Below the pieces are notes generated by a model. The model did no database searches and had not been told where the DNA came from. It was given only the letters and a program-made list of their open reading frames with translations. From Streptomyces capitiformicae (lineage in GTDB: Bacteria; Actinomycetota; Actinomycetes; Streptomycetales; Streptomycetaceae): a stretch of 64,000 nucleotides of DNA. The position numbers and the translations under genes are program-made. This document shows, piece after piece, positions 1 to 64,000 of the stretch; the stretch's first letter is position 1; every line of letters starts with the position of its first letter. The stretch is from NCBI RefSeq assembly GCF_002214185.1, contig NZ_CP022161.1, positions 5,021,767 through 5,085,766 on the forward strand. Reading direction: 5' to 3'.

Positions 1-263
1 CGACGACGCCCTCACCGGCTCCGTGGCGGCGCCGGAGTCCGGGCTTCCCGGACGGGCTGACCGTGCAGCAGGGGCGCGGGCAGTGGCGGGACGCGAGTGG
101 GGCCATCGAGAAGGAGCGGTCGTACGAGCTGATCCTGCTGTATCCGGTGACGGCGGCGCGGAAGAGCGACCGGACGATCGAGGAGATCCGCGGCGACTAC
201 CAGAAGGCGTTCGGTCAGGAGGCGGTGGCCAGGATCGACGACCCGGGGCGGGTGAACTTCTGA
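1..263 (+). CDS. DUF3574-family protein, C-terminal part, with a probable frameshift
   Basis: The gene runs in from outside the window and stops at 261-263. The last 70 or so residues (FPDGLTVQQGRGQWRD, then KERSYELILLYP and a basic C-terminal third) match the secreted DUF3574 proteins common in Streptomyces, whose function is unknown. Reading frame is odd at the left edge. Bases 2 to about 45 have almost pure G/C third positions in frame 2 (DDALTGSVAAP), whereas the family motif FPDGLTV is in frame 3, where the upstream translation is arginine-rich and atypical. This points to a one-base indel near positions 30-45, either a real mutation or an assembly error. No exact start can be given. Confidence 0.6.
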   Translation, partial: TTPSPAPWRRRSPGFPDGLTVQQGRGQWRDASGAIEKERSYELILLYPVTAARKSDRTIEEIRGDYQKAFGQEAVARIDDPGRVNF

Positions 264-330
264 GAACTGCCCTCTGAGATCAACCCACCGGTAGTGAGGC
301 TGAACCCACAACCTGAGACTCTGGTGCCGG

Positions 331-351
331 AAAACTATCAGGGCTAGTTTT
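331..351. promoter_or_regulatory. AT-rich palindrome, candidate TetR operator before the aldehyde dehydrogenase operon
   Basis: AAAACTA (331-337) and TAGTTTT (345-351) are perfect inverted arms around a 7-base centre, in an otherwise GC-rich 147-base gap. Read on the minus strand the site is AAACTAGCCCTGATAGTTT. It matches the site at 9869-9889 between the TetR gene and the acyl-CoA dehydrogenase gene, with the half-sites AAAACTAGC and TGATA identical. It could also act as a weak terminator for the DUF3574 gene, because a T run follows the right arm. Confidence 0.6.
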
Positions 352-410
352 TGGTGCGTACGACACGGCTCGCCGGGCCTCGGCCGGGACCCGCATCGGA
401 AGGCAGCACG

Positions 411-1799
411 ATGAAGGCACATGACGGCATGTACATCGACGGCGCCTGGCGGCCCGCCGCCGGCACCGACACGACAGAGGTCGTGAACCCGGCCGACGAG
501 CAGGTGATCGGCCGGGTCCCGGCGGGCACCGCCGAGGACGTCGACGCGGCCGTACAAGCCGCCCGCGCAGCCCTTCCCGGCTGGGCCGCGACCTCGCCCG
601 CCGAGCGCGGCGCGGTCATCGGCGCGCTGCGCGACGCGCTCGCCGCACGCCGGGAGGAGATCGCCGAGACCGTGACGGCGGAGCTCGGCTCGCCGCTGCC
701 GTTCTCCCAGAGGGTGCACGCTGACCTGCCGGTCGCGGTCGCCGGCTCGTACGCGGAACTGGCCGCGACCTACGCCTTCGAGGAGAAGGTCGGCAACTCG
801 ACCGTGCACCTGGAGCCCATCGGGGTCGTCGGCGCGATCACCCCCTGGAACTATCCGCTGCACCAGATCGTCGCCAAGGTCGCCCCGGCGCTCGCCGCGG
901 GCTGCACGGTCGTCCTCAAGCCCGCCGAGGACACCCCGCTGGTCGCCCAGCTCTTCGCGGAGGCGGCGGACGAGGCGGGCGTACCCGCCGGGGTGTTCAA
1001 CCTGGTCACCGGGCTCGGCCCGGTCGCCGGGCAGGCGCTCGCCGCCCACGACGACGTCGACCTCGTCTCCTTCACCGGCTCCACGGCGGTCGGCCGGAGC
1101 ATCGGCGCGACCGCCGGTGGCGCCCTCAAGAAGGTGGCCCTGGAACTCGGCGGCAAGTCCGCGAACGTGATCCTCCCGAGCGCCGACCTCGCCAAGGCCG
1201 TGAACGTCGGCGTCGCGAACGTCATGTCCAACTCCGGCCAGACGTGCAGCGCCTGGACGCGCATGCTGGTACACACCTCCCAGTACGAGCAGGCGGTCGA
1301 GCTGGCCGCCGAGGTCGCCGCGAAGTACGGCGAGCGCATCGGCCCGCTGGTCAACGCCAAGCAGCGGGAACGGGTGCGGAGTTACATCGAGAAGGGCGTC
1401 GCCGAGGGCGCCCGTCTGGTCACCGGCGGCCCCGAATCCCCACGTGAGCAGGGCTACTTCGTCAGCCCCACCGTCTTCGCCGACGTCACCCCTGGGATGA
1501 CCATCGCCCAGGAGGAGATCTTCGGCCCGGTCCTGTCGATCCTGCGCTACGAGGACGAGGAGGACGCCCTGCGGATCGCCAACGGCACGGTCTACGGGCT
1601 GGGCGGCGCCGTCTGGGCGGGGGAGGAGGCCGAGGCGGTCGCCTTCGCCCGCCGTATGGACACCGGCCAGGTCGACATCAACGGCGGCCGCTTCAACCCG
1701 CGGGCCCCGTTCGGCGGTTACAAGCAGTCGGGTGTGGGCCGCGAACTGGGCGCACACGGCCTTGCCGAGTACCTGCAGACCAAGTCCCTTCAGTTCTAG
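411..1799 (+). CDS. NAD(P)-dependent aldehyde dehydrogenase
   Basis: 462-residue ALDH-superfamily enzyme that oxidises an aldehyde to the acid; the substrate cannot be read from sequence. The general base is Glu245 in LELGGKS. The catalytic thiol is Cys279 in NSGQTCSAW, and the spacing of 34 is standard. The N-terminal cofactor region includes ITPWNYPL and KPAEDTPL, and EEIFGPVLS lies near the C-terminal third. The ATG at 411 is preferred over the upstream TTG at 351 because GGAAGG at 398-403 is a good ribosome site and the 20 extra codons are not family-like. The stop is followed 15 bases later by an alcohol dehydrogenase gene, so the pair probably converts an alcohol to an acid through its aldehyde. 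The palindrome at 331-351 may control both genes. Confidence 0.93.
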
Positions 1800-1814
1800 G
1801 AGAGTCGCACGATC

Positions 1815-2906
1815 ATGGCCGCTGCCGTCCGCGCCGCCGTACTGCCCGCCATCGGTGCCCCGTTGGAAATCACCGAGATCGCTTTGCCGGATCCCGGGCC
1901 GGGGCAGGTCAGGGTCCGGCTCGCCGCCGCCGGGGTGTGTCACTCCGACCTGTCCCTGTCCGACGGGACCATGCGGGTGCCGGTGCCCGCCGTGCTCGGG
2001 CACGAGGGCGCGGGGACGGTCGTCGCTGTCGGCGAAGGGGTCACCCATGTCTCGCCCGGCGACGGTGTCGTCCTCAACTGGGCGCCCTCCTGCGGCAGTT
2101 GCCATGCCTGCTCGCTGGATGAGGTGTGGCTGTGCGCGAACGCGCTGACCGGCGCCGGGAACGTGTACGCCCACCGGGCCTCCGACGGCACCGACCTGTA
2201 CCCCGGGCTGAACGTGGCCGCGTTCGCCGAGGAGACGGTCGTGGCCGTCGGCTGCGTACTCCCCGCCCCGGCCGGCGTCCCGCTCACCGACGCGGCCCTG
2301 CTCGGCTGCGCCGTCCTCACCGGCTACGGCGCCGTCCACCACTCGGCGCGGGTCCAGCCGGGCGAGACCGTCGCGGTGTTCGGGGCCGGCGGGGTCGGGC
2401 TGGCCGCGCTGCAGGCGGCGCGGATCGCGGGCGCGTCCCGGGTGATCGCGGTGGACGTCTCCCCGGCGAAGGAGGAGCTGGCCCGTGCGGCCGGCGCCAC
2501 GGAGTACGTCGTCGCCTCAGAGAACACCGCCCGCGAGATCCGCGCCCTCACCGGCAAGCAGGGCGTCGATGTCGCCGTGGAGTGCGTGGGCCGCGCGGTC
2601 ACCATCCGCACGGCCTGGGAATCCACCCGGCGCGGCGGCCGTACCACCGTCGTCGGCATCGGTGGCAAGGACCAGCAGGTCACCTTCAACGCGCTGGAGA
2701 TCTTCCACTGGGGCCGCACCCTCTCCGGCTGCGTCTACGGCAACTCCGACCCGGCCCGCGACCTGCCGGTCCTCGCCGAGCACATCAGGACGGGCCGCCT
2801 GGACCTCGGCGCCCTGGTGACGGAACGCATCACCCTGGAGGGCATCCCCGCCGCGTTCGACAACATGCTTGCGGGCAAGGGCGGCCGGGCCTTGGTGGTG
2901 TTCTAG
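1815..2906 (+). CDS. Zinc-dependent alcohol dehydrogenase (MDR family)
   Basis: 363 residues, the usual length for medium-chain zinc alcohol dehydrogenases. Catalytic zinc ligands are visible: Cys in GVCHSDLS and His-Glu in GHEGAG. The structural zinc loop is intact as C-x2-C-x2-C-x7-C (CGSCHACSLDEVWLC). The Rossmann segment AVFGAGGVGLAALQAARIAG binds NAD(H). Its ribosome site AGGAGAG (1798-1804) overlaps the stop of the aldehyde dehydrogenase gene, so the two are co-transcribed. Probable role: reversible oxidation of an alcohol to the aldehyde handled by the upstream enzyme. Substrate unknown. Confidence 0.93.
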   Translation: MAAAVRAAVLPAIGAPLEITEIALPDPGPGQVRVRLAAAGVCHSDLSLSDGTMRVPVPAVLGHEGAGTVVAVGEGVTHVSPGDGVVLNWAPSCGSCHACSLDEVWLCANALTGAGNVYAHRASDGTDLYPGLNVAAFAEETVVAVGCVLPAPAGVPLTDAALLGCAVLTGYGAVHHSARVQPGETVAVFGAGGVGLAALQAARIAGASRVIAVDVSPAKEELARAAGATEYVVASENTAREIRALTGKQGVDVAVECVGRAVTIRTAWESTRRGGRTTVVGIGGKDQQVTFNALEIFHWGRTLSGCVYGNSDPARDLPVLAEHIRTGRLDLGALVTERITLEGIPAAFDNMLAGKGGRALVVF

Positions 2907-3005
2907 GCGAGCCTTCCGCCAGGGAGCGGCGGGCCGCGACGCATGGACGTATGGACACGTGTAACCACATGTAACGAGCACGTGAATTCAACCCCTGCAA
3001 GACCG

Positions 3006-3034
3006 TTGACTGCATACCGTCCGGTCAGTACGTT
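3006..3034 (+). promoter_or_regulatory. Candidate housekeeping-sigma promoter of the symporter gene
   Basis: TTGACT (3006-3011) and TACGTT (3029-3034) are separated by exactly 17 bases, a good match to the Streptomyces HrdB-type consensus TTGACn and TAnnnT. The predicted transcript starts near 3040, about 30 bases before the ATG at 3072. The spacer and the -10 box are covered by two palindromes listed separately. Confidence 0.6.
3015..3030. promoter_or_regulatory. TACCGNCCGGT-type palindrome, candidate TetR operator
   Basis: TACCGTCCGGTCAGTA is an imperfect palindrome (6 of 8 positions pair) lying exactly in the spacer of the putative symporter promoter. It has the same geometry as the sites at 23093-23108 and 27132-27147. 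All three begin CATACCG, or its complement, and share the CCGGT centre. Confidence 0.5.
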
Positions 3035-3045
3035 CCCGGGAACGT
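3030..3045. promoter_or_regulatory. Perfect 16-bp palindrome overlapping the -10 box
   Basis: ACGTTCCCGGGAACGT is a perfect inverted repeat covering the -10 box and start point of the putative symporter promoter. The position suits a repressor site distinct from the TetR-like palindrome directly upstream. I do not recognise the cognate regulator. Confidence 0.5.
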
Positions 3046-3071
3046 CCCCGCACCGACCGGAGTGTGCACGT

Positions 3072-4454
3072 ATGGACACCGCTCCTTCCGCATCGCGTCC
3101 CGAGCAGCCCGACTCCGCCTCCGCCGCCACCGACCGCCCCCGGAGCCATCGCAAGGTGGCCACCGCCGCGGCGCTCGCCTCGGCCGTGGAGTGGTACGAC
3201 TACTTCGTCTTCGGCATAGCCGCGGCGCTCGTCCTCGGCGACCTCTACTTCCCGGCGGGCAGTTCCTCCGCCGGAGTCCTCGCCGCGTTCGCCACCTTCG
3301 CCGTCGGTTTCCTGGCCCGCCCGCTCGGCGGCATCGTGGCCGGACACCTCGGCGACAAGCGCGGCCGCAAGCCGATGCTGGTCCTGGCGCTCACCCTGAT
3401 GGGCGTGGCCACCACCGGCATCGGCCTCCTCCCCACGTACGAGACGATCGGGATCGCCGCTCCGGTCCTGCTCGTCCTCCTCCGGACCGCCCAGGGCGTC
3501 GCCGTCGGCGCCCAGTGGGGCGGCGCGATGCTGCTGGCCACCGAGTACGCCCCCGAGGGCAAGCGCGGGGTGTACGGCAGCTTCGTCCAACTCGGCGTCC
3601 CCATCGGGGTGGTGAGCGCCAACACGATGTTCCTCGTCGTGGGCGCGGCGACCAGCGACGGTGCCTTCGCCGCGTGGGGCTGGCGCGTGCCCTTCCTGGT
3701 CGGCCTGTTCGTCCTCGGACTCGCCTGGTACATCCACCGCCACGTCGAGGAGACCCCCGAGTTCCGGGCCGCCGAACAGGCATTGGCGGAACAGGAGAAG
3801 GGCGAGAAGAGCTCCCCGCTCAGGACCATCCTCCGCGGCCACCTCGGCACGGTCCTCCTCGCCGGCGGCTCCTTCGCCGTGAACACCGCGACGTTCTACA
3901 TCCTCATCACCGGCATTCTCGACTACACGACCCGTGAACTCGGTATGAAGCGCGAGGCGGTCCTCACCGTCTCCCTCTGCATCAGCCTCACCCAACTCGT
4001 GCTGATCCCCGCCGCCGCGGCCCTCTCCGACCGCATCGGCCGCATCAGGATCTACGCGTTCGGCGCGGTCGGCATCGCCGTGTGGGCCGTACCGCTGTTC
4101 CTGCTCATCGACACCGGCTCGCTGCTGTGGCTGGCGGTCGCCACGTTCGTCGCGAGCTGCTTCCTCAGCATCATGTACGGCCCCCAAGCCGCCCTGTTCG
4201 CCGAGCTGTTCACCCCCGAGATGCGGTACACGGGCGCCTCCCTCGGCTACCAGATCGCGGCGGTCTTCGGCGGCGGCCTCGCCCCGTTCCTCATGGTCCT
4301 GCTCCTGGAGGCGACGGGCACGTCCATGGCGGTGTCCGCGTACATCATCGGCCTGTCGCTGATCGCCCTGGTCTCGATCAAGGTCCTCGCGAACAGGGCG
4401 AGTTCCCGCGAGGCCGAACAGGTGGGCCGACAGGAGGGGCAGCCCGTGGGCTAG
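3072..4454 (+). CDS. MFS transporter, metabolite:H+ symporter type
   Basis: 460-residue inner-membrane protein of the major facilitator superfamily, metabolite:proton symporter branch (relatives import shikimate, proline/betaine, citrate or alpha-ketoglutarate). After a roughly 25-residue polar N-terminus come about twelve hydrophobic segments. The motif A loop GHLGDKRGRKPML between helices 2 and 3 and ALASAVEWYDYFVFG at helix 1 are characteristic of the branch. A matching loop ALSDRIGRIRI separates the two halves. The ATG at 3072 is chosen for GGAG at 3059-3062; the longer reading from 2943 would include the promoter region. Substrate is unknown, but the neighbouring dehydrogenases make a carboxylate plausible. 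Confidence 0.88.
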   Translation: MDTAPSASRPEQPDSASAATDRPRSHRKVATAAALASAVEWYDYFVFGIAAALVLGDLYFPAGSSSAGVLAAFATFAVGFLARPLGGIVAGHLGDKRGRKPMLVLALTLMGVATTGIGLLPTYETIGIAAPVLLVLLRTAQGVAVGAQWGGAMLLATEYAPEGKRGVYGSFVQLGVPIGVVSANTMFLVVGAATSDGAFAAWGWRVPFLVGLFVLGLAWYIHRHVEETPEFRAAEQALAEQEKGEKSSPLRTILRGHLGTVLLAGGSFAVNTATFYILITGILDYTTRELGMKREAVLTVSLCISLTQLVLIPAAAALSDRIGRIRIYAFGAVGIAVWAVPLFLLIDTGSLLWLAVATFVASCFLSIMYGPQAALFAELFTPEMRYTGASLGYQIAAVFGGGLAPFLMVLLLEATGTSMAVSAYIIGLSLIALVSIKVLANRASSREAEQVGRQEGQPVG

Positions 4455-4467
4455 GTCCTGTCGCGAA

Positions 4468-4508
4468 ATGACAAGGGCGCCCGGCGATATACCGGGCGCC
4501 CTTGTCAT
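4468..4508. terminator. Bidirectional hairpin terminator
   Basis: Perfect 17-base arms, ATGACAAGGGCGCCCGG (4468-4484) and its complement (4492-4508), around the loop CGATATA. The hairpin lies between the convergent symporter and peptidase genes and can serve both. Confidence 0.85.
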
Positions 4509-4540
4509 CGCCGTACGAGGTGGTGCTCAGGCAGGCACAC

Positions 4541-6163
4541 TCAGCCGCGGAAGCCAAGGATGCCGTGCAGGGTGTCACCGCCCGTCGCGGCGGCCCCCGG
4601 TGCCGTGCTCAGCGTCGACTGTGCCGAGTTCTGCTGCGCGGCCTGCGGCTTCGGGTCGGGCAGCTTCTTGCAGACGGCGTCGACCTTGCCGCTGCCGCGG
4701 GGCACCTTGCCCTTGTCGAGGTACGTCGCCAGATACTTGTCGAGGCAGGTGTTGCCGCTCAGCGTGATGCCGTGGTTGCCGCCGCCCTGCTCTACCACCA
4801 GGCTCGACTTCTTGAGCAGCTTGTGCAGGGTGACGCCGCCCTGGTACGGGGTGGCCGCGTCGTCCGTCGCCTGGAACAGCAGCACCGGCGGCAGCTTGGA
4901 GTTGGCGACGTTCACCGGCTTCAGCGACTTGGTCGGCCAGAACGCACACGGCGCGTTGTACCAGGCGTTGTTCCAGGTCATGAACGGCGCCTTCTTGTAC
5001 ACGGCCCAGTTGTCCTTGGTCCACTTCTTCCAGTCGCGCGGCCAGGACGCGTCACGGCACTGCACCGAGGTGTAGATGCTGTAGCCGTTGTCGCCGGAGG
5101 CGTCGACGGCGGCGAAGTTCTGGTACGCCTCGACCAGCGGGTCGGCGTTCTTGTCCCCCACGTAGGCCGCGAACGCCTTGGCGAGGAAGGGCCAGTAGCC
5201 GTTGTAGTAGCCGCCGGGGGTGAAGGTGTCCTCCAGCTCGGAGGCGCCCACCTTCACCCTGCCGCCCACCGGCTTCTTGGCGAGTTCGGCCCGCATGGCG
5301 TACCACTTCGCCTCGATCTTGGCCGGGTCGGTGCCGAGCTTGTAGGTGGAGTTGTGCTTGGCGATCCACGCCATGAGCGCCTTGTGGCGCTTGTCGAAGG
5401 CGTAGTCCTGGTCGAGGTTGTCCTCGTACCAGACTCCCGTCGGGTCGACTATCGAGTCCAGCACCAGGCGCCGCACCCGCTCCGGGTACAACTTGGCGTA
5501 GACCGCGCCGAGGTAGGTGCCGTACGAGTATCCGAAGTAGTTGATCTTCTTCGCGCCGAGGGCCTTCCGGATCGAGTCCAGGTCCTTCACGGCGCTGATC
5601 GTGTTGATGTACGGCAGGACGTCCTTGTACTTGCTGCCGCATGCCTTGGCGAAGGACTGGGCGCGCTTGAGGTTGGCCTTCTCGATCGCGGACGTGCTGG
5701 GCACGGAGTCCGGGCGCACCGGGTTGAAGTAACCGGGCTTGCAGTCCAGGGCGGGCGTGCTCTTGCCCACTCCGCGCGGGTCGAAGCCGATGACGTCGTA
5801 CTGGGCCGCGACCTTCTTGGGCAGGGAGGACGCGACGAATCCGGCCAGTGTCAGACCGCTGCCGCCGGGGCCGCCCGGGTTGACCAGCAGCGGGCCCTGG
5901 TACTTCTTCGCGGTGTGCGGCACACGGGACAGCGCCAGCGTGATCTTCTTCCCGCTCGGCTTCGCGTAGTTGAGCGGCACCCTGACCGAGGCGCATTGGA
6001 GCGTCGGGTAGTCGGCCGTGGCGCACTTCTTCCAGGTGACCTTCGCGGCGGCGGCCTGGACGGTGTTCGTGGAGTGCGACGCGCTGGCGTTGGCGGGAAC
6101 GGCTGTGAGCGTCCCGGCCAGGACGACGGTGGCGCCGCAGAACACGGCTGCGCTTCTTCTCAT
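4541..6163 (-). CDS. Secreted alpha/beta-hydrolase, tripeptidyl aminopeptidase (Tap/S33) family
   Basis: 540-residue exported peptidase-like hydrolase. The signal peptide (MRRSAAVFCGATVVLAGTL) ends near PANASA. The S33 fold shows the oxyanion loop NPGGPGGSG, FDPRGVGKS, nucleophile Ser213 in GYSYGTYLG, an acidic residue in QATDDAATP and a histidine in GGGNHGI, giving the catalytic triad. A TAP-like C-terminal domain holds the last two. Family members remove N-terminal tripeptides from extracellular proteins. The methionine giving an immediate signal peptide was chosen; the reading upstream to 6286 adds 41 residues without signal character. Ends just beyond the shared terminator at 4468-4508. 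Confidence 0.88.
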   Translation of the reverse strand: MRRSAAVFCGATVVLAGTLTAVPANASASHSTNTVQAAAAKVTWKKCATADYPTLQCASVRVPLNYAKPSGKKITLALSRVPHTAKKYQGPLLVNPGGPGGSGLTLAGFVASSLPKKVAAQYDVIGFDPRGVGKSTPALDCKPGYFNPVRPDSVPSTSAIEKANLKRAQSFAKACGSKYKDVLPYINTISAVKDLDSIRKALGAKKINYFGYSYGTYLGAVYAKLYPERVRRLVLDSIVDPTGVWYEDNLDQDYAFDKRHKALMAWIAKHNSTYKLGTDPAKIEAKWYAMRAELAKKPVGGRVKVGASELEDTFTPGGYYNGYWPFLAKAFAAYVGDKNADPLVEAYQNFAAVDASGDNGYSIYTSVQCRDASWPRDWKKWTKDNWAVYKKAPFMTWNNAWYNAPCAFWPTKSLKPVNVANSKLPPVLLFQATDDAATPYQGGVTLHKLLKKSSLVVEQGGGNHGITLSGNTCLDKYLATYLDKGKVPRGSGKVDAVCKKLPDPKPQAAQQNSAQSTLSTAPGAAATGGDTLHGILGFRG

Positions 6164-6464
6164 GGAGTTCTCTCGCAACGGTGAGGGGGGTTCAGGTCCG
6201 CGAGGTACGCGGCCCGTGCCGCATGGTTCCGGAAGAGCACGCCACACAAGAACGTATTCGACCAAGACTTGACTGAATTGAGTCATTGGATGCGCTCAAG
6301 TGACATGCAGAAAGGGGTAGTTGACCTGATTCGCGACATGCCGGGCGGGCCCCCGAAGCCGAAACTCGCCGAACCGCCCACTGGCACAATCCCGTTACCG
6401 GGTCCGGAACCGGCCGGGTCCGCGCGTCGTCCGTACGTGCGGAACAACATCGGGGGACGAGTAC
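6164..6464. other. Divergent intergenic region between the peptidase and DUF2330 genes
   Basis: About 300 bases without a convincing gene. It must contain divergent promoters. The segment 6270-6330 is locally AT-richer, but I see no confident -35/-10 pair or palindrome. Confidence 0.5.
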
Positions 6465-7535
6465 GTGAAACAGAAGCTGCTGATGGTCGTGCTGATGCTG
6501 GTCGGACTCCAGTTCGGCTCACTGATCAACCCTGCGTACGCGTGCGGCTGCGGCGCGATGGTGGTCGACGAGGCGATGCAGGTCAGTGTGGACCGGGAGG
6601 TTTCGGCGGTGCACTGGGACGGGCGCACCGAGCAGATCGCGATGCGGCTGACGGTCGACGGGAACGCCCCGGAGGCCGCGTGGATCATGCCCGTACCCGA
6701 TCGGGCGACGGTCGAGCTGGGCGACTCCTCGCTGTTCGACGCCCTGGAAAACGAGATCAGGCCCGTGGTGCGCACCCGCACCCACTTCTGGCCGGACAGC
6801 GACGACTGGCCCTTCGACTGGCTCTCCGGCTACGACTCCGCGGGCGCCGCCCCGCCGGACTCCGACTCCGTCGGCGTGGTCGGCCGCGAGCGCTTCGGCC
6901 CCTTCGACGTTGCCCGGCTGACCGCCACCGATCCCGACGCCCTGCGCGACTGGCTGGCCGACAACGGTTTCGAGCTCCCGGACGCCCTTGCGACCGAGCT
7001 GAAGCCGTATGTCGACGCGGAGTGGGAGTACGTGGCGGTCCGGCTGGCCCCCGAGGAGAGCGGTGAGGTGCTGACGGGCAGCCTCGATCCGCTGCTGCTC
7101 AGCTTCACCAGCGAGGAACTGGTGTACCCGATGCGGCTGTCCCGGCTGGCGAAGACCCCTCAGTCGCTGGGGCTGTATGTGCTGGCCGACCACCGGATGG
7201 AGCCGCGTTCGGCGATCGGGGGGCAGGAGCCGGAGCTGCTCTACGCCGGGAAGGTCGTTCCCGAGGACGCGGTACGGGACTTCGCGGGTTCCGGGGATCT
7301 CTTCCTCACGGCGTACCAGCAGAGGTTCCCCGAGCCGGATCGCATCAGCGGCGACCATGAACTGCGCAGGGCGAAGGCCGACAAGCCGTACCAGCGCGTG
7401 TGGTACCACGAGGGCGGTGTGACGAGGGTCGGCGGTGTCCCGGCCTGGGCGCTGACGGTGGCCGGATCATTGGCTCTCGTCGCTCTGGCAGTCCTGTTCA
7501 GGGTCCGGCGGGCGCGCTCGACTGCCAGGCGGTGA
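6465..7535 (+). CDS. DUF2330 protein, exported and membrane-anchored
   Basis: 356 residues of the DUF2330 family, function unknown. The N-terminus (KQKLLMVVLMLVGLQFGSL) is a signal peptide, followed at once by ACGCGAMVV, the conserved cysteine pair found in this family. A long soluble domain follows. The C-terminus has one membrane helix (ALTVAGSLALVALAVLF) and a basic tail RVRRARSTARR, so the protein is probably held outside the membrane by a C-terminal anchor. GTG start at 6465 with GGGGGACGAG upstream. It appears to be a single-gene unit ending just before the palindromic element at 7546. Confidence 0.8.
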   Translation: MKQKLLMVVLMLVGLQFGSLINPAYACGCGAMVVDEAMQVSVDREVSAVHWDGRTEQIAMRLTVDGNAPEAAWIMPVPDRATVELGDSSLFDALENEIRPVVRTRTHFWPDSDDWPFDWLSGYDSAGAAPPDSDSVGVVGRERFGPFDVARLTATDPDALRDWLADNGFELPDALATELKPYVDAEWEYVAVRLAPEESGEVLTGSLDPLLLSFTSEELVYPMRLSRLAKTPQSLGLYVLADHRMEPRSAIGGQEPELLYAGKVVPEDAVRDFAGSGDLFLTAYQQRFPEPDRISGDHELRRAKADKPYQRVWYHEGGVTRVGGVPAWALTVAGSLALVALAVLFRVRRARSTARR

Positions 7536-7545
7536 ACAGCGGCAC

Positions 7546-7804
7546 TCAGGGCGCTTCTGATGGATCTCCGCGGCGTCGCGACGCCCGGCACGCTCCCCCA
7601 CTCTCGGCTTCTCCCCCACTCTCGGCTTCGCTCGAGCGGGAGGGGCCCCATGAGCGGGAGGTGCCCCCATGAGCGGGAGTTGCCCCCACCGCCGCACCGG
7701 ACAAAGCCCTGGTAGCTCCGCTGCGAGGGCTTCCGCCCGGCACGCCGGGAGCATGCACCGAACGCCGCTCCTTCTCCCACGGAGATCCATCAGAAGCGCC
7801 CTGA
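7546..7804. mobile_element. Palindrome-armed non-coding element, copy A (259 bp)
   Basis: The ends are perfect 25-base inverted repeats: 7546-7570 (TCAGGGCGCTTCTGATGG...) and its complement at 7780-7804. With a small bulge the pairing extends outward over CAGCGG. The interior shares GACGCC.GGCA, CGCACCGG..AAAGCCC, CCCGGCACGCC and GAGCA.GCACC with copies B (33987-34163) and C (52146-52415). The arm sequence, however, is specific to this copy. A nested repeat occupies 7593-7687. It lies between two convergent genes and has no open reading frame of its own that looks real. It could be a MITE-like element or a structured RNA/terminator cassette. Confidence 0.65.
7593..7687. repeat. Nested palindromic repeat with tandem expansions, inside copy A
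   Basis: CCCCCACTCTCGGCTTCT is tandemly duplicated, then comes the palindromic joint CGCTCGAGCG, then the unit GAGCGGGAGGGGCCCCAT appears three times with small changes. The same composite is found in copy C (52191-52284), and a minimal inverted copy is at 56905-56946. Copy B of the host element lacks it, so it is a separate insertion. Confidence 0.7.
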
Positions 7805-7981
7805 CCGCTGCCGGCCGGCACCACCTCGCTGAACGTCCTGGCGCGGCCGGCGGCCCCGGGCGGTGCCTGACCAAGGCACACCGCGCCGCCGGCCGTGACT
7901 ACTGCCGTTCTTGCGCATGCCTGCGCCCGATCAGGGCCGGTCGCGCCCTGGCCGAGGGCGCGACCGGCGGAGCGACTCCGG

Positions 7982-8671
7982 TCACTTCTTCCTGGTGTCC
8001 CACGAGTTGGGGCCGAAGGCGCGCAGCAGGACGACCAGCGAGGCCCCAAGCCGCCAGTCCAACTCCGGCGCGTGCACATGCAGCTTGTCGTCTTTGGATC
8101 TGAACTCCAGTGGGATCTGCCCACCCGCGCGCCACACGATGCGCCGGGGGCCGCGCGCGACCCCCTCATTGCCGGGGCTGCTGTCGAACAGGGCGAACAC
8201 GAGAATCAGCACCTGCAGGGGCAACAACAGCCACCACACCCACCACCAGAAGATCCGGCCCTTGAAGCCCACCGCCTCGGGGCCGCCGGCCTGCGTCACG
8301 GTCCAGCGGGTGCGCAGGCCCCTGCCGCGGAGCGCCTTCTCGCGCACGAACGTGCCGATGAGTTCGCCGTGCGCACCGAGCACCTGAAACGTCGCGACCC
8401 CGCCGGTGGCCGACGGAGTCGACAAGGTGGCCACCCGCTCTCGGCGGTGTTCGTCGGCCCACAGGACGAAGGAGCGAGCGCCGCTGCCGCGTGCCGCGAG
8501 GTATGCGGGTATGCCGCCCGGCGGCAGCTCGCGCTCCACATACGCGACCACCCGGGGCGGTCCGGATCCGTCGGAGAACTGGACCACATCCTTGACCGGG
8601 GTCGGAACGCCGACGGGAGCGGCGGCCCGGATCCCTTCCCGGGAGACCCTCATGGTCAGTGAACTGCTCAC
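7982..8671 (-). CDS. Membrane-associated protein of unknown function
   Basis: 229 residues, no family I recognise. A predicted soluble N-terminal part of about 150 residues (with DVVQFSDGSGPPRVVAYVE) is followed by one very hydrophobic, tryptophan-rich segment IFWWWVWWLLLPLQVLILVF and a C-terminal soluble part ending NSWDTRKK. The GTG at 8671 overlaps the stop of the upstream gene as GTGA, so translation is probably coupled. An ATG lies 18 bases further in, at 8653, and is an alternative start. Forms a two-gene unit with the next entry. Confidence 0.65.
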   Translation of the reverse strand: MSSSLTMRVSREGIRAAAPVGVPTPVKDVVQFSDGSGPPRVVAYVERELPPGGIPAYLAARGSGARSFVLWADEHRRERVATLSTPSATGGVATFQVLGAHGELIGTFVREKALRGRGLRTRWTVTQAGGPEAVGFKGRIFWWWVWWLLLPLQVLILVFALFDSSPGNEGVARGPRRIVWRAGGQIPLEFRSKDDKLHVHAPELDWRLGASLVVLLRAFGPNSWDTRKK

Positions 8672-9105
8672 CCGACGTGCTCCTGGAGGCCGTAGTGATC
8701 GCGGATCTGCCTCAGGCTCGGGAGCCCGTTGAAGCCCGCGTCCGGGGGCCCCACCGCGATGGTGCCGTCCTCGCTCACATAGTCGACGAACGGCGTCGTC
8801 GCGTTATCCATGTCCGTTTCCGCGTAGGCACGTAGGACGGACTCCATGACCGCGACCGCCTCCTCCTCGGTCTTCGCGTCGAGAGTGATCGTGCCCTTCT
8901 CTGACGGGTTGCCGAACGAAGATGAGCATGTGAAATCCGCGGTGACCACGCCGGACACCGACAGAGCCACGGACTCGAAGTCCTCCGCGCACGCCTTGTT
9001 CTTCACATCGAAGGCGTAGGAGATGCCCGACACCGCCACCACCGCCGCCGCCACCACCGAGACGGGCACCAACCACCACACACGTCTCACAATGTTCCCT
9101 GCCAC
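8668..9105 (-). CDS. Small membrane-anchored extracytoplasmic protein, unknown function
   Basis: 145 residues. A basic start and a single membrane segment (LVPVSVVAAAVVAVSGISYAF) precede an outside domain. That domain holds two cysteines (KACAED and FTCSSS) that could form a disulfide. No family assigned. GTG start with GGAGGGA upstream. First gene of a coupled pair with the tryptophan-rich membrane protein at 7982-8671, so the two may act together at the cell surface. Confidence 0.65.
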   Translation of the reverse strand: MAGNIVRRVWWLVPVSVVAAAVVAVSGISYAFDVKNKACAEDFESVALSVSGVVTADFTCSSSFGNPSEKGTITLDAKTEEEAVAVMESVLRAYAETDMDNATTPFVDYVSEDGTIAVGPPDAGFNGLPSLRQIRDHYGLQEHVG

Positions 9106-9198
9106 GCACAGTCTCCCTCCGCTGACGATGCTGATCTCGGTGAGCGTATGCAGGTGACGGCTCGGACAGAGCCGTTGCGGACCGCTGCGCCCGGGCGC

Positions 9199-9843
9199 CT
9201 ACGAACCCCTCCGCACGACCCGCTCGTACTGCACAGCCAACCCATCCAGCAACGCCGTCAACCCCGTCTCGAACGCCCGCTCGTCCACCTTCTCCTGTTG
9301 TTCGGCCAGGAGATGGGCCTGCCCGAGATGCGGGTAGTCGGCCGGGTCGTACGCGCTCTCGTCGTCCACGAACCCCCCGGCGAACGAACCGATCGCGGAC
9401 CCCATGATGAAGTACCGCATCAACGCCCCGATGGACGTGGCCTGTGCCGCGGGCCACCCCGCGTCGACCATGGCCCCGAACACCACATCCGCGACACGCA
9501 GCCCCGCCGGCCGCCGCCCGGGCCCGCGCGCGAGGATCGGCACGATGTTGGGATGGTCGCGCAGGGCGGCCCGATAGGAGACGGCCCAGTCGTGCAGCGC
9601 GGTACGCCAGTCCCGTCCGTCCTCGAACATCGACAGATCGACCTGCGCGCTCACCGAGTCGGCGACCGCCTCGAGGATCTGGTCCTTGGTGCGGAAGTGG
9701 TTGTAGAGGGACGGTCCGCTCACGCCCAACTCGGCGGCCAGCCGCCGCGTCGAGACGGCGGCCAGCCCCTCCGCGTCCACCAGCCCGCGTGCCGTCTCCA
9801 CGATGCGGTCGGTGCTCAACAGGGGCTTGCGCGGTCGGGCCAT
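9199..9843 (-). CDS. TetR-family transcriptional regulator
   Basis: 214 residues. The N-terminal helix-turn-helix reads RIVETARGLVDAEGL and then VSGPSLYNHFRTKDQIL. The C-terminal ligand domain resembles the tetracycline-repressor-like class. It is divergent from an acyl-CoA dehydrogenase gene, with a palindrome between them (9869-9889), the usual arrangement for an autoregulated repressor of the adjacent gene. ATG at 9843 gives the family's normal MARPRK start; the ATG at 9852 and TTG at 9867 are less likely. The same palindrome before the aldehyde dehydrogenase operon suggests a second target. Confidence 0.88.
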   Translation of the reverse strand: MARPRKPLLSTDRIVETARGLVDAEGLAAVSTRRLAAELGVSGPSLYNHFRTKDQILEAVADSVSAQVDLSMFEDGRDWRTALHDWAVSYRAALRDHPNIVPILARGPGRRPAGLRVADVVFGAMVDAGWPAAQATSIGALMRYFIMGSAIGSFAGGFVDDESAYDPADYPHLGQAHLLAEQQEKVDERAFETGLTALLDGLAVQYERVVRRGS

Positions 9844-9868
9844 GGCGCACATAGTAGGGCTGGACAAT

Positions 9869-9889
9869 AAAACTAGCAGTGATAATTAA
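9869..9889. promoter_or_regulatory. Candidate TetR operator in the TetR/acyl-CoA dehydrogenase divergon
   Basis: AAAACTAGCAGTGATAATTA, an imperfect inverted repeat centred at 9876 (ACT-agc-AGT core with flanking A/T pairs). It sits midway in a 70-base divergent gap. It shares AAAACTAGC and TGATA, at the same spacing, with the minus-strand reading of 331-351. Confidence 0.6.
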
Positions 9890-9913
9890 ACCGTGAACGC
9901 GAGGTGATCCGGC

Positions 9914-11065
9914 GTGAACCTGGAGCTCAGCGACGAGCAGACCGCCGTCCGCGGACTCGCCCGGGACTTCGTGGAGCGCGAGATCGCCCCGCATGTCATC
10001 GACTGGGACCGCGCCGAGAACGTCGACCGCTCCGTCGTGAAGAAGCTCGGCGAAGTCGGCTTCCTGGGCCTCACGATCGACGAGAAGTACGGCGGCTCCG
10101 GTGGCGACCACCTCGCGTACTGCCTGGTCACGGAGGAGCTCGGCCGCGGCGACTCCTCCGTGCGCGGCATCGTCTCCGTCTCGCTCGGCCTGGTCGCCAA
10201 GACCGTCGCGGCCTGGGGGAACGAGGAACAGAAGCGCCGCTGGCTGCCGGGCCTGACGGCGGGGGAGTGCATCGGCTGCTTCGGCCTCACCGAACCCGGC
10301 ACCGGCTCCGACGCGGGCAACCTCACCACCCGCGCGATCCGTGACGGCGACGACTACGTCATCAGCGGCACCAAGATGTTCATCACGAACGGCACCTGGG
10401 CCGATGTCGTCCTCCTCTTCGCCCGCTCCACCGACGCCCCCGGCCACAAGGGCGTCTCCGCCTTCCTCGTCCCCACGGACACCCCCGGCCTGACCCGCCG
10501 CACCATCCACGGCAAGCTCGGCCTGCGCGGCCAGTCCACCGCCGAACTGGCCCTGGAGGGCGTCCGCGTCCCCGCCTCCGCGATGCTCGGCCCGGAGGGC
10601 AAGGGATTCGGCGTCGCCATGTCCGCGCTCGCCAAGGGGCGGATGTCGGTCGCGGCCGGCTGCGTCGGCATCGCCCAGGCCGCACTCGACGCGGCAGTCC
10701 GATACGCCACTGAGCGCGAGCAGTTCGGCAGGACCATCGCCCACCATCAGCTCGTCCAGGAACTCCTCAGCGACATCGCCGTGGACGTCGACGCGGCCCG
10801 CCTCCTGACCTGGCGCGTCGCCGACCTCATCGACCGCGGCCTGCCCTTCACCACGGAGGCCGGCAAGGCGAAGCTCTTCGCCTCGGAGGCCGCCGTCCGC
10901 GCCGCGAACAACGCCCTCCAGGTCTTCGGCGGCTACGGGTACATCGACGAGTACCCCGTCGGCAAACTCCTCCGTGACGCCCGCGTGATGACCCTGTACG
11001 AGGGCACCAGCCAGATACAGAAGCTGCTCATCGGCCGCGCGCTGACGGGTGTATCGGCGTTCTGA
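9914..11065 (+). CDS. Acyl-CoA dehydrogenase
   Basis: 383-residue FAD flavoenzyme that introduces an alpha-beta double bond in acyl-CoA, passing electrons to electron-transfer flavoprotein. Features in order are the N-terminal helical domain, CFGLTEPGTGSDAGN in the FAD/substrate region, FITNGTWAD, GLRGQSTAEL, and the C-terminal domain with the Arg/Phe region REQFGR. The catalytic glutamate is in LYEGTSQIQ, the short/medium-chain arrangement. GTG start with GAGGTGA at 9901-9907. Divergent from the TetR gene above and probably repressed by it. Likely used in short or branched acyl-CoA catabolism. Confidence 0.92.
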   Translation: MNLELSDEQTAVRGLARDFVEREIAPHVIDWDRAENVDRSVVKKLGEVGFLGLTIDEKYGGSGGDHLAYCLVTEELGRGDSSVRGIVSVSLGLVAKTVAAWGNEEQKRRWLPGLTAGECIGCFGLTEPGTGSDAGNLTTRAIRDGDDYVISGTKMFITNGTWADVVLLFARSTDAPGHKGVSAFLVPTDTPGLTRRTIHGKLGLRGQSTAELALEGVRVPASAMLGPEGKGFGVAMSALAKGRMSVAAGCVGIAQAALDAAVRYATEREQFGRTIAHHQLVQELLSDIAVDVDAARLLTWRVADLIDRGLPFTTEAGKAKLFASEAAVRAANNALQVFGGYGYIDEYPVGKLLRDARVMTLYEGTSQIQKLLIGRALTGVSAF

Positions 11066-11145
11066 GTACGCGGGCGTCCGCGCGCCCCTGATGTGAGTAT
11101 CCGAACGGATGTGGCCCGGACCACAACGCGCCGACCCTTGTCCCC

Positions 11146-11433
11146 ATGAGTGAGACACCGGTCAAACAGCAGAACACGGCCGCCTTCTACGGCCAGGCCG
11201 TCGCATCCTTCATCGTGGCCATGGCGGCCACCACCATCGGCATCTACAACCTGGACGCCGACATCTGGGTCCGTTCCTTCCTGGCCATCGCGGTCCTCTA
11301 CCTGGTGACCTCGTCGTTCACCCTGGCCAAGGTGATCCGCGACCGGCAGGAGGCCGGGCAGATCGTCAGCCGGGTCGACCAGGCGAGGCTGGAGAAGCTC
11401 CTCGCCGAACACGACCCCTTCGAGAAGCTCTGA
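11146..11433 (+). CDS. YiaA/YiaB-family two-helix membrane protein
   Basis: 95 residues. Two membrane helices (FYGQAVASFIVAMAATTIGIY and VRSFLAIAVLYLVTSSFTLA) separated by a short loop NLDADIW match the YiaAB two-helix domain. A charged cytoplasmic tail of about 35 residues follows. Function unknown. It stands alone, and no clear ribosome-binding site precedes the ATG. Confidence 0.82.
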   Translation: MSETPVKQQNTAAFYGQAVASFIVAMAATTIGIYNLDADIWVRSFLAIAVLYLVTSSFTLAKVIRDRQEAGQIVSRVDQARLEKLLAEHDPFEKL

Positions 11434-11487
11434 CGTCCAGACGTCCAGACGTTCTGACCCCGTCCCGTACCGCCCTGAGCGGGCACT

Positions 11488-11503
11488 CTAAGCGCTCGCT
11501 CAC
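11488..11503. promoter_or_regulatory. TAAGC-type inverted repeat before the second TetR gene
   Basis: CTAAGCGCTCGCTCAC contains AGCG-ct-CGCT and lies about 50 bases before the ATG at 11551. It is a likely autoregulatory operator. It resembles the stronger palindrome CTAAGCAACTGCTTAG at 14503-14518. Confidence 0.5.
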
Positions 11504-11550
11504 CCTCGGCGGTATGGTGGTGCCAGGCCATGGGAAGGGGCGAACGAGCG

Positions 11551-12177
11551 ATGAGTGCGGCGGAGGAGACGGCCGGCGGCGAGCCGCAGCCGTGGGGCGA
11601 GGTGAACCCGGAAGCGGCCCGGCGGCTGCTGATGGCCGCCGTGGAGGCCTTCGCCGAGCGCGGCTACCACGCGACGACGACCCGTGACATCGCCGGCCGC
11701 GCGGGCATGAGCCCGGCCGCGCTCTACATCCACTACAAGACCAAGGAAGAGCTGCTCCACCGGATCAGCCGCATCGGCCACGAGAAGGCCCTCGACGTCC
11801 TGCGCACCGCAGCCGACTCCGAGGGCAGCCCGGCCGACCGCCTCGCCGAGGCCGTACGCTCCTTCGTCCGCTGGCATGCCGGCCAGCACACGGTCGCCCG
11901 CGTCGTCCAGTACGAACTCGACGCCCTCGGCCCCGAGGCCCGTGCCGAGATCGTCACCCTGCGCCGCCAGAACGAGGCGGCCGTGCGCGGCATCATCGAG
12001 GACGGCGTCGGCACCGGCGACTTCGACGTCCCTGACATCAAGGGCACCACCGTCGCCGTCCTCTCCCTCTGCATCGACGTGGCCCGCTGGTTCAACGTGG
12101 GCGGTTCCCGCACCCCCGACGAGGTCGGCGCCCTGTACGCGGACCTGGTACTGCGGATGGTGGGAGCGAAGAAGTAG
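11551..12177 (+). CDS. TetR-family transcriptional regulator
   Basis: 208 residues. The helix-turn-helix spans AAVEAFAERGYHATTTRDIA and AGMSPAALYIHYKTKEELL. The C-terminal domain contains HTVARVVQYELDALGPEARAE, like regulators of fatty-acid or steroid side-chain catabolism; the ligand is probably an acyl-CoA, by inference. The ATG at 11551 is preferred to 11530 because GGAAGGGG (11532-11539) is then correctly spaced. Possible targets are its own promoter (11488-11503) and the MaoC gene (14503-14518). Confidence 0.88.
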   Translation: MSAAEETAGGEPQPWGEVNPEAARRLLMAAVEAFAERGYHATTTRDIAGRAGMSPAALYIHYKTKEELLHRISRIGHEKALDVLRTAADSEGSPADRLAEAVRSFVRWHAGQHTVARVVQYELDALGPEARAEIVTLRRQNEAAVRGIIEDGVGTGDFDVPDIKGTTVAVLSLCIDVARWFNVGGSRTPDEVGALYADLVLRMVGAKK

Positions 12178-12228
12178 CGCCTCGGCGGGGCATCGCCTCG
12201 CCCCCTCTCCCGACATGATCGGGACAAG

Positions 12229-12245
12229 CTTCGAAACATTCGAAG
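12229..12245. promoter_or_regulatory. Xylanase operon operator, copy 1
   Basis: CTTCGAA-aca-TTCGAAG, perfect 7-base arms. It contains CGAAACATTCG (12232-12242), close to the CGAAACTTTCG-type boxes known before xylanase genes of streptomycetes. It lies about 235 bases before the xylanase start. Confidence 0.6.
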
Positions 12246-12372
12246 AAGTATCCTGCGGCCCTTCGGGGCCTCATCGGTGCTCGCTGTGGTCAGACTGGTC
12301 CGATTTGCCAAGCGCACGCATTGAACTGGCCCTATATCTTCTTGCCGCCTTCTCACGGATCTCCTCGATGAT

Positions 12373-12399
12373 CGAATGTTTCGGTTCTCCCGCCGAAAC
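12373..12399. promoter_or_regulatory. Xylanase operon operator, copy 2, and overlapping inverted repeat
   Basis: CGAATGTTTCG (12373-12383) is the exact reverse complement of the 11-base box at 12232-12242. It overlaps a second perfect inverted repeat, GTTTCGG (12378-12384) with CCGAAAC (12393-12399). Just downstream is TTGACA (12402-12407), and GTTGACAGGG is repeated at 12408 and 12435, so the operator sits at the promoter. Confidence 0.6.
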
Positions 12400-12478
12400 T
12401 ATTGACAGTTGACAGGGGCAGGCCAACACTCCGCGTTGACAGGGCACGACCTCACGTGGACGAGGAGGAAGCACGCCC

Positions 12479-13171
12479 ATGACCGACGCACCCGCACCCG
12501 CACCCGGCTCGCCGAGCCGCAGGCTGTTCGTCACCGGTGTCTGTACGACCGCGCTGGCCGCCGCGACGGCGGTGGCCCTTCCCGGCACCGCCCACGCCGA
12601 CACCGTCGTCACGACCAACCAGACCGGCACCAACAACGGCTACTACTACTCGTTCTGGACCGACGCACCGGGAACGGTCTCCATGACCCTGGCCTCCGGC
12701 GGCGCCTACCGGACCTCCTGGAGCAACACCGGCAACTTCGTATGCGGCAAGGGCTGGAGCACCGGCTCACGCAGGACCGTGACCTACTCGGGCTCCTTCA
12801 ATCCGTCCGGCAACGCCTACCTGACGCTCTACGGCTGGACGTCGAGCCCGCTCATCGAGTACTACATCGTCGACAACTGGGGCACGTACCGGCCCACGGG
12901 AGCGTACAGGGGCACCGTCACCAGCGACGGCGGTACGTACGACATCTACAAGACGACGCGGTACAACGCCCCGTCCGTCGAGGGCACCAGGACCTTCGAC
13001 CAGTACTGGAGCGTCCGCCAGTCGAAGCGGACGGGCGGAACCATCACCACCGGCAACCACTTCGACGCCTGGACCCGCGCCGGGATGCCCCTGGGCAGCT
13101 TCCGCTACTACATGATCATGGCGACCGAGGGCTATCGCAGCAGCGGCAACTCCAACATCACGGTGCGCTAG
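12479..13171 (+). CDS. Secreted GH11 endo-1,4-beta-xylanase, Tat-type signal
   Basis: 230 residues, a single glycoside hydrolase family 11 domain without a carbohydrate-binding module, similar in layout to the Tat-exported XlnC type. The signal peptide has a twin-arginine motif (SRRLFVTG) and ends near GTAHA. The jelly-roll domain shows the nucleophile Glu127 in [12 protein letters not shown] and the acid/base Glu217 in [10 protein letters not shown]. It cleaves internal xylan bonds outside the cell. The ribosome site is GAGGAGG, some 10 bases before the ATG. The CGAAACATTCG operators upstream imply induction by xylan breakdown products. The acetylxylan esterase gene follows after 2 bases. 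Confidence 0.94.
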
Positions 13172-13173
13172 TC

Positions 13174-13908
13174 ATGAGGGCCACACAGCGCTACTCGATC
13201 CGTGCCCCAGGCGTGAGGTCGGTGGTCGTCGCGGTGGCCGCCGCAGGCGCCGTCGCCCTCACGCTCACCCCTGCCGCGGCAGCCCCGCCACGTGCCGCCG
13301 CCTGCAACGGCTACGTCGGGCTCACCTTCGACGACGGCCCGTCCGGCAACACCTCGGCCCTGCTGGGTGCCCTCCGGCAGAACGGGCTGCGGGCCACGAT
13401 GTTCAACCAGGGAGGTAACGCCGCCGCCCATCCGTCTCTGGTCCGGGCCCAGGTCAGCGCCGGGATGTGGGTCGGCAACCACAGCTACACCCATCCGCAC
13501 TTGACCCAGTTGAGCCAGTCGCAGATCGACTCGGAGATCGCCCGGACCCAGCAGGCCATCGCGGGCGCGGGTGGCGGCACTCCGAGGCTCTTCCGTCCGC
13601 CGTACGGTGAGACCAACGCGACGGTGAAGGCGGTCGCGGCGAGGTACGGACTGACCCAGATCATCTGGGACGTCGACTCGCAGGACTGGAACGGCGCCAG
13701 TGCGGACGCGATCGTGCAGGCCGCTGCCCGGCTGACCAACGGCCAGATCATGCTCATGCACGACTGGTCGGCCAACGCCCGCGCGGCGATCCCGCGCATA
13801 GCTCAGGGGTTGGCGAGTCGCGGCCTGTGCGCCGGGACGATCTCCCCTCAGACGGGCCGCGCGGTGGCTCCGACGGCGGTGTCGGTCACCCCAGCCCTCA
13901 AGTCCTGA
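13174..13908 (+). CDS. Secreted acetylxylan esterase / polysaccharide deacetylase (CE4, NodB domain)
   Basis: 244 residues. A signal peptide ending near PAAAA is followed by a NodB homology domain. Motifs are LTFDDGPS (metal and catalytic aspartates), HSYTHPH (two metal-binding histidines), RPPYGE, WDVDSQDW and LMHDW. The start lies 2 bases after the xylanase stop, so the two are one operon. This mirrors the xylanase-axeA arrangement known in other streptomycetes. The C-terminal binding module of the longer homologue is absent. Probable role: removal of acetyl groups from xylan so the xylanase can act. Confidence 0.9.
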   Translation: MRATQRYSIRAPGVRSVVVAVAAAGAVALTLTPAAAAPPRAAACNGYVGLTFDDGPSGNTSALLGALRQNGLRATMFNQGGNAAAHPSLVRAQVSAGMWVGNHSYTHPHLTQLSQSQIDSEIARTQQAIAGAGGGTPRLFRPPYGETNATVKAVAARYGLTQIIWDVDSQDWNGASADAIVQAAARLTNGQIMLMHDWSANARAAIPRIAQGLASRGLCAGTISPQTGRAVAPTAVSVTPALKS

Positions 13909-13925
13909 CGAGGGAACACGCACCC

Positions 13926-13954
13926 GTGGCGCGGCGCCCACGGTGCCGCGCCAC
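13926..13954. terminator. Hairpin terminator of the xylanase operon
   Basis: GTGGCGCGGCGCC (13926-13938) pairs with GGTGCCGCGCCAC (13942-13954) with one G-T pair and a 3-base loop, 18 bases after the esterase stop. Confidence 0.7.
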
Positions 13955-13969
13955 ACCCGGTACCGAGAA

Positions 13970-14015
13970 GTTCAGAAGTAGTACCGGGAGACGAGGTTCA
14001 GAAGTAGTACCGGGA
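13970..14015. repeat. Tandem duplication of the 3' end of the MaoC gene
   Basis: GTTCAGAAGTAGTACCGGGA occurs at 13970-13989 and 13996-14015, a 26-base period. The second copy encodes the last codons and stop of the MaoC gene (SRYYF-stop on the minus strand). The first repeats them beyond the stop. Confidence 0.85.
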
Positions 14016-14459
14016 CACCGACTCCGCCACGCAGACCGGCTTCTCCCCACCCTCGCGCTCCACGACCACCGCGGCCGTGACCTGCACCCCGCCGCCGACC
14101 TCCGTGACGTCCTGGAGCGTCGCCGTGGCGCGCAGGCGTGAGCCCACCGGCACGGGTGCGGGGAAACGGACCTTGTTGGTGCCGTAGTTGACGCCCATCT
14201 TGACGTTGTCGACCTTGAGTACCTGGGGGACCAGGAGCGGCAGCAGGGAGAGGGTCAGATAGCCGTGGGCGATGGTCGTGCCGAAGGGGCCGGCCGCCGC
14301 CTTCTCGGGGTCGACATGGATCCACTGGTGGTCACCGGTCGCCTCGGCGAAGAGGTCGATCCGCTTCTGGTCGATCTCCAGCCAGTCGCTGTGTCCCAGC
14401 TGCTCGCCCACCGCCGCCTTCAGCTCATCGGCGGACGTGAAGATCCTCGGCTCTGCCAT
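13998..14459 (-). CDS. MaoC-family dehydratase (hotdog fold)
   Basis: 153 residues. The hydratase 2 signature appears as FAEATGDHQWIHVDPEKA, with catalytic Asp and His, followed by GTTIAHGYLTLSLLP. Such enzymes hydrate enoyl-CoA or dehydrate 3-hydroxyacyl thioesters. Length and single-domain form are normal. It is divergent from soxR. The palindrome CTAAGCAACTGCTTAG (14503-14518) in the gap is probably its operator and resembles the site before the TetR gene at 11551, a plausible regulator of acyl-CoA metabolism here. The 3' end is duplicated at 13970-14015. Confidence 0.88.
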   Translation of the reverse strand: MAEPRIFTSADELKAAVGEQLGHSDWLEIDQKRIDLFAEATGDHQWIHVDPEKAAAGPFGTTIAHGYLTLSLLPLLVPQVLKVDNVKMGVNYGTNKVRFPAPVPVGSRLRATATLQDVTEVGGGVQVTAAVVVEREGGEKPVCVAESVSRYYF

Positions 14460-14502
14460 GTTCCGGCCTCCCGCATGTCCCGCATGTCCCGCGCGTCAAT
14501 GT

Positions 14503-14518
14503 CTAAGCAACTGCTTAG
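14503..14518. promoter_or_regulatory. Strong palindrome CTAAGCAACTGCTTAG, candidate TetR operator
   Basis: Seven of eight positions pair, giving TAAGCA-nn-TGCTTA, in the gap between the MaoC and soxR genes, 44 bases before the MaoC start. The shape is typical of TetR operators controlling acyl-CoA genes. Confidence 0.6.
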
Positions 14519-14571
14519 CATGGTCGGGTGCGCGGCTCCTGTCAACGGACCGCGACGCCACTCGGTGTGGG

Positions 14572-14577
14572 TAAGGT
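14572..14577 (+). promoter_or_regulatory. -10 box implying leaderless soxR mRNA
   Basis: TAAGGT lies 7 bases before the GTG at 14585, the spacing expected if transcription begins on the start codon. The GGAGG at 14579-14583 is too close to the GTG to be a normal ribosome site. Confidence 0.45.
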
Positions 14578-14584
14578 CGGAGGG

Positions 14585-15130
14585 GTGCCGCAGATTCCTG
14601 AGAAGATCCACGAGTTGACCGTCGGCCAGCTGTCCGCGCGTAGCGGTGCCGCCGTCTCCGCCCTGCACTTCTACGAGTCCAAGGGGCTGATCAGCAGCCG
14701 CCGCACCACGGGCAATCAGCGCCGCTACAGCCGTGACACCCTGCGCCGCGTCGCCTTCGTGCGGGCCGCGCAGCGCGTCGGCATCCCGCTCGCCACGATC
14801 CGCGAGGCGCTCGCCGAACTGCCCGAGGAGCGCACGCCCACCCGTGAGGACTGGGCCCACCTCTCCGAGGCGTGGCGATCCGAGCTGGACGAGCGGATCA
14901 AGCAGCTCAACCGGCTGCGCGACCATCTCACCGACTGCATCGGCTGTGGCTGTCTGTCCCTCGCCACCTGCGTGCTGTCCAACCCCGACGACGTCTTCGG
15001 CGAACGGCAGAGCGGCTCCCGCCTCATGGTCGAGCGCCGTACCGCCGACGTACGACAGGAGTCACGACAGGAGTCACGGCCTCCGTCGCCGGGTACGGCC
15101 GAACAGGAAGAGCCCGGGAACTACCGTTGA
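14585..15130 (+). CDS. soxR: Redox-sensing regulator SoxR (MerR family)
   Basis: 181 residues. The MerR helix-turn-helix reads LTVGQLSARSGAAVSALHFY and GLISSRRTTGNQRRYSRDTL, followed by a dimerisation helix. The [2Fe-2S] ligands Cys118, 121, 123 and 129 are present as CIGCGCLSLATC. In Streptomyces, SoxR answers redox-active metabolites rather than mounting a general superoxide response. GTG at 14585 gives the known VPQIPEK start; the longer reading from 14528 is not family-like. The charged C-terminal extension after LMVERR varies among species. Divergent from the MaoC gene, with its own hairpin terminator. Confidence 0.95.
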   Translation: MPQIPEKIHELTVGQLSARSGAAVSALHFYESKGLISSRRTTGNQRRYSRDTLRRVAFVRAAQRVGIPLATIREALAELPEERTPTREDWAHLSEAWRSELDERIKQLNRLRDHLTDCIGCGCLSLATCVLSNPDDVFGERQSGSRLMVERRTADVRQESRQESRPPSPGTAEQEEPGNYR

Positions 15131-15148
15131 CCGGCGGTTCCCGGGCTC
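15110..15148. terminator. soxR terminator hairpin
   Basis: GAGCCCGGGAAC (15110-15121) and GTTCCCGGGCTC (15137-15148), perfect 12-base arms. The left arm lies in the last codons of soxR. It may also serve the convergent RNA ligase gene. Confidence 0.7.
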
Positions 15149-15153
15149 CCCGG

Positions 15154-15183
15154 CCCCACGGGTCCCCCGAAGATCCCGTGGGG
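15154..15183. terminator. Second hairpin between soxR and the RNA ligase gene
   Basis: CCCCACGGG (15154-15162) and CCCGTGGGG (15175-15183) form perfect 9-base arms 14 bases beyond the ligase stop. It probably terminates the minus-strand gene. Confidence 0.6.
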
Positions 15184-15196
15184 GGTCTCACCGCTC

Positions 15197-16273
15197 TCAC
15201 TCGTACTCGGTGCCGCCCTTGCGGGTGAGATACGCCGGGCTGACCGCCTTCGCGATGGCCCGCCCGCCGGTCACCGGGCTGTACCGCTCGACCGCCGGGC
15301 GGATCACCACACCCTCCCGCAGATGCAGGTCCCGCCCGGAGACCGTCTCCCGGCCCGTGGCCACCGCCAGCACCCGGGCGACGTCGTACGGGCCCTCGTA
15401 CAGCCTCGGAACGAGGGGCAGCTCACCGTCGAGCAGGTCGGACAGCTCCGCCGAGTCCAGCCAGCGGACCCGGCCGTCGATCTCCGCCGACACGTCGAAC
15501 ACCGCGTAGCCGAGGGTGTCGCGGCGGCCGTCGGCGCCGTACGTCAGGTCCTGCACCCCGGCGCCGTAGACCTCGCCGAAGAGCCCGACCCGACGTGCCC
15601 CGAGCCGCGCGGCGAGCCGGGAGGCGACCTCCGCGACCTTGTGGCCGTGGACGGCGCGCCAGTACAGATTGCGCGGGTCCTCCTTCAGCGCGAGGAACTT
15701 CGAGCCGAAGCCCTTCGAGGAGACCTGGACGCGGCCGTCCTCGGCGAAGTACGTCACCAGGCAGGCCGAACCGTGCAGCTTCTCGGTGAGGACGACCGGC
15801 TCGCCGGGGGTGAAGATGTCCGGGTAGCGCTGGATGTTCTCGATGTCGACCCAGGGCAGCAGATCCGGTGCCGACTCGACCTCGCCGCTCATCGTGGGCG
15901 GGATGGGCGGCACCCACTTGACGATGCCGAGCCGCTCCGCGAAGTCGGTGCCCTCGGCGGCGGCAGCCGTCAGATCCACGTCCGCCAGCGCCCGTGGGCG
16001 GCACACGATGCCCTGCGACAGCTCGCCCCGCAGCCGTACCGCCTTCACCCGGTCCGACTTGCCGCCCGCCAGCCGGCCCGTCAGCCCCAACTCCTCGACC
16101 AGCTCCGCCGGGAGCACGGACTGCTCCGGGATGTATACGGCGGTGTCACCGGTGCGATAGACGCCCTTGGCGACGACGGCCCGGTACAGGCCCACCTGGG
16201 CCAGCTCCAGCGCGTCGGCGCCCGGATGTTCATGGATCGTCAGCACTTCGGCGGTGACGCGCAGCGTCGACAT
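15197..16273 (-). CDS. ATP-dependent RNA ligase, DRB0094 (DraRnl) type
   Basis: 358 residues. The N-terminal part (to about residue 110) is an OB-like domain (TIHEHPGADALELAQVG, then VYRTGDTAVYIPEQSVLP), the layout of the Deinococcus DraRnl group. The nucleotidyltransferase domain has motif I EKLHGS with the AMP-accepting Lys165, SSKGFGSKF, a motif III/IIIa region GLFGEVYG, motif IV REGVVIRP and a motif V-like AIAKAVS. The enzyme would seal 3'-OH and 5'-phosphate RNA ends, probably in RNA repair. The ribosome site GAGGAGA precedes the ATG. No RNA end-healing partner is adjacent; the upstream minus-strand gene is an orphan zinc-ribbon protein. Confidence 0.85.
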   Translation of the reverse strand: MSTLRVTAEVLTIHEHPGADALELAQVGLYRAVVAKGVYRTGDTAVYIPEQSVLPAELVEELGLTGRLAGGKSDRVKAVRLRGELSQGIVCRPRALADVDLTAAAAEGTDFAERLGIVKWVPPIPPTMSGEVESAPDLLPWVDIENIQRYPDIFTPGEPVVLTEKLHGSACLVTYFAEDGRVQVSSKGFGSKFLALKEDPRNLYWRAVHGHKVAEVASRLAARLGARRVGLFGEVYGAGVQDLTYGADGRRDTLGYAVFDVSAEIDGRVRWLDSAELSDLLDGELPLVPRLYEGPYDVARVLAVATGRETVSGRDLHLREGVVIRPAVERYSPVTGGRAIAKAVSPAYLTRKGGTEYE

Positions 16274-16541
16274 CGGGGTTCTCCTCGGTTCCTGCGTTCC
16301 CTCAGGGCTGTTTCATCGCCCCCAACTGTCCCTGCGGGAAAGGGCTGGAGCGAGGGGATTTGCGACTGGTAGGGTCGCGCTCTTCGGGATGGGAGAACGT
16401 CCTGGAGTACCGGGCCCGCTTCATACGCGACCCGCTGAATCGGCGCGCGGCGTGGGGGACACCAAGCGGGCCACGCCGATCACTCCGCGGTCATGCCGTA
16501 CCTACACGGGGGTGCGGCATCCCCGGCGCACCCCCGCCGCG

Positions 16542-17144
16542 CTACGCCGACACCAGCAGCCGTACGCGCCTGGACTCGGCCAGGGCCTCGGACGTCAGCA
16601 CCGGTCGTGGCACCACGATTCCGCACTCCGTGCACACCGGGCCCGAGGACGGTTCATGGGCCAGGTCGTACTTCCAGATGAGGCGCTCGCCGTCGCACAC
16701 CGGGCAGGTCGAGCCCGGCTCGCGCTCCAGCGCGGCGATCAGCCGGCGCAGCACCTCTGCCAGTGGTTCATGGGGGTGGACCCTGGGGTTGTCGCACCAC
16801 GCGACACCGAAACCGCCCCAGGTCAGCCGGTGCCAGTCGTCGACACTGCCCGGCCTGCGCAGCCCGTCGTGCTTCTCCTTCTTGCGGCGCTGCGCGAACT
16901 GCACTTCATAGTCGAGCCAGACGGAGCGGGCCTCCTCCAGTTCGTCCAGTGCGGCCACGAGCCGCGCTGGATCGGGGTTGCGGTCCTCCGAACCGAACCC
17001 GGCCCGGGAGCACAAGTGGTCCCAGGTCGCCCGATGCCCGTAAGGGGCAAACCTCTCAAGGCACTTGCGCAGCGAATAACGCCGCAGTGCCAGATCGCAC
17101 CTCGGGTCGCGCACCTGTCTTGCCAGACTCCGGAAACCGGCCAT
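16542..17144 (-). CDS. Unknown protein with a C-terminal zinc-ribbon-like cysteine cluster
   Basis: 200 residues, no family I recognise. The first 120 residues are helical and charged. Near residues 147-175 two CxxC pairs, STCPVCDGER and GPVCTECGIVV, resemble a zinc ribbon. Good ribosome site GGAGGT before the ATG. It lies upstream of, and on the same strand as, the RNA ligase gene, but with a 268-base gap, so co-transcription is uncertain. The cluster suggests nucleic-acid or protein binding. Confidence 0.7.
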   Translation of the reverse strand: MAGFRSLARQVRDPRCDLALRRYSLRKCLERFAPYGHRATWDHLCSRAGFGSEDRNPDPARLVAALDELEEARSVWLDYEVQFAQRRKKEKHDGLRRPGSVDDWHRLTWGGFGVAWCDNPRVHPHEPLAEVLRRLIAALEREPGSTCPVCDGERLIWKYDLAHEPSSGPVCTECGIVVPRPVLTSEALAESRRVRLLVSA

Positions 17145-17499
17145 CGCCCTGCACCTCCGTCACACCTGCACCTGTACTTCGGTCACTTCGGCGTCGTCCG
17201 TCGCGACATCGCGCGACGTCGCCGAATAGACGTATCGACACGCGATTCGGCTCCATCCGATTTCCGATGACCTCCATAAGTCGTCTGCTGAGCCGTTCAT
17301 GGACCGTTCCTGCCTATGTCTGACTGTCTCTCGCTTCTTCTTGTCTGCTTACGACTGCTTCTGAGTACCTGTTCACGCTGTCAGTCACCTGTCCCTGCGC
17401 CGTGGGATGAGAAGATCCAGAAAACGTGACGCATGTTCATCTTCAAACTCGGGGATACCGGCGGTAACGTCCGCCCCACACCCGTCGCAAGGAGCTGCC
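17145..17499. other. Divergent intergenic region before the penicillin-acylase-like gene
   Basis: About 350 bases without a convincing gene. 17280-17400 is pyrimidine-rich and locally AT-richer (many CTG/CTT steps). CGTCGCGACATCGCGCGACG at 17208-17227 is a near-palindrome close to the minus-strand gene start. AAGGAG at 17489-17494 is the ribosome site of the acylase gene. No confident -35/-10 pair. Confidence 0.45.
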
Positions 17500-20328
17500 A
17501 TGCCACGGCGCACCCCACGCACCTCGCGCAACACACTCGACAGACTGAGAACTCCCCGCAGATTCCCGGAGTTCCTCAAGGCCGCTTCCATATGCGCACT
17601 CGTTGCCGGTCTTTTGTCACCTCTTTCCCCGACTTCCCCCGCAGCGGCCGCCGACACGGCTGCCGCCGAGGAGACGGCAGTCGAGGCGGCCGCGGTGACC
17701 GACCACTGCGGCGGGCAGTGCTCCGACATCCTGCCGCCCGGCCAGAACGGCAACGCCACCCTCGCCCAGGTCCTTCTCAACCAGGCCTTCGGCAGCATGC
17801 CGGAGAACGCCAGCAACCAGCTCGGGCCTTACAACAACCTGGCCACCGGCTACTCGGGGCTCACCAACGCCACCATCAACACCTTCTTCAACGACGCGTC
17901 CTTCGGTGTCGCCTCCGACCAGGTGGCCTCCACCCTGAAGCCGGCGGGCCGCACCGACGTCACCATCGTCCGCGACAAGAAGACCGGGGTGCCGCACATC
18001 ACGGGCACCACCCGCTACGGCACCGAGTTCGGTGCGGGGTACGCCGCCGCCCAGGACCGGCTGTGGCTCATGGACGTCTTCCGGCACGTGGGGCGCGGCA
18101 AGCTGACCCCGTTCGCGGGCGGCGCCGCGTCCAACCAGGGCCTGGAGCAGGAGTTCTGGCGCCACGCCCCGTACACCGAGGCCGACCTCCAGGCCCAGAT
18201 CGACAACGCGGTGGCCGCCAACGGCGACCGCGGCCGACTGGCCCTGGCCGACGTCAAGGCCTACATCGACGGCATCAACGCCTACATCGACGCCTCCGAC
18301 AGCGGCCGTTACTTCCCCGGCGAGTACGTGCTGACCGGCCACAAGGACTCCATCACCAACGCCGGCACCATCGAGAAGTTCAAGCCCACCGACCTGGTCG
18401 CCCTGGCCTCCGTCATCGGCGCCCTCTTCGGCTCCGGAGGCGGCGGCGAGGTCAACAACGCCCTGTCCCTGCTGGCCGCCCAGGAGAAGTACGGCGTCAC
18501 CGAGGGCGCCAAGGTCTGGGAGTCCTTCCGCCAGCGCAACGACATCGAGGCGGCCCTGACGGTCCACGACGGCAGCTTCCCGTACGCCACCAAGCCCGCC
18601 AACCCGCAGGGCATGGCCCTGCCCGACAACGGCGCCGTCACCGAGGAACCCCTGGTGTACGACCGCACCGGCAGCGCGGCCACCACCGCCTCCAAGGGCG
18701 TCTCGTCCGAAGCCACCGAGAGTGCCCTCAGCTCCGCCCGGCGCGGTATGTCCAACGCCCTCGTCGTCGGCGGCAAGCACACCGCGAGCGGCCACCCCAT
18801 CGCCGTCTTCGGGCCCCAGACCGGCTACTTCGCCCCGCAGTTGCTCATGCTCCAGGAGATCCAGGGACCGGGCATCAGCGCCCGCGGCGCCTCCTTCGCC
18901 GGCCTGAGCATGTACGTCGAACTCGGCCGCGGCCAGGACTACGCCTGGAGCGCCACCACTTCCGGCCAGGACATCATCGACTCCTACGCAGTCGAACTGT
19001 GCCAGGACGACGTCCACTACCTCTACCACGGCACCTGCACGGCCATGGAGAAGGTCGAGCAGACCAACGCCTGGAAGCCCACCACCGCCGACAACACCCC
19101 GGCGGGCTCGTACCGCATGCAGATCTGGCGCACCAAGTACGGCCCTGTCACCCACCGCGCCACGGTCGGCGGCAAGAAGGTCGCCTACACCACCCTGCGC
19201 TCCTCGTACCTGAACGAGGCCGAGTCGATCATCGGCTTCCAGATGCTGAACGACCCGGACTACGTGAAGGGCCCCGAGGACTTCCAGAAGGCCGTCCAGA
19301 ACATCAACTACACCTTCAACTGGTTCTACGCCGACTCCGAGCACACCGCGTACTACAACAGCGGCGACAACCCGGTCCGCGCCGCGAACGTCGACGCCGA
19401 GTTCCCGGCCTGGGCACAGTCGGCGTACGAGTGGCGCAACTGGAACCCGGCCACCAACGTCGCCGACTACACGCCGCCCGCCCAGCACCCCAACTCCATC
19501 GACCAGGACTACTACATCTCCTGGAACAACAAGCAGGCCAAGGACTACACCACCGCCCCCTGGGGCAACGGCTCCGTCCACCGAGGCAACCTCCTCGACG
19601 ACCGGGTCAAGCGACTCGTCGCCGCGGGCGGCGTCACCAGGGCCTCACTGACCAAGGCCATGGCCGAGGCGGGCCTCGCCGACCTGCGCGCCGAGGACGT
19701 CGTGCCGGACCTGCTGAAGGTCATCAACAGCAGCACGGTCACCGACTCCACGGCAGCGGCGGCGGTCAGCAAGCTCCAGACCTGGGTGTCGTCGGGCTCG
19801 AAACGCACGGAGACCTCCGCCGGTTCGAAGACCTACGCCCACGCCGAGGCGATCCGCATCCTGGACGCCTGGTGGCCGCTGCTGGTGAAGGCCCAGTTCG
19901 AACCCGGCCTCGGTACCGACCTCTACACCGCCATGACCGCCAACCTCCCCATCGACGAGTCGCCGTCGGCCGCGCACGGCCCGACCGGCTCGCACGCCGG
20001 AAGCTCCTTCCAGTACGGCTGGTGGAGCTATGTCGACAAGGACATCCGCTCGGTGCTGGGTGAGACGGTGCAGGGCCCGCTGGCGAATCGGTACTGCGGC
20101 GGCGGCAGCCTCAGCGCCTGCCGCACCCTCCTGATCAACACCCTCAAGGAGGCGGCCGGCAAGACCGCCGCCCAGGTCTACCCGGGTGACGCGAACTGCT
20201 CGGCCGGCGACCAGTGGTGCGCCGACTCGATCATCCAGCGGACCCTGGGAGGCATCAAGCACAACAAGATCAGCTGGCAGAACCGCCCGACCTACCAGCA
20301 GGTCGTGGAGTTCACCTCACACAGGTGA
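17500..20328 (+). CDS. Secreted penicillin-acylase-family Ntn hydrolase
   Basis: 942 residues. A basic N-terminus and hydrophobic stretch (AASICALVAGLLSPL) form a signal peptide ending near PAAAA. The precursor has the family layout: the alpha-chain region with TDVTIVRDKKTGVPHI and GYAAAQDRLWLMD, a linker, then Ser418 in RRGMSNALVVGG. Ser418 is the autocatalytic cleavage point and the N-terminal nucleophile of the beta chain. FGPQTGYFAP and the later NWFYADSEHTAYY segment also fit. Such enzymes cleave amides such as acyl-homoserine lactones, echinocandin-type lipopeptides or beta-lactams; the substrate cannot be chosen from sequence. The ATG at 17500 follows AAGGAG. Shares a hairpin with the convergent hydrolase gene. 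Confidence 0.9.
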   Translation: MPRRTPRTSRNTLDRLRTPRRFPEFLKAASICALVAGLLSPLSPTSPAAAADTAAAEETAVEAAAVTDHCGGQCSDILPPGQNGNATLAQVLLNQAFGSMPENASNQLGPYNNLATGYSGLTNATINTFFNDASFGVASDQVASTLKPAGRTDVTIVRDKKTGVPHITGTTRYGTEFGAGYAAAQDRLWLMDVFRHVGRGKLTPFAGGAASNQGLEQEFWRHAPYTEADLQAQIDNAVAANGDRGRLALADVKAYIDGINAYIDASDSGRYFPGEYVLTGHKDSITNAGTIEKFKPTDLVALASVIGALFGSGGGGEVNNALSLLAAQEKYGVTEGAKVWESFRQRNDIEAALTVHDGSFPYATKPANPQGMALPDNGAVTEEPLVYDRTGSAATTASKGVSSEATESALSSARRGMSNALVVGGKHTASGHPIAVFGPQTGYFAPQLLMLQEIQGPGISARGASFAGLSMYVELGRGQDYAWSATTSGQDIIDSYAVELCQDDVHYLYHGTCTAMEKVEQTNAWKPTTADNTPAGSYRMQIWRTKYGPVTHRATVGGKKVAYTTLRSSYLNEAESIIGFQMLNDPDYVKGPEDFQKAVQNINYTFNWFYADSEHTAYYNSGDNPVRAANVDAEFPAWAQSAYEWRNWNPATNVADYTPPAQHPNSIDQDYYISWNNKQAKDYTTAPWGNGSVHRGNLLDDRVKRLVAAGGVTRASLTKAMAEAGLADLRAEDVVPDLLKVINSSTVTDSTAAAAVSKLQTWVSSGSKRTETSAGSKTYAHAEAIRILDAWWPLLVKAQFEPGLGTDLYTAMTANLPIDESPSAAHGPTGSHAGSSFQYGWWSYVDKDIRSVLGETVQGPLANRYCGGGSLSACRTLLINTLKEAAGKTAAQVYPGDANCSAGDQWCADSIIQRTLGGIKHNKISWQNRPTYQQVVEFTSHR

Positions 20329-20333
20329 CGGCC

Positions 20334-20370
20334 GGCGGCGGGCCGGTCTCAGACGACACGGCCCGCCGCC
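20334..20370. terminator. Bidirectional terminator hairpin
   Basis: GGCGGCGGGCC (20334-20344) and GGCCCGCCGCC (20360-20370), perfect 11-base arms between two convergent genes. The right arm enters the last codons of the minus-strand gene. Confidence 0.7.
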
Positions 20371-21668
20371 AGTACCACCCGGGCCAGCTCCTTGTGGCAG
20401 ATGTCGCTGTGGGCGCCGGACGGCGCGCCGCCGCGTTTCACCACCGCCGCGGCGTCGATGTTCACGCAGCCGGAGGTGGGCAGTTGGGCCTTGAGAGCGT
20501 CGGCGAGCTTGAACGACCGGGTGCCCGCGACGGCCTGGATGCCGCCGTAACCGAGCGCGCCCCACTTGGCGCCCAGCAGACTGTTCACGCTCAGGCCGAG
20601 CACCGTCCGCGCGTCGCCCGCCATCCGGGAGGCCAGCGGGTAGATCGTGCCGAGCGCCGAGTCGTGCTTGGAGTGGCAGCACACCAACGGGCCGTCGATC
20701 CGCTTCTGTTGGCCGTTCAGCACACCGCTCGCGCGGGTGTCGTGCGGGAGCCGGGCGGCGAAGGCGTAGTGGGAGAAGGCCGCCTGAAGGAGCGTCACCG
20801 ACTTCACCGTGTGCACGCCCTCCGGCAGACCGCGCAGCGCGAACGACACCAGGCGGGCCCCGAAGCTGTGCCCGACGAGGTGCACCCGTACCTTCGGCGC
20901 CGTCCGGGCGAGCTGCCCCAGCAGTCGCCCCAGCCCCCGCTCGCCGACCGTCCCCGCCCGGCGCTTCATCGCGAAGTAGGTGGCCTGCCGCAGAAGTTCA
21001 TGGGCGCCGTCCCAGGCCTGGGGAGGGGCGACGGCGATCCCGGTCATCACCCCCGCGGTCTCTACCTCCGCGAGCGCCGCCGCGAAGTCCGCGCACACCG
21101 TCACCGCGTCCCCGCACAGCATCCCGGGCGTGCCCTCCGGCACCCCCTCCGCGATCGTGTCCGCCGTGAACGCGCCCTGCGGCCCCTGCGGCGGCACCTC
21201 CACCAGCAGCCGTACGAGCCGCCCGAACTCCTCCAACGAGGCGCCCTCGTCCGGGCGTTGGTCGAGCAGCCGCGCCAGCTGTTCGACGACGGTTGCCCGC
21301 CCGGGGAAGACATCGAGGAGCGCGTGCCGGGTGTGCTTGTCCAGCGCGGGACGGCTGGGCGCCATGGCAGGGACCGGCTTGAAGTCCGGGATCGGCTCGT
21401 CCGAGAACCGCATGGAGGGCCACAGCACCCCGACGTACCCCAGCTTCGCCTTCGGCGCGAGCGTCGGGAAAGGGGCGAGGAAGCGGCTGTAGAGCCGGGT
21501 CGCGCCGGACCGGTCGTTGTTCCAGCCGTGCGCGAAGACGACCAGGTCCCCGATCCCGCGCCGCCCGACCCCTTCGAACAGCCGGTCCCGCTGCCCGGTG
21601 TCCACGTCTCCGTCCGCGTCGAAGGTCAGTTCCCAGTAGGGAGTCACGCTCATTTCCGGATCCGCCAT
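20349..21668 (-). CDS. Alpha/beta-hydrolase (serine lipase/esterase-like), cytoplasmic
   Basis: 439 residues with no signal peptide. An early strand-loop LVVFAHGWNND is the oxyanion side, and HLVGHSFGARLV contains the GxSxG nucleophile serine. A later CCHSKHDSAL could supply acidic and histidine residues. A long insertion between the two halves (roughly residues 95-240) is helical. No narrower family recognised; similar proteins are annotated as serine-threonine protein kinases or lipases without proof. The ATG at 21668 follows AAGGGGG; the longer reading to 21740 has no family support. Confidence 0.72.
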   Translation of the reverse strand: MADPEMSVTPYWELTFDADGDVDTGQRDRLFEGVGRRGIGDLVVFAHGWNNDRSGATRLYSRFLAPFPTLAPKAKLGYVGVLWPSMRFSDEPIPDFKPVPAMAPSRPALDKHTRHALLDVFPGRATVVEQLARLLDQRPDEGASLEEFGRLVRLLVEVPPQGPQGAFTADTIAEGVPEGTPGMLCGDAVTVCADFAAALAEVETAGVMTGIAVAPPQAWDGAHELLRQATYFAMKRRAGTVGERGLGRLLGQLARTAPKVRVHLVGHSFGARLVSFALRGLPEGVHTVKSVTLLQAAFSHYAFAARLPHDTRASGVLNGQQKRIDGPLVCCHSKHDSALGTIYPLASRMAGDARTVLGLSVNSLLGAKWGALGYGGIQAVAGTRSFKLADALKAQLPTSGCVNIDAAAVVKRGGAPSGAHSDICHKELARVVLAAGRVV

Positions 21669-21771
21669 GACGAGCCCCCTTCGGCCCCCGTTGGTGGTGC
21701 GCTCACGCGCATGGTCCTGCCAACGGCGAGGGATGGCCATACGTCACGTACGCGTGCGTACGACCACGTAG

Positions 21772-23001
21772 CTACCGATAGAGCAGATATTCCTTCCGCA
21801 CTCTCCGGAACGCCGCCAACTCCTCCTGCCAGCCCGCCACCACGTCGTCCGTGTCCGCCCCCGCGTCGATCATCGTGCGTACACGCGCGGAGCCGGTCAG
21901 CTTGTCGATCCAGTTGTCGGAGCGCCAGGCGAAGCCGCTCCACACCTTCCTCGCGGTCACGAGGAGGCCGATACCGGTGCGTACGGGGTCGTACGCCGCC
22001 CGGTCATGGACATGGATCTGTACGCCGCCGATGGTCTTCCCCTGGAACTTGGAGAACGTGGGCGCGAAGTACGCCTCCCTGAAGTGTGCGCCGGGGAGGC
22101 CGAGTTCGTTCGCGGCGGCCGCCCAGCGCCGGTCGATCCCCTCGGCGCCGAGCAGCTCGAACGGGCGGGTGGTGCCGCGCCCCTCCGACAGGTTCGTCCC
22201 CTCGAAGAGGCCCGTCCCGGAGTACACGAGAGCGGTGTCCGGCGTCGGCATGTTCGGGCTCGGCGGCACCCAGGGCAGCCCGGAGGTGTCGTAGAACCGC
22301 GACCGCTTCCACCCGGACATCAGCACCGTCTCCAGCGGTACGGGCGTGGTGAGGAACTCCTCGTTGAACAGCCGCGCCAGCTCCGCCACCGTCATCCCAT
22401 GCGCCTGCGAGATGGGCTGCCGGCCGACGAAAGTCGCGAACTCCTTGTGCAGCACGGGGCCTTCGGCGGAGCGGCCGGTGATCGGGTTCGGGCGGTCCAG
22501 CACCACGAAGCGCTTGCCCGCCGACTGGGCCGCCTCCATGCAGTCGTACAGCGTCCAGATGTATGTGTAGAAGCGGGCGCCCACGTCCTGGATGTCGAAG
22601 ACGATCGTGTCCACGCCGGAGGCGGTGAAGATGTCCGCGAGGGGGCGGCCGCTCTTCAGGTAGGTGTCGTAGACGGGCAGCCCCGTCGCCGGGTCGTCGT
22701 GGCGGCCCTCGGAGCCGCCGGCCTGCGCTGTGCCGCGAAAGCCGTGCTCAGGGCCGAAGACGGCCCTGAGGTCCACTCGGTCGTCGGTGTGCATCACGTC
22801 GACGATGTGGCGGGCGTCTTTGGTGATGCCGGTGGGGTTGGTGACGATGCCGACTTTTTGACCGCCGAGTTCTTTGTAGCCGGTGGCTGCCAGGCGCTCG
22901 AAGCCGGTGTGGAATTTCGGGGTGGCCGACTTGGTGGGGGCTGCTGCCGTCAGGGGGACCGCGGGGGCTGCGGCCAGCAGAGTGCGGCGGGAGAGGTGCA
23001 T
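21772..23001 (-). CDS. DUF1343 / NamZ-like exo-beta-N-acetylmuramidase, Tat-exported
   Basis: 409 residues. The signal peptide has twin arginines (HLSRRTLLAAAPAVP). The DUF1343 domain covers the rest, with VGIVTNPTGITKD, VFGPEHGFRG, DIQDVGARFYTYIWT, LDRPNPI, EGTNLSEGRGTTRPFE and GGVQIHV. Characterised members (NamZ) release terminal MurNAc from peptidoglycan fragments, so the likely job is cell-wall turnover outside the membrane. The ATG at 23001 follows GGAGGT. Divergent from the SDR gene across a 160-base gap with two candidate operators. Confidence 0.85.
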   Translation of the reverse strand: MHLSRRTLLAAAPAVPLTAAAPTKSATPKFHTGFERLAATGYKELGGQKVGIVTNPTGITKDARHIVDVMHTDDRVDLRAVFGPEHGFRGTAQAGGSEGRHDDPATGLPVYDTYLKSGRPLADIFTASGVDTIVFDIQDVGARFYTYIWTLYDCMEAAQSAGKRFVVLDRPNPITGRSAEGPVLHKEFATFVGRQPISQAHGMTVAELARLFNEEFLTTPVPLETVLMSGWKRSRFYDTSGLPWVPPSPNMPTPDTALVYSGTGLFEGTNLSEGRGTTRPFELLGAEGIDRRWAAAANELGLPGAHFREAYFAPTFSKFQGKTIGGVQIHVHDRAAYDPVRTGIGLLVTARKVWSGFAWRSDNWIDKLTGSARVRTMIDAGADTDDVVAGWQEELAAFRRVRKEYLLYR

Positions 23002-23092
23002 GGGGGTGACCTCCGTCAACGCGGGAAGCGGTGTCTATGCAAGCTAAGCGCTCCGCGTGTCGCTTGTACTCCGGGCGCCCTTCTCAGCGACA

Positions 23093-23108
23093 TACCGACC
23101 GGTTAGTC
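23093..23108. promoter_or_regulatory. TACCGACCGGT palindrome before the SDR-TetR unit
   Basis: TACCGACCGGTTAGTC, centred at 23100/23101 (5 of 8 pairs), 56 bases before the SDR start. With its left flank it shares the 16 bases CGACATACCGACCGGT exactly with the minus-strand reading of the 27132-27147 site. Confidence 0.6.
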
Positions 23109-23163
23109 TGACTGCTTGGCCGGAGCCATTCGAAGTACGTCGCCGTGTCGAAGGAGACCGATC

Positions 23164-23925
23164 GTGGGAGTCGTGCAGGGTGCGGGAGTGGTCGTCACCG
23201 GGGCCGGGGGTGGGATCGGGGCGGCTCTGGCTCGGCGGTTCGCGGCGGAGGGCGCTCGGGTCGTCGTGAATGACCTGGACGCGGAGCGGGCGCGGGCGGT
23301 GGCCGAGGAGATCGGTGGGATCGCCGTGCCCGGGGACGCGTCCACGATTGTCGGCGCGGCCCGTGAGGCACTCGGCGGGGTGGTCGACGTGTACTGCGCG
23401 AATGCCGGAGTCGCCTCGGGGGGTACGGAGGCGGCCGATGAGAAGGTGTGGGCGCTCGCCTGGGACGTGAACGTGATGGCGCATGTCCGGGCGGCGCAGG
23501 AGTTGCTGCCGGACTGGCTGGAGCGCGGCAGTGGGCGTTTCGTGTCCACGGTCTCGGCGGCCGGGCTGCTCACGATGATCGGCGCCGCGCCGTACAGCGT
23601 CACCAAGCACGGGGCGTACGCGTTCGCCGAGTGGCTGTCGCTCACGTACCGCCACCGCGGCCTCAAGGTTCACGCGATCTGCCCCCAGGGGGTGCGCACC
23701 GACATGCTGACGGCGTCCGGCAGCGCGGGCGACCTGGTGCTCGCGCCGACCGCGATCGAGCCGGAGGACGTGGCCGACGCGCTCGTCGAGGGCATGGAGA
23801 AGGACCGTTTTCTGATCCTGCCGCACCCCGAGGTGGCCGGTTTCTACCAGGCGCGCGCCGCGGATCCGGAGCGGTGGCTGACGAACATGAACCACATTCA
23901 GCAGAAGTGGGAGGCGACTGGCTGA
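23164..23925 (+). CDS. Short-chain dehydrogenase/reductase
   Basis: 253 residues with a classical SDR fold. The cofactor loop is TGAGGGIGAALARR, the acidic residue after beta-2 (VVVNDLDAER) favours NAD(H), CANAGVA follows, and the catalytic Ser, Tyr and Lys lie in STVSAAG and YSVTKHGAY. The C-terminal part has HPEVAGFYQARAAD. Substrate unknown. The GTG at 23164 follows AAGGAGA. It is followed by a TetR gene 146 bases downstream on the same strand. The operator-like palindrome at 23093-23108 also occurs before the acyl-CoA dehydrogenase operon at 27 kb, so this enzyme may belong to the same acyl pathway. Confidence 0.9.
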   Translation: MGVVQGAGVVVTGAGGGIGAALARRFAAEGARVVVNDLDAERARAVAEEIGGIAVPGDASTIVGAAREALGGVVDVYCANAGVASGGTEAADEKVWALAWDVNVMAHVRAAQELLPDWLERGSGRFVSTVSAAGLLTMIGAAPYSVTKHGAYAFAEWLSLTYRHRGLKVHAICPQGVRTDMLTASGSAGDLVLAPTAIEPEDVADALVEGMEKDRFLILPHPEVAGFYQARAADPERWLTNMNHIQQKWEATG

Positions 23926-24071
23926 CCGCCCTGCGCGGCGGTCCGGGCCCGGAGGGTGGGATGATCGTTCGGCGGGAGTCGCAATTCCGCCAGGTCGGGA
24001 ACCGATCTGCGGTCGACGGACGACCAGTGGGCGACAGGCGACAACAGAACCTCGGAAGGCAGGTGGCGGCA

Positions 24072-24665
24072 GTGCCCAGGACGACGGACGGGGACGGTAC
24101 TCCTGTCCCGCAGCGGCTGCTGGCCGCCGCCACCCGGCTCTTCGCCGAGCAGGGCTACGACCGCACCTCCGTGCAGGAGATCGTCGAGGCGGCGGGCGTC
24201 ACCAAGGGGGCGCTCTACCACTACTTCGGCTCCAAGGACGATCTGCTGCACGAGGTGTACGCGCGCGTGCTGCGCATCCAGCAGGAGCGGCTGGACGCGT
24301 TCGCGGGGGCCGACGCGCCGGTCGAGGAGCGGTTGCGGGGGGCCGCGGCCGATGTCGTCGTCACCACGATCGACAACCTCGACGACGCGATGATCTTCTT
24401 CCGCTCCATGCACCATCTGAGCCCCGAGAAGAACAAGCAGGTCCGCGCCGAGCGCCGCCGCTACCACGAACGCTTCCGCGCGCTCATCGAGGAGGGCCAG
24501 GAGGCGGGCGTCTTCTCCAAGGCGACCCCCGCGGACCTGGTCGTCGACTACCACTTCGGCTCGGTCCACCACCTGTCGACCTGGTACCGCCCGGACGGCC
24601 CGATGACCCCCCAGGAGGTCGCGGACCACTTGGCGGACCTGCTACTGCGAGCACTGCGCCCGTAG
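24072..24665 (+). CDS. TetR-family regulator of the KstR/FadR-like type
   Basis: 197 residues. The helix-turn-helix comprises RLLAAATRLFAEQGYDRTS, VQEIVEAAGV and TKGALYHYFGSKDDLLHEVY. The ligand domain contains MIFFRSMHHLSPEKNKQVRA, common in repressors of fatty-acid or steroid degradation. The GTG at 24072 follows GGAAGG and AGGTGG. It sits between the SDR gene (same strand) and the convergent acyl-CoA dehydrogenase/APH operon, both of which carry the TACCGACCGGT site, and is the obvious candidate to bind it. Confidence 0.9.
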   Translation: MPRTTDGDGTPVPQRLLAAATRLFAEQGYDRTSVQEIVEAAGVTKGALYHYFGSKDDLLHEVYARVLRIQQERLDAFAGADAPVEERLRGAAADVVVTTIDNLDDAMIFFRSMHHLSPEKNKQVRAERRRYHERFRALIEEGQEAGVFSKATPADLVVDYHFGSVHHLSTWYRPDGPMTPQEVADHLADLLLRALRP

Positions 24666-24668
24666 GGG

Positions 24669-24774
24669 TTGCTCGCGCGGTTCCCCGCGCCCTGCTTTTC
24701 AGGGGCGCGGGCTGTGCCGATTTGCGGCTCCGCCGCGTGGGCGCGACAACCCCCACTCACCCGCACCCGCCAAC
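24669..24774. repeat. REP-like Streptomyces intergenic repeat, copy 1
   Basis: A hairpin CCCGCGCCCT (24684-24693) / AGGGGCGCGGG (24701-24711) is followed by TGCCGATTTGCGGCTCCGCC, then a GTGGGCGCGAC segment. The same block recurs at 54526-54612 and 56850-56904 plus 56947-56960, with shorter versions at 29461-29493 and 59623-59671. Between two convergent genes, so it may also terminate them. Confidence 0.7.
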
Positions 24775-24818
24775 GCGCCGACCCCCGAGCTGTCAGGCGC
24801 CCCCCGCCCCGCCGCGCG

Positions 24819-26042
24819 CTACACGTACCGCTTCAACTCCCGCCGAGCCAGAGACCGCTGGTGCACCTCGTCCGGCCCGTCCGCGATCATCAGCGTCCGC
24901 GCCCCCGCGTACAGCTCGGCCAGCGGGAAGTCCTGGCTGACACCCCCCGCACCGTGCAGCTGGATCGCCCGGTCGATGATGTCGACGACGGCGCGCGGTG
25001 TCGCGATCTTGATGGCCTGGATCTCCGTGTGGGCGCCCCTGTTGCCGACGGTGTCCATCAGCCAGGCCGTCTTGAGGACCAGCAGCCTCAGTTGCTCGAC
25101 GGTCACTCGCGCGTCGGCGATCCAGTTGTGCACGACCCCCTGCTGGGCGAGTGCCTTGCCGAAGGCCTCCCGGGCCACCGCCCGCCGGCACATCAGCTCG
25201 ATCGCCCGCTCGGCCATGCCGATGAGCCGCATGCAGTGGTGGATGCGCCCGGGACCGAGCCGCGCCTGGGCGATGGCGAAGCCACCGCCCTCCTCGCCGA
25301 TCAGATTCGACACCGGCACGCGCGCGTGGTCGAAGATCACCTCGGCGTGACCACCGTGGTAGTGGTCCTCGTAGCCGAACACGCGCATCGCGCGCTTCAC
25401 GGTCACACCCGGCGTGTCCCGGGGAACCAGCACCATCGACTGCTGGCGCCGGATATCGGAACCGCCCGGATCCGTCTTCCCCATGACGATGAAGATCTGG
25501 CAGTCCGGGTTCATGGCCCCGGAGATGTACCACTTGCGCCCCGTGATGACGTACTCGTCCGTGCCCTCGGGGGCTCGCTCGATCAGCGTGGTGATGTTCG
25601 TGGCATCGGACGAGGCCACCTCGGGCTCCGTCATCGCGAAAGCCGACCGGATCTCACCCGCCAGCAGCGGCTCCAGCCACTGCTTCTTCTGGGCGTCGTC
25701 CCCGAACTGGGTGAGCACCTCCATGTTGCCCGTGTCGGGCGCCGCGCAGTTCAGCGCGGTCGGCGCCAACTGCGGGGAACGGCCGGTGATCTCGGCGAGC
25801 GGCGCGTACTGGAGGTTGGTGAGCCCGGCCCCGTACTCGGAGTCGGGCAGGAAGAGGTTCCACAGGCCCTGGCGGCGGGCCTCGGCCTTCAGCTCCTCCA
25901 CCACGGCCGGCGTGTCCCACGGCGAGGCCAGCTCCGCCCGCTGCTCCTCGGCCACCGCCTCGGCCGGGTAGACATACTCGTCCATGAAGGCGAGGAGCTT
26001 GGCACGCAGCTCCTCCGTACGGGCGTCGAATGCGAAGTCCAT
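24819..26042 (-). CDS. Acyl-CoA dehydrogenase of the ACAD10/11-like class
   Basis: 407 residues. The N-terminal helical domain is followed by SAFAMTEPEVASSDATNI and WYISGA (FAD/substrate region), then the QQSMVLVPRDTPGV strand domain and a C-terminal domain with REAFGKALAQQ, IQLHGAGGVSQDFPL and the end segment ADGPDEVHQRSLARREL. The GPDEVH motif is typical of ACAD11-like enzymes acting on 4-hydroxy or long acyl chains. The gene for an APH-family kinase lies 5 bases upstream. The same pairing, or fusion, in other organisms handles hydroxyacyl-CoA through phosphorylation and elimination, which is a reasonable inference here. Confidence 0.9.
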   Translation of the reverse strand: MDFAFDARTEELRAKLLAFMDEYVYPAEAVAEEQRAELASPWDTPAVVEELKAEARRQGLWNLFLPDSEYGAGLTNLQYAPLAEITGRSPQLAPTALNCAAPDTGNMEVLTQFGDDAQKKQWLEPLLAGEIRSAFAMTEPEVASSDATNITTLIERAPEGTDEYVITGRKWYISGAMNPDCQIFIVMGKTDPGGSDIRRQQSMVLVPRDTPGVTVKRAMRVFGYEDHYHGGHAEVIFDHARVPVSNLIGEEGGGFAIAQARLGPGRIHHCMRLIGMAERAIELMCRRAVAREAFGKALAQQGVVHNWIADARVTVEQLRLLVLKTAWLMDTVGNRGAHTEIQAIKIATPRAVVDIIDRAIQLHGAGGVSQDFPLAELYAGARTLMIADGPDEVHQRSLARRELKRYV

Positions 26043-26047
26043 GGCGA

Positions 26048-27091
26048 TCAGCCCTCCTGGGAGCCGGTACGAAGAGTCGTCAGGCCGTGTTCGATGAAGA
26101 CGGGGACCAGGTCGCCGATGCGGTCGAAACCGCGGCCGACCGTCTGGCCGAGCGTGTACCGGTAGTGGATGCCCTCCAGGATCACGGCGAGCTTGAACCA
26201 CGCGAACGCCGTGTACCAGGCGACGGCGGACACATCGCGGCCGGAGCGGGCCGCGTACCGCTCGACGATCTCGTCCGGCTCCGGGTGCCCGGCGGCCGCC
26301 GCGGTCGTGGAGACGGGGGAGTCGGGCATGGCGAGCGGCACGCTGTACATGACCAGCAGGCCCAGGTCGGTGAGCGGATCGCCGAGCGTGGACATCTCCC
26401 AGTCGAGGATGGCCTTGATCTCGTCGTCCTCGCCCAGCAGGACATTGTCGAGCCGGTAGTCGCCGTGCACCACGGCCGGGGCGGGGGAGTGCGGCAGTTG
26501 GCGCCCGAGGGCCGCGTGCAGCTCGTCGATGCCGGCCAGCTCGCGGTTTCGGGACGCGTCCAACTGCTTGCCCCAGCGCCGCAGCTGCCGGTCGAGGAAC
26601 CCCTCCGGGCGCCCGAAGTCGGCGAGGCCCACCTCGGCCGGGTCCACCGCGTGCAGCTCCACGAGCGTGTCGACCAGGCCCAGCACGGCGGCCCGGGTGC
26701 GCTCCGGACCGAGCGGGGCGAGCTGCTCGGCGGTGCGGTAGGGAGTGCCCTCCACGAAGTCCATGACGTAGAAGGGCGCGCCCGGCACGGCCCCGTTCTC
26801 GGGGTTCTCGCACAGCAGCACGGGACGCGGCACCGGTACGTTCGTGGGGTGCAGCGCGCTGATCACCCGGTGCTCGCGCTTCATGTCGTGCGCGGTCGCC
26901 AGCACATGGCCCAGCGGCGGCCGCCGTACGACCCACTTGGCGACACCGTCCGTGACCTCGTACGTCAGATTGGACCGCCCGCCCTCGATCAGCCGGCTGG
27001 TGAGCGGACCGGCCACCAGTCCGGGCCGCTCGGCGTCGAGGAGGGCGCGGAGCCGGTCGGGATCGAGACCGGGTGGGTGGTCTGGGCGCAT
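26048..27091 (-). CDS. APH-family phosphotransferase, partner of the acyl-CoA dehydrogenase
   Basis: 347 residues with an aminoglycoside-phosphotransferase/choline-kinase-like fold. The nucleotide lobe has GGRSNLTYEV, FYVMDFVEGTPY is the hinge, VVHGDYRLDNVLL is the Brenner catalytic motif and ILDWEMSTLGDPLTDLG the metal-binding aspartate region. It resembles the N-terminal domain of ACAD10/11 rather than a resistance enzyme. The proposed role is phosphorylation of a hydroxyacyl-CoA before the next gene product acts. Tandem ATG codons at 27094 and 27091 follow AGGAG; 27091 has the better spacing. The palindrome at 27132-27147 lies about 40 bases upstream. Confidence 0.85.
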   Translation of the reverse strand: MRPDHPPGLDPDRLRALLDAERPGLVAGPLTSRLIEGGRSNLTYEVTDGVAKWVVRRPPLGHVLATAHDMKREHRVISALHPTNVPVPRPVLLCENPENGAVPGAPFYVMDFVEGTPYRTAEQLAPLGPERTRAAVLGLVDTLVELHAVDPAEVGLADFGRPEGFLDRQLRRWGKQLDASRNRELAGIDELHAALGRQLPHSPAPAVVHGDYRLDNVLLGEDDEIKAILDWEMSTLGDPLTDLGLLVMYSVPLAMPDSPVSTTAAAAGHPEPDEIVERYAARSGRDVSAVAWYTAFAWFKLAVILEGIHYRYTLGQTVGRGFDRIGDLVPVFIEHGLTTLRTGSQEG

Positions 27092-27131
27092 CATCGCTCC
27101 TACAGGCGGATGAACGGTACCCGCCTCATGA

Positions 27132-27147
27132 TGCCGACCGGTCGGTA
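27132..27147. promoter_or_regulatory. Near-perfect TACCGACCGGTCGGCA palindrome, candidate TetR operator
   Basis: Seven of eight positions pair around 27139/27140, just before the APH/acyl-CoA dehydrogenase operon. The minus-strand reading with flank begins CGACATACCGACCGGT, identical over 16 bases to the region at 23088-23103. Confidence 0.65.
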
Positions 27148-27199
27148 TGTCGTCCAGTAGGCGCCGCAAAAGTGATCGGACTCTCGCCGCTCACGCGCC

Positions 27200-28108
27200 T
27201 CACGCGTGGCAGGCCATCATCTCCCCGCCGTTGACGGCGGCCATGTCCATGAACCCGGCGAACGGGTGGACGCCCTCACCTTCTGGTTCCCCGTCCAGCT
27301 CGGCGTACGCCCGACGCAGGTTCGCCACCAGCCGCTCGCTCTCGCGCAGTTCGGCGAACTCCCCGAGGTCGGTCATCCGGGCCGCCTCCAACGGGGTCAG
27401 CCCGGCCGCGTGCGACTTCTCGGCGACGTCGGCCACGAACCGTATGTACCGTTCGGCCCGGTCGAACGCCGAGGGATCGGTGACCGGCCCGTGCCCCGGT
27501 ACGACGGTCTCGGCGCCCAGCTCCCGCAGCATGTGCAGTGCGCGTAGCGAACCGCTCAGCGAACCCATCAGGAAGAACGGCGTCCCGCCCTCGAAGACCA
27601 GGTCCCCGGTGAACACGATCCGGCGGTGCGGCACCCAGACGAACGAGTCGCCCACCGTGTGCGAGATGCCCGGGTGGATCACCTCGACGTCGATGTCGCC
27701 CACATGCAGGGTCGTACGGTCCGTGAACGTCATGTCCGCGCCCATGATGGGGACGTCCCCGAAGTCGGTCTGCGGCCACAGCAGATGCAGATGCTGCCCG
27801 CTCGCCAGCGCCTCACGGCGGCAGGCGGCGTGCGAGACGATCGTGGCCGGCATGAAGTACTTGTTGCCGTACGTGTGATCCCCGTGGTGGTGGGTGTTGA
27901 CCAGCAGCATCGGCGCGGGAACCGTCGTGTCCTCGAGAGCCCGGTACAGCGCGCGGGCGCGCCGCTCGGTCGCCGCGGTGTCCACGAGCAGGGTGCTCAC
28001 ACCGTCGCTCACCCATCCGGCGTTGTTCAGACACCATCCGCCGTCCGGCTGCACATACGCGTACACGTCGCTCGCCAGCTCGACGGTGTACGGCTCTCCC
28101 GCGGTCAT
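27200..28108 (-). CDS. MBL-fold metallo-hydrolase
   Basis: 302 residues. Zinc ligands are visible in NTHHHGDHTYGN (HxHxDH), GISHTVGDS, FTGDLVFEGG and VPGHGPV. This set is typical of hydrolytic metallo-beta-lactamase-fold enzymes. Substrate unknown; no beta-lactam-specific feature is evident. The ATG at 28108 is preferred, with GGGGGG upstream; an ATG at 28120 is the alternative. Lies immediately upstream of the APH/acyl-CoA dehydrogenase operon on the same strand, but the operator there implies a separate transcript. Confidence 0.8.
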   Translation of the reverse strand: MTAGEPYTVELASDVYAYVQPDGGWCLNNAGWVSDGVSTLLVDTAATERRARALYRALEDTTVPAPMLLVNTHHHGDHTYGNKYFMPATIVSHAACRREALASGQHLHLLWPQTDFGDVPIMGADMTFTDRTTLHVGDIDVEVIHPGISHTVGDSFVWVPHRRIVFTGDLVFEGGTPFFLMGSLSGSLRALHMLRELGAETVVPGHGPVTDPSAFDRAERYIRFVADVAEKSHAAGLTPLEAARMTDLGEFAELRESERLVANLRRAYAELDGEPEGEGVHPFAGFMDMAAVNGGEMMACHA

Positions 28109-28189
28109 AGTGCCCCCCATCCCCCGGATCGTCGCCAACTGGTGGTCAGAGCCTGCCAGCCGGCGACGATCAACGGGAACCCGGGGTCG

Positions 28190-28486
28190 TCAGTGGTCGT
28201 CCCAGTGGCCGTCGTGTGCGGCGTGCCGATGCCCGTCGTGCACATAGTCCACGTGGTCCCCGTGCGTGACCGCCTCGTGCCCGCACGCCGAGCCGTGCTC
28301 GTGCGCGTGCCCCTCGTGCGCGGCGTGCCCGCTCGGCTCGCACTCGTCCCAGTGCCCGGAGTGCTCGCGATGCAGATGCCCGTCGTGCGCGTAGTCGGTG
28401 TGGTCGCCGTGCGGTACGGCGGTGTGTCCGCAGGCCGGGCCGTGGGTGTGGTCGTGAACGGGGTGTTCCTGATGGAGCGTGGTCAT
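28190..28486 (-). CDS. Histidine-rich metal-binding protein with two internal repeats
   Basis: 98 residues, of which I count 27 histidines. It consists of two near-repeats, HGPACGHTAVPHGDHTDY plus DGHLHREHSGHW and HGSACGHEAVTHGDHVDY plus DGHRHAAHDGHW. Each has one cysteine in ACGHE/T; a third lies in DECEPS. No signal peptide or membrane segment, so probably cytoplasmic. The composition suits zinc, nickel or copper storage or delivery. The ATG at 28486 follows AAGGTGAG. No metal-regulator box is evident in the 175-base gap upstream. Confidence 0.8.
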   Translation of the reverse strand: MTTLHQEHPVHDHTHGPACGHTAVPHGDHTDYAHDGHLHREHSGHWDECEPSGHAAHEGHAHEHGSACGHEAVTHGDHVDYVHDGHRHAAHDGHWDDH

Positions 28487-28661
28487 GGTGCTCACCTTCA
28501 GTGGTGCGGGGGTAACACTTCGGCGGTGCGCGCGCAAACGCCTCCAGGCTAGTCACAGAAGCGCAACTTGTTCCTTTTCGAAACCCCATGCGCGTTCCAA
28601 GGACGGCCCAGATTTCGGTCAGGCGTTTTCGGCCAGGCGATCCGGTCTTCCGCCTTCCGGT

Positions 28662-28985
28662 TCAGAACACCAGCACCGCGCCGCACACCGCGAGGGCGAC
28701 CGTGCACAGGACGGCCGCGACGGCGGTCCGGGGCGAGAGGACAGCCGGGCGGGCTGCCGCGAGGGTGCCGATGCGCCGGTGAGCGAGGGCGAGGAGGCCC
28801 AGCCACAGCACCGCGCACAGGCCGGCGGCCGCGAGCCCGGCCACGGACGGCCCGCCGCGCAGCGCCGACTTCACGGCGAGTACGGCGACCACGGCGCCCG
28901 TCAGGGTCGTACGCCGCCACGCGAGCCGGGTGCGCTCGGGCTGCAGACCGGGGTCGCGCTCGACGTCCGGGCGCCGAGGAGTCAC
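28662..28985 (-). CDS. DUF202-family membrane protein, short
   Basis: 107 residues. The DUF202 signature ERTRLAWRRTTLT is at the N-terminus, then three hydrophobic segments (AVVAVLAVKSAL, VAGLAAAGLCAVLWLGLLAL and AVLCTVALAVCGAVLVF). Inner-membrane protein of unknown function. The GTG start overlaps the upstream stop as GTGA, so the two DUF202 genes are translationally coupled. Confidence 0.8.
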   Translation of the reverse strand: MTPRRPDVERDPGLQPERTRLAWRRTTLTGAVVAVLAVKSALRGGPSVAGLAAAGLCAVLWLGLLALAHRRIGTLAAARPAVLSPRTAVAAVLCTVALAVCGAVLVF

Positions 28986-29374
28986 CCTTCCCACCCGAGC
29001 AGCACGACCACCACCATGGCGATGGCCACGACGGCGACCACGACGCCCAGCAGTGCCGGGAAGCGCGACACCGGCAGATCCTCGCCGCGCCGCATCGCCC
29101 GCTCGCAGCGCACCCAGTGGTTCACCGCGCGGAACGCGCACAGCACCCCGGCGGCCAGCAGGGCGAGGGCCAGCCCCACGCGCCAGCCCCAACGCAGGTC
29201 CGGCAGGAACTGGTCCACCGCGAAACCCCCGCCGATGAGCGCGAGCGAGGTACGCAGCCAGGCCAGAAAGGTCCGTTCATTCGCCAACGAGAACCGATAG
29301 TCGGGCGTCCCGCCCTCCTCCCGAATCCCCTCCGGCACGAACCAGAGCCGGATGTTCCGCACAAATTCGCTCAC
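28982..29374 (-). CDS. DUF202/YidH-family membrane protein
   Basis: 130 residues. A short soluble start is followed by the family motif RFSLANERTFLAWLRTSLAL, then three membrane segments including VGLALALLAAGVLCAF and LLGVVVAVVAIAMVVVVLL. Function unknown. The GTG at 29374 begins SEFVRN. First gene of a coupled two-gene DUF202 unit, a common pairing in actinobacteria. Confidence 0.85.
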   Translation of the reverse strand: MSEFVRNIRLWFVPEGIREEGGTPDYRFSLANERTFLAWLRTSLALIGGGFAVDQFLPDLRWGWRVGLALALLAAGVLCAFRAVNHWVRCERAMRRGEDLPVSRFPALLGVVVAVVAIAMVVVVLLGWEG

Positions 29375-29460
29375 GTACAGGACAGTACCGTTGGCCTCCG
29401 GCCCGCCTGAGAGCTCGGGGGCTGGGTCCGTGGGCGGGCGCGGGTCCGACGTGGTCGCTC

Positions 29461-29493
29461 GTGCAGTTCCCCGCGCCCCTTCAGGGGCGCGGG
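29461..29493. repeat. Short copy of the REP-like repeat, hairpin next to the NUDIX stop
   Basis: CCCGCGCCCCT (29470-29480) and AGGGGCGCGGG (29483-29493) are perfect 11-base arms, preceded by GTGCAGTTCC. The hairpin abuts the NUDIX stop at 29494 and probably terminates it. Confidence 0.7.
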
Positions 29494-29997
29494 TCAGCGG
29501 GCCCGCAGCCGCTCCCAGGCCGCCACCCCATCCGGCACCCACGCCCACTCACCCAACCGCCGGGACAGCTCCTCCTCGGACAGGAACCCGTACCAGGCGA
29601 CCTCCTCCACCTGCGGATCCACCGCCACCTCGCAGCGCACCTCGTACACGGCCGACCACCACGACCGCCCGCCCCCGTCGTCGTACAGAAACTTGAACAG
29701 CGGAACGGGCCGAGGCAGCCCGGAGACCCCCAGCTCCTCCTCCGCCTCACGCAACGCCGCACCGTCATAACTCTCGCCCGCCCCCACCACCCCGCCCACG
29801 AACATGTCGTACAGAGACGGAAAGACCAGCTTCGTGGCCGTCCGCCGATGGACGAAGATCCGTCCTTCCCCATCCCGGACCAGCACGAACACGGCCCGAT
29901 GCCGCATCCCGCGCGCGTACACCTCCCCACGCGGGGCCTGCCCGATGACCTGGTCGTTCTCGTCCACGATGTCGAGGATCTCGTCGGCGGCGCTCAT
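29494..29997 (-). CDS. NUDIX hydrolase
   Basis: 167 residues. The Nudix box is complete (GGVVGAGESYDGAALRE followed by AEEELGV), matching GX5EX7REUXEEXGU with the metal-binding glutamates. DILDIVDENDQVIGQAPRGEVY at the start, with HRAVFVLV, resembles the isopentenyl-diphosphate-isomerase-like branch of Nudix proteins. It cleaves a nucleoside-diphosphate-linked or related pyrophosphate; substrate unknown. The ATG at 29997 lies 38 bases beyond the stop of the broken transporter gene upstream. Confidence 0.85.
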   Translation of the reverse strand: MSAADEILDIVDENDQVIGQAPRGEVYARGMRHRAVFVLVRDGEGRIFVHRRTATKLVFPSLYDMFVGGVVGAGESYDGAALREAEEELGVSGLPRPVPLFKFLYDDGGGRSWWSAVYEVRCEVAVDPQVEEVAWYGFLSEEELSRRLGEWAWVPDGVAAWERLRAR

Positions 29998-30035
29998 ATC
30001 CCCATCCAAGCAGGCCCGCCCCGACTGCTGACGGC

Positions 30036-30921
30036 TCAGCCCTGCTGCAGTACTCCCGCCCGGCCCCCGGCGGAGCCGCACGGCATCGCCGGATGCATCC
30101 CCAGCAGCACAACCCCGACGACGATCCCCGCGAGCCCGGCCGCCTCCCAGGCGAGCGCCCCCGCATCCGTACGCAGCCGGTCCCCGAGGAACCCCACCCC
30201 GCACACGATCCCGGCGAGCGGCTGCGCCGCGGTGAGCGCGGGCAGCGACATCCGCAGCGGCGCCGTCTCGAAGGCGCTCTGCACGAGCAGCAGCCCGGTC
30301 ACCCCGAGCAGCAGCACCCCGTACGGCTGCCACATGGTGAACAGCCCGCCCCAGCCGTCCTCGGCGAACCGCTGCCCGCTGACCCTGGTGAGCGCGTCCT
30401 GGACGCCGTACAAAAGACCGGCCGCGACAGCGAGCAGCACCGGCCCGGCACTGAGCCGGGACCGTTTCGCGCAGGTCGTGAGGAGCAGCGCGAGGCCCAC
30501 CATGACGCCGATGATCAGCCACTGCCGGAACGGGTCGGAGGCCATGTCCCCGCCCTCCGGCTGCCCGGCCACGATGAACGCGGTCACCCCGCCCGCGAGC
30601 AGGACGAGCCCCGCCCAGCCCTGCCGGCCCAGCGGCTGCCGGGTCCGCCGACGGGAAGCGCGAGCGCGAAGACGAGGTTGGTGGCCAGCAGTGGTTCCAC
30701 GAGGCTGATCTTGCCCTGGCCGAGCGCGATCGCCCCCAGCGCCCTGCCGCACACCACCAGCCCGATCCCGCCGAGCCGGCGCGGCACACGGATCAGGTCG
30801 AGGAGCAGCCGGGGCGAGAGGAAGTCGCCCAGCGGGGCGTGCGTGGCGGCCTGCTGCTGAAGGACGAAACCGAAGCCCAGCACGCGGCGCTCACAGCGAG
30901 GATCAGGACGAGAACCGACAC
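30036..30921 (-). pseudogene. DMT/EamA-type transporter gene broken by two frameshifts
   Basis: The protein can be followed through three frames. From the GTG at 30921: VSVLVLILAVSAAC. Then, one base short, LGFGFVLQQQAATHAPLGDF to LVEPLLATNLVFALAL. Then, again one base short near 30650, SRRRTRQPLGRQGWAGLVLL to the end. Each frame continues the same DMT-superfamily membrane protein (EamA-like, ten helices expected). Both breaks are one-base losses, in GTGCTGGGC near 30880 and CTTCCCGTCGG near 30650. Either it is a recent pseudogene or these are sequence errors. An intact version would be an inner-membrane metabolite or drug exporter. Confidence 0.75.
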
Positions 30922-31030
30922 ACCGGGTACCTCGGGTGATCAACAGGGGGCATAAGGGGCAAGGCGTCTGCCCGCGGGACTCCAACGACCCGGCCGAGGG
31001 CTGTCCGTGAAAGGAGACACATCGGAGCAG

Positions 31031-31059
31031 TTGACTGGGTCACTCTTCTGTCGAAGGAT
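31031..31059 (+). promoter_or_regulatory. Possible promoter of the FAD dehydrogenase gene
   Basis: TTGACT (31031-31036) and AAGGAT (31054-31059) with a 17-base spacer, about 95 bases before the ATG at 31163. The -10 box lacks the first T of the consensus. Confidence 0.35.
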
Positions 31060-31162
31060 CAGATGCCAAAGCTGCTGACCGGCCAGTAACAAAGCGCTGA
31101 GCGGGCCTTGTCTGTCATGCCCCGCCCCGCTTGCCTGCCCCGTTCCCGAGAGGACGTCCTCC

Positions 31163-32818
31163 ATGTCGTACGACGCAGATGTGATCGTGATCGGGGCGGG
31201 CATCGCCGGGCTCGCGGCGACCGCGGAGCTCGTCGACAAGGGTCGCAAGGTGATCCTCCTCGACCAGGAGCCGGAGCAGTCGATCGGCGGCCAGGCGCAC
31301 TGGTCCTTCGGCGGCCTCTTCTTCGTCGACTCGCCCGAGCAGCGCCGCCTGCGCATCAAGGACAGCCACGCCCTCGCCCTCCAGGACTGGATGGGCACCG
31401 CCGCCTTCGACCGCGAGGAGGACCACTGGCCGCGCAAGTGGGCCGAGGCGTACGTCGACTTCGCGGCCGGCGAGAAGCGGTCCTGGCTGTACCAGCAGGG
31501 CGTCCGGTTCTTCCCGGTGGTCGGCTGGGCCGAGCGCGGCGGCTACGACGCCAACGGGCACGGCAACTCCGTCCCCCGCTTCCACATCACCTGGGGCACC
31601 GGCCCGGGGCTCGTCGCGCCCTTCGAGCGGCGGGTACGGGAGGGCGTGGCCCGAGGGCTGGTCCAGCTGAAGTTCCGGCACCGGGTGACCGGGCTGTCGC
31701 GCAGCGCGGGCGCCGTCGACACGGTCACCGGCGAGATCCTGGAACCCTCGACGATCGAGCGCGGCCAGGCCAGCAGCCGGGGCGTCACCGGCGCCTTCGA
31801 GCTCAAGGCCCAGGCCGTGATCGTCACCTCCGGCGGCATCGGCGGCAACCACGACCTCGTCCGCGCCAACTGGCCCGAGCGCCTCGGCAACCCCCCGGAG
31901 AAGATGATCTCCGGTGTCCCCGCCCACGTCGACGGCAAGATGCTCGCCATCGCCGAGGAGGCGGGCGCCCGCCTCATCAACCGCGACCGCATGTGGCACT
32001 ACACCGAGGGCATCCAGAACTGGAACCCCATCTGGGAGAACCACGGCATCCGCGTCCTGCCCGGACCCTCGTCCCTGTGGCTCGACGCACGCGGCAAGCG
32101 ACTGCCGGTCCCGCTCTTCCCCGGCTTCGACACCCTCGGCACGCTCGAGCACATCATGAAGACCGGCTACGACTACACGTGGTTCGTGCTCGACCAGAAG
32201 ATCATCGGCAAGGAGTTCGCCCTCTCCGGCTCCGAGCAGAACCCCGACCTGACCGGCAAGTCCATCAAGGACGTCTTCATTCGGGCCCGCGCGGACGTCC
32301 CCGGCCCGGTGAAGGCGTTCATGGACCACGGCGTCGACTTCGTGGTCGAGAAGGACCTCGGCTCCCTGGTCCGTGGCATGAACGCGCTCACCAAGGAACC
32401 GCTGATCGACGAGGCCGAGCTGCGCCGCGAGATCGTCTCCCGGGACCGCGAGGTCGCCAACCCCTTCACCAAGGACCTCCAGGTCATGGCGATCCGGGGC
32501 GCCCGCAACTACCTCGGCGACAAGCTGATCCGCACCGCCACCCCGCACCGCATCCTCGATCCCAAGGCCGGCCCCCTCATCGCCGTCCGCCTCAACATCC
32601 TCACCCGCAAGACCCTCGGCGGCCTGGAGACCGACCTCTCTTCCCGCGTCCTCACCGAGGGCGGCGACCCGCTGGAGGGCGTGTACGCGGCGGGCGAGGC
32701 GGCCGGCTTCGGCGGCGGCGGCGTCCACGGCTACCGCTCCCTGGAAGGCACGTTCCTCGGCGGCTGCCTGTTCTCGGGCCGCATGGCGGGCCGGGCGGCG
32801 GCGAAGGCGACGGCCTGA
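31163..32818 (+). CDS. FAD-binding dehydrogenase of the fumarate reductase / ketosteroid dehydrogenase superfamily
   Basis: 551 residues. The N-terminal FAD-binding fold has VIVIGAGIAGLAATAEL and IGGQAHWSFGG. The substrate-binding middle portion runs to about residue 400. The C-terminal FAD half has GVYAAGEAAGFGGGGVHGYR and LEGTFLGGCLFSGR. It matches the group annotated simply as FAD-binding dehydrogenase, close to 3-ketosteroid-delta-1-dehydrogenases but without an assigned substrate. ATG at 31163. No signal peptide. The molybdoenzyme gene follows after 81 bases on the same strand. Confidence 0.88.
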   Translation: MSYDADVIVIGAGIAGLAATAELVDKGRKVILLDQEPEQSIGGQAHWSFGGLFFVDSPEQRRLRIKDSHALALQDWMGTAAFDREEDHWPRKWAEAYVDFAAGEKRSWLYQQGVRFFPVVGWAERGGYDANGHGNSVPRFHITWGTGPGLVAPFERRVREGVARGLVQLKFRHRVTGLSRSAGAVDTVTGEILEPSTIERGQASSRGVTGAFELKAQAVIVTSGGIGGNHDLVRANWPERLGNPPEKMISGVPAHVDGKMLAIAEEAGARLINRDRMWHYTEGIQNWNPIWENHGIRVLPGPSSLWLDARGKRLPVPLFPGFDTLGTLEHIMKTGYDYTWFVLDQKIIGKEFALSGSEQNPDLTGKSIKDVFIRARADVPGPVKAFMDHGVDFVVEKDLGSLVRGMNALTKEPLIDEAELRREIVSRDREVANPFTKDLQVMAIRGARNYLGDKLIRTATPHRILDPKAGPLIAVRLNILTRKTLGGLETDLSSRVLTEGGDPLEGVYAAGEAAGFGGGGVHGYRSLEGTFLGGCLFSGRMAGRAAAKATA

Positions 32819-32899
32819 AGTCTCCGCGGAAGTGACGGAATTCTGACGAACCTCCGCCGCCGCTGGCCCCACCGGGGTGGCGGATGTTCGAATCGGTAT

Positions 32900-33670
32900 G
32901 TGAACCCTGAACATCCCGAGGCGCGGGAAGCGCCGGCGGACCCCGAAGACCAGGACAGGGAACCGGAGCGCGGCGCGCCCATCGGCCGCCGCGTCCTCCT
33001 CGGCACTCTCGGCCTCGGCGCCCTGGGCGTGGTCGCCGCCCCCGTTCTTCAGCGCGGCATGGAATCGTTCCTCGGCGCGGCGGCTCAGAAGGACCCCACC
33101 GGCCTGACCGGTCTGCTCCCCAACGGCGGCGGCTTCCGCTACTACTCGGTGACGTCGTCCGTGCCCCGCAAGTCCGCGAAGAACTACCGCCTCACCGTCG
33201 ACGGCCTGGTCGACAAGCCCGCCTCGTACACCCTCGCCGATCTGCGGGCCCTGCCCCAGACCCGGATGGTGAAGGACGTCCAGTGCGTCACGGGCTGGCG
33301 GGTGCCGGACACCCCGTTCGAGGGCGTACGGCTCTCGGAGCTGCTGGACGCGGCCGGGGTGCGCTCCACGGCCGGCGCGATCCGCTTCACCTGCTTCGAC
33401 GGGGCGTACACCGAGAGCCTCACGCTCGAACAGGCGCGCCGCGCGGACGTCCTGGTCGCCCTGCGCATGCAGGACAAGGACATCAGCCACAACCACGGCG
33501 GCCCGGTACGCCTCTACGTCGCGCCCATGTACTTCTACAAGTCGGCCAAGTGGCTCTCCGGCATCGAGGTCACGGAGAAGGTCGAGCCGGGTTACTGGGA
33601 GAAGCGGGGCTACGACATCGACGCGTGGGTGGGCCGATCGAACGGGCGGGACGATGAACCAACGACTTGA
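32900..33670 (+). CDS. Membrane-anchored molybdopterin oxidoreductase (sulfite-oxidase/MsrP-like)
   Basis: 256 residues. A charged N-terminus and one hydrophobic segment after a twin-arginine-like RR (GRRVLLGTLGLGALGVVAAP) suggest Tat export with an uncleaved anchor. The sulfite-oxidase-fold molybdopterin domain follows, with VDGLVDKPASYTLADLRALP, the molybdenum-ligand cysteine in VKDVQCVTGW, and FEGVRLSELLD. Its stop overlaps the cytochrome b gene start by 17 bases, so the pair is translated together and forms a two-component redox enzyme passing electrons through haem, analogous to MsrP/MsrQ. Substrate unproven. Confidence 0.85.
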   Translation: MNPEHPEAREAPADPEDQDREPERGAPIGRRVLLGTLGLGALGVVAAPVLQRGMESFLGAAAQKDPTGLTGLLPNGGGFRYYSVTSSVPRKSAKNYRLTVDGLVDKPASYTLADLRALPQTRMVKDVQCVTGWRVPDTPFEGVRLSELLDAAGVRSTAGAIRFTCFDGAYTESLTLEQARRADVLVALRMQDKDISHNHGGPVRLYVAPMYFYKSAKWLSGIEVTEKVEPGYWEKRGYDIDAWVGRSNGRDDEPTT

Positions 33671-34454
33671 GGCGCAGCCGGTTGCCTCCGGGACCCGCGT
33701 CCGGCGCTTCACACCGGCCGAACGCTGGATCCACCGCACGACGGCCGCCCTGATGGGCGTCTGCGTGGCGACGGCGGCCTGCCTCTACGTCCCCGCCCTC
33801 GCCGAACTCGTCGGTCGCCGGGCCCTGGTGGTGACGCTCCACAAGTGGACGGGCCTGCTCCTCCCGCTCCCGGTCCTCGCGGGCCTGGCCTCCCGCACGT
33901 TCCGCGCCGACGTCGGCCGCCTGAACCGCTGGGGTCCACACGACCGCCTCTGGCTCCGCGCCGCCCGCTGTCGTGTCCCGGGCCTTGGGCCCTGTCGCCA
34001 CACTCCCGGCTGCCTCACGACGCCATTCACGCACGCTGGCCGCACCGGGCGAAAGCCCAAGTACATCCAGTACGAGGGCTTTCACCCGGCACGCCCAGAG
34101 CACGCACCTGACACCGTGAGGCCCGCCCTTCGGGCGGACGACGGGAGTGTGGCGACAGGGCCCCGCCCCGCCGCCAAGTTCAACGCCGGGCAGAAGCTCT
34201 ACGCCGCCTGGATCGCCGGCGCCACCCTCGTCATGCTCGCCACGGGCCTGATGATGTGGTTCACCCACCTCACCCCCCTGATGTGGCGCACCAGCGCGAC
34301 GTTCGTCCATGACTGGCTCGCGCTGACGATCGGTATTGTCCTGGCCGGCCACATCGGCATGGCCCTCGGAGACCCGGAGGCCAGGCGGGGATTGCGGACA
34401 GGGCTGGTGAGCCGGGAGTGGGCGGACCGGGAACATCCGCTGTGGCGGCCGTAG
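33654..34454 (+). CDS. Di-haem cytochrome b subunit with a 59-residue in-frame element insertion
   Basis: 266 residues. Four membrane helices contain likely haem ligands: RWIHRTTAALMG (helix 1), VTLHKWTGLLLPL (helix 2), ATFVHDWLALTIG and LAGHIGMALGD (helix 4). It is the membrane partner of the molybdoenzyme encoded just upstream. Between helices 2 and 3, residues 112-170 (bases 33987-34163) are encoded by palindrome-armed element copy B: they are Pro/Arg/Thr-rich and unlike the family. Without them the protein would be 207 residues, the usual size. The element is 177 bases, exactly 59 codons with no stop, so the gene stays open and the extra loop lies on the cytoplasmic side by the positive-inside rule. 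Whether it still works is unknown. Confidence 0.82.
   Translation: MNQRLEAQPVASGTRVRRFTPAERWIHRTTAALMGVCVATAACLYVPALAELVGRRALVVTLHKWTGLLLPLPVLAGLASRTFRADVGRLNRWGPHDRLWLRAARCRVPGLGPCRHTPGCLTTPFTHAGRTGRKPKYIQYEGFHPARPEHAPDTVRPALRADDGSVATGPRPAAKFNAGQKLYAAWIAGATLVMLATGLMMWFTHLTPLMWRTSATFVHDWLALTIGIVLAGHIGMALGDPEARRGLRTGLVSREWADREHPLWRP
33987..34163. mobile_element. Palindrome-armed element, copy B (177 bp), inside the cytochrome b gene
   Basis: Perfect 22-base terminal inverted repeats (33987-34008 starting GGGCCCTGTCGCCACACTCC; complement at 34142-34163). The interior has GCACCGGGCGAAAGCCCAAG, then CCCGGCACGCC and GAGCACGCACC, shared with copies A and C. It lacks the nested repeat found in those copies, so it is the simplest form. 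No target-site duplication is visible. Confidence 0.7.
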
Positions 34455-34558
34455 GGGTCCCCGGATGAAGTCCGCCGCCGCGGCGCCAAGCCACGACGGC
34501 GGGTTCCGGCGGTGCCGAACCGAACTCCCGGCAACCACCCACCAGTTCTCCGGCGCCC

Positions 34559-35956
34559 CTAGATAACCAGCGACAACAGCAACACCATCGCCCCCGCCAC
34601 CACCGAGATGATCGTCTCCATCACCGACCAGCTCTTGATGGTCTGCCCGACGCTCATCCCGAAGTACTCCTTGACCATCCAGAAGCCGGCGTCGTTGACA
34701 TGGCTGAAGAACAGCGACCCGGCACCGATGGCCAGCACCAACAGAGCCGCGTGGGTCGTCGACATGTCCGCGGCCAGCGGTGCCACGAGCCCCGCCGCCG
34801 AGATCGTCGCGACGGTCGCCGACCCCGTGGCCAACCGGATCGCCACCGCGATGAGCCAGGCCAGGACGAGCGCGGGTATCGACCAGTCCTCGGAGATGTC
34901 CAGGATCATCTGCCCGACCCCGGAGTCGATGAGCGTCTGCTTGAACCCGCCACCGGCACCGACGATCAGCAGGATCCCGGCGATCGGCGCGAGGGACGTC
35001 TCGACGGTCGACGCCAGCCGCCCCTTGGCGAACCCGGCCGCCCGCCCCAGCGTGAACATGCCCACGATCACCGCCGCGAGCAGCGCGATCAGCGGCGACC
35101 CGACGACGTCGAAGACCCGCTGGACCATGTTCTCCGGGTCGTCCACGACGATGTCCACCAGCGCCTTGGCCAGCATCAGTATGACCGGCAGCAGCACGGT
35201 CGCGATGGTCGCGCCGAACCCGGGCCGCTTCTCCAGCTCCTCCGAGGCCCGTAGGGAAATCATGCGCTCGGGCACCGGAACATCCACCCACCGGGCCGCG
35301 TACGTGGAGAACAGCGGCCCGGCGATGACCACGGTCGGTATCGCGACGACCAGGCCCAGCGCCAGCGTCACCCCCAGGTTGGCCTTGACCGCGTCGATGG
35401 CGACCAGCGGACCGGGGTGCGGCGGGATCAGCCCGTGCATGACGGACAGACCGGCGAGGGCGGGCACGCCGATCCGCATCAGCGAGTAGCCGCCGCGCTT
35501 GGCGACCATCAGCACCACCGGGATGAGCAGCACGATCCCGACCTCGAAGAACAGCGGCAGCCCGATCACGGAGGCGATCAGCACCATCGCCCACGGCATC
35601 GCCCGCCCGCCGGCCTTCGCGAGGATCGTGTCGACGATCTGGTCGGCGCCGCCGGAGTCCGCGAGCAGCTTGCCGAGGATCGCGCCCAGCGCGATGAGCA
35701 CGCCCACCCCGGCCACGGTCGACCCGAGCCCGGCGGTGAAGCTGGCTATCGCTTTGTCCAGCGGCGCTCCGGCGACCGCGCCGAGCGCGAGCGTGCCGAT
35801 GGTCAGCGCCAGAAAGGCGTGCACCTTGAACCTGGTGATGAGGACGACGATGACGGCGATGCCTGCCAGCACGGCGATGCCGAGTTGAGTGTGGCCCGCC
35901 GAGGTGATCGGCTCGACGGGGTCCGCTGCCAGCATCTCGACGTTGAGTATGGGCAC
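34559..35956 (-). CDS. gntP: GntP-family gluconate:H+ symporter
   Basis: 465 residues with about 12-14 hydrophobic segments and the GntP signatures IGLPLFFEVGIVLLIPVV, HGLIPPHPGPLVAIDA and SATVATISAAGLVAP. Imports gluconate across the inner membrane. The GTG at 35956 follows AAGGA; the longer reading to 36022 crosses the tandem repeat region. Downstream of gluconokinase on the same strand, with gntR divergent, so uptake, phosphorylation and control genes are together. Confidence 0.92.
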   Translation of the reverse strand: MPILNVEMLAADPVEPITSAGHTQLGIAVLAGIAVIVVLITRFKVHAFLALTIGTLALGAVAGAPLDKAIASFTAGLGSTVAGVGVLIALGAILGKLLADSGGADQIVDTILAKAGGRAMPWAMVLIASVIGLPLFFEVGIVLLIPVVLMVAKRGGYSLMRIGVPALAGLSVMHGLIPPHPGPLVAIDAVKANLGVTLALGLVVAIPTVVIAGPLFSTYAARWVDVPVPERMISLRASEELEKRPGFGATIATVLLPVILMLAKALVDIVVDDPENMVQRVFDVVGSPLIALLAAVIVGMFTLGRAAGFAKGRLASTVETSLAPIAGILLIVGAGGGFKQTLIDSGVGQMILDISEDWSIPALVLAWLIAVAIRLATGSATVATISAAGLVAPLAADMSTTHAALLVLAIGAGSLFFSHVNDAGFWMVKEYFGMSVGQTIKSWSVMETIISVVAGAMVLLLSLVI

Positions 35957-35992
35957 GGTGAATGAGTCCTTGTGTGGAAGGGGAGTTGGGAC

Positions 35993-36024
35993 GAGCCAAG
36001 GAGCCAAGGAGCCAAGGAGCAAGG
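35993..36024. repeat. Tandem 8-base repeat between gntP and gntK
   Basis: GAGCCAAG repeated three times followed by a degenerate fourth unit (GAGCAAGG). Its minus-strand form CTTGGCTC lies between the gntK stop and the gntP start. Confidence 0.85.
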
Positions 36025-36027
36025 TGC

Positions 36028-36543
36028 TTACGACGCCGGACCGAGCTCCCGCAGCGCGGCGACCGCCCGCTCGGTGATCTCCTCGGGGCCGCCCGAGACA
36101 TCGACGGAGACACCGGCCTCGTCCGCTTCCAGCGGCTGCAGCGTGGCGAACTGCGAGTCGAGCAGCGCCGTCGGCATGAAGTGCCCCCGCCGGTGCGACA
36201 GCCGGTCCTCGACGAGCTCGCGGTCACCGGTGAGGTGCACGAAGACGAGCCCGGGCGCGGCGGACCGCAACCGGTCCCGGTAGCCGCGCTTGAGAGCCGA
36301 GCAGCTGACCACCCCGCCGAGTCCGGCCCGGCCGTGGGCCCACCGGCCGATGGAGTCCAGCCACGGCCACCGGTCCACGTCCTCAAGCGGAATCCCGGCC
36401 GACATCTTCGCGATGTTGGCCTCGGGGTGGAAGTCGTCGCCCTCGGCGTACGGAACGCCGAGCCTGGCCGCGAGCAGGGGACCGATCGTGGTCTTCCCGG
36501 TTCCTGACACGCCCATCACCACGACGACGGGAGGGGTACCCAT
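36028..36543 (-). CDS. gntK: Gluconokinase
   Basis: 171 residues, typical of bacterial GntK. The P-loop is VMGVSGTGKTT. Also seen are GDDFHPEANIAKMSAGIPL (gluconate/Mg region), DRWPWL, CSALKRGYRDRLR, and FVHLTGDRELVEDRLSHRRGHF (lid). It phosphorylates gluconate to 6-phosphogluconate for the pentose phosphate pathway. The ATG at 36543 is the family-like start; the upstream ATG-led reading adds an acidic leader. gntP follows 71 bases downstream and gntR is divergent. Confidence 0.95.
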   Translation of the reverse strand: MGTPPVVVVMGVSGTGKTTIGPLLAARLGVPYAEGDDFHPEANIAKMSAGIPLEDVDRWPWLDSIGRWAHGRAGLGGVVSCSALKRGYRDRLRSAAPGLVFVHLTGDRELVEDRLSHRRGHFMPTALLDSQFATLQPLEADEAGVSVDVSGGPEEITERAVAALRELGPAS

Positions 36544-36662
36544 CACTACCTCGCTGTCCTCGTCGACATCTGAGACGTCACCCGACGACGACACTGAAGC
36601 TCATTAGATACGACGATTTCAAGCCCCAGGCATAAATAAATCAGACTTTTCCTTCGTCTTCC

Positions 36663-37409
36663 ATGCCTCGTACCCTGATCCCCATGACCACACCGGGCCG
36701 GGGGCTGCACGGCCGAGTACTGGAAACCCTCGGTCCGGCGATCACGGCGGGCGAGTACCCGCCGGGCAGTGTGCTGCGCACGGACGAACTCGCCCAGACC
36801 TTCGAGGTGTCGCGCTCGGTGATGCGCGAGGCGGTCCGCGTCCTGGAGTCGATGCACCTGGTGGAGTCCCGCCGCCGGGTGGGTGTGATCGTCCGCCCGT
36901 CCGCCGAGTGGAACGTCTACGACCCCCAGGTCATCCGCTGGCGCCTGGCCGGCGCCGACCGCCCCCGCCAACTGCGCTCGCTCACCGTGCTCCGCTCGGC
37001 CGTCGAACCGGTCGCCGCGGGCCTCGCCGCCCGTAACGCCACGGCCGAGCAGTGCGCCGCGATCACCGAGTGCGCGCTCGGCATGGTCGCCAACTCACGC
37101 GGCCACCAACTGGAGGGCTACCTCCTCCACGACGTCGCCTTCCACCGCCTGATCCTCAACGCGTCCGGCAACGAGATGTTCGCCCGCCTCGGCGACGTGG
37201 TCGAGGAAGTCCTGGCGGGCCGCACCCACCACGAGGTCATGTTCCACGACCCCGACCCGGCCGCCGTCACCCTCCACGTCGACCTCGCCGAAGCCATCCG
37301 CGAGGGCGACGCGGCCCGAGCCGAACAACTCACCCGCGAGATCACCGTCGGCGCCCTCCAGGAACTGGACGTCCTGGCCCCCAACGGCCACGCCCCGGCC
37401 TCCGGTTGA
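36663..37409 (+). CDS. gntR: GntR-family regulator (FCD subfamily), gluconate operon
   Basis: 248 residues from the first ATG; an in-frame ATG at 36684 (MTTPGRGLHGRVLE) is an equally good start. The winged helix-turn-helix spans GSVLRTDELAQTFEVSRSVM and REAVRVLESMHLVE. The all-helical FCD ligand domain has metal-binding residues in YLLHDVAFHRLILNASGN and a later HVDLAEAI. Divergent from gntK-gntP, which it presumably represses in the absence of gluconate. The gap 36600-36660 is AT-rich (CATAAATAAATC), but I found no clear palindrome. Confidence 0.9.
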   Translation: MPRTLIPMTTPGRGLHGRVLETLGPAITAGEYPPGSVLRTDELAQTFEVSRSVMREAVRVLESMHLVESRRRVGVIVRPSAEWNVYDPQVIRWRLAGADRPRQLRSLTVLRSAVEPVAAGLAARNATAEQCAAITECALGMVANSRGHQLEGYLLHDVAFHRLILNASGNEMFARLGDVVEEVLAGRTHHEVMFHDPDPAAVTLHVDLAEAIREGDAARAEQLTREITVGALQELDVLAPNGHAPASG

Positions 37410-37429
37410 CCCAGGTCGGAGACTCTGGC

Positions 37430-37870
37430 CTAGGTCAGAAACTCCCCGTCCACATACACCCAGGCTCCGTCCACCCGCTCGAACCGGCTCCGCTCGTGCA
37501 GCGCGCCGCCCCGGAAAGAGGCGCGGAAGGTGACGGTGCCGGTGGTGTGGAAGGCCGAGCCGTCACGCGTGTCGAGGATCTCCAGCCCGGTCCACCGCAT
37601 GCCCGGGTCGAAGTCGACGTTCGAGGGGCGCGTACGAGGGTGCCAGGTCCGCAGCAGGTACCCCTCGTCCCGTACGACGAACGCGGCGTAGCGGGACCGC
37701 ATCAGCGCCTCGGCGGTCGGGGCGGCGACGTTACCGGAGTGGAGGCGGCCGCAGCAGCTGTCGTACGTCTCAGGGAGCCCGCACGGGCACGGCCGAGGGG
37801 CGGTCGAGGAGGGCCCGGACGTTGGCTTCCGAGTGGCCTTGGAGCGACGGCGCGACGACATGCCTGCCAT
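37430..37870 (-). CDS. YchJ-family protein (UPF0225) with SEC-C motif
   Basis: 146 residues. The basic N-terminus is followed by the metal-binding SEC-C-like motif PCPCGLPETYDSCCGRLH, then MRSRYAAFVVRDEGYLLRTW and the YchJ cystatin-like domain ending RFERVDGAWVYVDGEF. Function unknown. The ATG at 37870 follows AAGG, 11 bases after the M1 peptidase stop, so the two genes are probably co-transcribed. ATG 37861 is the alternative. Confidence 0.85.
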   Translation of the reverse strand: MAGMSSRRRSKATRKPTSGPSSTAPRPCPCGLPETYDSCCGRLHSGNVAAPTAEALMRSRYAAFVVRDEGYLLRTWHPRTRPSNVDFDPGMRWTGLEILDTRDGSAFHTTGTVTFRASFRGGALHERSRFERVDGAWVYVDGEFLT

Positions 37871-37880
37871 TGTGCCCGCC

Positions 37881-39281
37881 TTACGCGGACCCCGCGTTCG
37901 TCGGCGGATACGACGGCCGCGCCGGCACCGCGGCCCTCTTGGACACCGGCGGCGACGGCAACGACGGCAGCGGCGGCAGGGCTGTGTCGTGCAGCCACGC
38001 CCTGAACAGGTCGTCCAGCGAACCGTCCGCGTACCGCGCGGCGTGGGCGGTGAAGGCCGCTGTCGTGACGGCACCACCCCGGTGGACGTTCGCCCAGCCC
38101 CGCAGCATACGGAAGAAGGCGTCGTCGCCGAGCACGCAGCGCACCGCGTGCACGGTCAACCCGCCGCGCTCGTAGAGCCGGTCGTCGAACATCAGCTTCC
38201 GGCCCGGGTCGGCCAGCCGCAGGTCCTGCGGGAGCGCGGACAGCTTCTGGTGCGCGGCGGCGGCCAGTTGCTGAGCGCTCCGGCCGCCGGAGCGCTCCGA
38301 CCACAGCCACTCGGCGTACTTGGCGAAACCTTCGTTCAGCCAGATGTGCCGCCAGTCGGCGATGGACACACTGTTGCCGAACCACTGGTGGGCCAGCTCG
38401 TGCGCGACCAGCCGCTCCGAACCCCGCGCCCCGTCCACGTGGTTGGCGCCGAACAGCGACAACCCCTGTGCCTCGACGGGGACATCGAGCTCCTCCTCGG
38501 TCACCACCACCGCGTACTCACCGAACGGATACGGCCCGAAGAGTTCCTCGAACAGCTCCATCATGGCGGGCTGCCGCGCGAAGTCCCGGGAGAATTCCGT
38601 GAGGAGATGCGCCGGGATGTGCCCGTGCTGCGGTACGCCACCCGGACCCGGGTCGCCCAGCAGCACCGTCTGGTACTTGCCGATCGACAGGCCGACCAGA
38701 TAGCTCGACGTCGGCGCCGACTGCTCGTACACCCACGTCGTCGTGGACGCCTTCGCCGTACGGGTCAGCAGCCGACCGCCCGCCACCACCTGGTACGCGG
38801 ACGGCGTCGTGATCGAGATCTGGTACGACGCCTTGTCGGCCGGCCGGTCGTTGCACGGGTACCACGACGGCGCCCCGATCGGCTGGCTCGCCACCAGCGC
38901 CCCGTCGGTCAGCTCCTCCCAACCGAGCCCGCCCCAGGGGCTGTTCACCGGCTTCGGGTTGCCCGACCAGTGCACCTCGACGGTGAACGCGGCCCCGGCC
39001 CGGATCGGCTTGGCGGGGCGGACGCGCAGCCTGCCGCCCCGGTGCGTGTAGTGCGGTGCCCGGCCGTCGACCCGGACCCGCCCGATCTTGAAGTCGGCGA
39101 GGTTCAGCTGGAACTCGGAGAGCGCGGCACGGCCCGCTATCGCGTTCAGCCGCGCCGTGCCGGAGAGCCGGTTCGGACCGGGGCGGTAGTCCACGGCGAC
39201 CTCGTACCGGTGCACCCGGTAACGGGAATCACCGTTCGCCGGGAAGTACGGGTCCGGACCCACTGACTGCTGAACCGCCAC
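37881..39281 (-). CDS. M1-family zinc metallopeptidase
   Basis: 466 residues. The zinc site is His294-Glu-x-x-His298 (HELAHQWFGN) with the third ligand Glu317 in LNEGFAKY. The N-terminal beta domain (VHRYEVAVDYRPGPNRLSGT) and a GAxxN-like segment ending in PVEAQGLSLFG precede it. It is shorter than full aminopeptidase N, lacking the C-terminal helical domain, as in many streptomycete M1 proteins. I chose the GTG at 39281 (VAVQQSVGPDPYF). The ATG at 39362 would overlap the NRPS stop, and its extra codons lack the G/C third-position bias. No signal peptide. Confidence 0.85.
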   Translation of the reverse strand: MAVQQSVGPDPYFPANGDSRYRVHRYEVAVDYRPGPNRLSGTARLNAIAGRAALSEFQLNLADFKIGRVRVDGRAPHYTHRGGRLRVRPAKPIRAGAAFTVEVHWSGNPKPVNSPWGGLGWEELTDGALVASQPIGAPSWYPCNDRPADKASYQISITTPSAYQVVAGGRLLTRTAKASTTTWVYEQSAPTSSYLVGLSIGKYQTVLLGDPGPGGVPQHGHIPAHLLTEFSRDFARQPAMMELFEELFGPYPFGEYAVVVTEEELDVPVEAQGLSLFGANHVDGARGSERLVAHELAHQWFGNSVSIADWRHIWLNEGFAKYAEWLWSERSGGRSAQQLAAAAHQKLSALPQDLRLADPGRKLMFDDRLYERGGLTVHAVRCVLGDDAFFRMLRGWANVHRGGAVTTAAFTAHAARYADGSLDDLFRAWLHDTALPPLPSLPSPPVSKRAAVPARPSYPPTNAGSA

Positions 39282-39349
39282 TGCCGCTTCTGCTCCCCGC
39301 TCCGCTCTCGTACGACCTCCATCGTCCCCCGACGCGGCCGGGGCCGCAG

Positions 39350-42300
39350 TCAACGGCGCCATGCCTCGATCGGGTTGCCCAGCCACCGGGTGTCGTCGGG
39401 AACGGACTCCGCGGCCATGACCAGCGACGCCGGACCCAGCGTGGTGCGGGCCCCGACCACACTCCCGGGCAGGACGATTCCGCCCGGGCCCAAGGTGGCG
39501 CCCTCACGGAGTTCCACAGTATCCGTCCGCAAGATCCGGTCGTGGAAGAGGTGGGTCTGCAGCACGCACCCCCGGTTCACCGTGGCCCCGTCGCCGAGCG
39601 TGACCAGATCGGTCTCGGGCAGCCAGTAGCTCTCCACCCACACACCCCTGCCGATCCGCGCCCCGAGCCCGCGCAGCCACAGGTTCAGCACCGGCGTACC
39701 GGGCACCGACCCGGCCAGCCACGGCACGGCCAGCACCTCCACGAAGGTGTCCGCCAACTCGTTGCGCCACACGAAACCGCTCCACAGCGGATGCTCACCA
39801 CTGCGATGCCGTCCCACGAGAAGCCACTTCGCCACGATCGAGAGCACGGCTCCCACGGCCCCCGCACCCAGCAGCACGACCCCGCCCAGCAGCCACGCCC
39901 AGCCGCCGAGCACGCTCAGCGCCGCCACCGTCAGCAGCGCGAGCCCCGCCGAGCAGAACACCGGCACGATCCGGCACAGCTCCACCAGCGCCCGCGCCCA
40001 CAACAGCCGCGCCGGCGGCTCGTACGTCCGGCTCTGGTCGCCGCCGGCCGTCGACCGGGGCAGCTTCACCGGCGGCAACCCCAGATACGAGCTGCCCTTC
40101 TTCGCCTTCTTCGGCGTCGCCGACAGCACCCCGACGAGCCCGCCCTCCGGCACGCTCCGCCCCGGCGCGGTCATCCCGGAATTCCCGAGGAACGCCCGCC
40201 GCCCGATCTCCGCCCGCCCGATCCGCATCCAGCCGCCACCCAGCTCGTACGGCGCAGTCAGCGTGTCATCGGCGAGGAACGCCCCGTCCCCGACCGTGGT
40301 CAGGCTCGGCAGCGCGAGCACGGTGGACACCTCGGCGCCCTTGCCGATCCGCATCCCGAGCAGTCGCAGCCACACCGGCGTGACCAGCCCGGCGTACAGC
40401 GGGAACAGCGTCTCCCGCGACCGGTCCATCAGCTGGGTGACCGTCCAGGCCTGCCACCCGATCCTGCTGTGCGTGGGATGCGTGCCCTCGCGCAGCCTGA
40501 GGCTCAGCAGCCGCACGGCGACGAGCAGCAGCAGCGCGTACGCCGCCCCGAACGCGAGCGTGGCCGGCACCAGCCCGATCGCCGCGCCCCGCAGCGCCGC
40601 ACCGAGCCCGGCGTCCGGGTCCACGAACAGACCGAGCACGGCCAGCGCGGCGACCAGGGCGAGCAGCGGCAGCGCGGTCAGCCCGACGCCGGTCACGCCG
40701 TACGACGCCCGCCAGAACAGGCCTCGCTGCGGGCGCTCCTTGGGCCAGTTCCGCTTCGCCTTGCCCAGCTTGACGGCCGGCGCCCCGGCCCAGCGCTGCC
40801 CGGTCGGGACCTGCCCGGCCACGGCGGAACCCGGGGCCACCTCGGCCCGCTTGCCCACGCGCGCCCCCGGCAGCAGCATGCTCCGCGTCCCGACCACCGC
40901 ACCGGCGCCCACCTTCACGGCGCCGATCTCCAACCGATCCCCGTCCAGCCAGTACCCGGAGAGATCCACCTCGGACTCCACGGCCGCACCCCGCCCGAGC
41001 TTGAGCAGCCCGGTCACCGGCGGCAGTGTGTGCAGGTCCACATCCGCCCCGACCTTGGCGCCCAGGGCGCGGGCGTACCGCTCCAGCCAGACCCCGGTCA
41101 GCGAGGTCGCGCCACTGAACTCGGCCAGCCGCTCGGCCGCCCACAACCGCAGATGCACGCTTCCGCCACGGGCGTACCGACCGGGCTCGACTCCGCGCAG
41201 CAGCAGCCGCGCCCCGCCCGCCGCGATCGCGAGCCGCCCCGGCGGGCTGAAGAACAGCACCGCCCCGGCCACGACCGCCCACCAGGGCGCGGTCGGCAGC
41301 CAGCCGTACGGAGTGAGCAGATTCCCGAGCGCGGCCAACGGGACGACCCACCGCAGCCCGAGCAGCGTGAACAGCGTGACGAGCAGCAGCGACTGGACGA
41401 CACGGGCCCGTACCGGCACGGGGGTCACCGCACGCTCGGCACCGTCCTCCTGGCCGGACTCCTCCAGATACCGGGCCAGCTTCCGCACCGTCGGCCGCTG
41501 GTAGATGTCCAGCACGGCGACGCTCGGATACCGGCTCCGCAGCTTCGTCGTCAGCTGGGCGGCGGCCAGACTGCCGCCACCGATCGCGAAGAAGTCGTCC
41601 TCCGCGCCGCCGACCGGCACCCCGAGCACCTCGGCCCACTGCTCGGCGAGCCACGCCTCGGTCCCGTACAACTCCTCGGCCGGACCGGCGGTCTCCAGCT
41701 CCGGAAGCGGCCACGGCAGCGCGTTCCGGTCGACCTTCCCGGACGTCCGTGTCGGCAGCTCCGTCACCGGCGCCAGCAGCGGCACCAACGCGGCCGGCAG
41801 CTCGGCCCGCAGCTTCTCGACGGCCGCCGCCTGGTCCCACCCGTCCTGGGTGACGACGTACCCGACGAGCAGCTGATTGCCGCTCCGCGCGGTCCGTACG
41901 GCCGCCGCGGCACCCGCGACACCGGGCAGCGCCTGCAACGCGGCGTCGACCTCACCCAGCTCGATCCGCCGTCCGCCGAGCTTGATCTGCTCATCGGCCC
42001 GCCCGAGGAAGATCAACCCCTCGGGCTCGGCCTTGACGAGATCCCCGCTCCGGTAGGCGCGCTCCCAGCCGAGCGACTTGAGCGGCGCGTACTTCTCCGC
42101 GTCCTTCTCGGCGTCGAGATACCGCGCCAGCCCGACCCCGCCGATGACCAGCTGCCCGCTGCCCCCCATCGGCACGGGCTCCCCGGCCTCGTCGACGACG
42201 GCCAGCTCCCAGCCGCCCAGGGGCAGCCCGATCCGAATGGGCTCCTCACCCGACATGAGCGAGGCACAGGCGACCACTGTCGCCTCGGTGGGCCCGTACG

Positions 42301-43225
42301 TGTTCCAGACCTCGCGGCCCTCGGTCACCAGCCGCTGCGCCAGCTCGGGCGGGCAGGCCTCACCGCCGAAGATCAGCAGCCGTACGTCGCCCAGCGCCTC
42401 GGGCTCCCACAGCGCGGCCAGCGTCGGCACGGTCGAGACGACGGTGATCTCCTGCTCGACCAGCCAGTGCCCCAGATCGGCACCGCTCCTGACCTGCGCA
42501 CGCGGCACCGGCACCAGACAGGCCCCGTACCGCCAGGCCAGCCACATCTCCTCGCAGGAGGCGTCGAAGGCGACCGACAGCCCGGCCATCACCCGGTCCC
42601 CGGGCCCGATCGGCTCCTCGGTGAGGAACAACGCGGCCTCGGCGTCCACGAACGCGGCGGCGCTGCGATGGCTCACGGCGACGCCCTTGGGCTTGCCGGT
42701 GGACCCGGAGGTGAAGATGATCCACGCGTCGTGCTCGACCCCGGGCCGCGCGGCCGCGGCCTCGGACGTGCCGTTGACGGTGAGCCGGTGCCCGGCCCCG
42801 ACGACCGCCCGCACCTCGGCCTCCCCGAACACCAGCTCGGCCCGCTCATCGGGATCCTCGGCGTCCACCGGGACGTACGCGGCACCGGCGGCCAGCACCG
42901 CGAGGATCGCCACGTACAGCTCATTGGTGCCCGACGGCACCCGCACGCCCACCCGGTCGCCGAGCCCGACCCCGGCGGACCCCAACTTCCGCCGCAGACG
43001 CTCGACCTCGACGGCCAGTTCCCGGTAGGTGAGCCTCCGCTTCCCGTCGTCCAGCGCGGGCTCGTCCGGGTACGACCGTACGGACGCCTCGAAGACGTCG
43101 ACGAGCGTCCGCGGTGACGCGGCGGGCCCCGCGGCGAAGCGGGCCGAGCCGTCGGACTCTCCCGTTCCCTCCGTCAGCTCGCCGTCGAGCAGCGTGAGGT
43201 CGGGACTGTCGTATACGGCGGCCAT
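39350..43225 (-). CDS. Pls/PosA-like membrane-bound single-module NRPS
   Basis: 1291 residues. An adenylation domain (about 45-500) has TSGSTGKPKG at 172-181, FDASCEEMW with the aspartate expected for an alpha-amino-acid substrate, NTYGPTEATV, YRSGDLVK and RTSGKVDRNAL. A carrier domain follows, with phosphopantetheine Ser552 in GGGSL. There is no condensation or thioesterase domain. The C-terminal 700 residues contain about six membrane helices in pairs alternating with soluble left-handed-helix-like repeats (hexapeptide style), as in epsilon-poly-lysine synthetase Pls, where this part joins residues into a homopolymer. Product unknown. The ATG at 43225 follows GAGG. Its stop overlaps the region before the M1 peptidase gene. 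Confidence 0.85.
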   Translation of the reverse strand: MAAVYDSPDLTLLDGELTEGTGESDGSARFAAGPAASPRTLVDVFEASVRSYPDEPALDDGKRRLTYRELAVEVERLRRKLGSAGVGLGDRVGVRVPSGTNELYVAILAVLAAGAAYVPVDAEDPDERAELVFGEAEVRAVVGAGHRLTVNGTSEAAAARPGVEHDAWIIFTSGSTGKPKGVAVSHRSAAAFVDAEAALFLTEEPIGPGDRVMAGLSVAFDASCEEMWLAWRYGACLVPVPRAQVRSGADLGHWLVEQEITVVSTVPTLAALWEPEALGDVRLLIFGGEACPPELAQRLVTEGREVWNTYGPTEATVVACASLMSGEEPIRIGLPLGGWELAVVDEAGEPVPMGGSGQLVIGGVGLARYLDAEKDAEKYAPLKSLGWERAYRSGDLVKAEPEGLIFLGRADEQIKLGGRRIELGEVDAALQALPGVAGAAAAVRTARSGNQLLVGYVVTQDGWDQAAAVEKLRAELPAALVPLLAPVTELPTRTSGKVDRNALPWPLPELETAGPAEELYGTEAWLAEQWAEVLGVPVGGAEDDFFAIGGGSLAAAQLTTKLRSRYPSVAVLDIYQRPTVRKLARYLEESGQEDGAERAVTPVPVRARVVQSLLLVTLFTLLGLRWVVPLAALGNLLTPYGWLPTAPWWAVVAGAVLFFSPPGRLAIAAGGARLLLRGVEPGRYARGGSVHLRLWAAERLAEFSGATSLTGVWLERYARALGAKVGADVDLHTLPPVTGLLKLGRGAAVESEVDLSGYWLDGDRLEIGAVKVGAGAVVGTRSMLLPGARVGKRAEVAPGSAVAGQVPTGQRWAGAPAVKLGKAKRNWPKERPQRGLFWRASYGVTGVGLTALPLLALVAALAVLGLFVDPDAGLGAALRGAAIGLVPATLAFGAAYALLLLVAVRLLSLRLREGTHPTHSRIGWQAWTVTQLMDRSRETLFPLYAGLVTPVWLRLLGMRIGKGAEVSTVLALPSLTTVGDGAFLADDTLTAPYELGGGWMRIGRAEIGRRAFLGNSGMTAPGRSVPEGGLVGVLSATPKKAKKGSSYLGLPPVKLPRSTAGGDQSRTYEPPARLLWARALVELCRIVPVFCSAGLALLTVAALSVLGGWAWLLGGVVLLGAGAVGAVLSIVAKWLLVGRHRSGEHPLWSGFVWRNELADTFVEVLAVPWLAGSVPGTPVLNLWLRGLGARIGRGVWVESYWLPETDLVTLGDGATVNRGCVLQTHLFHDRILRTDTVELREGATLGPGGIVLPGSVVGARTTLGPASLVMAAESVPDDTRWLGNPIEAWRR

Positions 43226-43467
43226 CGGATCCTCGCCTCTCGAACCCGGACCATCCGGGGGCGCCGACGGGCCCACAGGTCTGCCTGGGGATGTTCCGTT
43301 GTGGCGCCGAACAAGCCCAATACTCTAGTGCTCGGATGACTACGGCCTGTTGAGACGGCCAAGCGGGGGCAACCGCGAGACGACCCGAAGCCTCCAGGGC
43401 ATACCCCCTGACCTGGGGTTTCTCCGGGAAGGAGAGACGTCCCCCACATTTCGGCGCTGTTAACCAA

Positions 43468-43499
43468 CGAAGGCCGCGACCTGATGGTCGCGGCCTTCG
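43468..43499 (-). terminator. Terminator of tRNA-Leu
   Basis: CGAAGGCCGCGACC (43468-43481) and GGTCGCGGCCTTCG (43486-43499), perfect 14-base arms with a 4-base loop, 9 bases beyond the tRNA 3' end. Confidence 0.85.
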
Positions 43500-43507
43500 C
43501 CACAGTG

Positions 43508-43592
43508 TGTCCGAGGGGGGACTTGAACCCCCACGCCCGATAAAGGGCACTAGCACCTCAAGCTAGCGCGTCTGCCATTCCGCCACCCGGAC
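43508..43592 (-). tRNA. tRNA-Leu (anticodon GAG)
   Basis: 85-nt class II tRNA. The acceptor GTCCGGG pairs with CTCGGAC (one G-T pair). The D loop includes TGGCGGAATGGCAGACG, the anticodon stem-loop GCTTGAGGT gives anticodon GAG for CUC/CUU codons, then the long variable arm TGCCCTTTATCGGGCG and the T arm GGGGGTTCAAGTCCCCC. No CCA is encoded. I see no attachment-site duplication or integrase beside it. Confidence 0.95.
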
Positions 43593-43790
43593 AAGGTGTC
43601 TGTCGCGCGGGGTTCCCCTCGCGGCGACGAAGGAAACATTACCAGGCTTTCGAGGGCCCTCGATCACGCCCCGTTCCGGGGACGGCCGGGCGTGAACGGC
43701 GTGTGACGGGCCCGTCCTGCTCTTATGCCGCAGGTGGGGCAGGAGGAGGATGAGGGGGAACCACCAGCAGCGACAGCGGGAGGAACCAGC

Positions 43791-45116
43791 GTGAGCGAGA
43801 CGGACACGGCCAGGCGCGTGACCGGCGAGGACGAGGTCGTCGACCTCTGCCGCGAGCTGATCCAGATCGACACCAGCAACTTCGGCGACCACTCCGGCCC
43901 GGGCGAACGCAAGGCCGCCGAGTACGTCGCCGAGAAGCTCGCCGAGGTGGGGCTCGAACCGAGGATCTTCGAGTCGCACCCGGGCCGCGCCTCCACGGTG
44001 GCCCGCATCGAGGGCGAGGACCCGTCCCGGCCCGCGCTGCTCATCCACGGCCACACCGACGTCGTACCGGCCAACGCGGCGGACTGGACCCACCACCCGT
44101 TCTCCGGCGAGGTCGCGGACGGCTGCGTGTGGGGCCGGGGCGCGGTCGACATGAAGGACATGGACGCGATGACGCTGGCGGTCGTACGGGACCGGCTGCG
44201 CAGCGGCCGCAAGCCCCCGCGCGACATCGTGCTCGCCTTCCTCGCGGACGAGGAGGCCGGCGGTACATACGGCGCGAAGTACCTGGTCAAGAACCATCCC
44301 GACCTCTTCGAGGGTGTCACCGAGGCGATCAGCGAGGTGGGCGGGTTCTCGTTCACCGTGAGCGAGCAGCGACGGCTCTATCTGATCCAGACGGCCGAGA
44401 AGGGCATGCACTGGATGAAGCTGACCGTGGCCGGCACGGCCGGGCACGGGTCGATGATCCACCGGGACAACGCGATCACCGAGCTGTCGGAGGCCGTCGC
44501 GCGGCTCGGCCGCCACACGTTCCCGGTGCGGGTCACCAAGACGACCCGGGCCTTCCTCGACGAACTCGGCGACGCGCTCGGCACCGAACTCGACCCGGAG
44601 AACATGGAGGGCACCCTCGCCAAGCTCGGCGGCATCGCCAAGCTCATCGGCGCGACCCTCGGGAACACCGCCAACCCGACGCAGCTGGGCGCCGGTTACA
44701 AGGTCAACGTCATCCCGGGCGAGGCCACCGCGCACGTGGACGGGCGGTTCCTGCCCGGGTTCGAGGAGGAGTTCCTCGCCGACCTCGACCGGATCCTCGG
44801 CCCGAACGTGCGGCGCGAGGACGTGCACTCCGACAAGGCGCTGGAGACCTCCTTCGACGGGGCGCTCGTGGACGCGATGCAGTCCGCGCTGGTCGCCGAG
44901 GACCCGGCCGCGAAGGCGGTCCCGTACATGCTCTCCGGGGGCACGGACGCCAAGTCCTTCGACGACCTCGGCATCCGTGGCTTCGGTTTCGCGCCGCTCA
45001 AGCTGCCGCCGGAGCTGGACTTCGCGGGCATGTTCCACGGCGTCGACGAAAGGGTGCCGGTGGAGGGTTTGAAGTTCGGCGTGCGCGTGCTCGACCGTTT
45101 CATCGACGCGTCCTGA
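43791..45116 (+). CDS. M20-family metallopeptidase (dinuclear zinc)
   Basis: 441 residues. Metal ligands are visible in ALLIHGHTDVVPA, WGRGAVDMKDMDAM, FLADEEAGG (catalytic Glu and metal Glu) and a C-terminal FAGMFHGVDERVP histidine. The dimerisation insert contains GTAGHGSMIHRDNAI. It belongs to the M20 dipeptidase/deacylase group, cytoplasmic, and removes N-terminal or acyl groups from small peptides. The GTG at 43791 follows GGGAGGAA. It runs toward the chaplin genes with a 183-base gap. Confidence 0.9.
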   Translation: MSETDTARRVTGEDEVVDLCRELIQIDTSNFGDHSGPGERKAAEYVAEKLAEVGLEPRIFESHPGRASTVARIEGEDPSRPALLIHGHTDVVPANAADWTHHPFSGEVADGCVWGRGAVDMKDMDAMTLAVVRDRLRSGRKPPRDIVLAFLADEEAGGTYGAKYLVKNHPDLFEGVTEAISEVGGFSFTVSEQRRLYLIQTAEKGMHWMKLTVAGTAGHGSMIHRDNAITELSEAVARLGRHTFPVRVTKTTRAFLDELGDALGTELDPENMEGTLAKLGGIAKLIGATLGNTANPTQLGAGYKVNVIPGEATAHVDGRFLPGFEEEFLADLDRILGPNVRREDVHSDKALETSFDGALVDAMQSALVAEDPAAKAVPYMLSGGTDAKSFDDLGIRGFGFAPLKLPPELDFAGMFHGVDERVPVEGLKFGVRVLDRFIDAS

Positions 45117-45299
45117 TCCTCAACCGGCTTTGTTCTGTCCCGAATTGCGCGCTGAAACGACACTCCAGTATTCGGCAGCTCGTACGACGATCGACCGTGG
45201 CGAGTGAATCGGACCATCAGCTCGTAGCTCGATTACTCCCTCCTCGTTACAGGTGATGCGACTCGCTACTCGGGGTCGCATTGCCAACAAGGAGGAATA

Positions 45300-45533
45300 A
45301 TGATCAAGAAGGTCGTCGCTGCTGCGGCTGCCACCGGTGGTCTGGTGCTCGCGGGTGCGGGTCTGGCTGTCGCCGACGCCGGTGCCCACGGTGCCGCCGT
45401 GCACTCCCCGGGTGTCGCGTCGGGCAACGTCGTCCAGGTGCCCGTCGACGTCGCCACGAACGTGTGCGGCAACACGGTCAACGTGATCGGGCTGCTGAAC
45501 CCCGCCTTCGGCAACACCTGCATCAACAAGTGA
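45300..45533 (+). CDS. chpH: Short chaplin (ChpH type)
   Basis: 77 residues. The signal peptide KKVVAAAAATGGLVLAGAGLA is cleaved near AVADA. One chaplin domain (about residues 28-77) follows, with SPGVASGNVVQVPVDV and NVIGLLNPAFGN. Its two cysteines, Cys56 and Cys74, form the disulfide needed for amyloid assembly. Short chaplins coat aerial hyphae and lower surface tension so that hyphae can leave the wet substrate. Strong ribosome site AAGGAGGA. A long chaplin gene follows, as for chpH-chpC in S. coelicolor. Confidence 0.95.
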   Translation: MIKKVVAAAAATGGLVLAGAGLAVADAGAHGAAVHSPGVASGNVVQVPVDVATNVCGNTVNVIGLLNPAFGNTCINK

Positions 45534-45567
45534 CGTTGTGCCTCACCCGGTGAGGGTCTGAAAACCG

Positions 45568-45604
45568 TCGGCCCCGGAGTGCGCGCCATGCACTCCGGGG
45601 CCGA
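45568..45604 (+). terminator. Hairpin between the short and long chaplin genes
   Basis: TCGGCCCCGGAGTGC (45568-45582) and its complement (45590-45604), perfect 15-base arms and a 7-base loop, so the two chaplin genes are probably separate transcripts. Confidence 0.8.
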
Positions 45605-45630
45605 TCGGTCTCTCGGCAAGGTGCAGAAGA

Positions 45631-45658
45631 TCAGAACATCTGGTTCAGAACATCTGGT
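45631..45658. repeat. 14-base tandem duplication before the long chaplin gene
   Basis: TCAGAACATCTGGT occurs twice back to back, ending 19 bases before the start codon at 45678. It lies in the untranslated leader or promoter region. Confidence 0.85.
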
Positions 45659-45677
45659 TAAGGCAGGTAAATCAGCA

Positions 45678-46607
45678 ATGCGACAGGTCACCCGCAAGCG
45701 CCTCATGACGGTGGCGGCCGCGTCCGGCGTGCTCGCCGCGGCCGGCGGCTACGCACACGCCGACTCCGGAGCGCAGGGCTTCGCCGGCAACTCGCCCGGT
45801 GTGCTGTCCGGCAACAACGTTCAGGCCCCGGTGAACGTGCCGGTCAACGTCTGCGGCAACACCGTGAACGTGGTCGGGCTGCTCAACCCGGCGGCCGGCA
45901 ACAAGTGTGCCAACGGATCGGGCGGCGGCCAGCACGCCGACGGCTCCGGTTCGTCGCACGGTGGGTCCCAGGCCCGCGGTCACGCCAGTGACTCGCCGGG
46001 CGTGGCCTCCGGGAACAATGTGCAGGCCCCGGTGAATGTGCCGGTCAATGCCTGCGGCAACAGTGTCAACGTGATCGGCGTCGGCAACACGGCCATGGGC
46101 AACGACTGCTCCAACGGCTCGGGCGGCGGGGGCCACTACGGCGACGGCTCCGGGAACGGTGGGTCCCAGGCCGACGGCCACACGAGCAACTCGCCGGGCG
46201 TGGGCTCCGGGAACAATGTGCAGGCCCCGGTGGACGTGCCGGTCAACGTGTGCGGCAACGGCGTCAGCGTGGCCGGCATCGGCAACGGGGTCACGGACAA
46301 CGACTGCGGGAACTCGGGCGGCGGAGGGGCGCACGAGAACCCGGGCGGTGGCCAGCAGAACCCGCCGGGCGAGCCCGGACAGCCGGCCCCGCAGGTGCCC
46401 GAGAAGCCGGGGCAGCCGAACGAGCCGGGCAAGCCCGGTGGCGACACCAACGAGCCGGGTTCGCAGCACGTCACCCAGCCCGGCGGCGCCGCACAGCTCG
46501 CCCAGACCGGCGCCGAGCTGCCGCTCGGTCTGGCACTGCCGGTGGGCGCCGGCGCGCTGCTTGGAGGCGCCCTGATCTACCGCAAGGCCCGGGCCGCGGC
46601 ACTGTAG
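45678..46607 (+). CDS. Long, sortase-anchored chaplin with three chaplin domains (ChpC-like)
   Basis: 309 residues. A signal peptide ending near YAHADS is followed by three chaplin domains, each with a cysteine pair 18 residues apart: Cys59/77, Cys126/144 and Cys192/210. The shared motif is SPG-x-x-SGNNVQAPV. Gly/Ser/His-rich linkers separate them. A Pro/Gly/Glu-rich spacer (about 215-270), the sortase signal LAQTG at 274-278, a hydrophobic segment and the basic end YRKARAAAL follow. Sortase E would join it to the wall. Long chaplins of S. coelicolor (ChpA-C) have two domains, so the third is unusual. Methionine at 45678 chosen for its signal peptide; AAGGCAGG upstream. Confidence 0.93.
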   Translation: MRQVTRKRLMTVAAASGVLAAAGGYAHADSGAQGFAGNSPGVLSGNNVQAPVNVPVNVCGNTVNVVGLLNPAAGNKCANGSGGGQHADGSGSSHGGSQARGHASDSPGVASGNNVQAPVNVPVNACGNSVNVIGVGNTAMGNDCSNGSGGGGHYGDGSGNGGSQADGHTSNSPGVGSGNNVQAPVDVPVNVCGNGVSVAGIGNGVTDNDCGNSGGGGAHENPGGGQQNPPGEPGQPAPQVPEKPGQPNEPGKPGGDTNEPGSQHVTQPGGAAQLAQTGAELPLGLALPVGAGALLGGALIYRKARAAAL

Positions 46608-46617
46608 TGGTACGGAA

Positions 46618-46655
46618 AACGGAGCGGGCCCCGCTGGTGCGGGGCCCGCTCCGTT
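46618..46655. terminator. Bidirectional terminator after the long chaplin gene
   Basis: AACGGAGCGGGCCCCGC (46618-46634) pairs with its complement (46639-46655), 17-base perfect arms and a 4-base loop. It also faces the convergent DUF5703 gene. Confidence 0.85.
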
Positions 46656-46667
46656 CGGTCTGCCCAC

Positions 46668-46856
46668 CTACCACGTGGCGCGCACCTGGCGGATGATCCG
46701 TCGGCGCAACCGCACCCTGCGGCTGCCATCGCGCAGCAGGCTCAGTCGGTCCAGCTCCCAGTGTCCGTACTCGGCATGGTCCGTCAGCAGGCGTGTGGCG
46801 TCCTTACGGGAGACCCCGCGCGGTACGTACACGTCGACAAATTCGTATTCCGGCAT
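46668..46856 (-). CDS. DUF5703-family small basic protein
   Basis: 62 residues, MPEYEFVDVYVPRGVSRKD at the start, then a helical segment HAEYGHWELDRL and a strongly basic end RVRLRRRIIRQVRATW. Conserved among streptomycetes next to the chaplins; function unknown. Confidence 0.8.
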   Translation of the reverse strand: MPEYEFVDVYVPRGVSRKDATRLLTDHAEYGHWELDRLSLLRDGSRRVRLRRRIIRQVRATW

Positions 46857-46904
46857 CGGAATCTATTGTGCGGGCTGGGGCCCTGTACGGATAGCGTCTG
46901 CACT

Positions 46905-47582
46905 ATGTCTGATGCTGCGCAGCCCACCGCTGCCGAGGTACGCGCCGCCGCCGAGGCGGTCAAGACCGCGCTCGACCGCCATCTCGCGGCGGTCGAGCGG
47001 AGGACGGGAGAGGACGACCCGGCCGTCTACGAGGCGTTCAACGAGCTGGCCGCGGCCGCCGAGGAGTACGACGAATTGCTCTACGACCGCTATGACGAGG
47101 TCACTCCCTTCGAGATCCCCGGCACCGAGGACATGCCGCCGTACACCGGACCCGAGGGACCCAGCGCACTGAGCGTGCTGATCCGCCGGGACTACGCGGT
47201 GGTCGAGCCGCAGCGGTTGCTGGCGCAGGCGCAGCGGGTGGAGGCCGCGGAGGAGCCGTCGGACTCGAACGGGGCGTCCGGCACGGTCCATGGAGCACTG
47301 GGTGTGCTGTTCGGTGAGTTCGAACCGGACGAGATCGCCTCCCGGCACAAGGAGTTCGGCCTGGAGGAGGGCGACTCCACGCTATGGGTGACCGCCGCGG
47401 ACGACACCGCCGATCCCGGCGAATGGCTTGAGGCCCCGTTCGACCAGGTCGATCCCCAACGCGTCGTCTGCCGCTTCGACGTCAGCGCCGTCTTCGACGA
47501 CGAGCCGGACGACGACCTGGAGGACGACCTCGACCTCGAACTGGACGAGGAGGAGGACGAGGAACTGAAACCTCGGGCTTAG
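46905..47582 (+). CDS. Conserved protein with a highly acidic C-terminus, function unknown
   Basis: 225 residues. A helical N-terminal half (TALDRHLAAVERRTGEDDPA, then EAFNELAAAAEEYDELLYDR) with a short PFEIPGTEDMPPYTGPEGP linker leads to a compact second domain (ASGTVHGALGVLFGEFEP, STLWVTAADD). The last 30 residues are nearly all Asp/Glu. No signal peptide. The ATG at 46905 lies 7 bases after TAGCGT, a possible -10 box, and no ribosome site is visible, so the mRNA may be leaderless. Confidence 0.75.
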   Translation: MSDAAQPTAAEVRAAAEAVKTALDRHLAAVERRTGEDDPAVYEAFNELAAAAEEYDELLYDRYDEVTPFEIPGTEDMPPYTGPEGPSALSVLIRRDYAVVEPQRLLAQAQRVEAAEEPSDSNGASGTVHGALGVLFGEFEPDEIASRHKEFGLEEGDSTLWVTAADDTADPGEWLEAPFDQVDPQRVVCRFDVSAVFDDEPDDDLEDDLDLELDEEEDEELKPRA

Positions 47583-47691
47583 CCGCGGGCAGTCGTGCCG
47601 CTGGGGCGTTGGGGGAGGGTGGGCGCAGGCGGCACCTCGTAACCGCCGAGCCGCGGAACCCACCCCCGCCCAGCACCCTCCCCGCAGCAGG

Positions 47692-49860
47692 TCAATCGGA
47701 AGACGGCACCTGGGCCTTCAACAACGTCGGCAGCCGCGTGGTGCGGGGCTTGGCCGACACCTCGGCGACCGCACGAGGCAGCGCCTGCTCCACACCATGC
47801 ACGACGGACAGGTGCCGCTCCGCACGCCCGAAGGCCGTATACACCCAGGGCCGGCTGAGGGCCTGCGCGGCGTCCCCGGGCAGGACGACGACCACGGCCG
47901 GCCACCGGTGCCCCACGGCCTGGTGCGCGGTCAGGGCCCACCCATGCCGCACGGTCCGCTCCACCCGCTCCTTCGGCACGACAACGGCCGCACCCCCGCA
48001 CTCCAGGTGCAGCCCGTCCGCGTCGGCCCCGACCACGCGCCCCGGCGTCGTACGCCCCGGCGCGGGGGAGTAGGCGACGCGGTCGCCCGGGTCGAAGCCG
48101 CCGAAGCGCCCCGGGCCGGGATTCAGCCGCTCCTTGAGCGCGGTGTTGAGCGCCCGCGTCCCGGCCGCGCCCCCATGACCGGGAGTGACCACCTGCACGT
48201 CATCGTCGGGAAGGCCGAAGGCCCGCGGTACGGAGTCCACGACGAGCTGCACGGTCCGGTGCACCGCCTCCCCGGCGTCCCGCACCGGCACGATCACGAC
48301 CTCCTTGCCGGGCGCGTCGACCTGGTTCAGCTCCCCGATCCCGATCCCGGAGACGAGTTCGCCGATGGGCCCGGGGTCGGGCGTCCGCGAGGCGACCTGC
48401 GGACAGGCGCGAGCGGCGAGGAGGTCCGCGAAGACTCGGCCGGGCCCGGCGGACCACAGCACACCGGGGTCGCCGCTGAGCACCAGCCGGGCACCGTCGG
48501 GCAGCGACTCGGCGAGCACGGCGGCCGTCTCGACATCGAGCTGCGGCGCGTCCAGGACCACGAGGAGGTCGATGTCCAGCGCACCGTCGGCGTCCCGGCC
48601 GGGCCCTTCCGCACCGGAGAGCAGCCCGGCGACGGTGGCCACGGCGGTGCCGTCGCCCGCCTCGGCGGTGGCGAGGAGGGAGGCGAACCGGAGTCTCCCG
48701 TCCGCGCTGTGCGTCGCCGCGTACGCCCGCAGCCCGAGCGCCCGGGCGGCGGCGATCAGGGCGGCCGGTTCCGCGCGTGCGGCCTCGCCGCCGGTGTGCA
48801 GCACGAGCCCGTGCGTGGCGACGGCGCGGATCAGCTCCGCGGCGGGCCTCGGCGCCGACGCCGCCGCCGAGGCCCAGTCCGTCGGCTCGTCCTTGGGCAG
48901 GGAGTTCATGACCCGGGCGAGACCGTCGGCGAGGCTCTCCTCGGCGAGGGCGTAACGCTCAAGGCCGATCAGGACGCGCACCGGGCGCTCCTGCTCCGCC
49001 TCGTCGTCCTCGGCATCGCCGGCCGCTGCGGCGGGCGGCGCGTCGTCGAGTGCGTCCTGGAAGACCAGGGCCTCTCCCTCGGCGACGGTGCTCTGGACCG
49101 CCGCGTCCGGGTCGGGAACCGACCGCTGGGCGAGCGCGGCGGCGAGCGCCGGGGCCTCCAGGGCCGTATGCCCGGCGACGGCCGCCTGGTCCAGCAGCCA
49201 TACGGTGACCGCTCGCCCCCGCCGCTCGTCGTCCGGGCCGCACTCCGCGCCGAGGAGTGCCCGGGCGAACCCGTCGGCCTGTTCCGGCCGCACTCCGGGA
49301 ACCCGCAGCAACTGCCAGGGATCCTCACGCAGCCGGCCGCCCGCCCCCTCGCCGAGCACCTCGGCGACCTGCGGCACGAGCGCCTCGGGAGCACCGCCCT
49401 CGGCCAGCACGGCGCGCACGGCCTCGACGGTCTCGCCCGAGGGCGCGGCCGCACCGGCCGGGAGCGCCACAGGCTGCGGCTGCCGCACCGGCTCCGGCGC
49501 GGGCCGACGCGGCGCGGGCTCCGGCTCGCTGAAAACGGTGGCCGCGGGCTTCTGCCCACCCTCCACGGCCCGTACGGCGGCCAGCAGATCCGCGGCCGTA
49601 CCGCTGAGCTTGGCCCCGCTCGCGATCGGCCCCTTCTTCTCGGCCTTGCGCCGCTCGATCCGCTCCCGCTCCAGCCGCTGCGCCTCCAACTCGGCCTGCA
49701 CCTCGGACAATTCGGGCGCGGCCTCGGCGTCACCGGACCCGGGAGCGCCCTCCGTCGTCGGGGTCCCAGCGCCCTCGGTCGTCGGGGTCCCGCCGTCGGG
49801 GGTCCCGTCGCCCCGTCCCGCCGGCTCTTCCGGCTCCGTGGTCGCGGGCTCCGTGCTCAC
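47692..49860 (-). CDS. RecD2-like helicase homologue with degenerate ATPase motifs
   Basis: 722 residues. An acidic, low-complexity N-terminus and a charged helix (about 50-80) precede helix-hairpin-helix-like helical repeats (EALVPQVAEVLGEGAGGRLR, then DPWQLLRVPGVRPEQADGFA) as in RecD2. The helicase core is recognisable but altered. The P-loop position reads LHTGGEAARA (354-363) instead of GGPGTGKT, and the Walker B position reads VLDAPQLD (D437). The C-terminal motifs ALTAHQAVGHRWPAVVVV (from about 642) and YTAFGRAERHL correspond to the RecD motifs around motifs V-VI. ATP hydrolysis seems unlikely. The GTG start overlaps the aldo/keto reductase stop as GTGA. Confidence 0.75.
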   Translation of the reverse strand: MSTEPATTEPEEPAGRGDGTPDGGTPTTEGAGTPTTEGAPGSGDAEAAPELSEVQAELEAQRLERERIERRKAEKKGPIASGAKLSGTAADLLAAVRAVEGGQKPAATVFSEPEPAPRRPAPEPVRQPQPVALPAGAAAPSGETVEAVRAVLAEGGAPEALVPQVAEVLGEGAGGRLREDPWQLLRVPGVRPEQADGFARALLGAECGPDDERRGRAVTVWLLDQAAVAGHTALEAPALAAALAQRSVPDPDAAVQSTVAEGEALVFQDALDDAPPAAAAGDAEDDEAEQERPVRVLIGLERYALAEESLADGLARVMNSLPKDEPTDWASAAASAPRPAAELIRAVATHGLVLHTGGEAARAEPAALIAAARALGLRAYAATHSADGRLRFASLLATAEAGDGTAVATVAGLLSGAEGPGRDADGALDIDLLVVLDAPQLDVETAAVLAESLPDGARLVLSGDPGVLWSAGPGRVFADLLAARACPQVASRTPDPGPIGELVSGIGIGELNQVDAPGKEVVIVPVRDAGEAVHRTVQLVVDSVPRAFGLPDDDVQVVTPGHGGAAGTRALNTALKERLNPGPGRFGGFDPGDRVAYSPAPGRTTPGRVVGADADGLHLECGGAAVVVPKERVERTVRHGWALTAHQAVGHRWPAVVVVLPGDAAQALSRPWVYTAFGRAERHLSVVHGVEQALPRAVAEVSAKPRTTRLPTLLKAQVPSSD

Positions 49861-50852
49861 AGCGTGCTCCAGTCGTGATCGGGATAGTGGTGCACGGGCG
49901 CCGACACGTCGTCGAGCGCCCGGCAGATCTCGTCAGGAAGACTAAGGGTCTCCACTGACAACGCCGCCGTGAGCTGCAGCGCGTTGCGGGCGCCGACGAT
50001 GGGCGCGGCGACGCCGGGCCGGTCGCGCACCCAGGCGAGGGCCACCTGGAGCGGGGTCACGGCAAGGCCGTCCGCGGCGGTCTGCACCGCGTCCACGATG
50101 CCGGTCGCCGTGTCGTCGAGGTACGGCGCGACGAACGGCGCCATGTGCTCCGAGCCGCCCCGCGAGTCCGGGGGCGTGCTGTGTCGGTACTTGCCGGTCA
50201 GCACCCCACGGCCCAGCGGCGAGGACGGCAGCAGACCGACGCCCAGGTCCAGCGCGGCGGGCAGCACCTCGCGCTCGACGCCGCGCTGCAGCAGGGAGTA
50301 CTCCATCTGCGTACTGGCCAGGCGGGTGCGTATCCCTGGCGCCGAGAGCTGCCAGGTGGCCGCCTTCGCGAGCTGCCAGCCGCAGAAGTTGGAGACGCCG
50401 GCGTAACGCGCGCGGCCGCTGCTGACGGCCAGGTCGAGGGCCTGCAGCGTTTCGTCCAGCGGGGTTTCGGGATCGAAGGCGTGGATGTGCCAGAGGTCCA
50501 CGTAGTCCGTGCCGAGGCGGGCGAGGGAGGCGTCCAGGGCGGCTAGGAGATGGCCGCGGGAGCCGTCGAAGCGGCGGTCGGGGTCCGGGACGCTGCCGGC
50601 CTTGGTGGAGATGACCAGGTCGCGGCGGGGCACGAGACCGTCCATCAACTGCCCGAGCAGATACTCGGCCTCCCCGTCGCCGTACACGTCCGCCGTGTCG
50701 ACGAGGGTGCCGCCCGCCTCCCAGAACACCTTCAACATGTCCGCGGCGTCGTGCTCGTCCGTGTCGCGGCCCCACGTCAGGGTGCCGAGCCCGATCCGGG
50801 ACACACGCAGGCCGGTACGGCCGAGATGCCTCTGCTCCATGAACGCCGACAT
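49857..50852 (-). CDS. Aldo/keto reductase
   Basis: 331 residues, TIM-barrel AKR. The catalytic tetrad is in VDTADVYGDGE (Asp and Tyr), ISTKAG (Lys) and LWHIHAFD (His). NADPH-binding regions are GVSNF, SPLGRGVLTGKY and the C-terminal PIVGARN. Reduces aldehydes or ketones; substrate unknown. A second methionine at 50840 (EQRHLGRTGL) is the usual family start and may be the true one. Coupled to the RecD2-like gene downstream by a GTGA overlap. Confidence 0.88.
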   Translation of the reverse strand: MSAFMEQRHLGRTGLRVSRIGLGTLTWGRDTDEHDAADMLKVFWEAGGTLVDTADVYGDGEAEYLLGQLMDGLVPRRDLVISTKAGSVPDPDRRFDGSRGHLLAALDASLARLGTDYVDLWHIHAFDPETPLDETLQALDLAVSSGRARYAGVSNFCGWQLAKAATWQLSAPGIRTRLASTQMEYSLLQRGVEREVLPAALDLGVGLLPSSPLGRGVLTGKYRHSTPPDSRGGSEHMAPFVAPYLDDTATGIVDAVQTAADGLAVTPLQVALAWVRDRPGVAAPIVGARNALQLTAALSVETLSLPDEICRALDDVSAPVHHYPDHDWSTL

Positions 50853-51054
50853 TACTGTCCAGAGTTCGCCACGGGGGTGCCTGTGGATAACCGATTTCTG
50901 CGGTCAGTGAGTACGTGCGGGGCGCTCATGGTCGATCGCCCACTCACCCGCGGTCGCCCGACCACCGCACCACCCGAGCTCCAAGGCGGCGGTCTGCCGG
51001 TAGGGTCGGCCACACAAGGGACGTTACTGATCGGTAAGGGGAAGGCTGGTCTAT

Positions 51055-52110
51055 ATGAAGCTCGGGATCAACCTCGGGTACTGGGGTGCCGGAATGGACG
51101 GGGACAATCTGGCCGTGGCCCAGGAGGCCGACCGGCTGGGATACGCCGTGTGCTGGGCCGCGGAGGCGTACGGCTCGGACGCGGCGACCGTGCTCAGCTG
51201 GGTCGCCGCCAAGACCGAGCGCATCGACGTGGGTTCGGCCATCTTCCAGATCCCGGCCCGCCAGCCCGCGATGACCGCCATGACCGCCGCGACGCTGGAC
51301 TCGCTCTCCGGCGGCCGCTTCCGGCTCGGCCTCGGCGTCTCGGGGCCGCAGGTCTCCGAGGGCTGGTACGGGGTCAAGTTCGACAAGCCGCTCGCCCGCA
51401 CCCGCGAGTACGTCGAGATCGTCCGCAAGGCGATGACCAGGGAACGGCTGTCGCACGACGGCGAGCACTGGACGCTGCCGCTGCCCGGCGGGCCCGGCAA
51501 GCCGCTGAAGCTCACCGTGCACCCCACCCGCGAGCACATCCCGCTGTACATCGCGGCGATCGGCCCGAAGAACCTGGAGCAGACCGGCGAGATCGCCGAC
51601 GGCGCCCTGCTCATCTTCCCCTCCGCCGAGCACCTCGAAGACACCGCGATCAAGTACCTCCGCGTCGGCCGCGAGAAAGCCGGCAAGACCCTCGACGGCT
51701 TCGACGTCTGCCCGACGCTGCCGCTCGCCGTCGGCGACGACAAGGACGTCACGACGCTCGCCGACACTTTCCGGCCGTACACCGCGCTGTACGTCGGCGG
51801 CATGGGCAGCCGCAAGCAGAACTTCTACAACCAGCTCGCCCAGCGCATGGGCTACGAGAAGGAGGCCGCCGAGATCCAGGACAAGTACCTGGCCGGTGAC
51901 AAGGCCGGGGCCGCGGCCGCCATCCCGCACGAGCTGATCGACCAGACGACGCTGCTCGGTTCCGTGGAGCGCATCGCCGACCGGATGAAGGCGTACGCCG
52001 AGGCCGGTGTCACCACCCTCACGCTGGCCCCGGCCGGCTTCACGCTGGAGGAGCGGGTCGCCTCGCTCCGGGCCGGTTCCGAGGCCCTGGAGCGGGCCGG
52101 ACTCGCGTAA
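51055..52110 (+). CDS. LLM-class F420-dependent oxidoreductase
   Basis: 351 residues, luciferase-like TIM barrel. LGINLGYWGAGMDGDNLAVA opens strand 1, then GYAVCWAAEAYGSDAATVLS, the characteristic SGGRFRLGLGVSGPQVSEGW and the cofactor region GPKNLEQTGEIADG. It matches the actinobacterial F420-dependent group often annotated as methylenetetrahydromethanopterin-reductase-like. Substrate unknown. Downstream is a terminator-like hairpin (52121-52153) that overlaps the left arm of element copy C. Confidence 0.88.
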   Translation: MKLGINLGYWGAGMDGDNLAVAQEADRLGYAVCWAAEAYGSDAATVLSWVAAKTERIDVGSAIFQIPARQPAMTAMTAATLDSLSGGRFRLGLGVSGPQVSEGWYGVKFDKPLARTREYVEIVRKAMTRERLSHDGEHWTLPLPGGPGKPLKLTVHPTREHIPLYIAAIGPKNLEQTGEIADGALLIFPSAEHLEDTAIKYLRVGREKAGKTLDGFDVCPTLPLAVGDDKDVTTLADTFRPYTALYVGGMGSRKQNFYNQLAQRMGYEKEAAEIQDKYLAGDKAGAAAAIPHELIDQTTLLGSVERIADRMKAYAEAGVTTLTLAPAGFTLEERVASLRAGSEALERAGLA

Positions 52111-52120
52111 CGGGACGGCA

Positions 52121-52153
52121 CAGGCCCTGCGGGATCCGGCGAAGCAGGGCCTG
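52121..52153 (+). terminator. Hairpin after the LLM oxidoreductase gene, merging with element copy C
   Basis: CAGGCCCTGC (52121-52130) and GCAGGGCCTG (52144-52153), perfect 10-base arms. The right arm is also the outer end of the copy C inverted repeat, which starts at 52146. Confidence 0.6.
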
Positions 52154-52415
52154 TCGTCAAATTCCCGTCTGCCCCGCGACGCCTGGCATGCTCCCCCACT
52201 CTCGGCTTCTCCTTCATTCTCGGCTTCTCCCCCACTCTCGGCTTCGCTCGAGCGGGAGGGGCCCCATGAGCGGGAGGGGCCCCACCGCCGCACCGGGCGA
52301 AAGCCCAAGTACATCCAGTCCATCTACGGGGCCTTCCGCCCGGCACGCCGAGAGCACGCACCAGACGCCGCGGGGCCGCCCTTCGGGCGACGACGGGAAT
52401 TTGACGACAGGCCCT
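52146..52415. mobile_element. Palindrome-armed element, copy C (270 bp)
   Basis: Perfect 24-base inverted ends (52146-52169, containing GGCCTGTCGTCAAATTCCCG; complement 52392-52415). The interior shares GCACCGGGCGAAAGCCCAAG, CCCGGCACGCC, GAGCACGCACC and GCCCTTCGGGCG with copy B, and carries the nested repeat at 52191-52284 like copy A. The remaining gap to 52608 holds another inverted repeat (ACGGCCGTGG 52416-52425 with its complement at 52449-52458); I see nothing else there. Confidence 0.7.
52191..52284. repeat. Nested palindromic repeat inside copy C
   Basis: Three CTCGGCTTC-containing 17-base units (one degenerate, TCCTTCATTCTCGGCTTC), the joint CGCTCGAGCG, then GAGCGGGAGGGGCCCCA twice. 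Same family as 7593-7687 and 56905-56946. Confidence 0.7.
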
Positions 52416-52608
52416 ACGGCCGTGGTGGGGGCTCGGGGGTCTTCCCCGCCACGGCCGTCACGGGGGACAACGCGGCACCGGCCCGTTCGGTTACGCGCCC
52501 GCGGAGCCCGCCGTCCTTCGTTTGGCGGATTTGTCCGACACAGCTGTTGCCGGGCTCCTGGCACCCCATTTGACTCGTTTTGCAGGGTCCTGCAGAGAGG
52601 TGCCTCAC

Positions 52609-53397
52609 ATGCTTTCGGCCAAGAGTCTGTTCCAGGAAATCGTCGACAACGACGAGTCGTTCCGACTGTTCTGCTCCATCGCCGCCAGCGGGGAGAAACA
52701 GGGCGGCTGGGAGAACGCGCGCATCGCCGCGCTCGTCCCGCAGAGCGAGCGCGCACTCGCGCCCAAGATCACCCGGCACGGCGCCGACGAGGACAAACAC
52801 GGGCGGATCTTCAACGCCCTCATGAAGAAGCGTGGCCTCCAGCCCATGGAGGTCCCGCCCGAGACCGACTACACCATGCTCCTGGAGCGCCACGGCATCG
52901 GCCTCGCACACGACAAGCTGAAGGCCGACCAGCCGCTCACGGTGCGGGACATCATCGTCTACCTGTCCCACAGCCGGGTCACCGAACAGCGGGCCGCCGA
53001 CCAGATGGTGATGCTCCGCAAGCACTTCGCGAGCCACCCCGAGATCGGCAAGGCCGTCCGGATGATCTCCGACGACGAGGACAACCACCTCGCGTACACC
53101 CACGAGGAACTGCTGCGCTTCGCCGCCGCCGGGCATGGCCGCCTCATCCAGCGGACGCTCCGCGAGTGCGCCCTCGCGGAGATCGGCATCTACCGGGACG
53201 TCAGCCTCGCCGTGATGGACCACATGGGGCGCATCCTCGGCTGGCCGAAGGCCAAGGCGGCCGTCCTCGCCGCCGGTATCCGCGCCATGTACGCCTACGA
53301 GCGGGCCTTCGGCTGGCGCCGCATGGTCACCCTGTCGATGCCGGAACGCCGCGACGCCCTGGGCGGCCCGGCGACGACGGCACCCGAGTTCGCCTGA
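52609..53397 (+). CDS. Ferritin-like di-iron domain protein
   Basis: 262 residues, almost entirely helical. Carboxylate/histidine pairs typical of a four-helix di-iron bundle appear in HGADEDKHGRIF, SHSRVTEQRAADQM, SDDEDNHLAYTHEE and RECALAEIGIYRD. Annotated in databases only as ferritin-like domain-containing. Possible roles are oxidation chemistry or iron handling. The ATG at 52609 follows GAGAGG; the longer reading to 52522 lacks support. Faces corA, with a strong hairpin between. Confidence 0.8.
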   Translation: MLSAKSLFQEIVDNDESFRLFCSIAASGEKQGGWENARIAALVPQSERALAPKITRHGADEDKHGRIFNALMKKRGLQPMEVPPETDYTMLLERHGIGLAHDKLKADQPLTVRDIIVYLSHSRVTEQRAADQMVMLRKHFASHPEIGKAVRMISDDEDNHLAYTHEELLRFAAAGHGRLIQRTLRECALAEIGIYRDVSLAVMDHMGRILGWPKAKAAVLAAGIRAMYAYERAFGWRRMVTLSMPERRDALGGPATTAPEFA

Positions 53398-53424
53398 ACC
53401 CCCGCCCGCACCCCGACCGTCCTT

Positions 53425-53462
53425 ACGCGCGCGTGCGGCCGAACACCGCCGCACGCGCGCGT
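53425..53462. terminator. Bidirectional terminator between the ferritin-like gene and corA
   Basis: ACGCGCGCGTGCGGC (53425-53439) and its complement (53448-53462), perfect 15-base arms, 8-base loop. Confidence 0.85.
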
Positions 53463-53484
53463 GCGGGGGCATTCAGAACACCCC

Positions 53485-54480
53485 CTAGAGCCACCCCCGC
53501 CGCTTGAAGAGCCGGTACACCAACACCTCCGCCACGGCCATCAGCGCGACCAGCGCCGGATACGACCACACCCAGCGCAACTCGGGCATGTGCTCGAAGT
53601 TCATGCCGTAGACCCCGGCGACCATCGTCGGGATCGCCGCCATGGCCGCCCACGCGGAGATCTTCCGCATGTCGTCGTTCTGTCGCACACTCATCTGGGC
53701 CAGATGCGCCGAGAGGATGTCCGACACCAGCCGGTCCAGGCCCTCGACGGACTCGTTCACCCGGGTGAGGTGGTCGTTGACGTCGCGGAAGAACGGCCGG
53801 GCCTTCTCGTCGACGAAGGGCACCGCGGTGCTGTGGTTGCCCGTGCCGGAGAGGCGGACGAGCGGTGCGGCGAGCGGGCCGGTGGCGCGGCGGAACTCCA
53901 GCACCTGGCGTTTGAAGGTGTAGATCCTGGACGCCGTGTTCCGTGAACCGCCGACGTCCGGGGAGAAGACCTCCGCCTCCAGCTCCTCCAGGTCGGTCTG
54001 GAGCTCGGTCGCCACGTCCAGGTAGTGGTCGACGGCGGCGTCGGTGATCGCGTACAGCACGGACGTCGGCCCCTCGCCCAGCAGTTCCGGCTCCCGCTCC
54101 AGACGGCGGCGTACGAGACCCAGGGGCGAGCCCTCGCCGTGGCGGACGGTCACCACGAACGAGTCGCCGAGGAAGACCATGATCTCGCCGGTGGTCACGG
54201 TGTCACCGGCCGGCTCGTACACCACCGGTTTGATGACCATGAACAGCGAGTCCTCGTACACCTCCAGCTTGGGCCGCTGGTGGGCCTTCAGAGCGTCCTC
54301 GACGGCCAGCGGATGCAGCGCGAACTCCTCGGTGACCAGGGCGAACTCCTTCTCCGTCGGCTCGTGCAGCCCGATCCACACGAAGCCGCCGGACGCACGG
54401 GCGGTGGCCAGGGCGTCGGAAAGGTCGTCGGGGCCCTCGGTGCGATGGCCGTCGCGGTAGACGGCGCAGTCGACGATCAC
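53485..54480 (-). CDS. corA: CorA-family divalent cation (Mg2+/Co2+) channel
   Basis: 331 residues. The N-terminal alpha/beta cytoplasmic domain (GFVWIGLHEPTEKEF, EDALKAHQRPKLEVYEDSLF) leads to a long helical stalk (EGLDRLVSDILSAHLAQ) and two C-terminal helices. The first ends in VAGVYGMNFEHMPEL with the GMN selectivity signature, followed by LVALMAVAEVLVYRLFKRR. It forms a pentameric inner-membrane Mg2+ channel. The GTG at 54480 follows AAAGGA. Confidence 0.93.
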   Translation of the reverse strand: MIVDCAVYRDGHRTEGPDDLSDALATARASGGFVWIGLHEPTEKEFALVTEEFALHPLAVEDALKAHQRPKLEVYEDSLFMVIKPVVYEPAGDTVTTGEIMVFLGDSFVVTVRHGEGSPLGLVRRRLEREPELLGEGPTSVLYAITDAAVDHYLDVATELQTDLEELEAEVFSPDVGGSRNTASRIYTFKRQVLEFRRATGPLAAPLVRLSGTGNHSTAVPFVDEKARPFFRDVNDHLTRVNESVEGLDRLVSDILSAHLAQMSVRQNDDMRKISAWAAMAAIPTMVAGVYGMNFEHMPELRWVWSYPALVALMAVAEVLVYRLFKRRGWL

Positions 54481-54525
54481 GGGAGATTCCTTTCTCCGGT
54501 CTCCGGGAGCGTCCTTCCGCCCCCC

Positions 54526-54612
54526 GGCGCGGTACCGCGCCCCAAAGGGGCGCGGGGCTCTGCCGATATGCGGCTCCGCCGCGTGGGCGCGACCGGCCCC
54601 CACCGGCCCGCA
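54526..54612. repeat. REP-like repeat, copy 2
   Basis: GCGCGGTACCGCGCCCCAAA, GGGGCGCGGGGCTCTGCCGA and TATGCGGCTCCGCCGCGTGG, then GGCGCGACCGGCCCCCACCG. Nearly the same as the blocks at 24669 and 56850. Lies between divergent corA and phosphatase genes. Confidence 0.7.
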
Positions 54613-54655
54613 GGTTCATCACTGCGCCTCCAGCGGAGCGCCTACGCTGGGCCGC

Positions 54656-55342
54656 ATGCCCACGTTGATCCTTGTCCGGCACGGACGTTCCACCGCCAAC
54701 ACCGAGGGAGTGCTCGCCGGCTGGACGCCCGGTGTCGCGCTCGACGAGCGCGGCGCCGCGCAGGCCGCGGCGCTGCCCGGCCGCCTCGCCGGGCTGCCGA
54801 TAGCCGAGGTCGTCACCAGCCCGCTGCAGCGCTGCCAGGAAACGCTCCGTCCCCTCCTCGATGCCCGGCCCGAGCTCAGCCCGCACACCGACGAACGCAT
54901 CGGCGAATGCCATTACGGCGACTGGTCCGGCCGCAAGCTCGCCGAACTGAAGGACGAGCCGCTGATGGAGGTCGTACAGGCGCATCCGACGGCGGCCGAG
55001 TTCCCCGGTGGTGAGTCGATGCGGGCCATGCAGCACCGGGCCGCCGAGGCCGTACGGGAGTGGAACGCGCGCGTGGAGCGCGAGCACGGGGCCGACGCCG
55101 TGTATCTGATGTGCTCGCACGGCGACGTCATCAAGTCGCTCGTCGCGGACGCACTCGGACTTCATCTGGACCTCTTCCAGCGGATCGCCGTCGAACCGTG
55201 TTCCATCACCGCGATCCGTTACACACGCCTGAGGCCGTTTCTCGTCCGTCTCGGCGACACCGGGGACTTCTCGTCCCTGGCGCCGCGCGAGGAGCCCCCG
55301 AGCGGTGACGCGACCATCGGGGGCGGTGCGGGGGCACCGTGA
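54656..55342 (+). CDS. Histidine phosphatase family protein (phosphoglycerate-mutase-like)
   Basis: 228 residues. The catalytic LVRHGRSTAN is at the N-terminus, TSPLQRCQET follows, and the second histidine is in MCSHGDVIKSLVADALG. GECHYGDWSGR with a Glu proton donor is present. It belongs to the actinobacterial MSMEG_4193-like group, whose genes sit next to DUF3090 and SCO1664-type genes, as here. The substrate is unknown. Start ATG at 54656. Probably the first gene of the cluster with the next two. Confidence 0.88.
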   Translation: MPTLILVRHGRSTANTEGVLAGWTPGVALDERGAAQAAALPGRLAGLPIAEVVTSPLQRCQETLRPLLDARPELSPHTDERIGECHYGDWSGRKLAELKDEPLMEVVQAHPTAAEFPGGESMRAMQHRAAEAVREWNARVEREHGADAVYLMCSHGDVIKSLVADALGLHLDLFQRIAVEPCSITAIRYTRLRPFLVRLGDTGDFSSLAPREEPPSGDATIGGGAGAP

Positions 55343-55441
55343 TCGTCAACCGCAGTAGGGTGAAGCGGTCGCGGGCGGCACGCTGAACCACTCAGCCGCC
55401 GACGCGGCCGGTCCCGACGTCGATTCCAATGGAGACAGGAC

Positions 55442-56032
55442 GTGTCCCGTCAGGTGTTCCTCTACGACCCCCCGGACCGCTTCGTGGCCGGTACGGTCGG
55501 GCTGCCCGGGCGCCGGACCTTCTTCCTGCAGGCCACCGCAGGACAACGCGTCACCAGCGTGTCCCTGGAGAAGACCCAGGTCGCCGCGCTCGCCGAACGC
55601 ATGGACGAACTGCTGGACGAGGTCGTACGGCGCAGCGGCGGCAGCGCCTCGGTGCCCGCCGTCGCGCCCACCGAGGTGGCGGACACGGCGCCGCTCGACA
55701 CTCCCATCGAGGAGGAGTTCCGGGTCGGCACCATGGCGCTGGCCTGGGACGGCGACGAGCAGCGCATGATCGTCGAGGCCCAGGCCCTGGTCGAGCTGGA
55801 CGCCGACTCCGAGGAGGACCTCGCCGAGGCGGAGGAGCGGATGCTCCAGGACGAGGAGAACGGTCCGCCGATGCTACGCGTCCGCCTCACCGGCGCGCAG
55901 GCCCGGGCCTTCGCCAAGCGCGCCCTCGACGTCGTCAACGCGGGGCGGCCGCCGTGCCCCCTGTGCAGCCTGCCGCTCGACCCGGAGGGACACGTATGTC
56001 CGCGCCAGAACGGATACCGCCGCGGGGCCTGA
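55442..56032 (+). CDS. DUF3090-family protein
   Basis: 196 residues. FLYDPPDRFVAGTVGLPG and RRTFFLQATAG at the start, a central acidic helix, and a C-terminal zinc-ribbon-like PCPLCSLPLDPEGHVCPRQN. Function unknown, but always near the phosphatase and SCO1664-type genes in actinobacteria, which implies a shared pathway. GTG start at 55442. Overlaps the next gene by 37 bases. Confidence 0.88.
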   Translation: MSRQVFLYDPPDRFVAGTVGLPGRRTFFLQATAGQRVTSVSLEKTQVAALAERMDELLDEVVRRSGGSASVPAVAPTEVADTAPLDTPIEEEFRVGTMALAWDGDEQRMIVEAQALVELDADSEEDLAEAEERMLQDEENGPPMLRVRLTGAQARAFAKRALDVVNAGRPPCPLCSLPLDPEGHVCPRQNGYRRGA

Positions 56033-56826
56033 CGGCCGCCGACCCCGTGGTCGAGCTGCTCGCCGCCGGTGAGCTGACCGTGCGCGGGCGCGTCCGTGAG
56101 GCGTCCAACGCGGTGCTGTACTGCACCGTCTCGTACGAGGGCCGAGAGGCGGCCTGTGTGTACAAGCCCGTCGCCGGGGAGCGGCCACTCTGGGACTTCC
56201 CCGACGGCACGCTGGCACAGCGGGAGGTCGCCGCGTACGAGGTGTCCGAGGCGACCGGGTGGGCGCTCGTGCCGCCCACCGTGCTGCGGGACGGCCCGTA
56301 CGGGGAGGGCATGTGCCAGCTGTGGATCGAGGGGGAGCCCGGGTCGGAGCTGCTCGCGCTCGTCGACGGTGAGGAGGCGGGCGAGGGCTGGAAGGCCGTG
56401 GGGTTCGCCGAGGTCGGGGACGGGAAGACCGCGCTCCTCGTGCACGCCGACGACGAGCGGTTGCGGCGGCTCGCCGTCCTCGACGCGGTCGTCAACAACG
56501 CCGACCGCAAGGGCGGGCATCTGCTGCCGACGGGTGGCGGGCGGCTGTACGGGATCGACCACGGGGTGACCTTCAACGTCGAGAACAAGCTACGGACGTT
56601 GTTGTGGGGTTGGGCGGGGGAGTCGCTCACCGACGAGGCCGTGGCTGTGCTGGAACGGCTGCGGGACGGGCTGGGGGAGGGCGGGCCGCTGGCGGCGCGG
56701 CTGTCGCCCTTGATCACGGGGGCGGAGCTGGAGGCCACGAGGCAGCGGGTGGCTGCCCTCCTGAAAAGCGGCCGGCACCCGGAGCCCAGCGGAGAGTGGC
56801 CGGCGATCCCGTGGCCGCCGGTGTGA
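55996..56826 (+). CDS. SCO1664-family protein (TIGR03843), kinase-like
   Basis: 276 residues. EASNAVLYCTVSYEGREAAC and VYKPVAGERPLWDFPDGTLA, then EVAAYEVSEATGWALVPPTV, LAVLDAVVNNADRKGGHLL and YGIDHGVTFNVENKLRTLL resemble the phosphatidylinositol-3/4-kinase-like fold, with Lys, Asn-Asp and Asp at expected positions. Function unknown. Overlaps DUF3090 and precedes mshC, the order known in S. coelicolor. Confidence 0.88.
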   Translation: MSAPERIPPRGLTAADPVVELLAAGELTVRGRVREASNAVLYCTVSYEGREAACVYKPVAGERPLWDFPDGTLAQREVAAYEVSEATGWALVPPTVLRDGPYGEGMCQLWIEGEPGSELLALVDGEEAGEGWKAVGFAEVGDGKTALLVHADDERLRRLAVLDAVVNNADRKGGHLLPTGGGRLYGIDHGVTFNVENKLRTLLWGWAGESLTDEAVAVLERLRDGLGEGGPLAARLSPLITGAELEATRQRVAALLKSGRHPEPSGEWPAIPWPPV

Positions 56827-56849
56827 GGTGCGCCTCGGCTGTGGCCGGG

Positions 56850-56960
56850 CGGGGTCGCGCCCCTCAAGGGGCGCGGGGCTCTGCCGATATGCGGCTCCGC
56901 CGCGATGGGGGTCCCCCCCCGCTCGAGCGAAGCCGAGAGTGGGGGAGCGACCAGCCACAC
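56850..56960. repeat. REP-like repeat, copy 3, split by a nested element
   Basis: GGGTCGCGCCCCTCAAGGGG with CGCGGGGCTCTGCCGATATG and CGGCTCCGCCGCG (to 56904), then an insertion, then AGCGACCAGCCACAC (from 56947). In intact copies the CCGCG is followed directly by TGGGCGCGAC, so the insertion point can be read exactly. Confidence 0.7.
56905..56946. repeat. 42-bp nested palindromic element interrupting the REP-like repeat
   Basis: Reads ATGGGGGTCCCCCCCCGCTC then GAGCGAAGCCGAGAGTGGGG and GA, the inverse of the unit in copies A and C (CCCCCACTCTCGGCTTCGCT, CGAGCGGG). It is the minimal form without tandem expansion. Confidence 0.7.
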
Positions 56961-57074
56961 ACAACCCGCGGCCGCCGTACAAGCCGTATCCCCGAGCTAT
57001 TGGGCGCCCCACCCCGGCCCACCCGCGTACCCCCGAGTCACCAGGCGCCCGGCTTAGCCCCGGAGGGATCGGGT

Positions 57075-57080
57075 TAGGCT
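57075..57080 (+). promoter_or_regulatory. -10 box implying leaderless mshC mRNA
   Basis: TAGGCT ends 7 bases before the ATG at 57088, and no ribosome site precedes that ATG. Transcription is expected to start at or next to the start codon. Confidence 0.45.
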
Positions 57081-57087
57081 CATGTAC

Positions 57088-58317
57088 ATGCATGCCTGGC
57101 CCGCTTCTGAGGTCCCCGCCCTGCCTGGCAAGGGCCGCGACCTCCGGATCCACGACACCGCGACCGGGAGGCTCGTCACCCTCGAGCCCGGTCCCGTCGC
57201 CCGTATCTACGTCTGCGGTATCACCCCGTACGACGCGACCCACATGGGTCACGCGGCGACCTACAACGCGTTCGACCTCGTACAGCGCGTGTGGCTCGAC
57301 ACCAAGCGGCAGGTTCACTACGTCCAGAACGTGACCGACGTCGACGATCCGCTCCTGGAGCGGGCCGAGCGCGACGGCGTCGACTGGGTGGCCCTCGCCG
57401 AGAAGGAGACCGCCCTCTTCCGTGAGGACATGACCGCCCTGCGGATGCTGCCGCCGCAGGACTACATCGGCGCTGTCGAGGCCATCCCCGGCATAGTGCC
57501 GCTCGTCGAACGTCTCCGGGACGCCGGCGCCGCGTACGAACTCGAAGGCGACATCTACTTCTCCGTCGAGGCCGACCCGGACTTCGGCAAGGTCTCGGGC
57601 CTCGACGCCGCCGCCATGCGCCTGCTCTCCGCCGAGCGCGGCGGCGACCCGGACCGCGTGGGCAAGAAGAACCCCCTCGACCCGATGCTCTGGATGGCCG
57701 CGCGCGAGGGCGAGCCCAGCTGGGACGGCGGCTCCCTCGGGCGCGGTCGGCCCGGCTGGCACATCGAGTGCGTCGCCATCGCCCTCGACCACCTCGGCAT
57801 GGGCTTCGACGTCCAGGGCGGAGGCTCCGACCTCGCCTTCCCGCACCACGAGATGGGCGCCTCGCACGCCCAGGTGCTGACCGGCGAGTTCCCCATGGCC
57901 AAGGCGTACGTCCACGCCGGCATGGTCGCGCTGCACGGCGAGAAGATGTCGAAGTCCAAGGGCAACCTGGTCTTCGTCTCCAAACTGCGGCGCGACGGGG
58001 TCGACCCGGCCGCCATACGGCTCACGCTGCTCGCGCACCACTACCGGGCCGACTGGGAGTGGACCGACCAGGTCCTCGAAGACGCCGTCGCGCGGCTCGA
58101 CCGGTGGCGCGCCGCCGTCTCCCGTCCCGACGGGCCGCCCGCCGAGGCGCTCGTCGAGGAGATCCGAGAGGCCCTCGCGAACGATCTGGACGCCCCGGCC
58201 GCGCTCGCCGCGGTCGACCGCTGGGCCACGCTCCAGCAGGAGCAGGGCGGTACGGACGAGGCGGCGCCCGGCGTCGTATCCCGTGCCGTGGACGGGCTGC
58301 TGGGTGTGGCGCTGTGA
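57088..58317 (+). CDS. mshC: Mycothiol cysteine ligase MshC
   Basis: 409 residues, the length I recall for the S. coelicolor protein. Joins L-cysteine to GlcN-inositol with ATP, the penultimate step of mycothiol synthesis in the cytoplasm. It is a class I cysteinyl-tRNA-synthetase relative. The HIGH-like [10 protein letters not shown], the zinc-binding [21 protein letters not shown] and [12 protein letters not shown], and the loop [12 protein letters not shown] are all present. The ATG at 57088 (MHAWPAS) is preferred over 57082 because of homologue length and the -10 box position. Confidence 0.95.
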
Positions 58318-58330
58318 CATCCTGACTCAT

Positions 58331-58362
58331 AGGGCGCCTCCTTCGACCGAAGGGGGCGCCCT
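58331..58362 (+). terminator. Terminator of mshC
   Basis: AGGGCGCCTCCTTCG (58331-58345) and CGAAGGGGGCGCCCT (58348-58362), 15-base arms with a single G-T pair, 14 bases after the stop. Confidence 0.8.
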
Positions 58363-58416
58363 CTTCGTTGACCCGCCGTCAGCCGGTGATCATCAGGTAC
58401 AACTTCAGCAATCCGT

Positions 58417-58445
58417 CCGGAAATTGATGTCACGTGACAATCCGG
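58417..58445. promoter_or_regulatory. Compound palindrome before the Tat-exported protein gene
   Basis: A perfect 12-base palindrome TGTCACGTGACA (58428-58439) is enclosed by an outer inverted pair CCGGA (58417-58421) and TCCGG (58441-58445). Candidate operator for the gene at 58587; no regulator recognised. Confidence 0.45.
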
Positions 58446-58586
58446 CCGGTAACTGTCGTGACGCTGTCAAGACGCTGTCGTTCGAATGGCGAAGCACTAC
58501 GGGGACCATCGGCATGTGATGGGGTGACAGAGCCAGTTGAAAGCCGGACCGGCCAGCTGCCGGTCCCTTCGTGGAAGGGACGAACA

Positions 58587-59606
58587 GTGGCACCCCCGCA
58601 CTCCTCCTCCGCACCTCACATCAGCCGGCGAAGACTGCTCGCCACGTCGGCCGCGGCCACGGCGGGCGCGCTGCTCGTCGGGGCAACGGCGGCCGGCACC
58701 GCGACGGCGGCCGACACCGCGGAGACGGCCGCCGGCACCGCGGAGACGCCCGCGAGTTCCTGGCCCGACGTCATCCCACTGCCCAACGGCTTCCGCCCCG
58801 AGGGCATCACCATCGGCGGCGGCCCGTACGCCTATCTCGGCTCCCTCGGAGACGGCTCGATCTACCGCGCCGACCTCCGTACGGGCCAGGGCGGCATCAT
58901 CTCCGCGGGCCCCGGTACGCCCTCCGTGGGGCTCAAACTCGACGGCCGGGGGCGGCTGTTCGTCGCCGGACGCGGTCAGGGCGCCCGGGTGGTCGACGTG
59001 CGCACCGGCGAGATCATCGCGTCCTACGTGCTCACCACGAAGACGCCGACCTTCGCCAACGACGTCTTCCTGACCCCGCGCAGCGCCTGGTTCACCGACT
59101 CGTTCCAGCCGGCGCTCTACGCCCTGCCGCTCGGCCGCCACGGCGCCCTGCCGGACGCGGACGAGGCCGTGACGGTCACGCTCAGCGGCGACTGGACCCA
59201 GACGCCGGGCGAGACCGTCAACGCCAACGGCATCACCAGCACCCCGGACGGCAAGGCCCTGCTGGTCGTCCAGTCCGGCGTCGGCGGCCTGCACCGCGTC
59301 AATCCCAGGACCGGCGTGACCAAGCTCGTCGACCTCGGCGACGCCGCCCCCCTTACCAACGGCGACGGCCTGCTGCTCCTGGGACGGCGCCTCTACGTCG
59401 TACAGAACCGCCAGAACGCGATCGACATCTTCAAGCTCTCGAAGGACGGCCGCAGCGGCATCTTCGAGGGCCGCATCACGGACGCGGACTTCGACGTCCC
59501 GACGACGGTGGCCGCGTTCAAGAACCGCCTCTACCTGCCCAACGCCCGCTTCACCACAACCCCCACCCCGGACACGACGTACGCCGTTGTCGCAGTGGAA
59601 CGCTGA
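58587..59606 (+). CDS. Tat-exported SMP-30/NHL-like beta-propeller protein
   Basis: 339 residues. The twin-arginine signal (ISRRRLLATSAAATAGALLV) ends near TATA. The mature part has propeller-like repeats (PEGITIGGGPYAYLGSLGDG, VGLKLDGRGRLFVAG, NGITSTPDGKALLVVQSGVG and GDGLLLLGRRLYVVQNRQNA), as in superoxide-dismutase-like or SMP-30/gluconolactonase families. No catalytic metal set is certain. The GTG at 58587 follows GGAAGGGA. Confidence 0.8.
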   Translation: MAPPHSSSAPHISRRRLLATSAAATAGALLVGATAAGTATAADTAETAAGTAETPASSWPDVIPLPNGFRPEGITIGGGPYAYLGSLGDGSIYRADLRTGQGGIISAGPGTPSVGLKLDGRGRLFVAGRGQGARVVDVRTGEIIASYVLTTKTPTFANDVFLTPRSAWFTDSFQPALYALPLGRHGALPDADEAVTVTLSGDWTQTPGETVNANGITSTPDGKALLVVQSGVGGLHRVNPRTGVTKLVDLGDAAPLTNGDGLLLLGRRLYVVQNRQNAIDIFKLSKDGRSGIFEGRITDADFDVPTTVAAFKNRLYLPNARFTTTPTPDTTYAVVAVER

Positions 59607-59622
59607 GGTCACTTATAAAAAC

Positions 59623-59671
59623 GCGCGGGGAACTGCGCGATCAACCACAACAGGCCCGCAGGTTGTCGCGC
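59623..59671. repeat. REP-like repeat, short variant
   Basis: GCGCGGGGAACTGCGCGATC, then AACCACAACAGGCCCGCAGG and TTGTCGCG, the widespread Streptomyces GCGCGGGGAACTGCGCGA intergenic motif, between convergent genes. Confidence 0.65.
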
Positions 59672-59691
59672 AGCGTCCCCAACACAGCTGA

Positions 59692-60663
59692 TCATTCCTC
59701 GGACGATTCCTCGTCACCGGCATCCGGCCGTGGCGGTTTGGGCGGCCGCGTACGCCATGTACCGGCCCCCCCGTCACCCCCGTCAGCCGTAGCATGCCCG
59801 GTCGGCCCCGCAGGGTTCCCGCCCCCATCCCGGCGCCGCAGATACCGCTCGAACTCCCGAGCGATCGCCTCGCCCGATGCCTCCGGCAGCTCCGCGGTGT
59901 CCCGGGCCTCCTCCAGCGTCTGCACGTACTCCGCGACCTCGCTGTCCTCGGCGGCCAGCTGATCCACGCCCACCTGCCACGCACGCGCGTCCTCGGGCAG
60001 CTCGCCCAGTGGAATGCGCACGTCGATCAGGTCCTCGAGCCGGTTCAGCAGGGCCAGCGTCGCCTTCGGGTTCGGCGGCTGCGACACGTAGTGCGGCACC
60101 GCGGCCCAGAGCGAGACCGCCGGGACGCCCGCGTGCGTGCACGCTTCCTGGAGGATGCCGACGATGCCCGTGGGGCCCTCGTACTTGGTCTCCTCCAGAT
60201 CCATCCGCTGCGCCAGGTCCGGGTCGGACGTGACACCGCTGACCGGAACCGGACGGGTGTGCGGGGTGTCGCCGAGCAGCGCGCCCAGGATGACGACCAG
60301 CTCCACGCCCAGTTCGTGGGCGAAGCCCAGCAGCTCGTTGCAGAACGAGCGCCACCGCATCGACGGTTCGATGCCTCGGACGAGTACGAGATCACGGGGC
60401 TTCTCGCCGCCGACCCTGACCACGGACAACCTCGTCGTCGGCCAGGTGATCTTCCGTACGCCGCCGTCCAGCCACACCGTGGGCCGGTTCACCTGGAAGT
60501 CGTAGTAGTCCTCGGCGTCCAGCGCCGCGAACACCTCGCCCTTCCACTCCTTGTCCAGGTGCGCGACCGCGGTTGAGGCGGCGTCGCCGGCGTCGTTCCA
60601 GCCTTCGAACGCGGCCACCATGACTGGGTCGATCAGCTCGGGAACCCCCTCCAGCTCGATCAC
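59692..60663 (-). CDS. parJ: PAC2-family protein ParJ
   Basis: 323 residues with the PAC2 fold. ELEGVPELIDPVMVAAFEGW and NDAGDAASTAVAHL at the start, LVLVRGIEPSMRWRSFCNEL, LVVILGALLGDTPHTRPVPV and EGPTGIVGILQEACTHAGVP follow. A proline/acidic tail ends the protein. In S. coelicolor the mshC neighbour SCO1662 (ParJ) binds the partition protein ParA and affects chromosome segregation in sporulating hyphae; that role is assumed from synteny and family. The GTG at 60663 follows GGAAGGAGG. Confidence 0.88.
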   Translation of the reverse strand: MIELEGVPELIDPVMVAAFEGWNDAGDAASTAVAHLDKEWKGEVFAALDAEDYYDFQVNRPTVWLDGGVRKITWPTTRLSVVRVGGEKPRDLVLVRGIEPSMRWRSFCNELLGFAHELGVELVVILGALLGDTPHTRPVPVSGVTSDPDLAQRMDLEETKYEGPTGIVGILQEACTHAGVPAVSLWAAVPHYVSQPPNPKATLALLNRLEDLIDVRIPLGELPEDARAWQVGVDQLAAEDSEVAEYVQTLEEARDTAELPEASGEAIAREFERYLRRRDGGGNPAGPTGHATADGGDGGAGTWRTRPPKPPRPDAGDEESSEE

Positions 60664-60821
60664 CCAGCGCCTCCTTCCGACGTGCCCTCGCGTACGCCTC
60701 AACCTTACGGCGTGCCCAGGGGGCCTCCGCAGCCCCCTTGCACGGGGGAGTGAACGGATCAATGCCCCGTTCGCACGGCTCAAACACTCGCGGACCACAG
60801 GCGCCCTGAGTGATCGACTTC

Positions 60822-61493
60822 TCACAGCGACGACCGCAGCCACTGCTCCACGCTCGCGATATGGACCGTCGCCCACGAACGGGCGGCCTCCGCGTCGCGG
60901 TCGCGGAGGGCGGCGAGGATGGCGCGGTGTTCGTGAAGGGTGCGGCTGACGGCGTCCTCCTGGGTGAGGCCGCGCCAGATACGGGCCCGGGTGGTCGGGC
61001 CGGACAGGCCGTCGAGGAGGGAGCAGAGCACGGAGTTCCCGGAGCTCTGCACGATGCCCTTGTGGAACTCCAGGTCGCAGGCGACCAGCTCCTCCACCGA
61101 CGGCTCGGTGCCCAGTTTGTCCAACTGCGCGCTCAGTGCGTCCAGTTGCTGCTCACTGATGCGCAGGGCGGCCATCGCGGTGGCCGCCGGCTCCAGGATG
61201 CGGCGTACCGCGAGGAACTCCAGGACGGTGTCGTCGCGGTGGAAGTCCACGACGAAACTCAGCGCCTCCAGGAGGAGTTGAGGGTCCAGGCTCGTGACAT
61301 AGGTGCCGTCGCCCTGTCGTACGTCCAGGATGCGGATCAACGACAGGGCGCGCACCGCCTCGCGCAGGGAGTTGCGGGACAGCCCGAGATCGGCGGCGAG
61401 CTCGCTCTCCTTGGGCAGGCGGTCGCCGGGGCGCAGCGCGCCGGAGACGATCATCCCCTTGATCTTCTCGATCGCCTCGTCAGTGACTGCCAT
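60822..61493 (-). CDS. FadR/GntR-family regulator (FCD subfamily)
   Basis: 223 residues. The winged helix-turn-helix spans ALRPGDRLPKESELAADLGL and SRNSLREAVRALSLIRIL, with a wing at RQGDGTYV. The FCD ligand domain has metal residues in VACDLEFHKGIVQSSGNSVL and TLHEHRAILAAL. ATG at 61493. Upstream is the perfect palindrome AGACATCCGATGTCT (61514-61528), probably its own operator. Target metabolite unknown; glpD lies upstream on the same strand. Confidence 0.9.
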   Translation of the reverse strand: MAVTDEAIEKIKGMIVSGALRPGDRLPKESELAADLGLSRNSLREAVRALSLIRILDVRQGDGTYVTSLDPQLLLEALSFVVDFHRDDTVLEFLAVRRILEPAATAMAALRISEQQLDALSAQLDKLGTEPSVEELVACDLEFHKGIVQSSGNSVLCSLLDGLSGPTTRARIWRGLTQEDAVSRTLHEHRAILAALRDRDAEAARSWATVHIASVEQWLRSSL

Positions 61494-61513
61494 GGCGGCC
61501 CTCCCTGTCGTTC

Positions 61514-61528
61514 AGACATCCGATGTCT
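61514..61528. promoter_or_regulatory. Perfect palindrome AGACAT-CCG-ATGTCT, candidate autoregulatory operator
   Basis: Six-base perfect arms with a 3-base centre, 21 bases before the start of the GntR-type gene. Spacing and length fit FCD-type GntR sites. Confidence 0.6.
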
Positions 61529-61637
61529 CAGGCCATTATGGGGCCTCCATCAGCGCCTTTACACGACAAAGGAAAGGGACGGCTCCACCGGCCCATGGAT
61601 GTGCAGCCGCCCCCTTGGCCTACTGGGGCCTACTGTC

Positions 61638-63254
61638 CTACTTCTTGTCGAGCAGGTCCTGGACCTTCGCGCGGACCTCGTCCGTCGCCAGCCCCCGGAT
61701 CGTCAACGTCGTACGCCGCCGCAGCACATCGTCGACCGTCTCGGCCCACTCGGTGTCCCGCGCGTACACGACCTGCGCCCATATCTCCGGCGCGTCGGGG
61801 TGCACCCGCTCACCGAGCTCGGGGTTCTCGTTGGCGAGCCGAGCGATGTCGAAGGCCAGCGACCCGTAGTGCGTGGCCAGATGCCGCGCGGTGTCGGCGC
61901 CCATGCGGGGCCTGGGCGCGGGCCGGTCGACAAGCAGCCGGTGAGCGACCGCGCGCGGATTCGCGACCCCCGGAAGCGGCAGCTTCTTCGGCAGCCTGGA
62001 GACCGGCTCGAAGTCCTCACCCAGCGGGTGCCCCGGCAGCGCCTCCAGCTTCTTCATGATCGTGCGCCCGATGTGCCGGAAGGTCGTCCACTTGCCGCCG
62101 GCCACGGACAGCATCCCGCCCCGACCCTCGGTGACGACCGTCTCCCGCTTGGCCTTCGCCGTGTCCCCGGGCCCACCCGGCAGCACCCGAAGACCCGCGA
62201 AGGCGTACGTGATCAGACCACGGTCGAGCTGCTGGTCCCGGATCGAGAACGCGGCCTCGTCCAGGATCTGAGCGATGTCCTTGTCGTTGACGGCGACGTC
62301 CGCCGGGTCGCCCTCGTACACCTCGTCCGTCGTACCGAGCAGCAGCATGTCCTCCCAGGGGAGGGCGAAGGTGATGCGGTACTTGTCGATGGGGGTGGCG
62401 AGCGCGGCTTTCCACGGGGAGGTCCGCTTCAGGACGAGGTGCGCGCCCTTGGACAGCCGGATGGACGGCGCGGCGTTCGGGTTCTCCATCCTGCGCAGGT
62501 GGTCGACCCACGGCCCGGTCGCGTTCAGCACCAGCCGCGCGTCGACCCCGAACTCGTCACCGGAGAGCCGGTCGCGCAGCTCGGCACCGGTCACGCGCCC
62601 CTTGGTGAAGCGCAGCCCGGTGACCTCGGCGTGGTTCAGTACGACCGCCCCGGACTCGACGGCCGCGCGGACCGTCATCAGGGCCATCCGGGAGTCGTTC
62701 ATCTGGTCGTCGCCGTACACGGCCACGGCCTTGAGGTTCTTGGTGCGCAGCTCGGGCACGTCCTGCGCGGCCTTCGCCGGCGACAGCAGGTGTCCGACGC
62801 CGTCACCGAACGCGGAGAGCGCGGAGTAGGCGAAGACGCCCGCCCCGAGCTTCGCCGCGCCGTGCGGCCCGCCCCGGTACACGGGGAGGTAGAACGTGAG
62901 CGGGTTCGCGAGATGGGGGGCCACCTGGCGGGAGACCGCTCGGCGCTCGAAGTGGTTCTCCGCCACCAGCTTCACCGCGCCGGTCTGCAAGTAGCGCAGA
63001 CCGCCGTGGAGCAGCTTGGAGGAGGCGGAGGAGGTGGCGCCGGCGAAGTCACCGGCGTCGACCAGCGCCACCCTGAGCCCGGACTGCGCGGCGTGCCAGG
63101 CGGTGGATATGCCCAGGATGCCGCCGCCGATCACGAGGAGGTCGTACGACGCCTTGGAGAGCTGCTCCCGGGTCTCGGCACGGCTCGGGTTCGAGCCGGA
63201 CGCCGGGCGCGTCCCCAGGGCAGGCAGGGCTTGCAGGGTGGACTGACTGGTCAT
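61638..63254 (-). CDS. glpD: Glycerol-3-phosphate dehydrogenase (aerobic, FAD)
   Basis: 538 residues. The FAD-binding start is YDLLVIGGGILGISTAWHAA. TSSASSKLLHGGLRYL and HFERRAVSRQVAPHLANPL are GlpD hallmarks, followed by GTTDEVYEGDP, AGLRVLPGG, VAGGKWTTFRHIG and a C-terminal helical cap ending RAKVQDLLDKK. It is membrane-associated and oxidises glycerol 3-phosphate to dihydroxyacetone phosphate, feeding quinones. Follows glpK on the same strand 66 bases on, as in the glycerol (gyl) operon. Confidence 0.94.
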   Translation of the reverse strand: MTSQSTLQALPALGTRPASGSNPSRAETREQLSKASYDLLVIGGGILGISTAWHAAQSGLRVALVDAGDFAGATSSASSKLLHGGLRYLQTGAVKLVAENHFERRAVSRQVAPHLANPLTFYLPVYRGGPHGAAKLGAGVFAYSALSAFGDGVGHLLSPAKAAQDVPELRTKNLKAVAVYGDDQMNDSRMALMTVRAAVESGAVVLNHAEVTGLRFTKGRVTGAELRDRLSGDEFGVDARLVLNATGPWVDHLRRMENPNAAPSIRLSKGAHLVLKRTSPWKAALATPIDKYRITFALPWEDMLLLGTTDEVYEGDPADVAVNDKDIAQILDEAAFSIRDQQLDRGLITYAFAGLRVLPGGPGDTAKAKRETVVTEGRGGMLSVAGGKWTTFRHIGRTIMKKLEALPGHPLGEDFEPVSRLPKKLPLPGVANPRAVAHRLLVDRPAPRPRMGADTARHLATHYGSLAFDIARLANENPELGERVHPDAPEIWAQVVYARDTEWAETVDDVLRRRTTLTIRGLATDEVRAKVQDLLDKK

Positions 63255-63320
63255 GTCGGGTTCTTACTCCTCATCAGAGCTTCGAGATCAGAGCTTCCTG
63301 GGCTCTCTCGTCAGCTCTCG

Positions 63321-64000
63321 TCAGTGCTCGTCTTCGATCCAGCCCATGGTCCGCTCGACGGCCTTGAGCCAGCTCTTGTACTCACGGTCGCGGGTCTCCG
63401 CGTCCATGCGGGGGGTCCACTCGGCGGCCCGGCGCCAGTTGGCGCGCAGGTCGTCGGTGCTGGTCCAGAAGCCGACGGCGAGACCGGCGGCGTAGGCGGC
63501 GCCGAGGCAGGTGGTCTCGGCGACCATCGGGCGCACCACGGGGGCGTCCAGGAAGTCCGAGAGGGTCTGCATCAGCAGGTTGTTGGAGGTCATGCCGCCG
63601 TCGACCTTGAGGGCCGCGAGCTCGACGCCGGAGTCCTTCGTCATGGCGTCGGTGATCTCACGGGTCTGCCAGGCCGTGGCCTCCAGGACGGCACGCGCGA
63701 GGTGCGCCTTGGTGACGTACCGGGTCAGGCCGGCGATCACACCGCGGGCGTCGGAGCGCCAGTACGGGGCGAACAGACCGGAGAAGGCCGGCACGAAGTA
63801 GGCGCCGCCGTTGTCCTCGACCGAGAGCGCGAGGGTCTCGATCTCGGCGGCCGTGGAGATGAGTCCCATCTGGTCGCGCATCCACTGCACCAGTGAACCG
63901 GTGACGGCGATCGAGCCTTCCAGCGCGTAGACCGGCTTCTGGTCGCCGATCCGGTAGCCGACGGTCGTCAGCAGGCCGGAGTAGGAGTTGATGATCTTCT
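63321..64000 (-). CDS. glpK: Glycerol kinase, C-terminal part (continues past the window)
   Basis: About 225 residues visible, the C-terminal half of a FGGY kinase. Seen are [87 protein letters not shown] and [15 protein letters not shown], all standard GlpK. The start lies beyond base 64000. It phosphorylates glycerol, and glpD follows directly, completing the pathway to dihydroxyacetone phosphate. The facilitator gene is expected upstream, outside the window. Confidence 0.95.

Follow-up and report, generated by a model that had tools for sequence, protein, structure and literature searches.

Three small elements in a 64,000-nucleotide stretch of the Streptomyces capitiformicae chromosome (the window) raise the question of why a repeat should keep its interior and change its ends, the reverse of what an ordinary MITE family does. 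The initial annotation of the window held that elements A (7546..7804), B (33987..34163) and C (52146..52415) share a core, that their terminal repeats differ, each matched perfectly to its own partner, and that no transposase lies nearby. The arm comparison upheld the coordinates and the perfect pairs, with 25/25 bases matching in A (left end 7546..7570, TCAGGGCGCTTCTGATGGATCTCCG; right end 7780..7804), 22/22 in B (33987..34008 and 34142..34163) and 24/24 in C (52146..52169 and 52392..52415). The common core also stood. It lies at 7672..7769 in A (covariance model R1, 39.1 bits, E 3.1e-4; model match at genome 5029438-5029535, minus strand; blastn piece at genome 5029457-5029533), at 34016..34118 in B (R1, 97.9 bits on the minus strand and 47 bits on the plus strand) and at 52287..52377 in C, which was recognized by blastn with B's core (genome 5074053-5074143, 84%) and falls outside the R1 matches at E <= 0.001. 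All three elements and their cores have the minus strand as the folding strand described below. The difference between terminal repeats held in part: A carries ends of one type (type 4), whereas the ends of B and C are variants of another (type 1). The absence of a transposase agrees with our reading of the window's open reading frames. A second repeat, CTCCCCCACTCTCGGCTTCGCTCGAGCGGGAGGGGCCCC and its variants, forms an expanded array within A (7593..7689, read from the sequence as a CTCCCCC...GAGCGGGAGGGGCCCC repeat) and C (52191..52285). The number of its units differs among many copies (for example L012, L013, L015 and L023), and it is also found separating unrelated genes, as at L066.

The family reaches far beyond the window. 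With B as the blastn query, 58 matching pieces were found in the 10.99 Mb genome (one contig, in which the window spans 5021767-5085766), and the covariance model gave 39 matches at E <= 0.001, several of which are the two strands of one place. B's core was present in 71 of 150 Streptomyces genomes when searched by blastn with six candidates scored per genome. The model combined with strict filters matched 17 of 246 genomes of the class, namely 15 Streptomyces, including the source genome, and two weak matches outside the genus (L338 and L340), each of which has by eye at least one end resembling type 3. For comparison of copies we took 30 from the source genome and 100 regions from other Streptomyces genomes, and retained the 129 loci with a blastn-found core; L006, which has no core, was left out. 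A set of 104 elements, 150-360 bp long and with an arm score of at least 18, bear terminal inverted repeats and carry no transposase gene, as MITEs do.

When an end was typed by a match of at least 18 of 24 bases, both ends were assigned in 118 of the 129 loci, one end in 9 and neither in 2. The arms fall into classes, with 11 labels in all, and 113 of the 118 loci have the same label at both ends: 32 of type 1, 24 of type 3, 11 each of types 2 and 2b, nine of type 1b, seven each of types 2c, 2d and 4, and, more rarely, three of type 2f and one each of types 2e and 1c. In three of the remaining loci (L203, L243 and L258) the labels differ only as neighboring sub-types with near-equal scores; the other two, L007 and L011, are truly mixed, with type 2 at one end and type 1 at the other. 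A search with the end patterns added two further chimaeras, L036, in which the core is present, and L059, in which it is lost. Same-type ends on one copy are therefore a strong rule and not a law, with four mixed-end copies as exceptions. The end repeats are not a chance feature, because the forward patterns are far commoner in the genome than the reversed ones: 29 occurrences vs 2 for the 13-base type-1 end GGGCCTGTCGTCA, and 11 vs 0 for a 14-base type-4 end. Types 1, 1b, 2, 2b, 2c and 2d form a graded series on the pattern CTAGG(G/T)C.TGTC...... Different copies do carry different matched end pairs on the same conserved core, and the family shows neither many copies with non-matching arms nor arms identical across most copies; the pairs are, however, not copy-specific as first described, since about a dozen types recur from genome to genome. 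Perfect pairing likewise describes A, B and C, but outside the window many pairs of arms have mismatches, and within a type the left and right ends repeatedly show fixed differences; type 3 has GTTC at one end and GTTT at the other, as does the IS630 element L120. These recurring differences and the mixed-end copies contradict the suggestion that arms are homogenized within a copy.

What the end types correspond to became apparent from autonomous elements, which were sought by blastn of the end sequences against annotated plasmids, with 16 places read. L120, from S. cynarae, is a 1506-bp element with type 3 at both ends, the two ends being alike at 27/28 bases, and its transposase matches NCBIfam IS630 at 8.6e-46. 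Type 2b stands at both ends of the 893-bp L271, whose frame matches IS5_3 at 1.1e-47, and the 894-bp L270 has ends like those of L271. L272 (1291 bp) has type 1b at both ends over the first 18 bases and matches IS5_3 at 5.6e-46; L121, from Methylorubrum, is an 849-bp element annotated as IS5 with type-1-like ends; and at L123 an IS5_3 match of 1.4e-73 has type 2 on one side, and a search for ends found no second one to match it. The other places read were elements without a transposase or ambiguous (for example L122, L124-L127, L273, L275 and L277). The proposal that the ends could be a recognition module is thereby borne out, with matches to IS5 or IS630 ends for types 1b, 2b and 3 at both ends and for type 2 at one end, and a related match for type 1. 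The likeness is confined to the outer 17-28 bases, CTAG included. Inward of this cap, types 1, 1b, 2 and 2b have in common TCCCG(T/C)C, which is absent from these insertion sequences, and types 3 and 4, despite their different ends, have GTCGCGACGCCCGGCACGCTC in common on one side, as they do GACGCCGCTCCTT on the opposite side. Because the match to insertion sequences is limited to the outer bases and the inner sub-ends are common across types, the part that is swapped is a transposase-specific cap. There was no sign of a MITE formed by internal deletion of one insertion sequence, as L120, L121, L123 and L270-L272 match only in these outer 17-28 bases, and the element body is absent from L120, L121 and L123 as read.

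Among the loci fetched from the source genome, no autonomous element with matching ends was found. None of the PF01609 loci (30 of 37 matches fetched) or PF13359 loci (19 of 19) had matching ends at both sides, and one transposase locus of this genome, L084, has related ends at CTAG. The IS630 family (20 of 21 matches fetched) yielded only L354, a relative at CTAG that is 42% identical and has an internal stop; its end matches type 3 at 20/28 bases. A transposase for type 4 was not found: the pattern occurs in 22 of 199 genomes, the close opposite pairs among those listed are all element-sized, and tblastn searches of 30 type-4 loci with four transposase queries found nothing.

The target of insertion is CTAG. 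This tetranucleotide is present at both ends in 50 of the 104 elements, at one end in 22 and at neither in 32, the last including A, B and C, which are among the decayed copies. In the window CTAG occurs at 14 sites vs 173 expected from base composition, about twelve times more rarely. By eye, 9 of these 14 sites coincide with the stop of an open reading frame of at least 150 aa, the frames being mechanical calls. The count of gene stops within an end CTAG depends on the gene caller (15 sides with one, more with another), and we do not press it. Element B offers a view of an insertion. It lies inside an open reading frame (33654-34454, plus strand) whose product matches PF01292 (cytochrome b561, 2.6e-14) and which stays open through the element, B being in frame and adding 59 codons. 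In nine relatives the gene aligns on either side with 26-46 unaligned bases between, the place that in the window is taken by about 20-40 flanking bases and the 177-bp element. Empty sites, which the initial annotation had named as a thing to look for, thus appear for B in nine relatives, although these are too distant to fix the exact target duplication. On this alignment B is predicted to be an element turned into protein sequence, with 59 residues absent from those relatives.

If ends belong to transposases, the next question is whether bodies are bound to particular ends. Among 57 distinct cores, the 790 pairs that fall within one end cluster had a mean core identity of 0.868, and the 806 pairs that span two clusters one of 0.871; the ends of L174, L202, L239, L252 and L259 were cut out of phase in this comparison, so that some "different" pairs are really alike and the averages are blurred, while the pairs named next are unaffected. 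Cores 95-97% identical stand under IS630 ends in one copy and under other ends in another (L212/L221, L189/L221, L197/L180 and L003/L189), and the same body is thus found under both IS5 and IS630 ends. The independence of core similarity from end type indicates that ends have been exchanged, even across transposase families. A hint of the route comes from elements of different types that adjoin, by eye, at a common CTAG-like site (L184, L216, L026 and L039). An outward scan for a second abutting end found one at 7 of 245 ends with at least 16/24 bases matching, of which only L184 is strong (23/24). Exchange by way of such abutting and chimaeric copies is conceivable on these few instances.

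The body that is retained folds in a strand-specific manner. For folding we selected 89 of the 129 loci by a length of 150-260 bp and an arm score of 18 or more (plus denotes the window strand), and all 89 folded better on the minus strand, at a mean of -161.3 vs -125.3 kcal/mol, although copies share ancestry and do not amount to 89 independent tests. The minus strand forms one long hairpin, and the fold extends through to the ends in every form folded. In an arm alignment that scored G.T and A.C alike, core cells on the minus strand comprised 840 G.U vs 97 A.C, with a G.U excess in 89/89 elements. An alignment of 65 of the 89 elements (those of at most 196 bp) gave a consensus fold in which 37 of the 46 core pairs are Watson-Crick and 9 are G.U; where facing columns of the core stem stay unpaired, they are G.G, U.U or C.U, with none A.C. 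In this alignment the bias was seen in each end group, with 427 vs 5 for types 1-2 (n=45), 137 vs 0 for type 3 (n=15) and 45 vs 1 for type 4 (n=5). Deviants at Watson-Crick columns, which read the same on both strands, were G.U in 16 columns (89 cells) vs A.C in 4 columns (4 cells), and columns with one kind of deviant only numbered 14 G.U vs 2 A.C (p 0.004). The excess of G.U in the ends (100 vs 15) is not used as evidence, because type 3 takes its left/right difference over from the IS630 element.

Covariation points in the same direction. RNAalifold on 57 of the 59 distinct cores (L188 and L200, being longer, were left out) gave 45 pairs, 14 of them with both sides changed. In all, 97.7% of cells pair, both-side changes number 126 vs 37.0 in shuffled alignments, none of 500 shuffles reached the observed value in any of five measures, and slid partners pair at most 53.8%; the structure was derived from the same alignment, which gives it an advantage over the slid partners, and sequences of common descent can outscore shuffled ones even where no structure exists. 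In this fold the lower stem, with its tandem U.G/G.U pairs, changes little, the middle stem covaries, and the tip, GUAC-UGGAY-GUAC, which stands on a UC/UU internal loop, is fixed. The G.U pairs of the lower stem fall within GTGC and GGCGTC motifs that read the same in both arms; a role of these motifs in DNA may be real, and the middle stem provides independent evidence. The core thus combines compensatory change with one-strand wobble, the two features that we took to mark a structured RNA. For the earlier view that the ends are selected for pairing, this means that a selected single-strand fold does exist, with its independent evidence in the core, but the matching of the ends is mainly a transposase demand. 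Against Rfam, the window returned only a tRNA gene (43508-43592, minus strand, RF00005) at the gathering threshold, and the B region at a lax threshold gave microRNA hairpins that fell short of the cut-offs of their families (best 37.9 bits vs 97, E 1e-5), with no family matched. A bias in orientation to flanking genes (25 vs 11) with a first gene caller became 24 vs 18 (p 0.44) with a second and was dropped; orientation along the chromosome arms, judged by eye from blastn pieces with a guessed central origin, showed no clear bias.

Taken together, these results make it probable that the family is a MITE mobilized in trans and built of two independent modules, ends that can be swapped and a body that is a conserved structured RNA. 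Other readings account for part of the data. Small elements are usually derivatives of insertion sequences, according to the review PMC10969869 in the portion drawn on here, and the graded series of types 1, 1b, 2, 2b, 2c and 2d could have drifted stepwise with IS5 transposases. An ordinary MITE family of this kind, in which no ends were exchanged, the RNA has no role and recent spread explains the likeness of cores, is nevertheless unlikely: type 3 is the end of an element from IS630, a transposase family unrelated to IS5, and yet covers cores nearly identical to those under other ends, core identity is independent of end type, and the body shows one-strand G.U bias and covariation. Hairpin-directed template switching, which corrects one arm of a palindrome against the other, is an established mutational process. 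It could match the arms of each copy, with pairing unselected, and would also create compensatory changes in the core. As the explanation of the family we consider it highly improbable, since correction restores Watson-Crick pairing for both strands alike and would not produce G.U confined to one of them; under it G.U and A.C should be equally frequent, which they are not, left/right differences persist in many copies, and mixed-end copies survive. The same process may still aid the exchange of ends.

The two other readings concern what the fold is for. The one-strand fold might be used as single-stranded DNA, like integron attC sites or the ends of IS200/IS605, and not as RNA. We regard this as rather unlikely, though G.T pairs stabilize DNA hairpins too and the fold runs to the ends in all forms folded; the ends match DDE transposases, which act on double-stranded DNA (in vitro for IS630, in the portion of PMC2170065 drawn on here). 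It is distinctly unlikely that the core motifs GTGCGTGC and GGCGTC, identical in both arms, are simply DNA binding sites with G.U pairing as a by-product. The nine consensus G.U columns do sit in such self-pairing motifs, but the middle stem, outside the motifs, holds most of the G.U deviants at other columns and most of the 14 pairs changed on both sides.

In the two-module reading that we favor, the first module would be the outer pair of ends (about 17-28 bp, counting CTAG), recognized by the particular transposase that moves a given copy, of the IS5 family for types 1, 1b, 2 and 2b and of the IS630 family for type 3. Supplied in trans, the transposase would carry the copy to a CTAG site, a movement suggested by the matching ends, CTAG flanks and empty site. 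The second module would be the body, a hairpin whose pairing is kept on one strand with G.U wobbles and which is most probably an RNA, made when the element is transcribed in the folding direction. The comparison of cores shows that ends have been traded while this body was kept. CTAG, rare in the genome and recreated at both sides of a copy, could let other elements and tiny end-to-end palindromes insert alongside, and recombination or template switching within the palindromes might then swap ends, as the few abutting and chimaeric copies hint. As an RNA, the body could conceivably act in cis, most readily by forming a hairpin within read-through transcripts and so changing how these are processed or degraded. 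We advance more tentatively the possibility that what persists is a mobile RNA hairpin with a fold selected on one strand, which survives the loss of its transposases by trading recognition ends again and again, carried now by IS5 and now by IS630 transposases, with the rare common CTAG as the point of exchange.

With IS5-family and IS630-family insertion sequences the elements have in common the outer ends and a CTAG/TA target, but the family here lacks a transposase gene. The preference of IS630 for the TA in CTAG is reportedly the title of a 1991 paper. Several systems offer partial likenesses, given here as far as the cited portions of the sources describe them. An IS630-family element transposes into TA (PMC2170065). 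Correia elements of Neisseria (CREE or NEMIS) are small, with inverted ends bearing TA and a conserved core, and their RNA hairpin is acted on by RNase III (PMC2649163, PMC2229807); unlike the present family they have one kind of end, of 24 bp, and those portions report no interchange of ends (PMC2229807). RUP of Streptococcus pneumoniae is thought to be moved in trans by IS630-Spn1, and the folds of RUP, BOX and SPRITE include the paired ends; BOX is also modular, but its modules are internal, and the account drawn on reports no exchange of ends between transposase families for any of the three (PMC3049150). The RNA effect of ERIC/IRU depends on orientation, and Rickettsia palindromic elements (RPE) insert in frame into protein genes, as B does, but transposase-specific end types are reported for neither in the portion cited (PMC2229807). 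Bacterial MITEs with folding transcripts are thus known, among them Correia/NEMIS, ERIC, RUP, BOX and RPE (PMC2229807, PMC3049150, PMC10969869); the word Streptomyces is absent from the main text of PMC10969869 and PMC2229807.

What sets the family apart from the known folding MITEs is that one conserved body occurs under exchangeable ends that belong to two families of transposase. We know of no described case of a body trading ends between unrelated transposase families. A literature search found no title on such end swapping, although its results were partly swamped by arthropod mites and subscription journals lay mostly outside its scope, which falls short of establishing absence from print. 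The usual view is that a non-autonomous element depends on a single transposase and declines along with it. If our reading is true, a body that keeps its fold while its ends are swapped between families shows how such elements escape fading, and whether the body of a MITE is selected for something of its own becomes testable. The one-strand wobble signature, moreover, is a way to separate selection at the RNA level from mere upkeep of a DNA palindrome.

Some relatives depart from this build. L006, L124, L127, L336 and L339 have similar ends and sub-ends around a different middle (GTTGTCG ... TTGCGA), and the middle of the elements may therefore be replaceable too. When the relatives L336, L339 and L349 were folded by strand, one strand was better in each. 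Minimal palindromes consisting of little beyond two facing ends (about 46-60 bp; L031, L069 and L125) were observed in the source genome and on a plasmid of Streptomyces sp. BHT-5-2.
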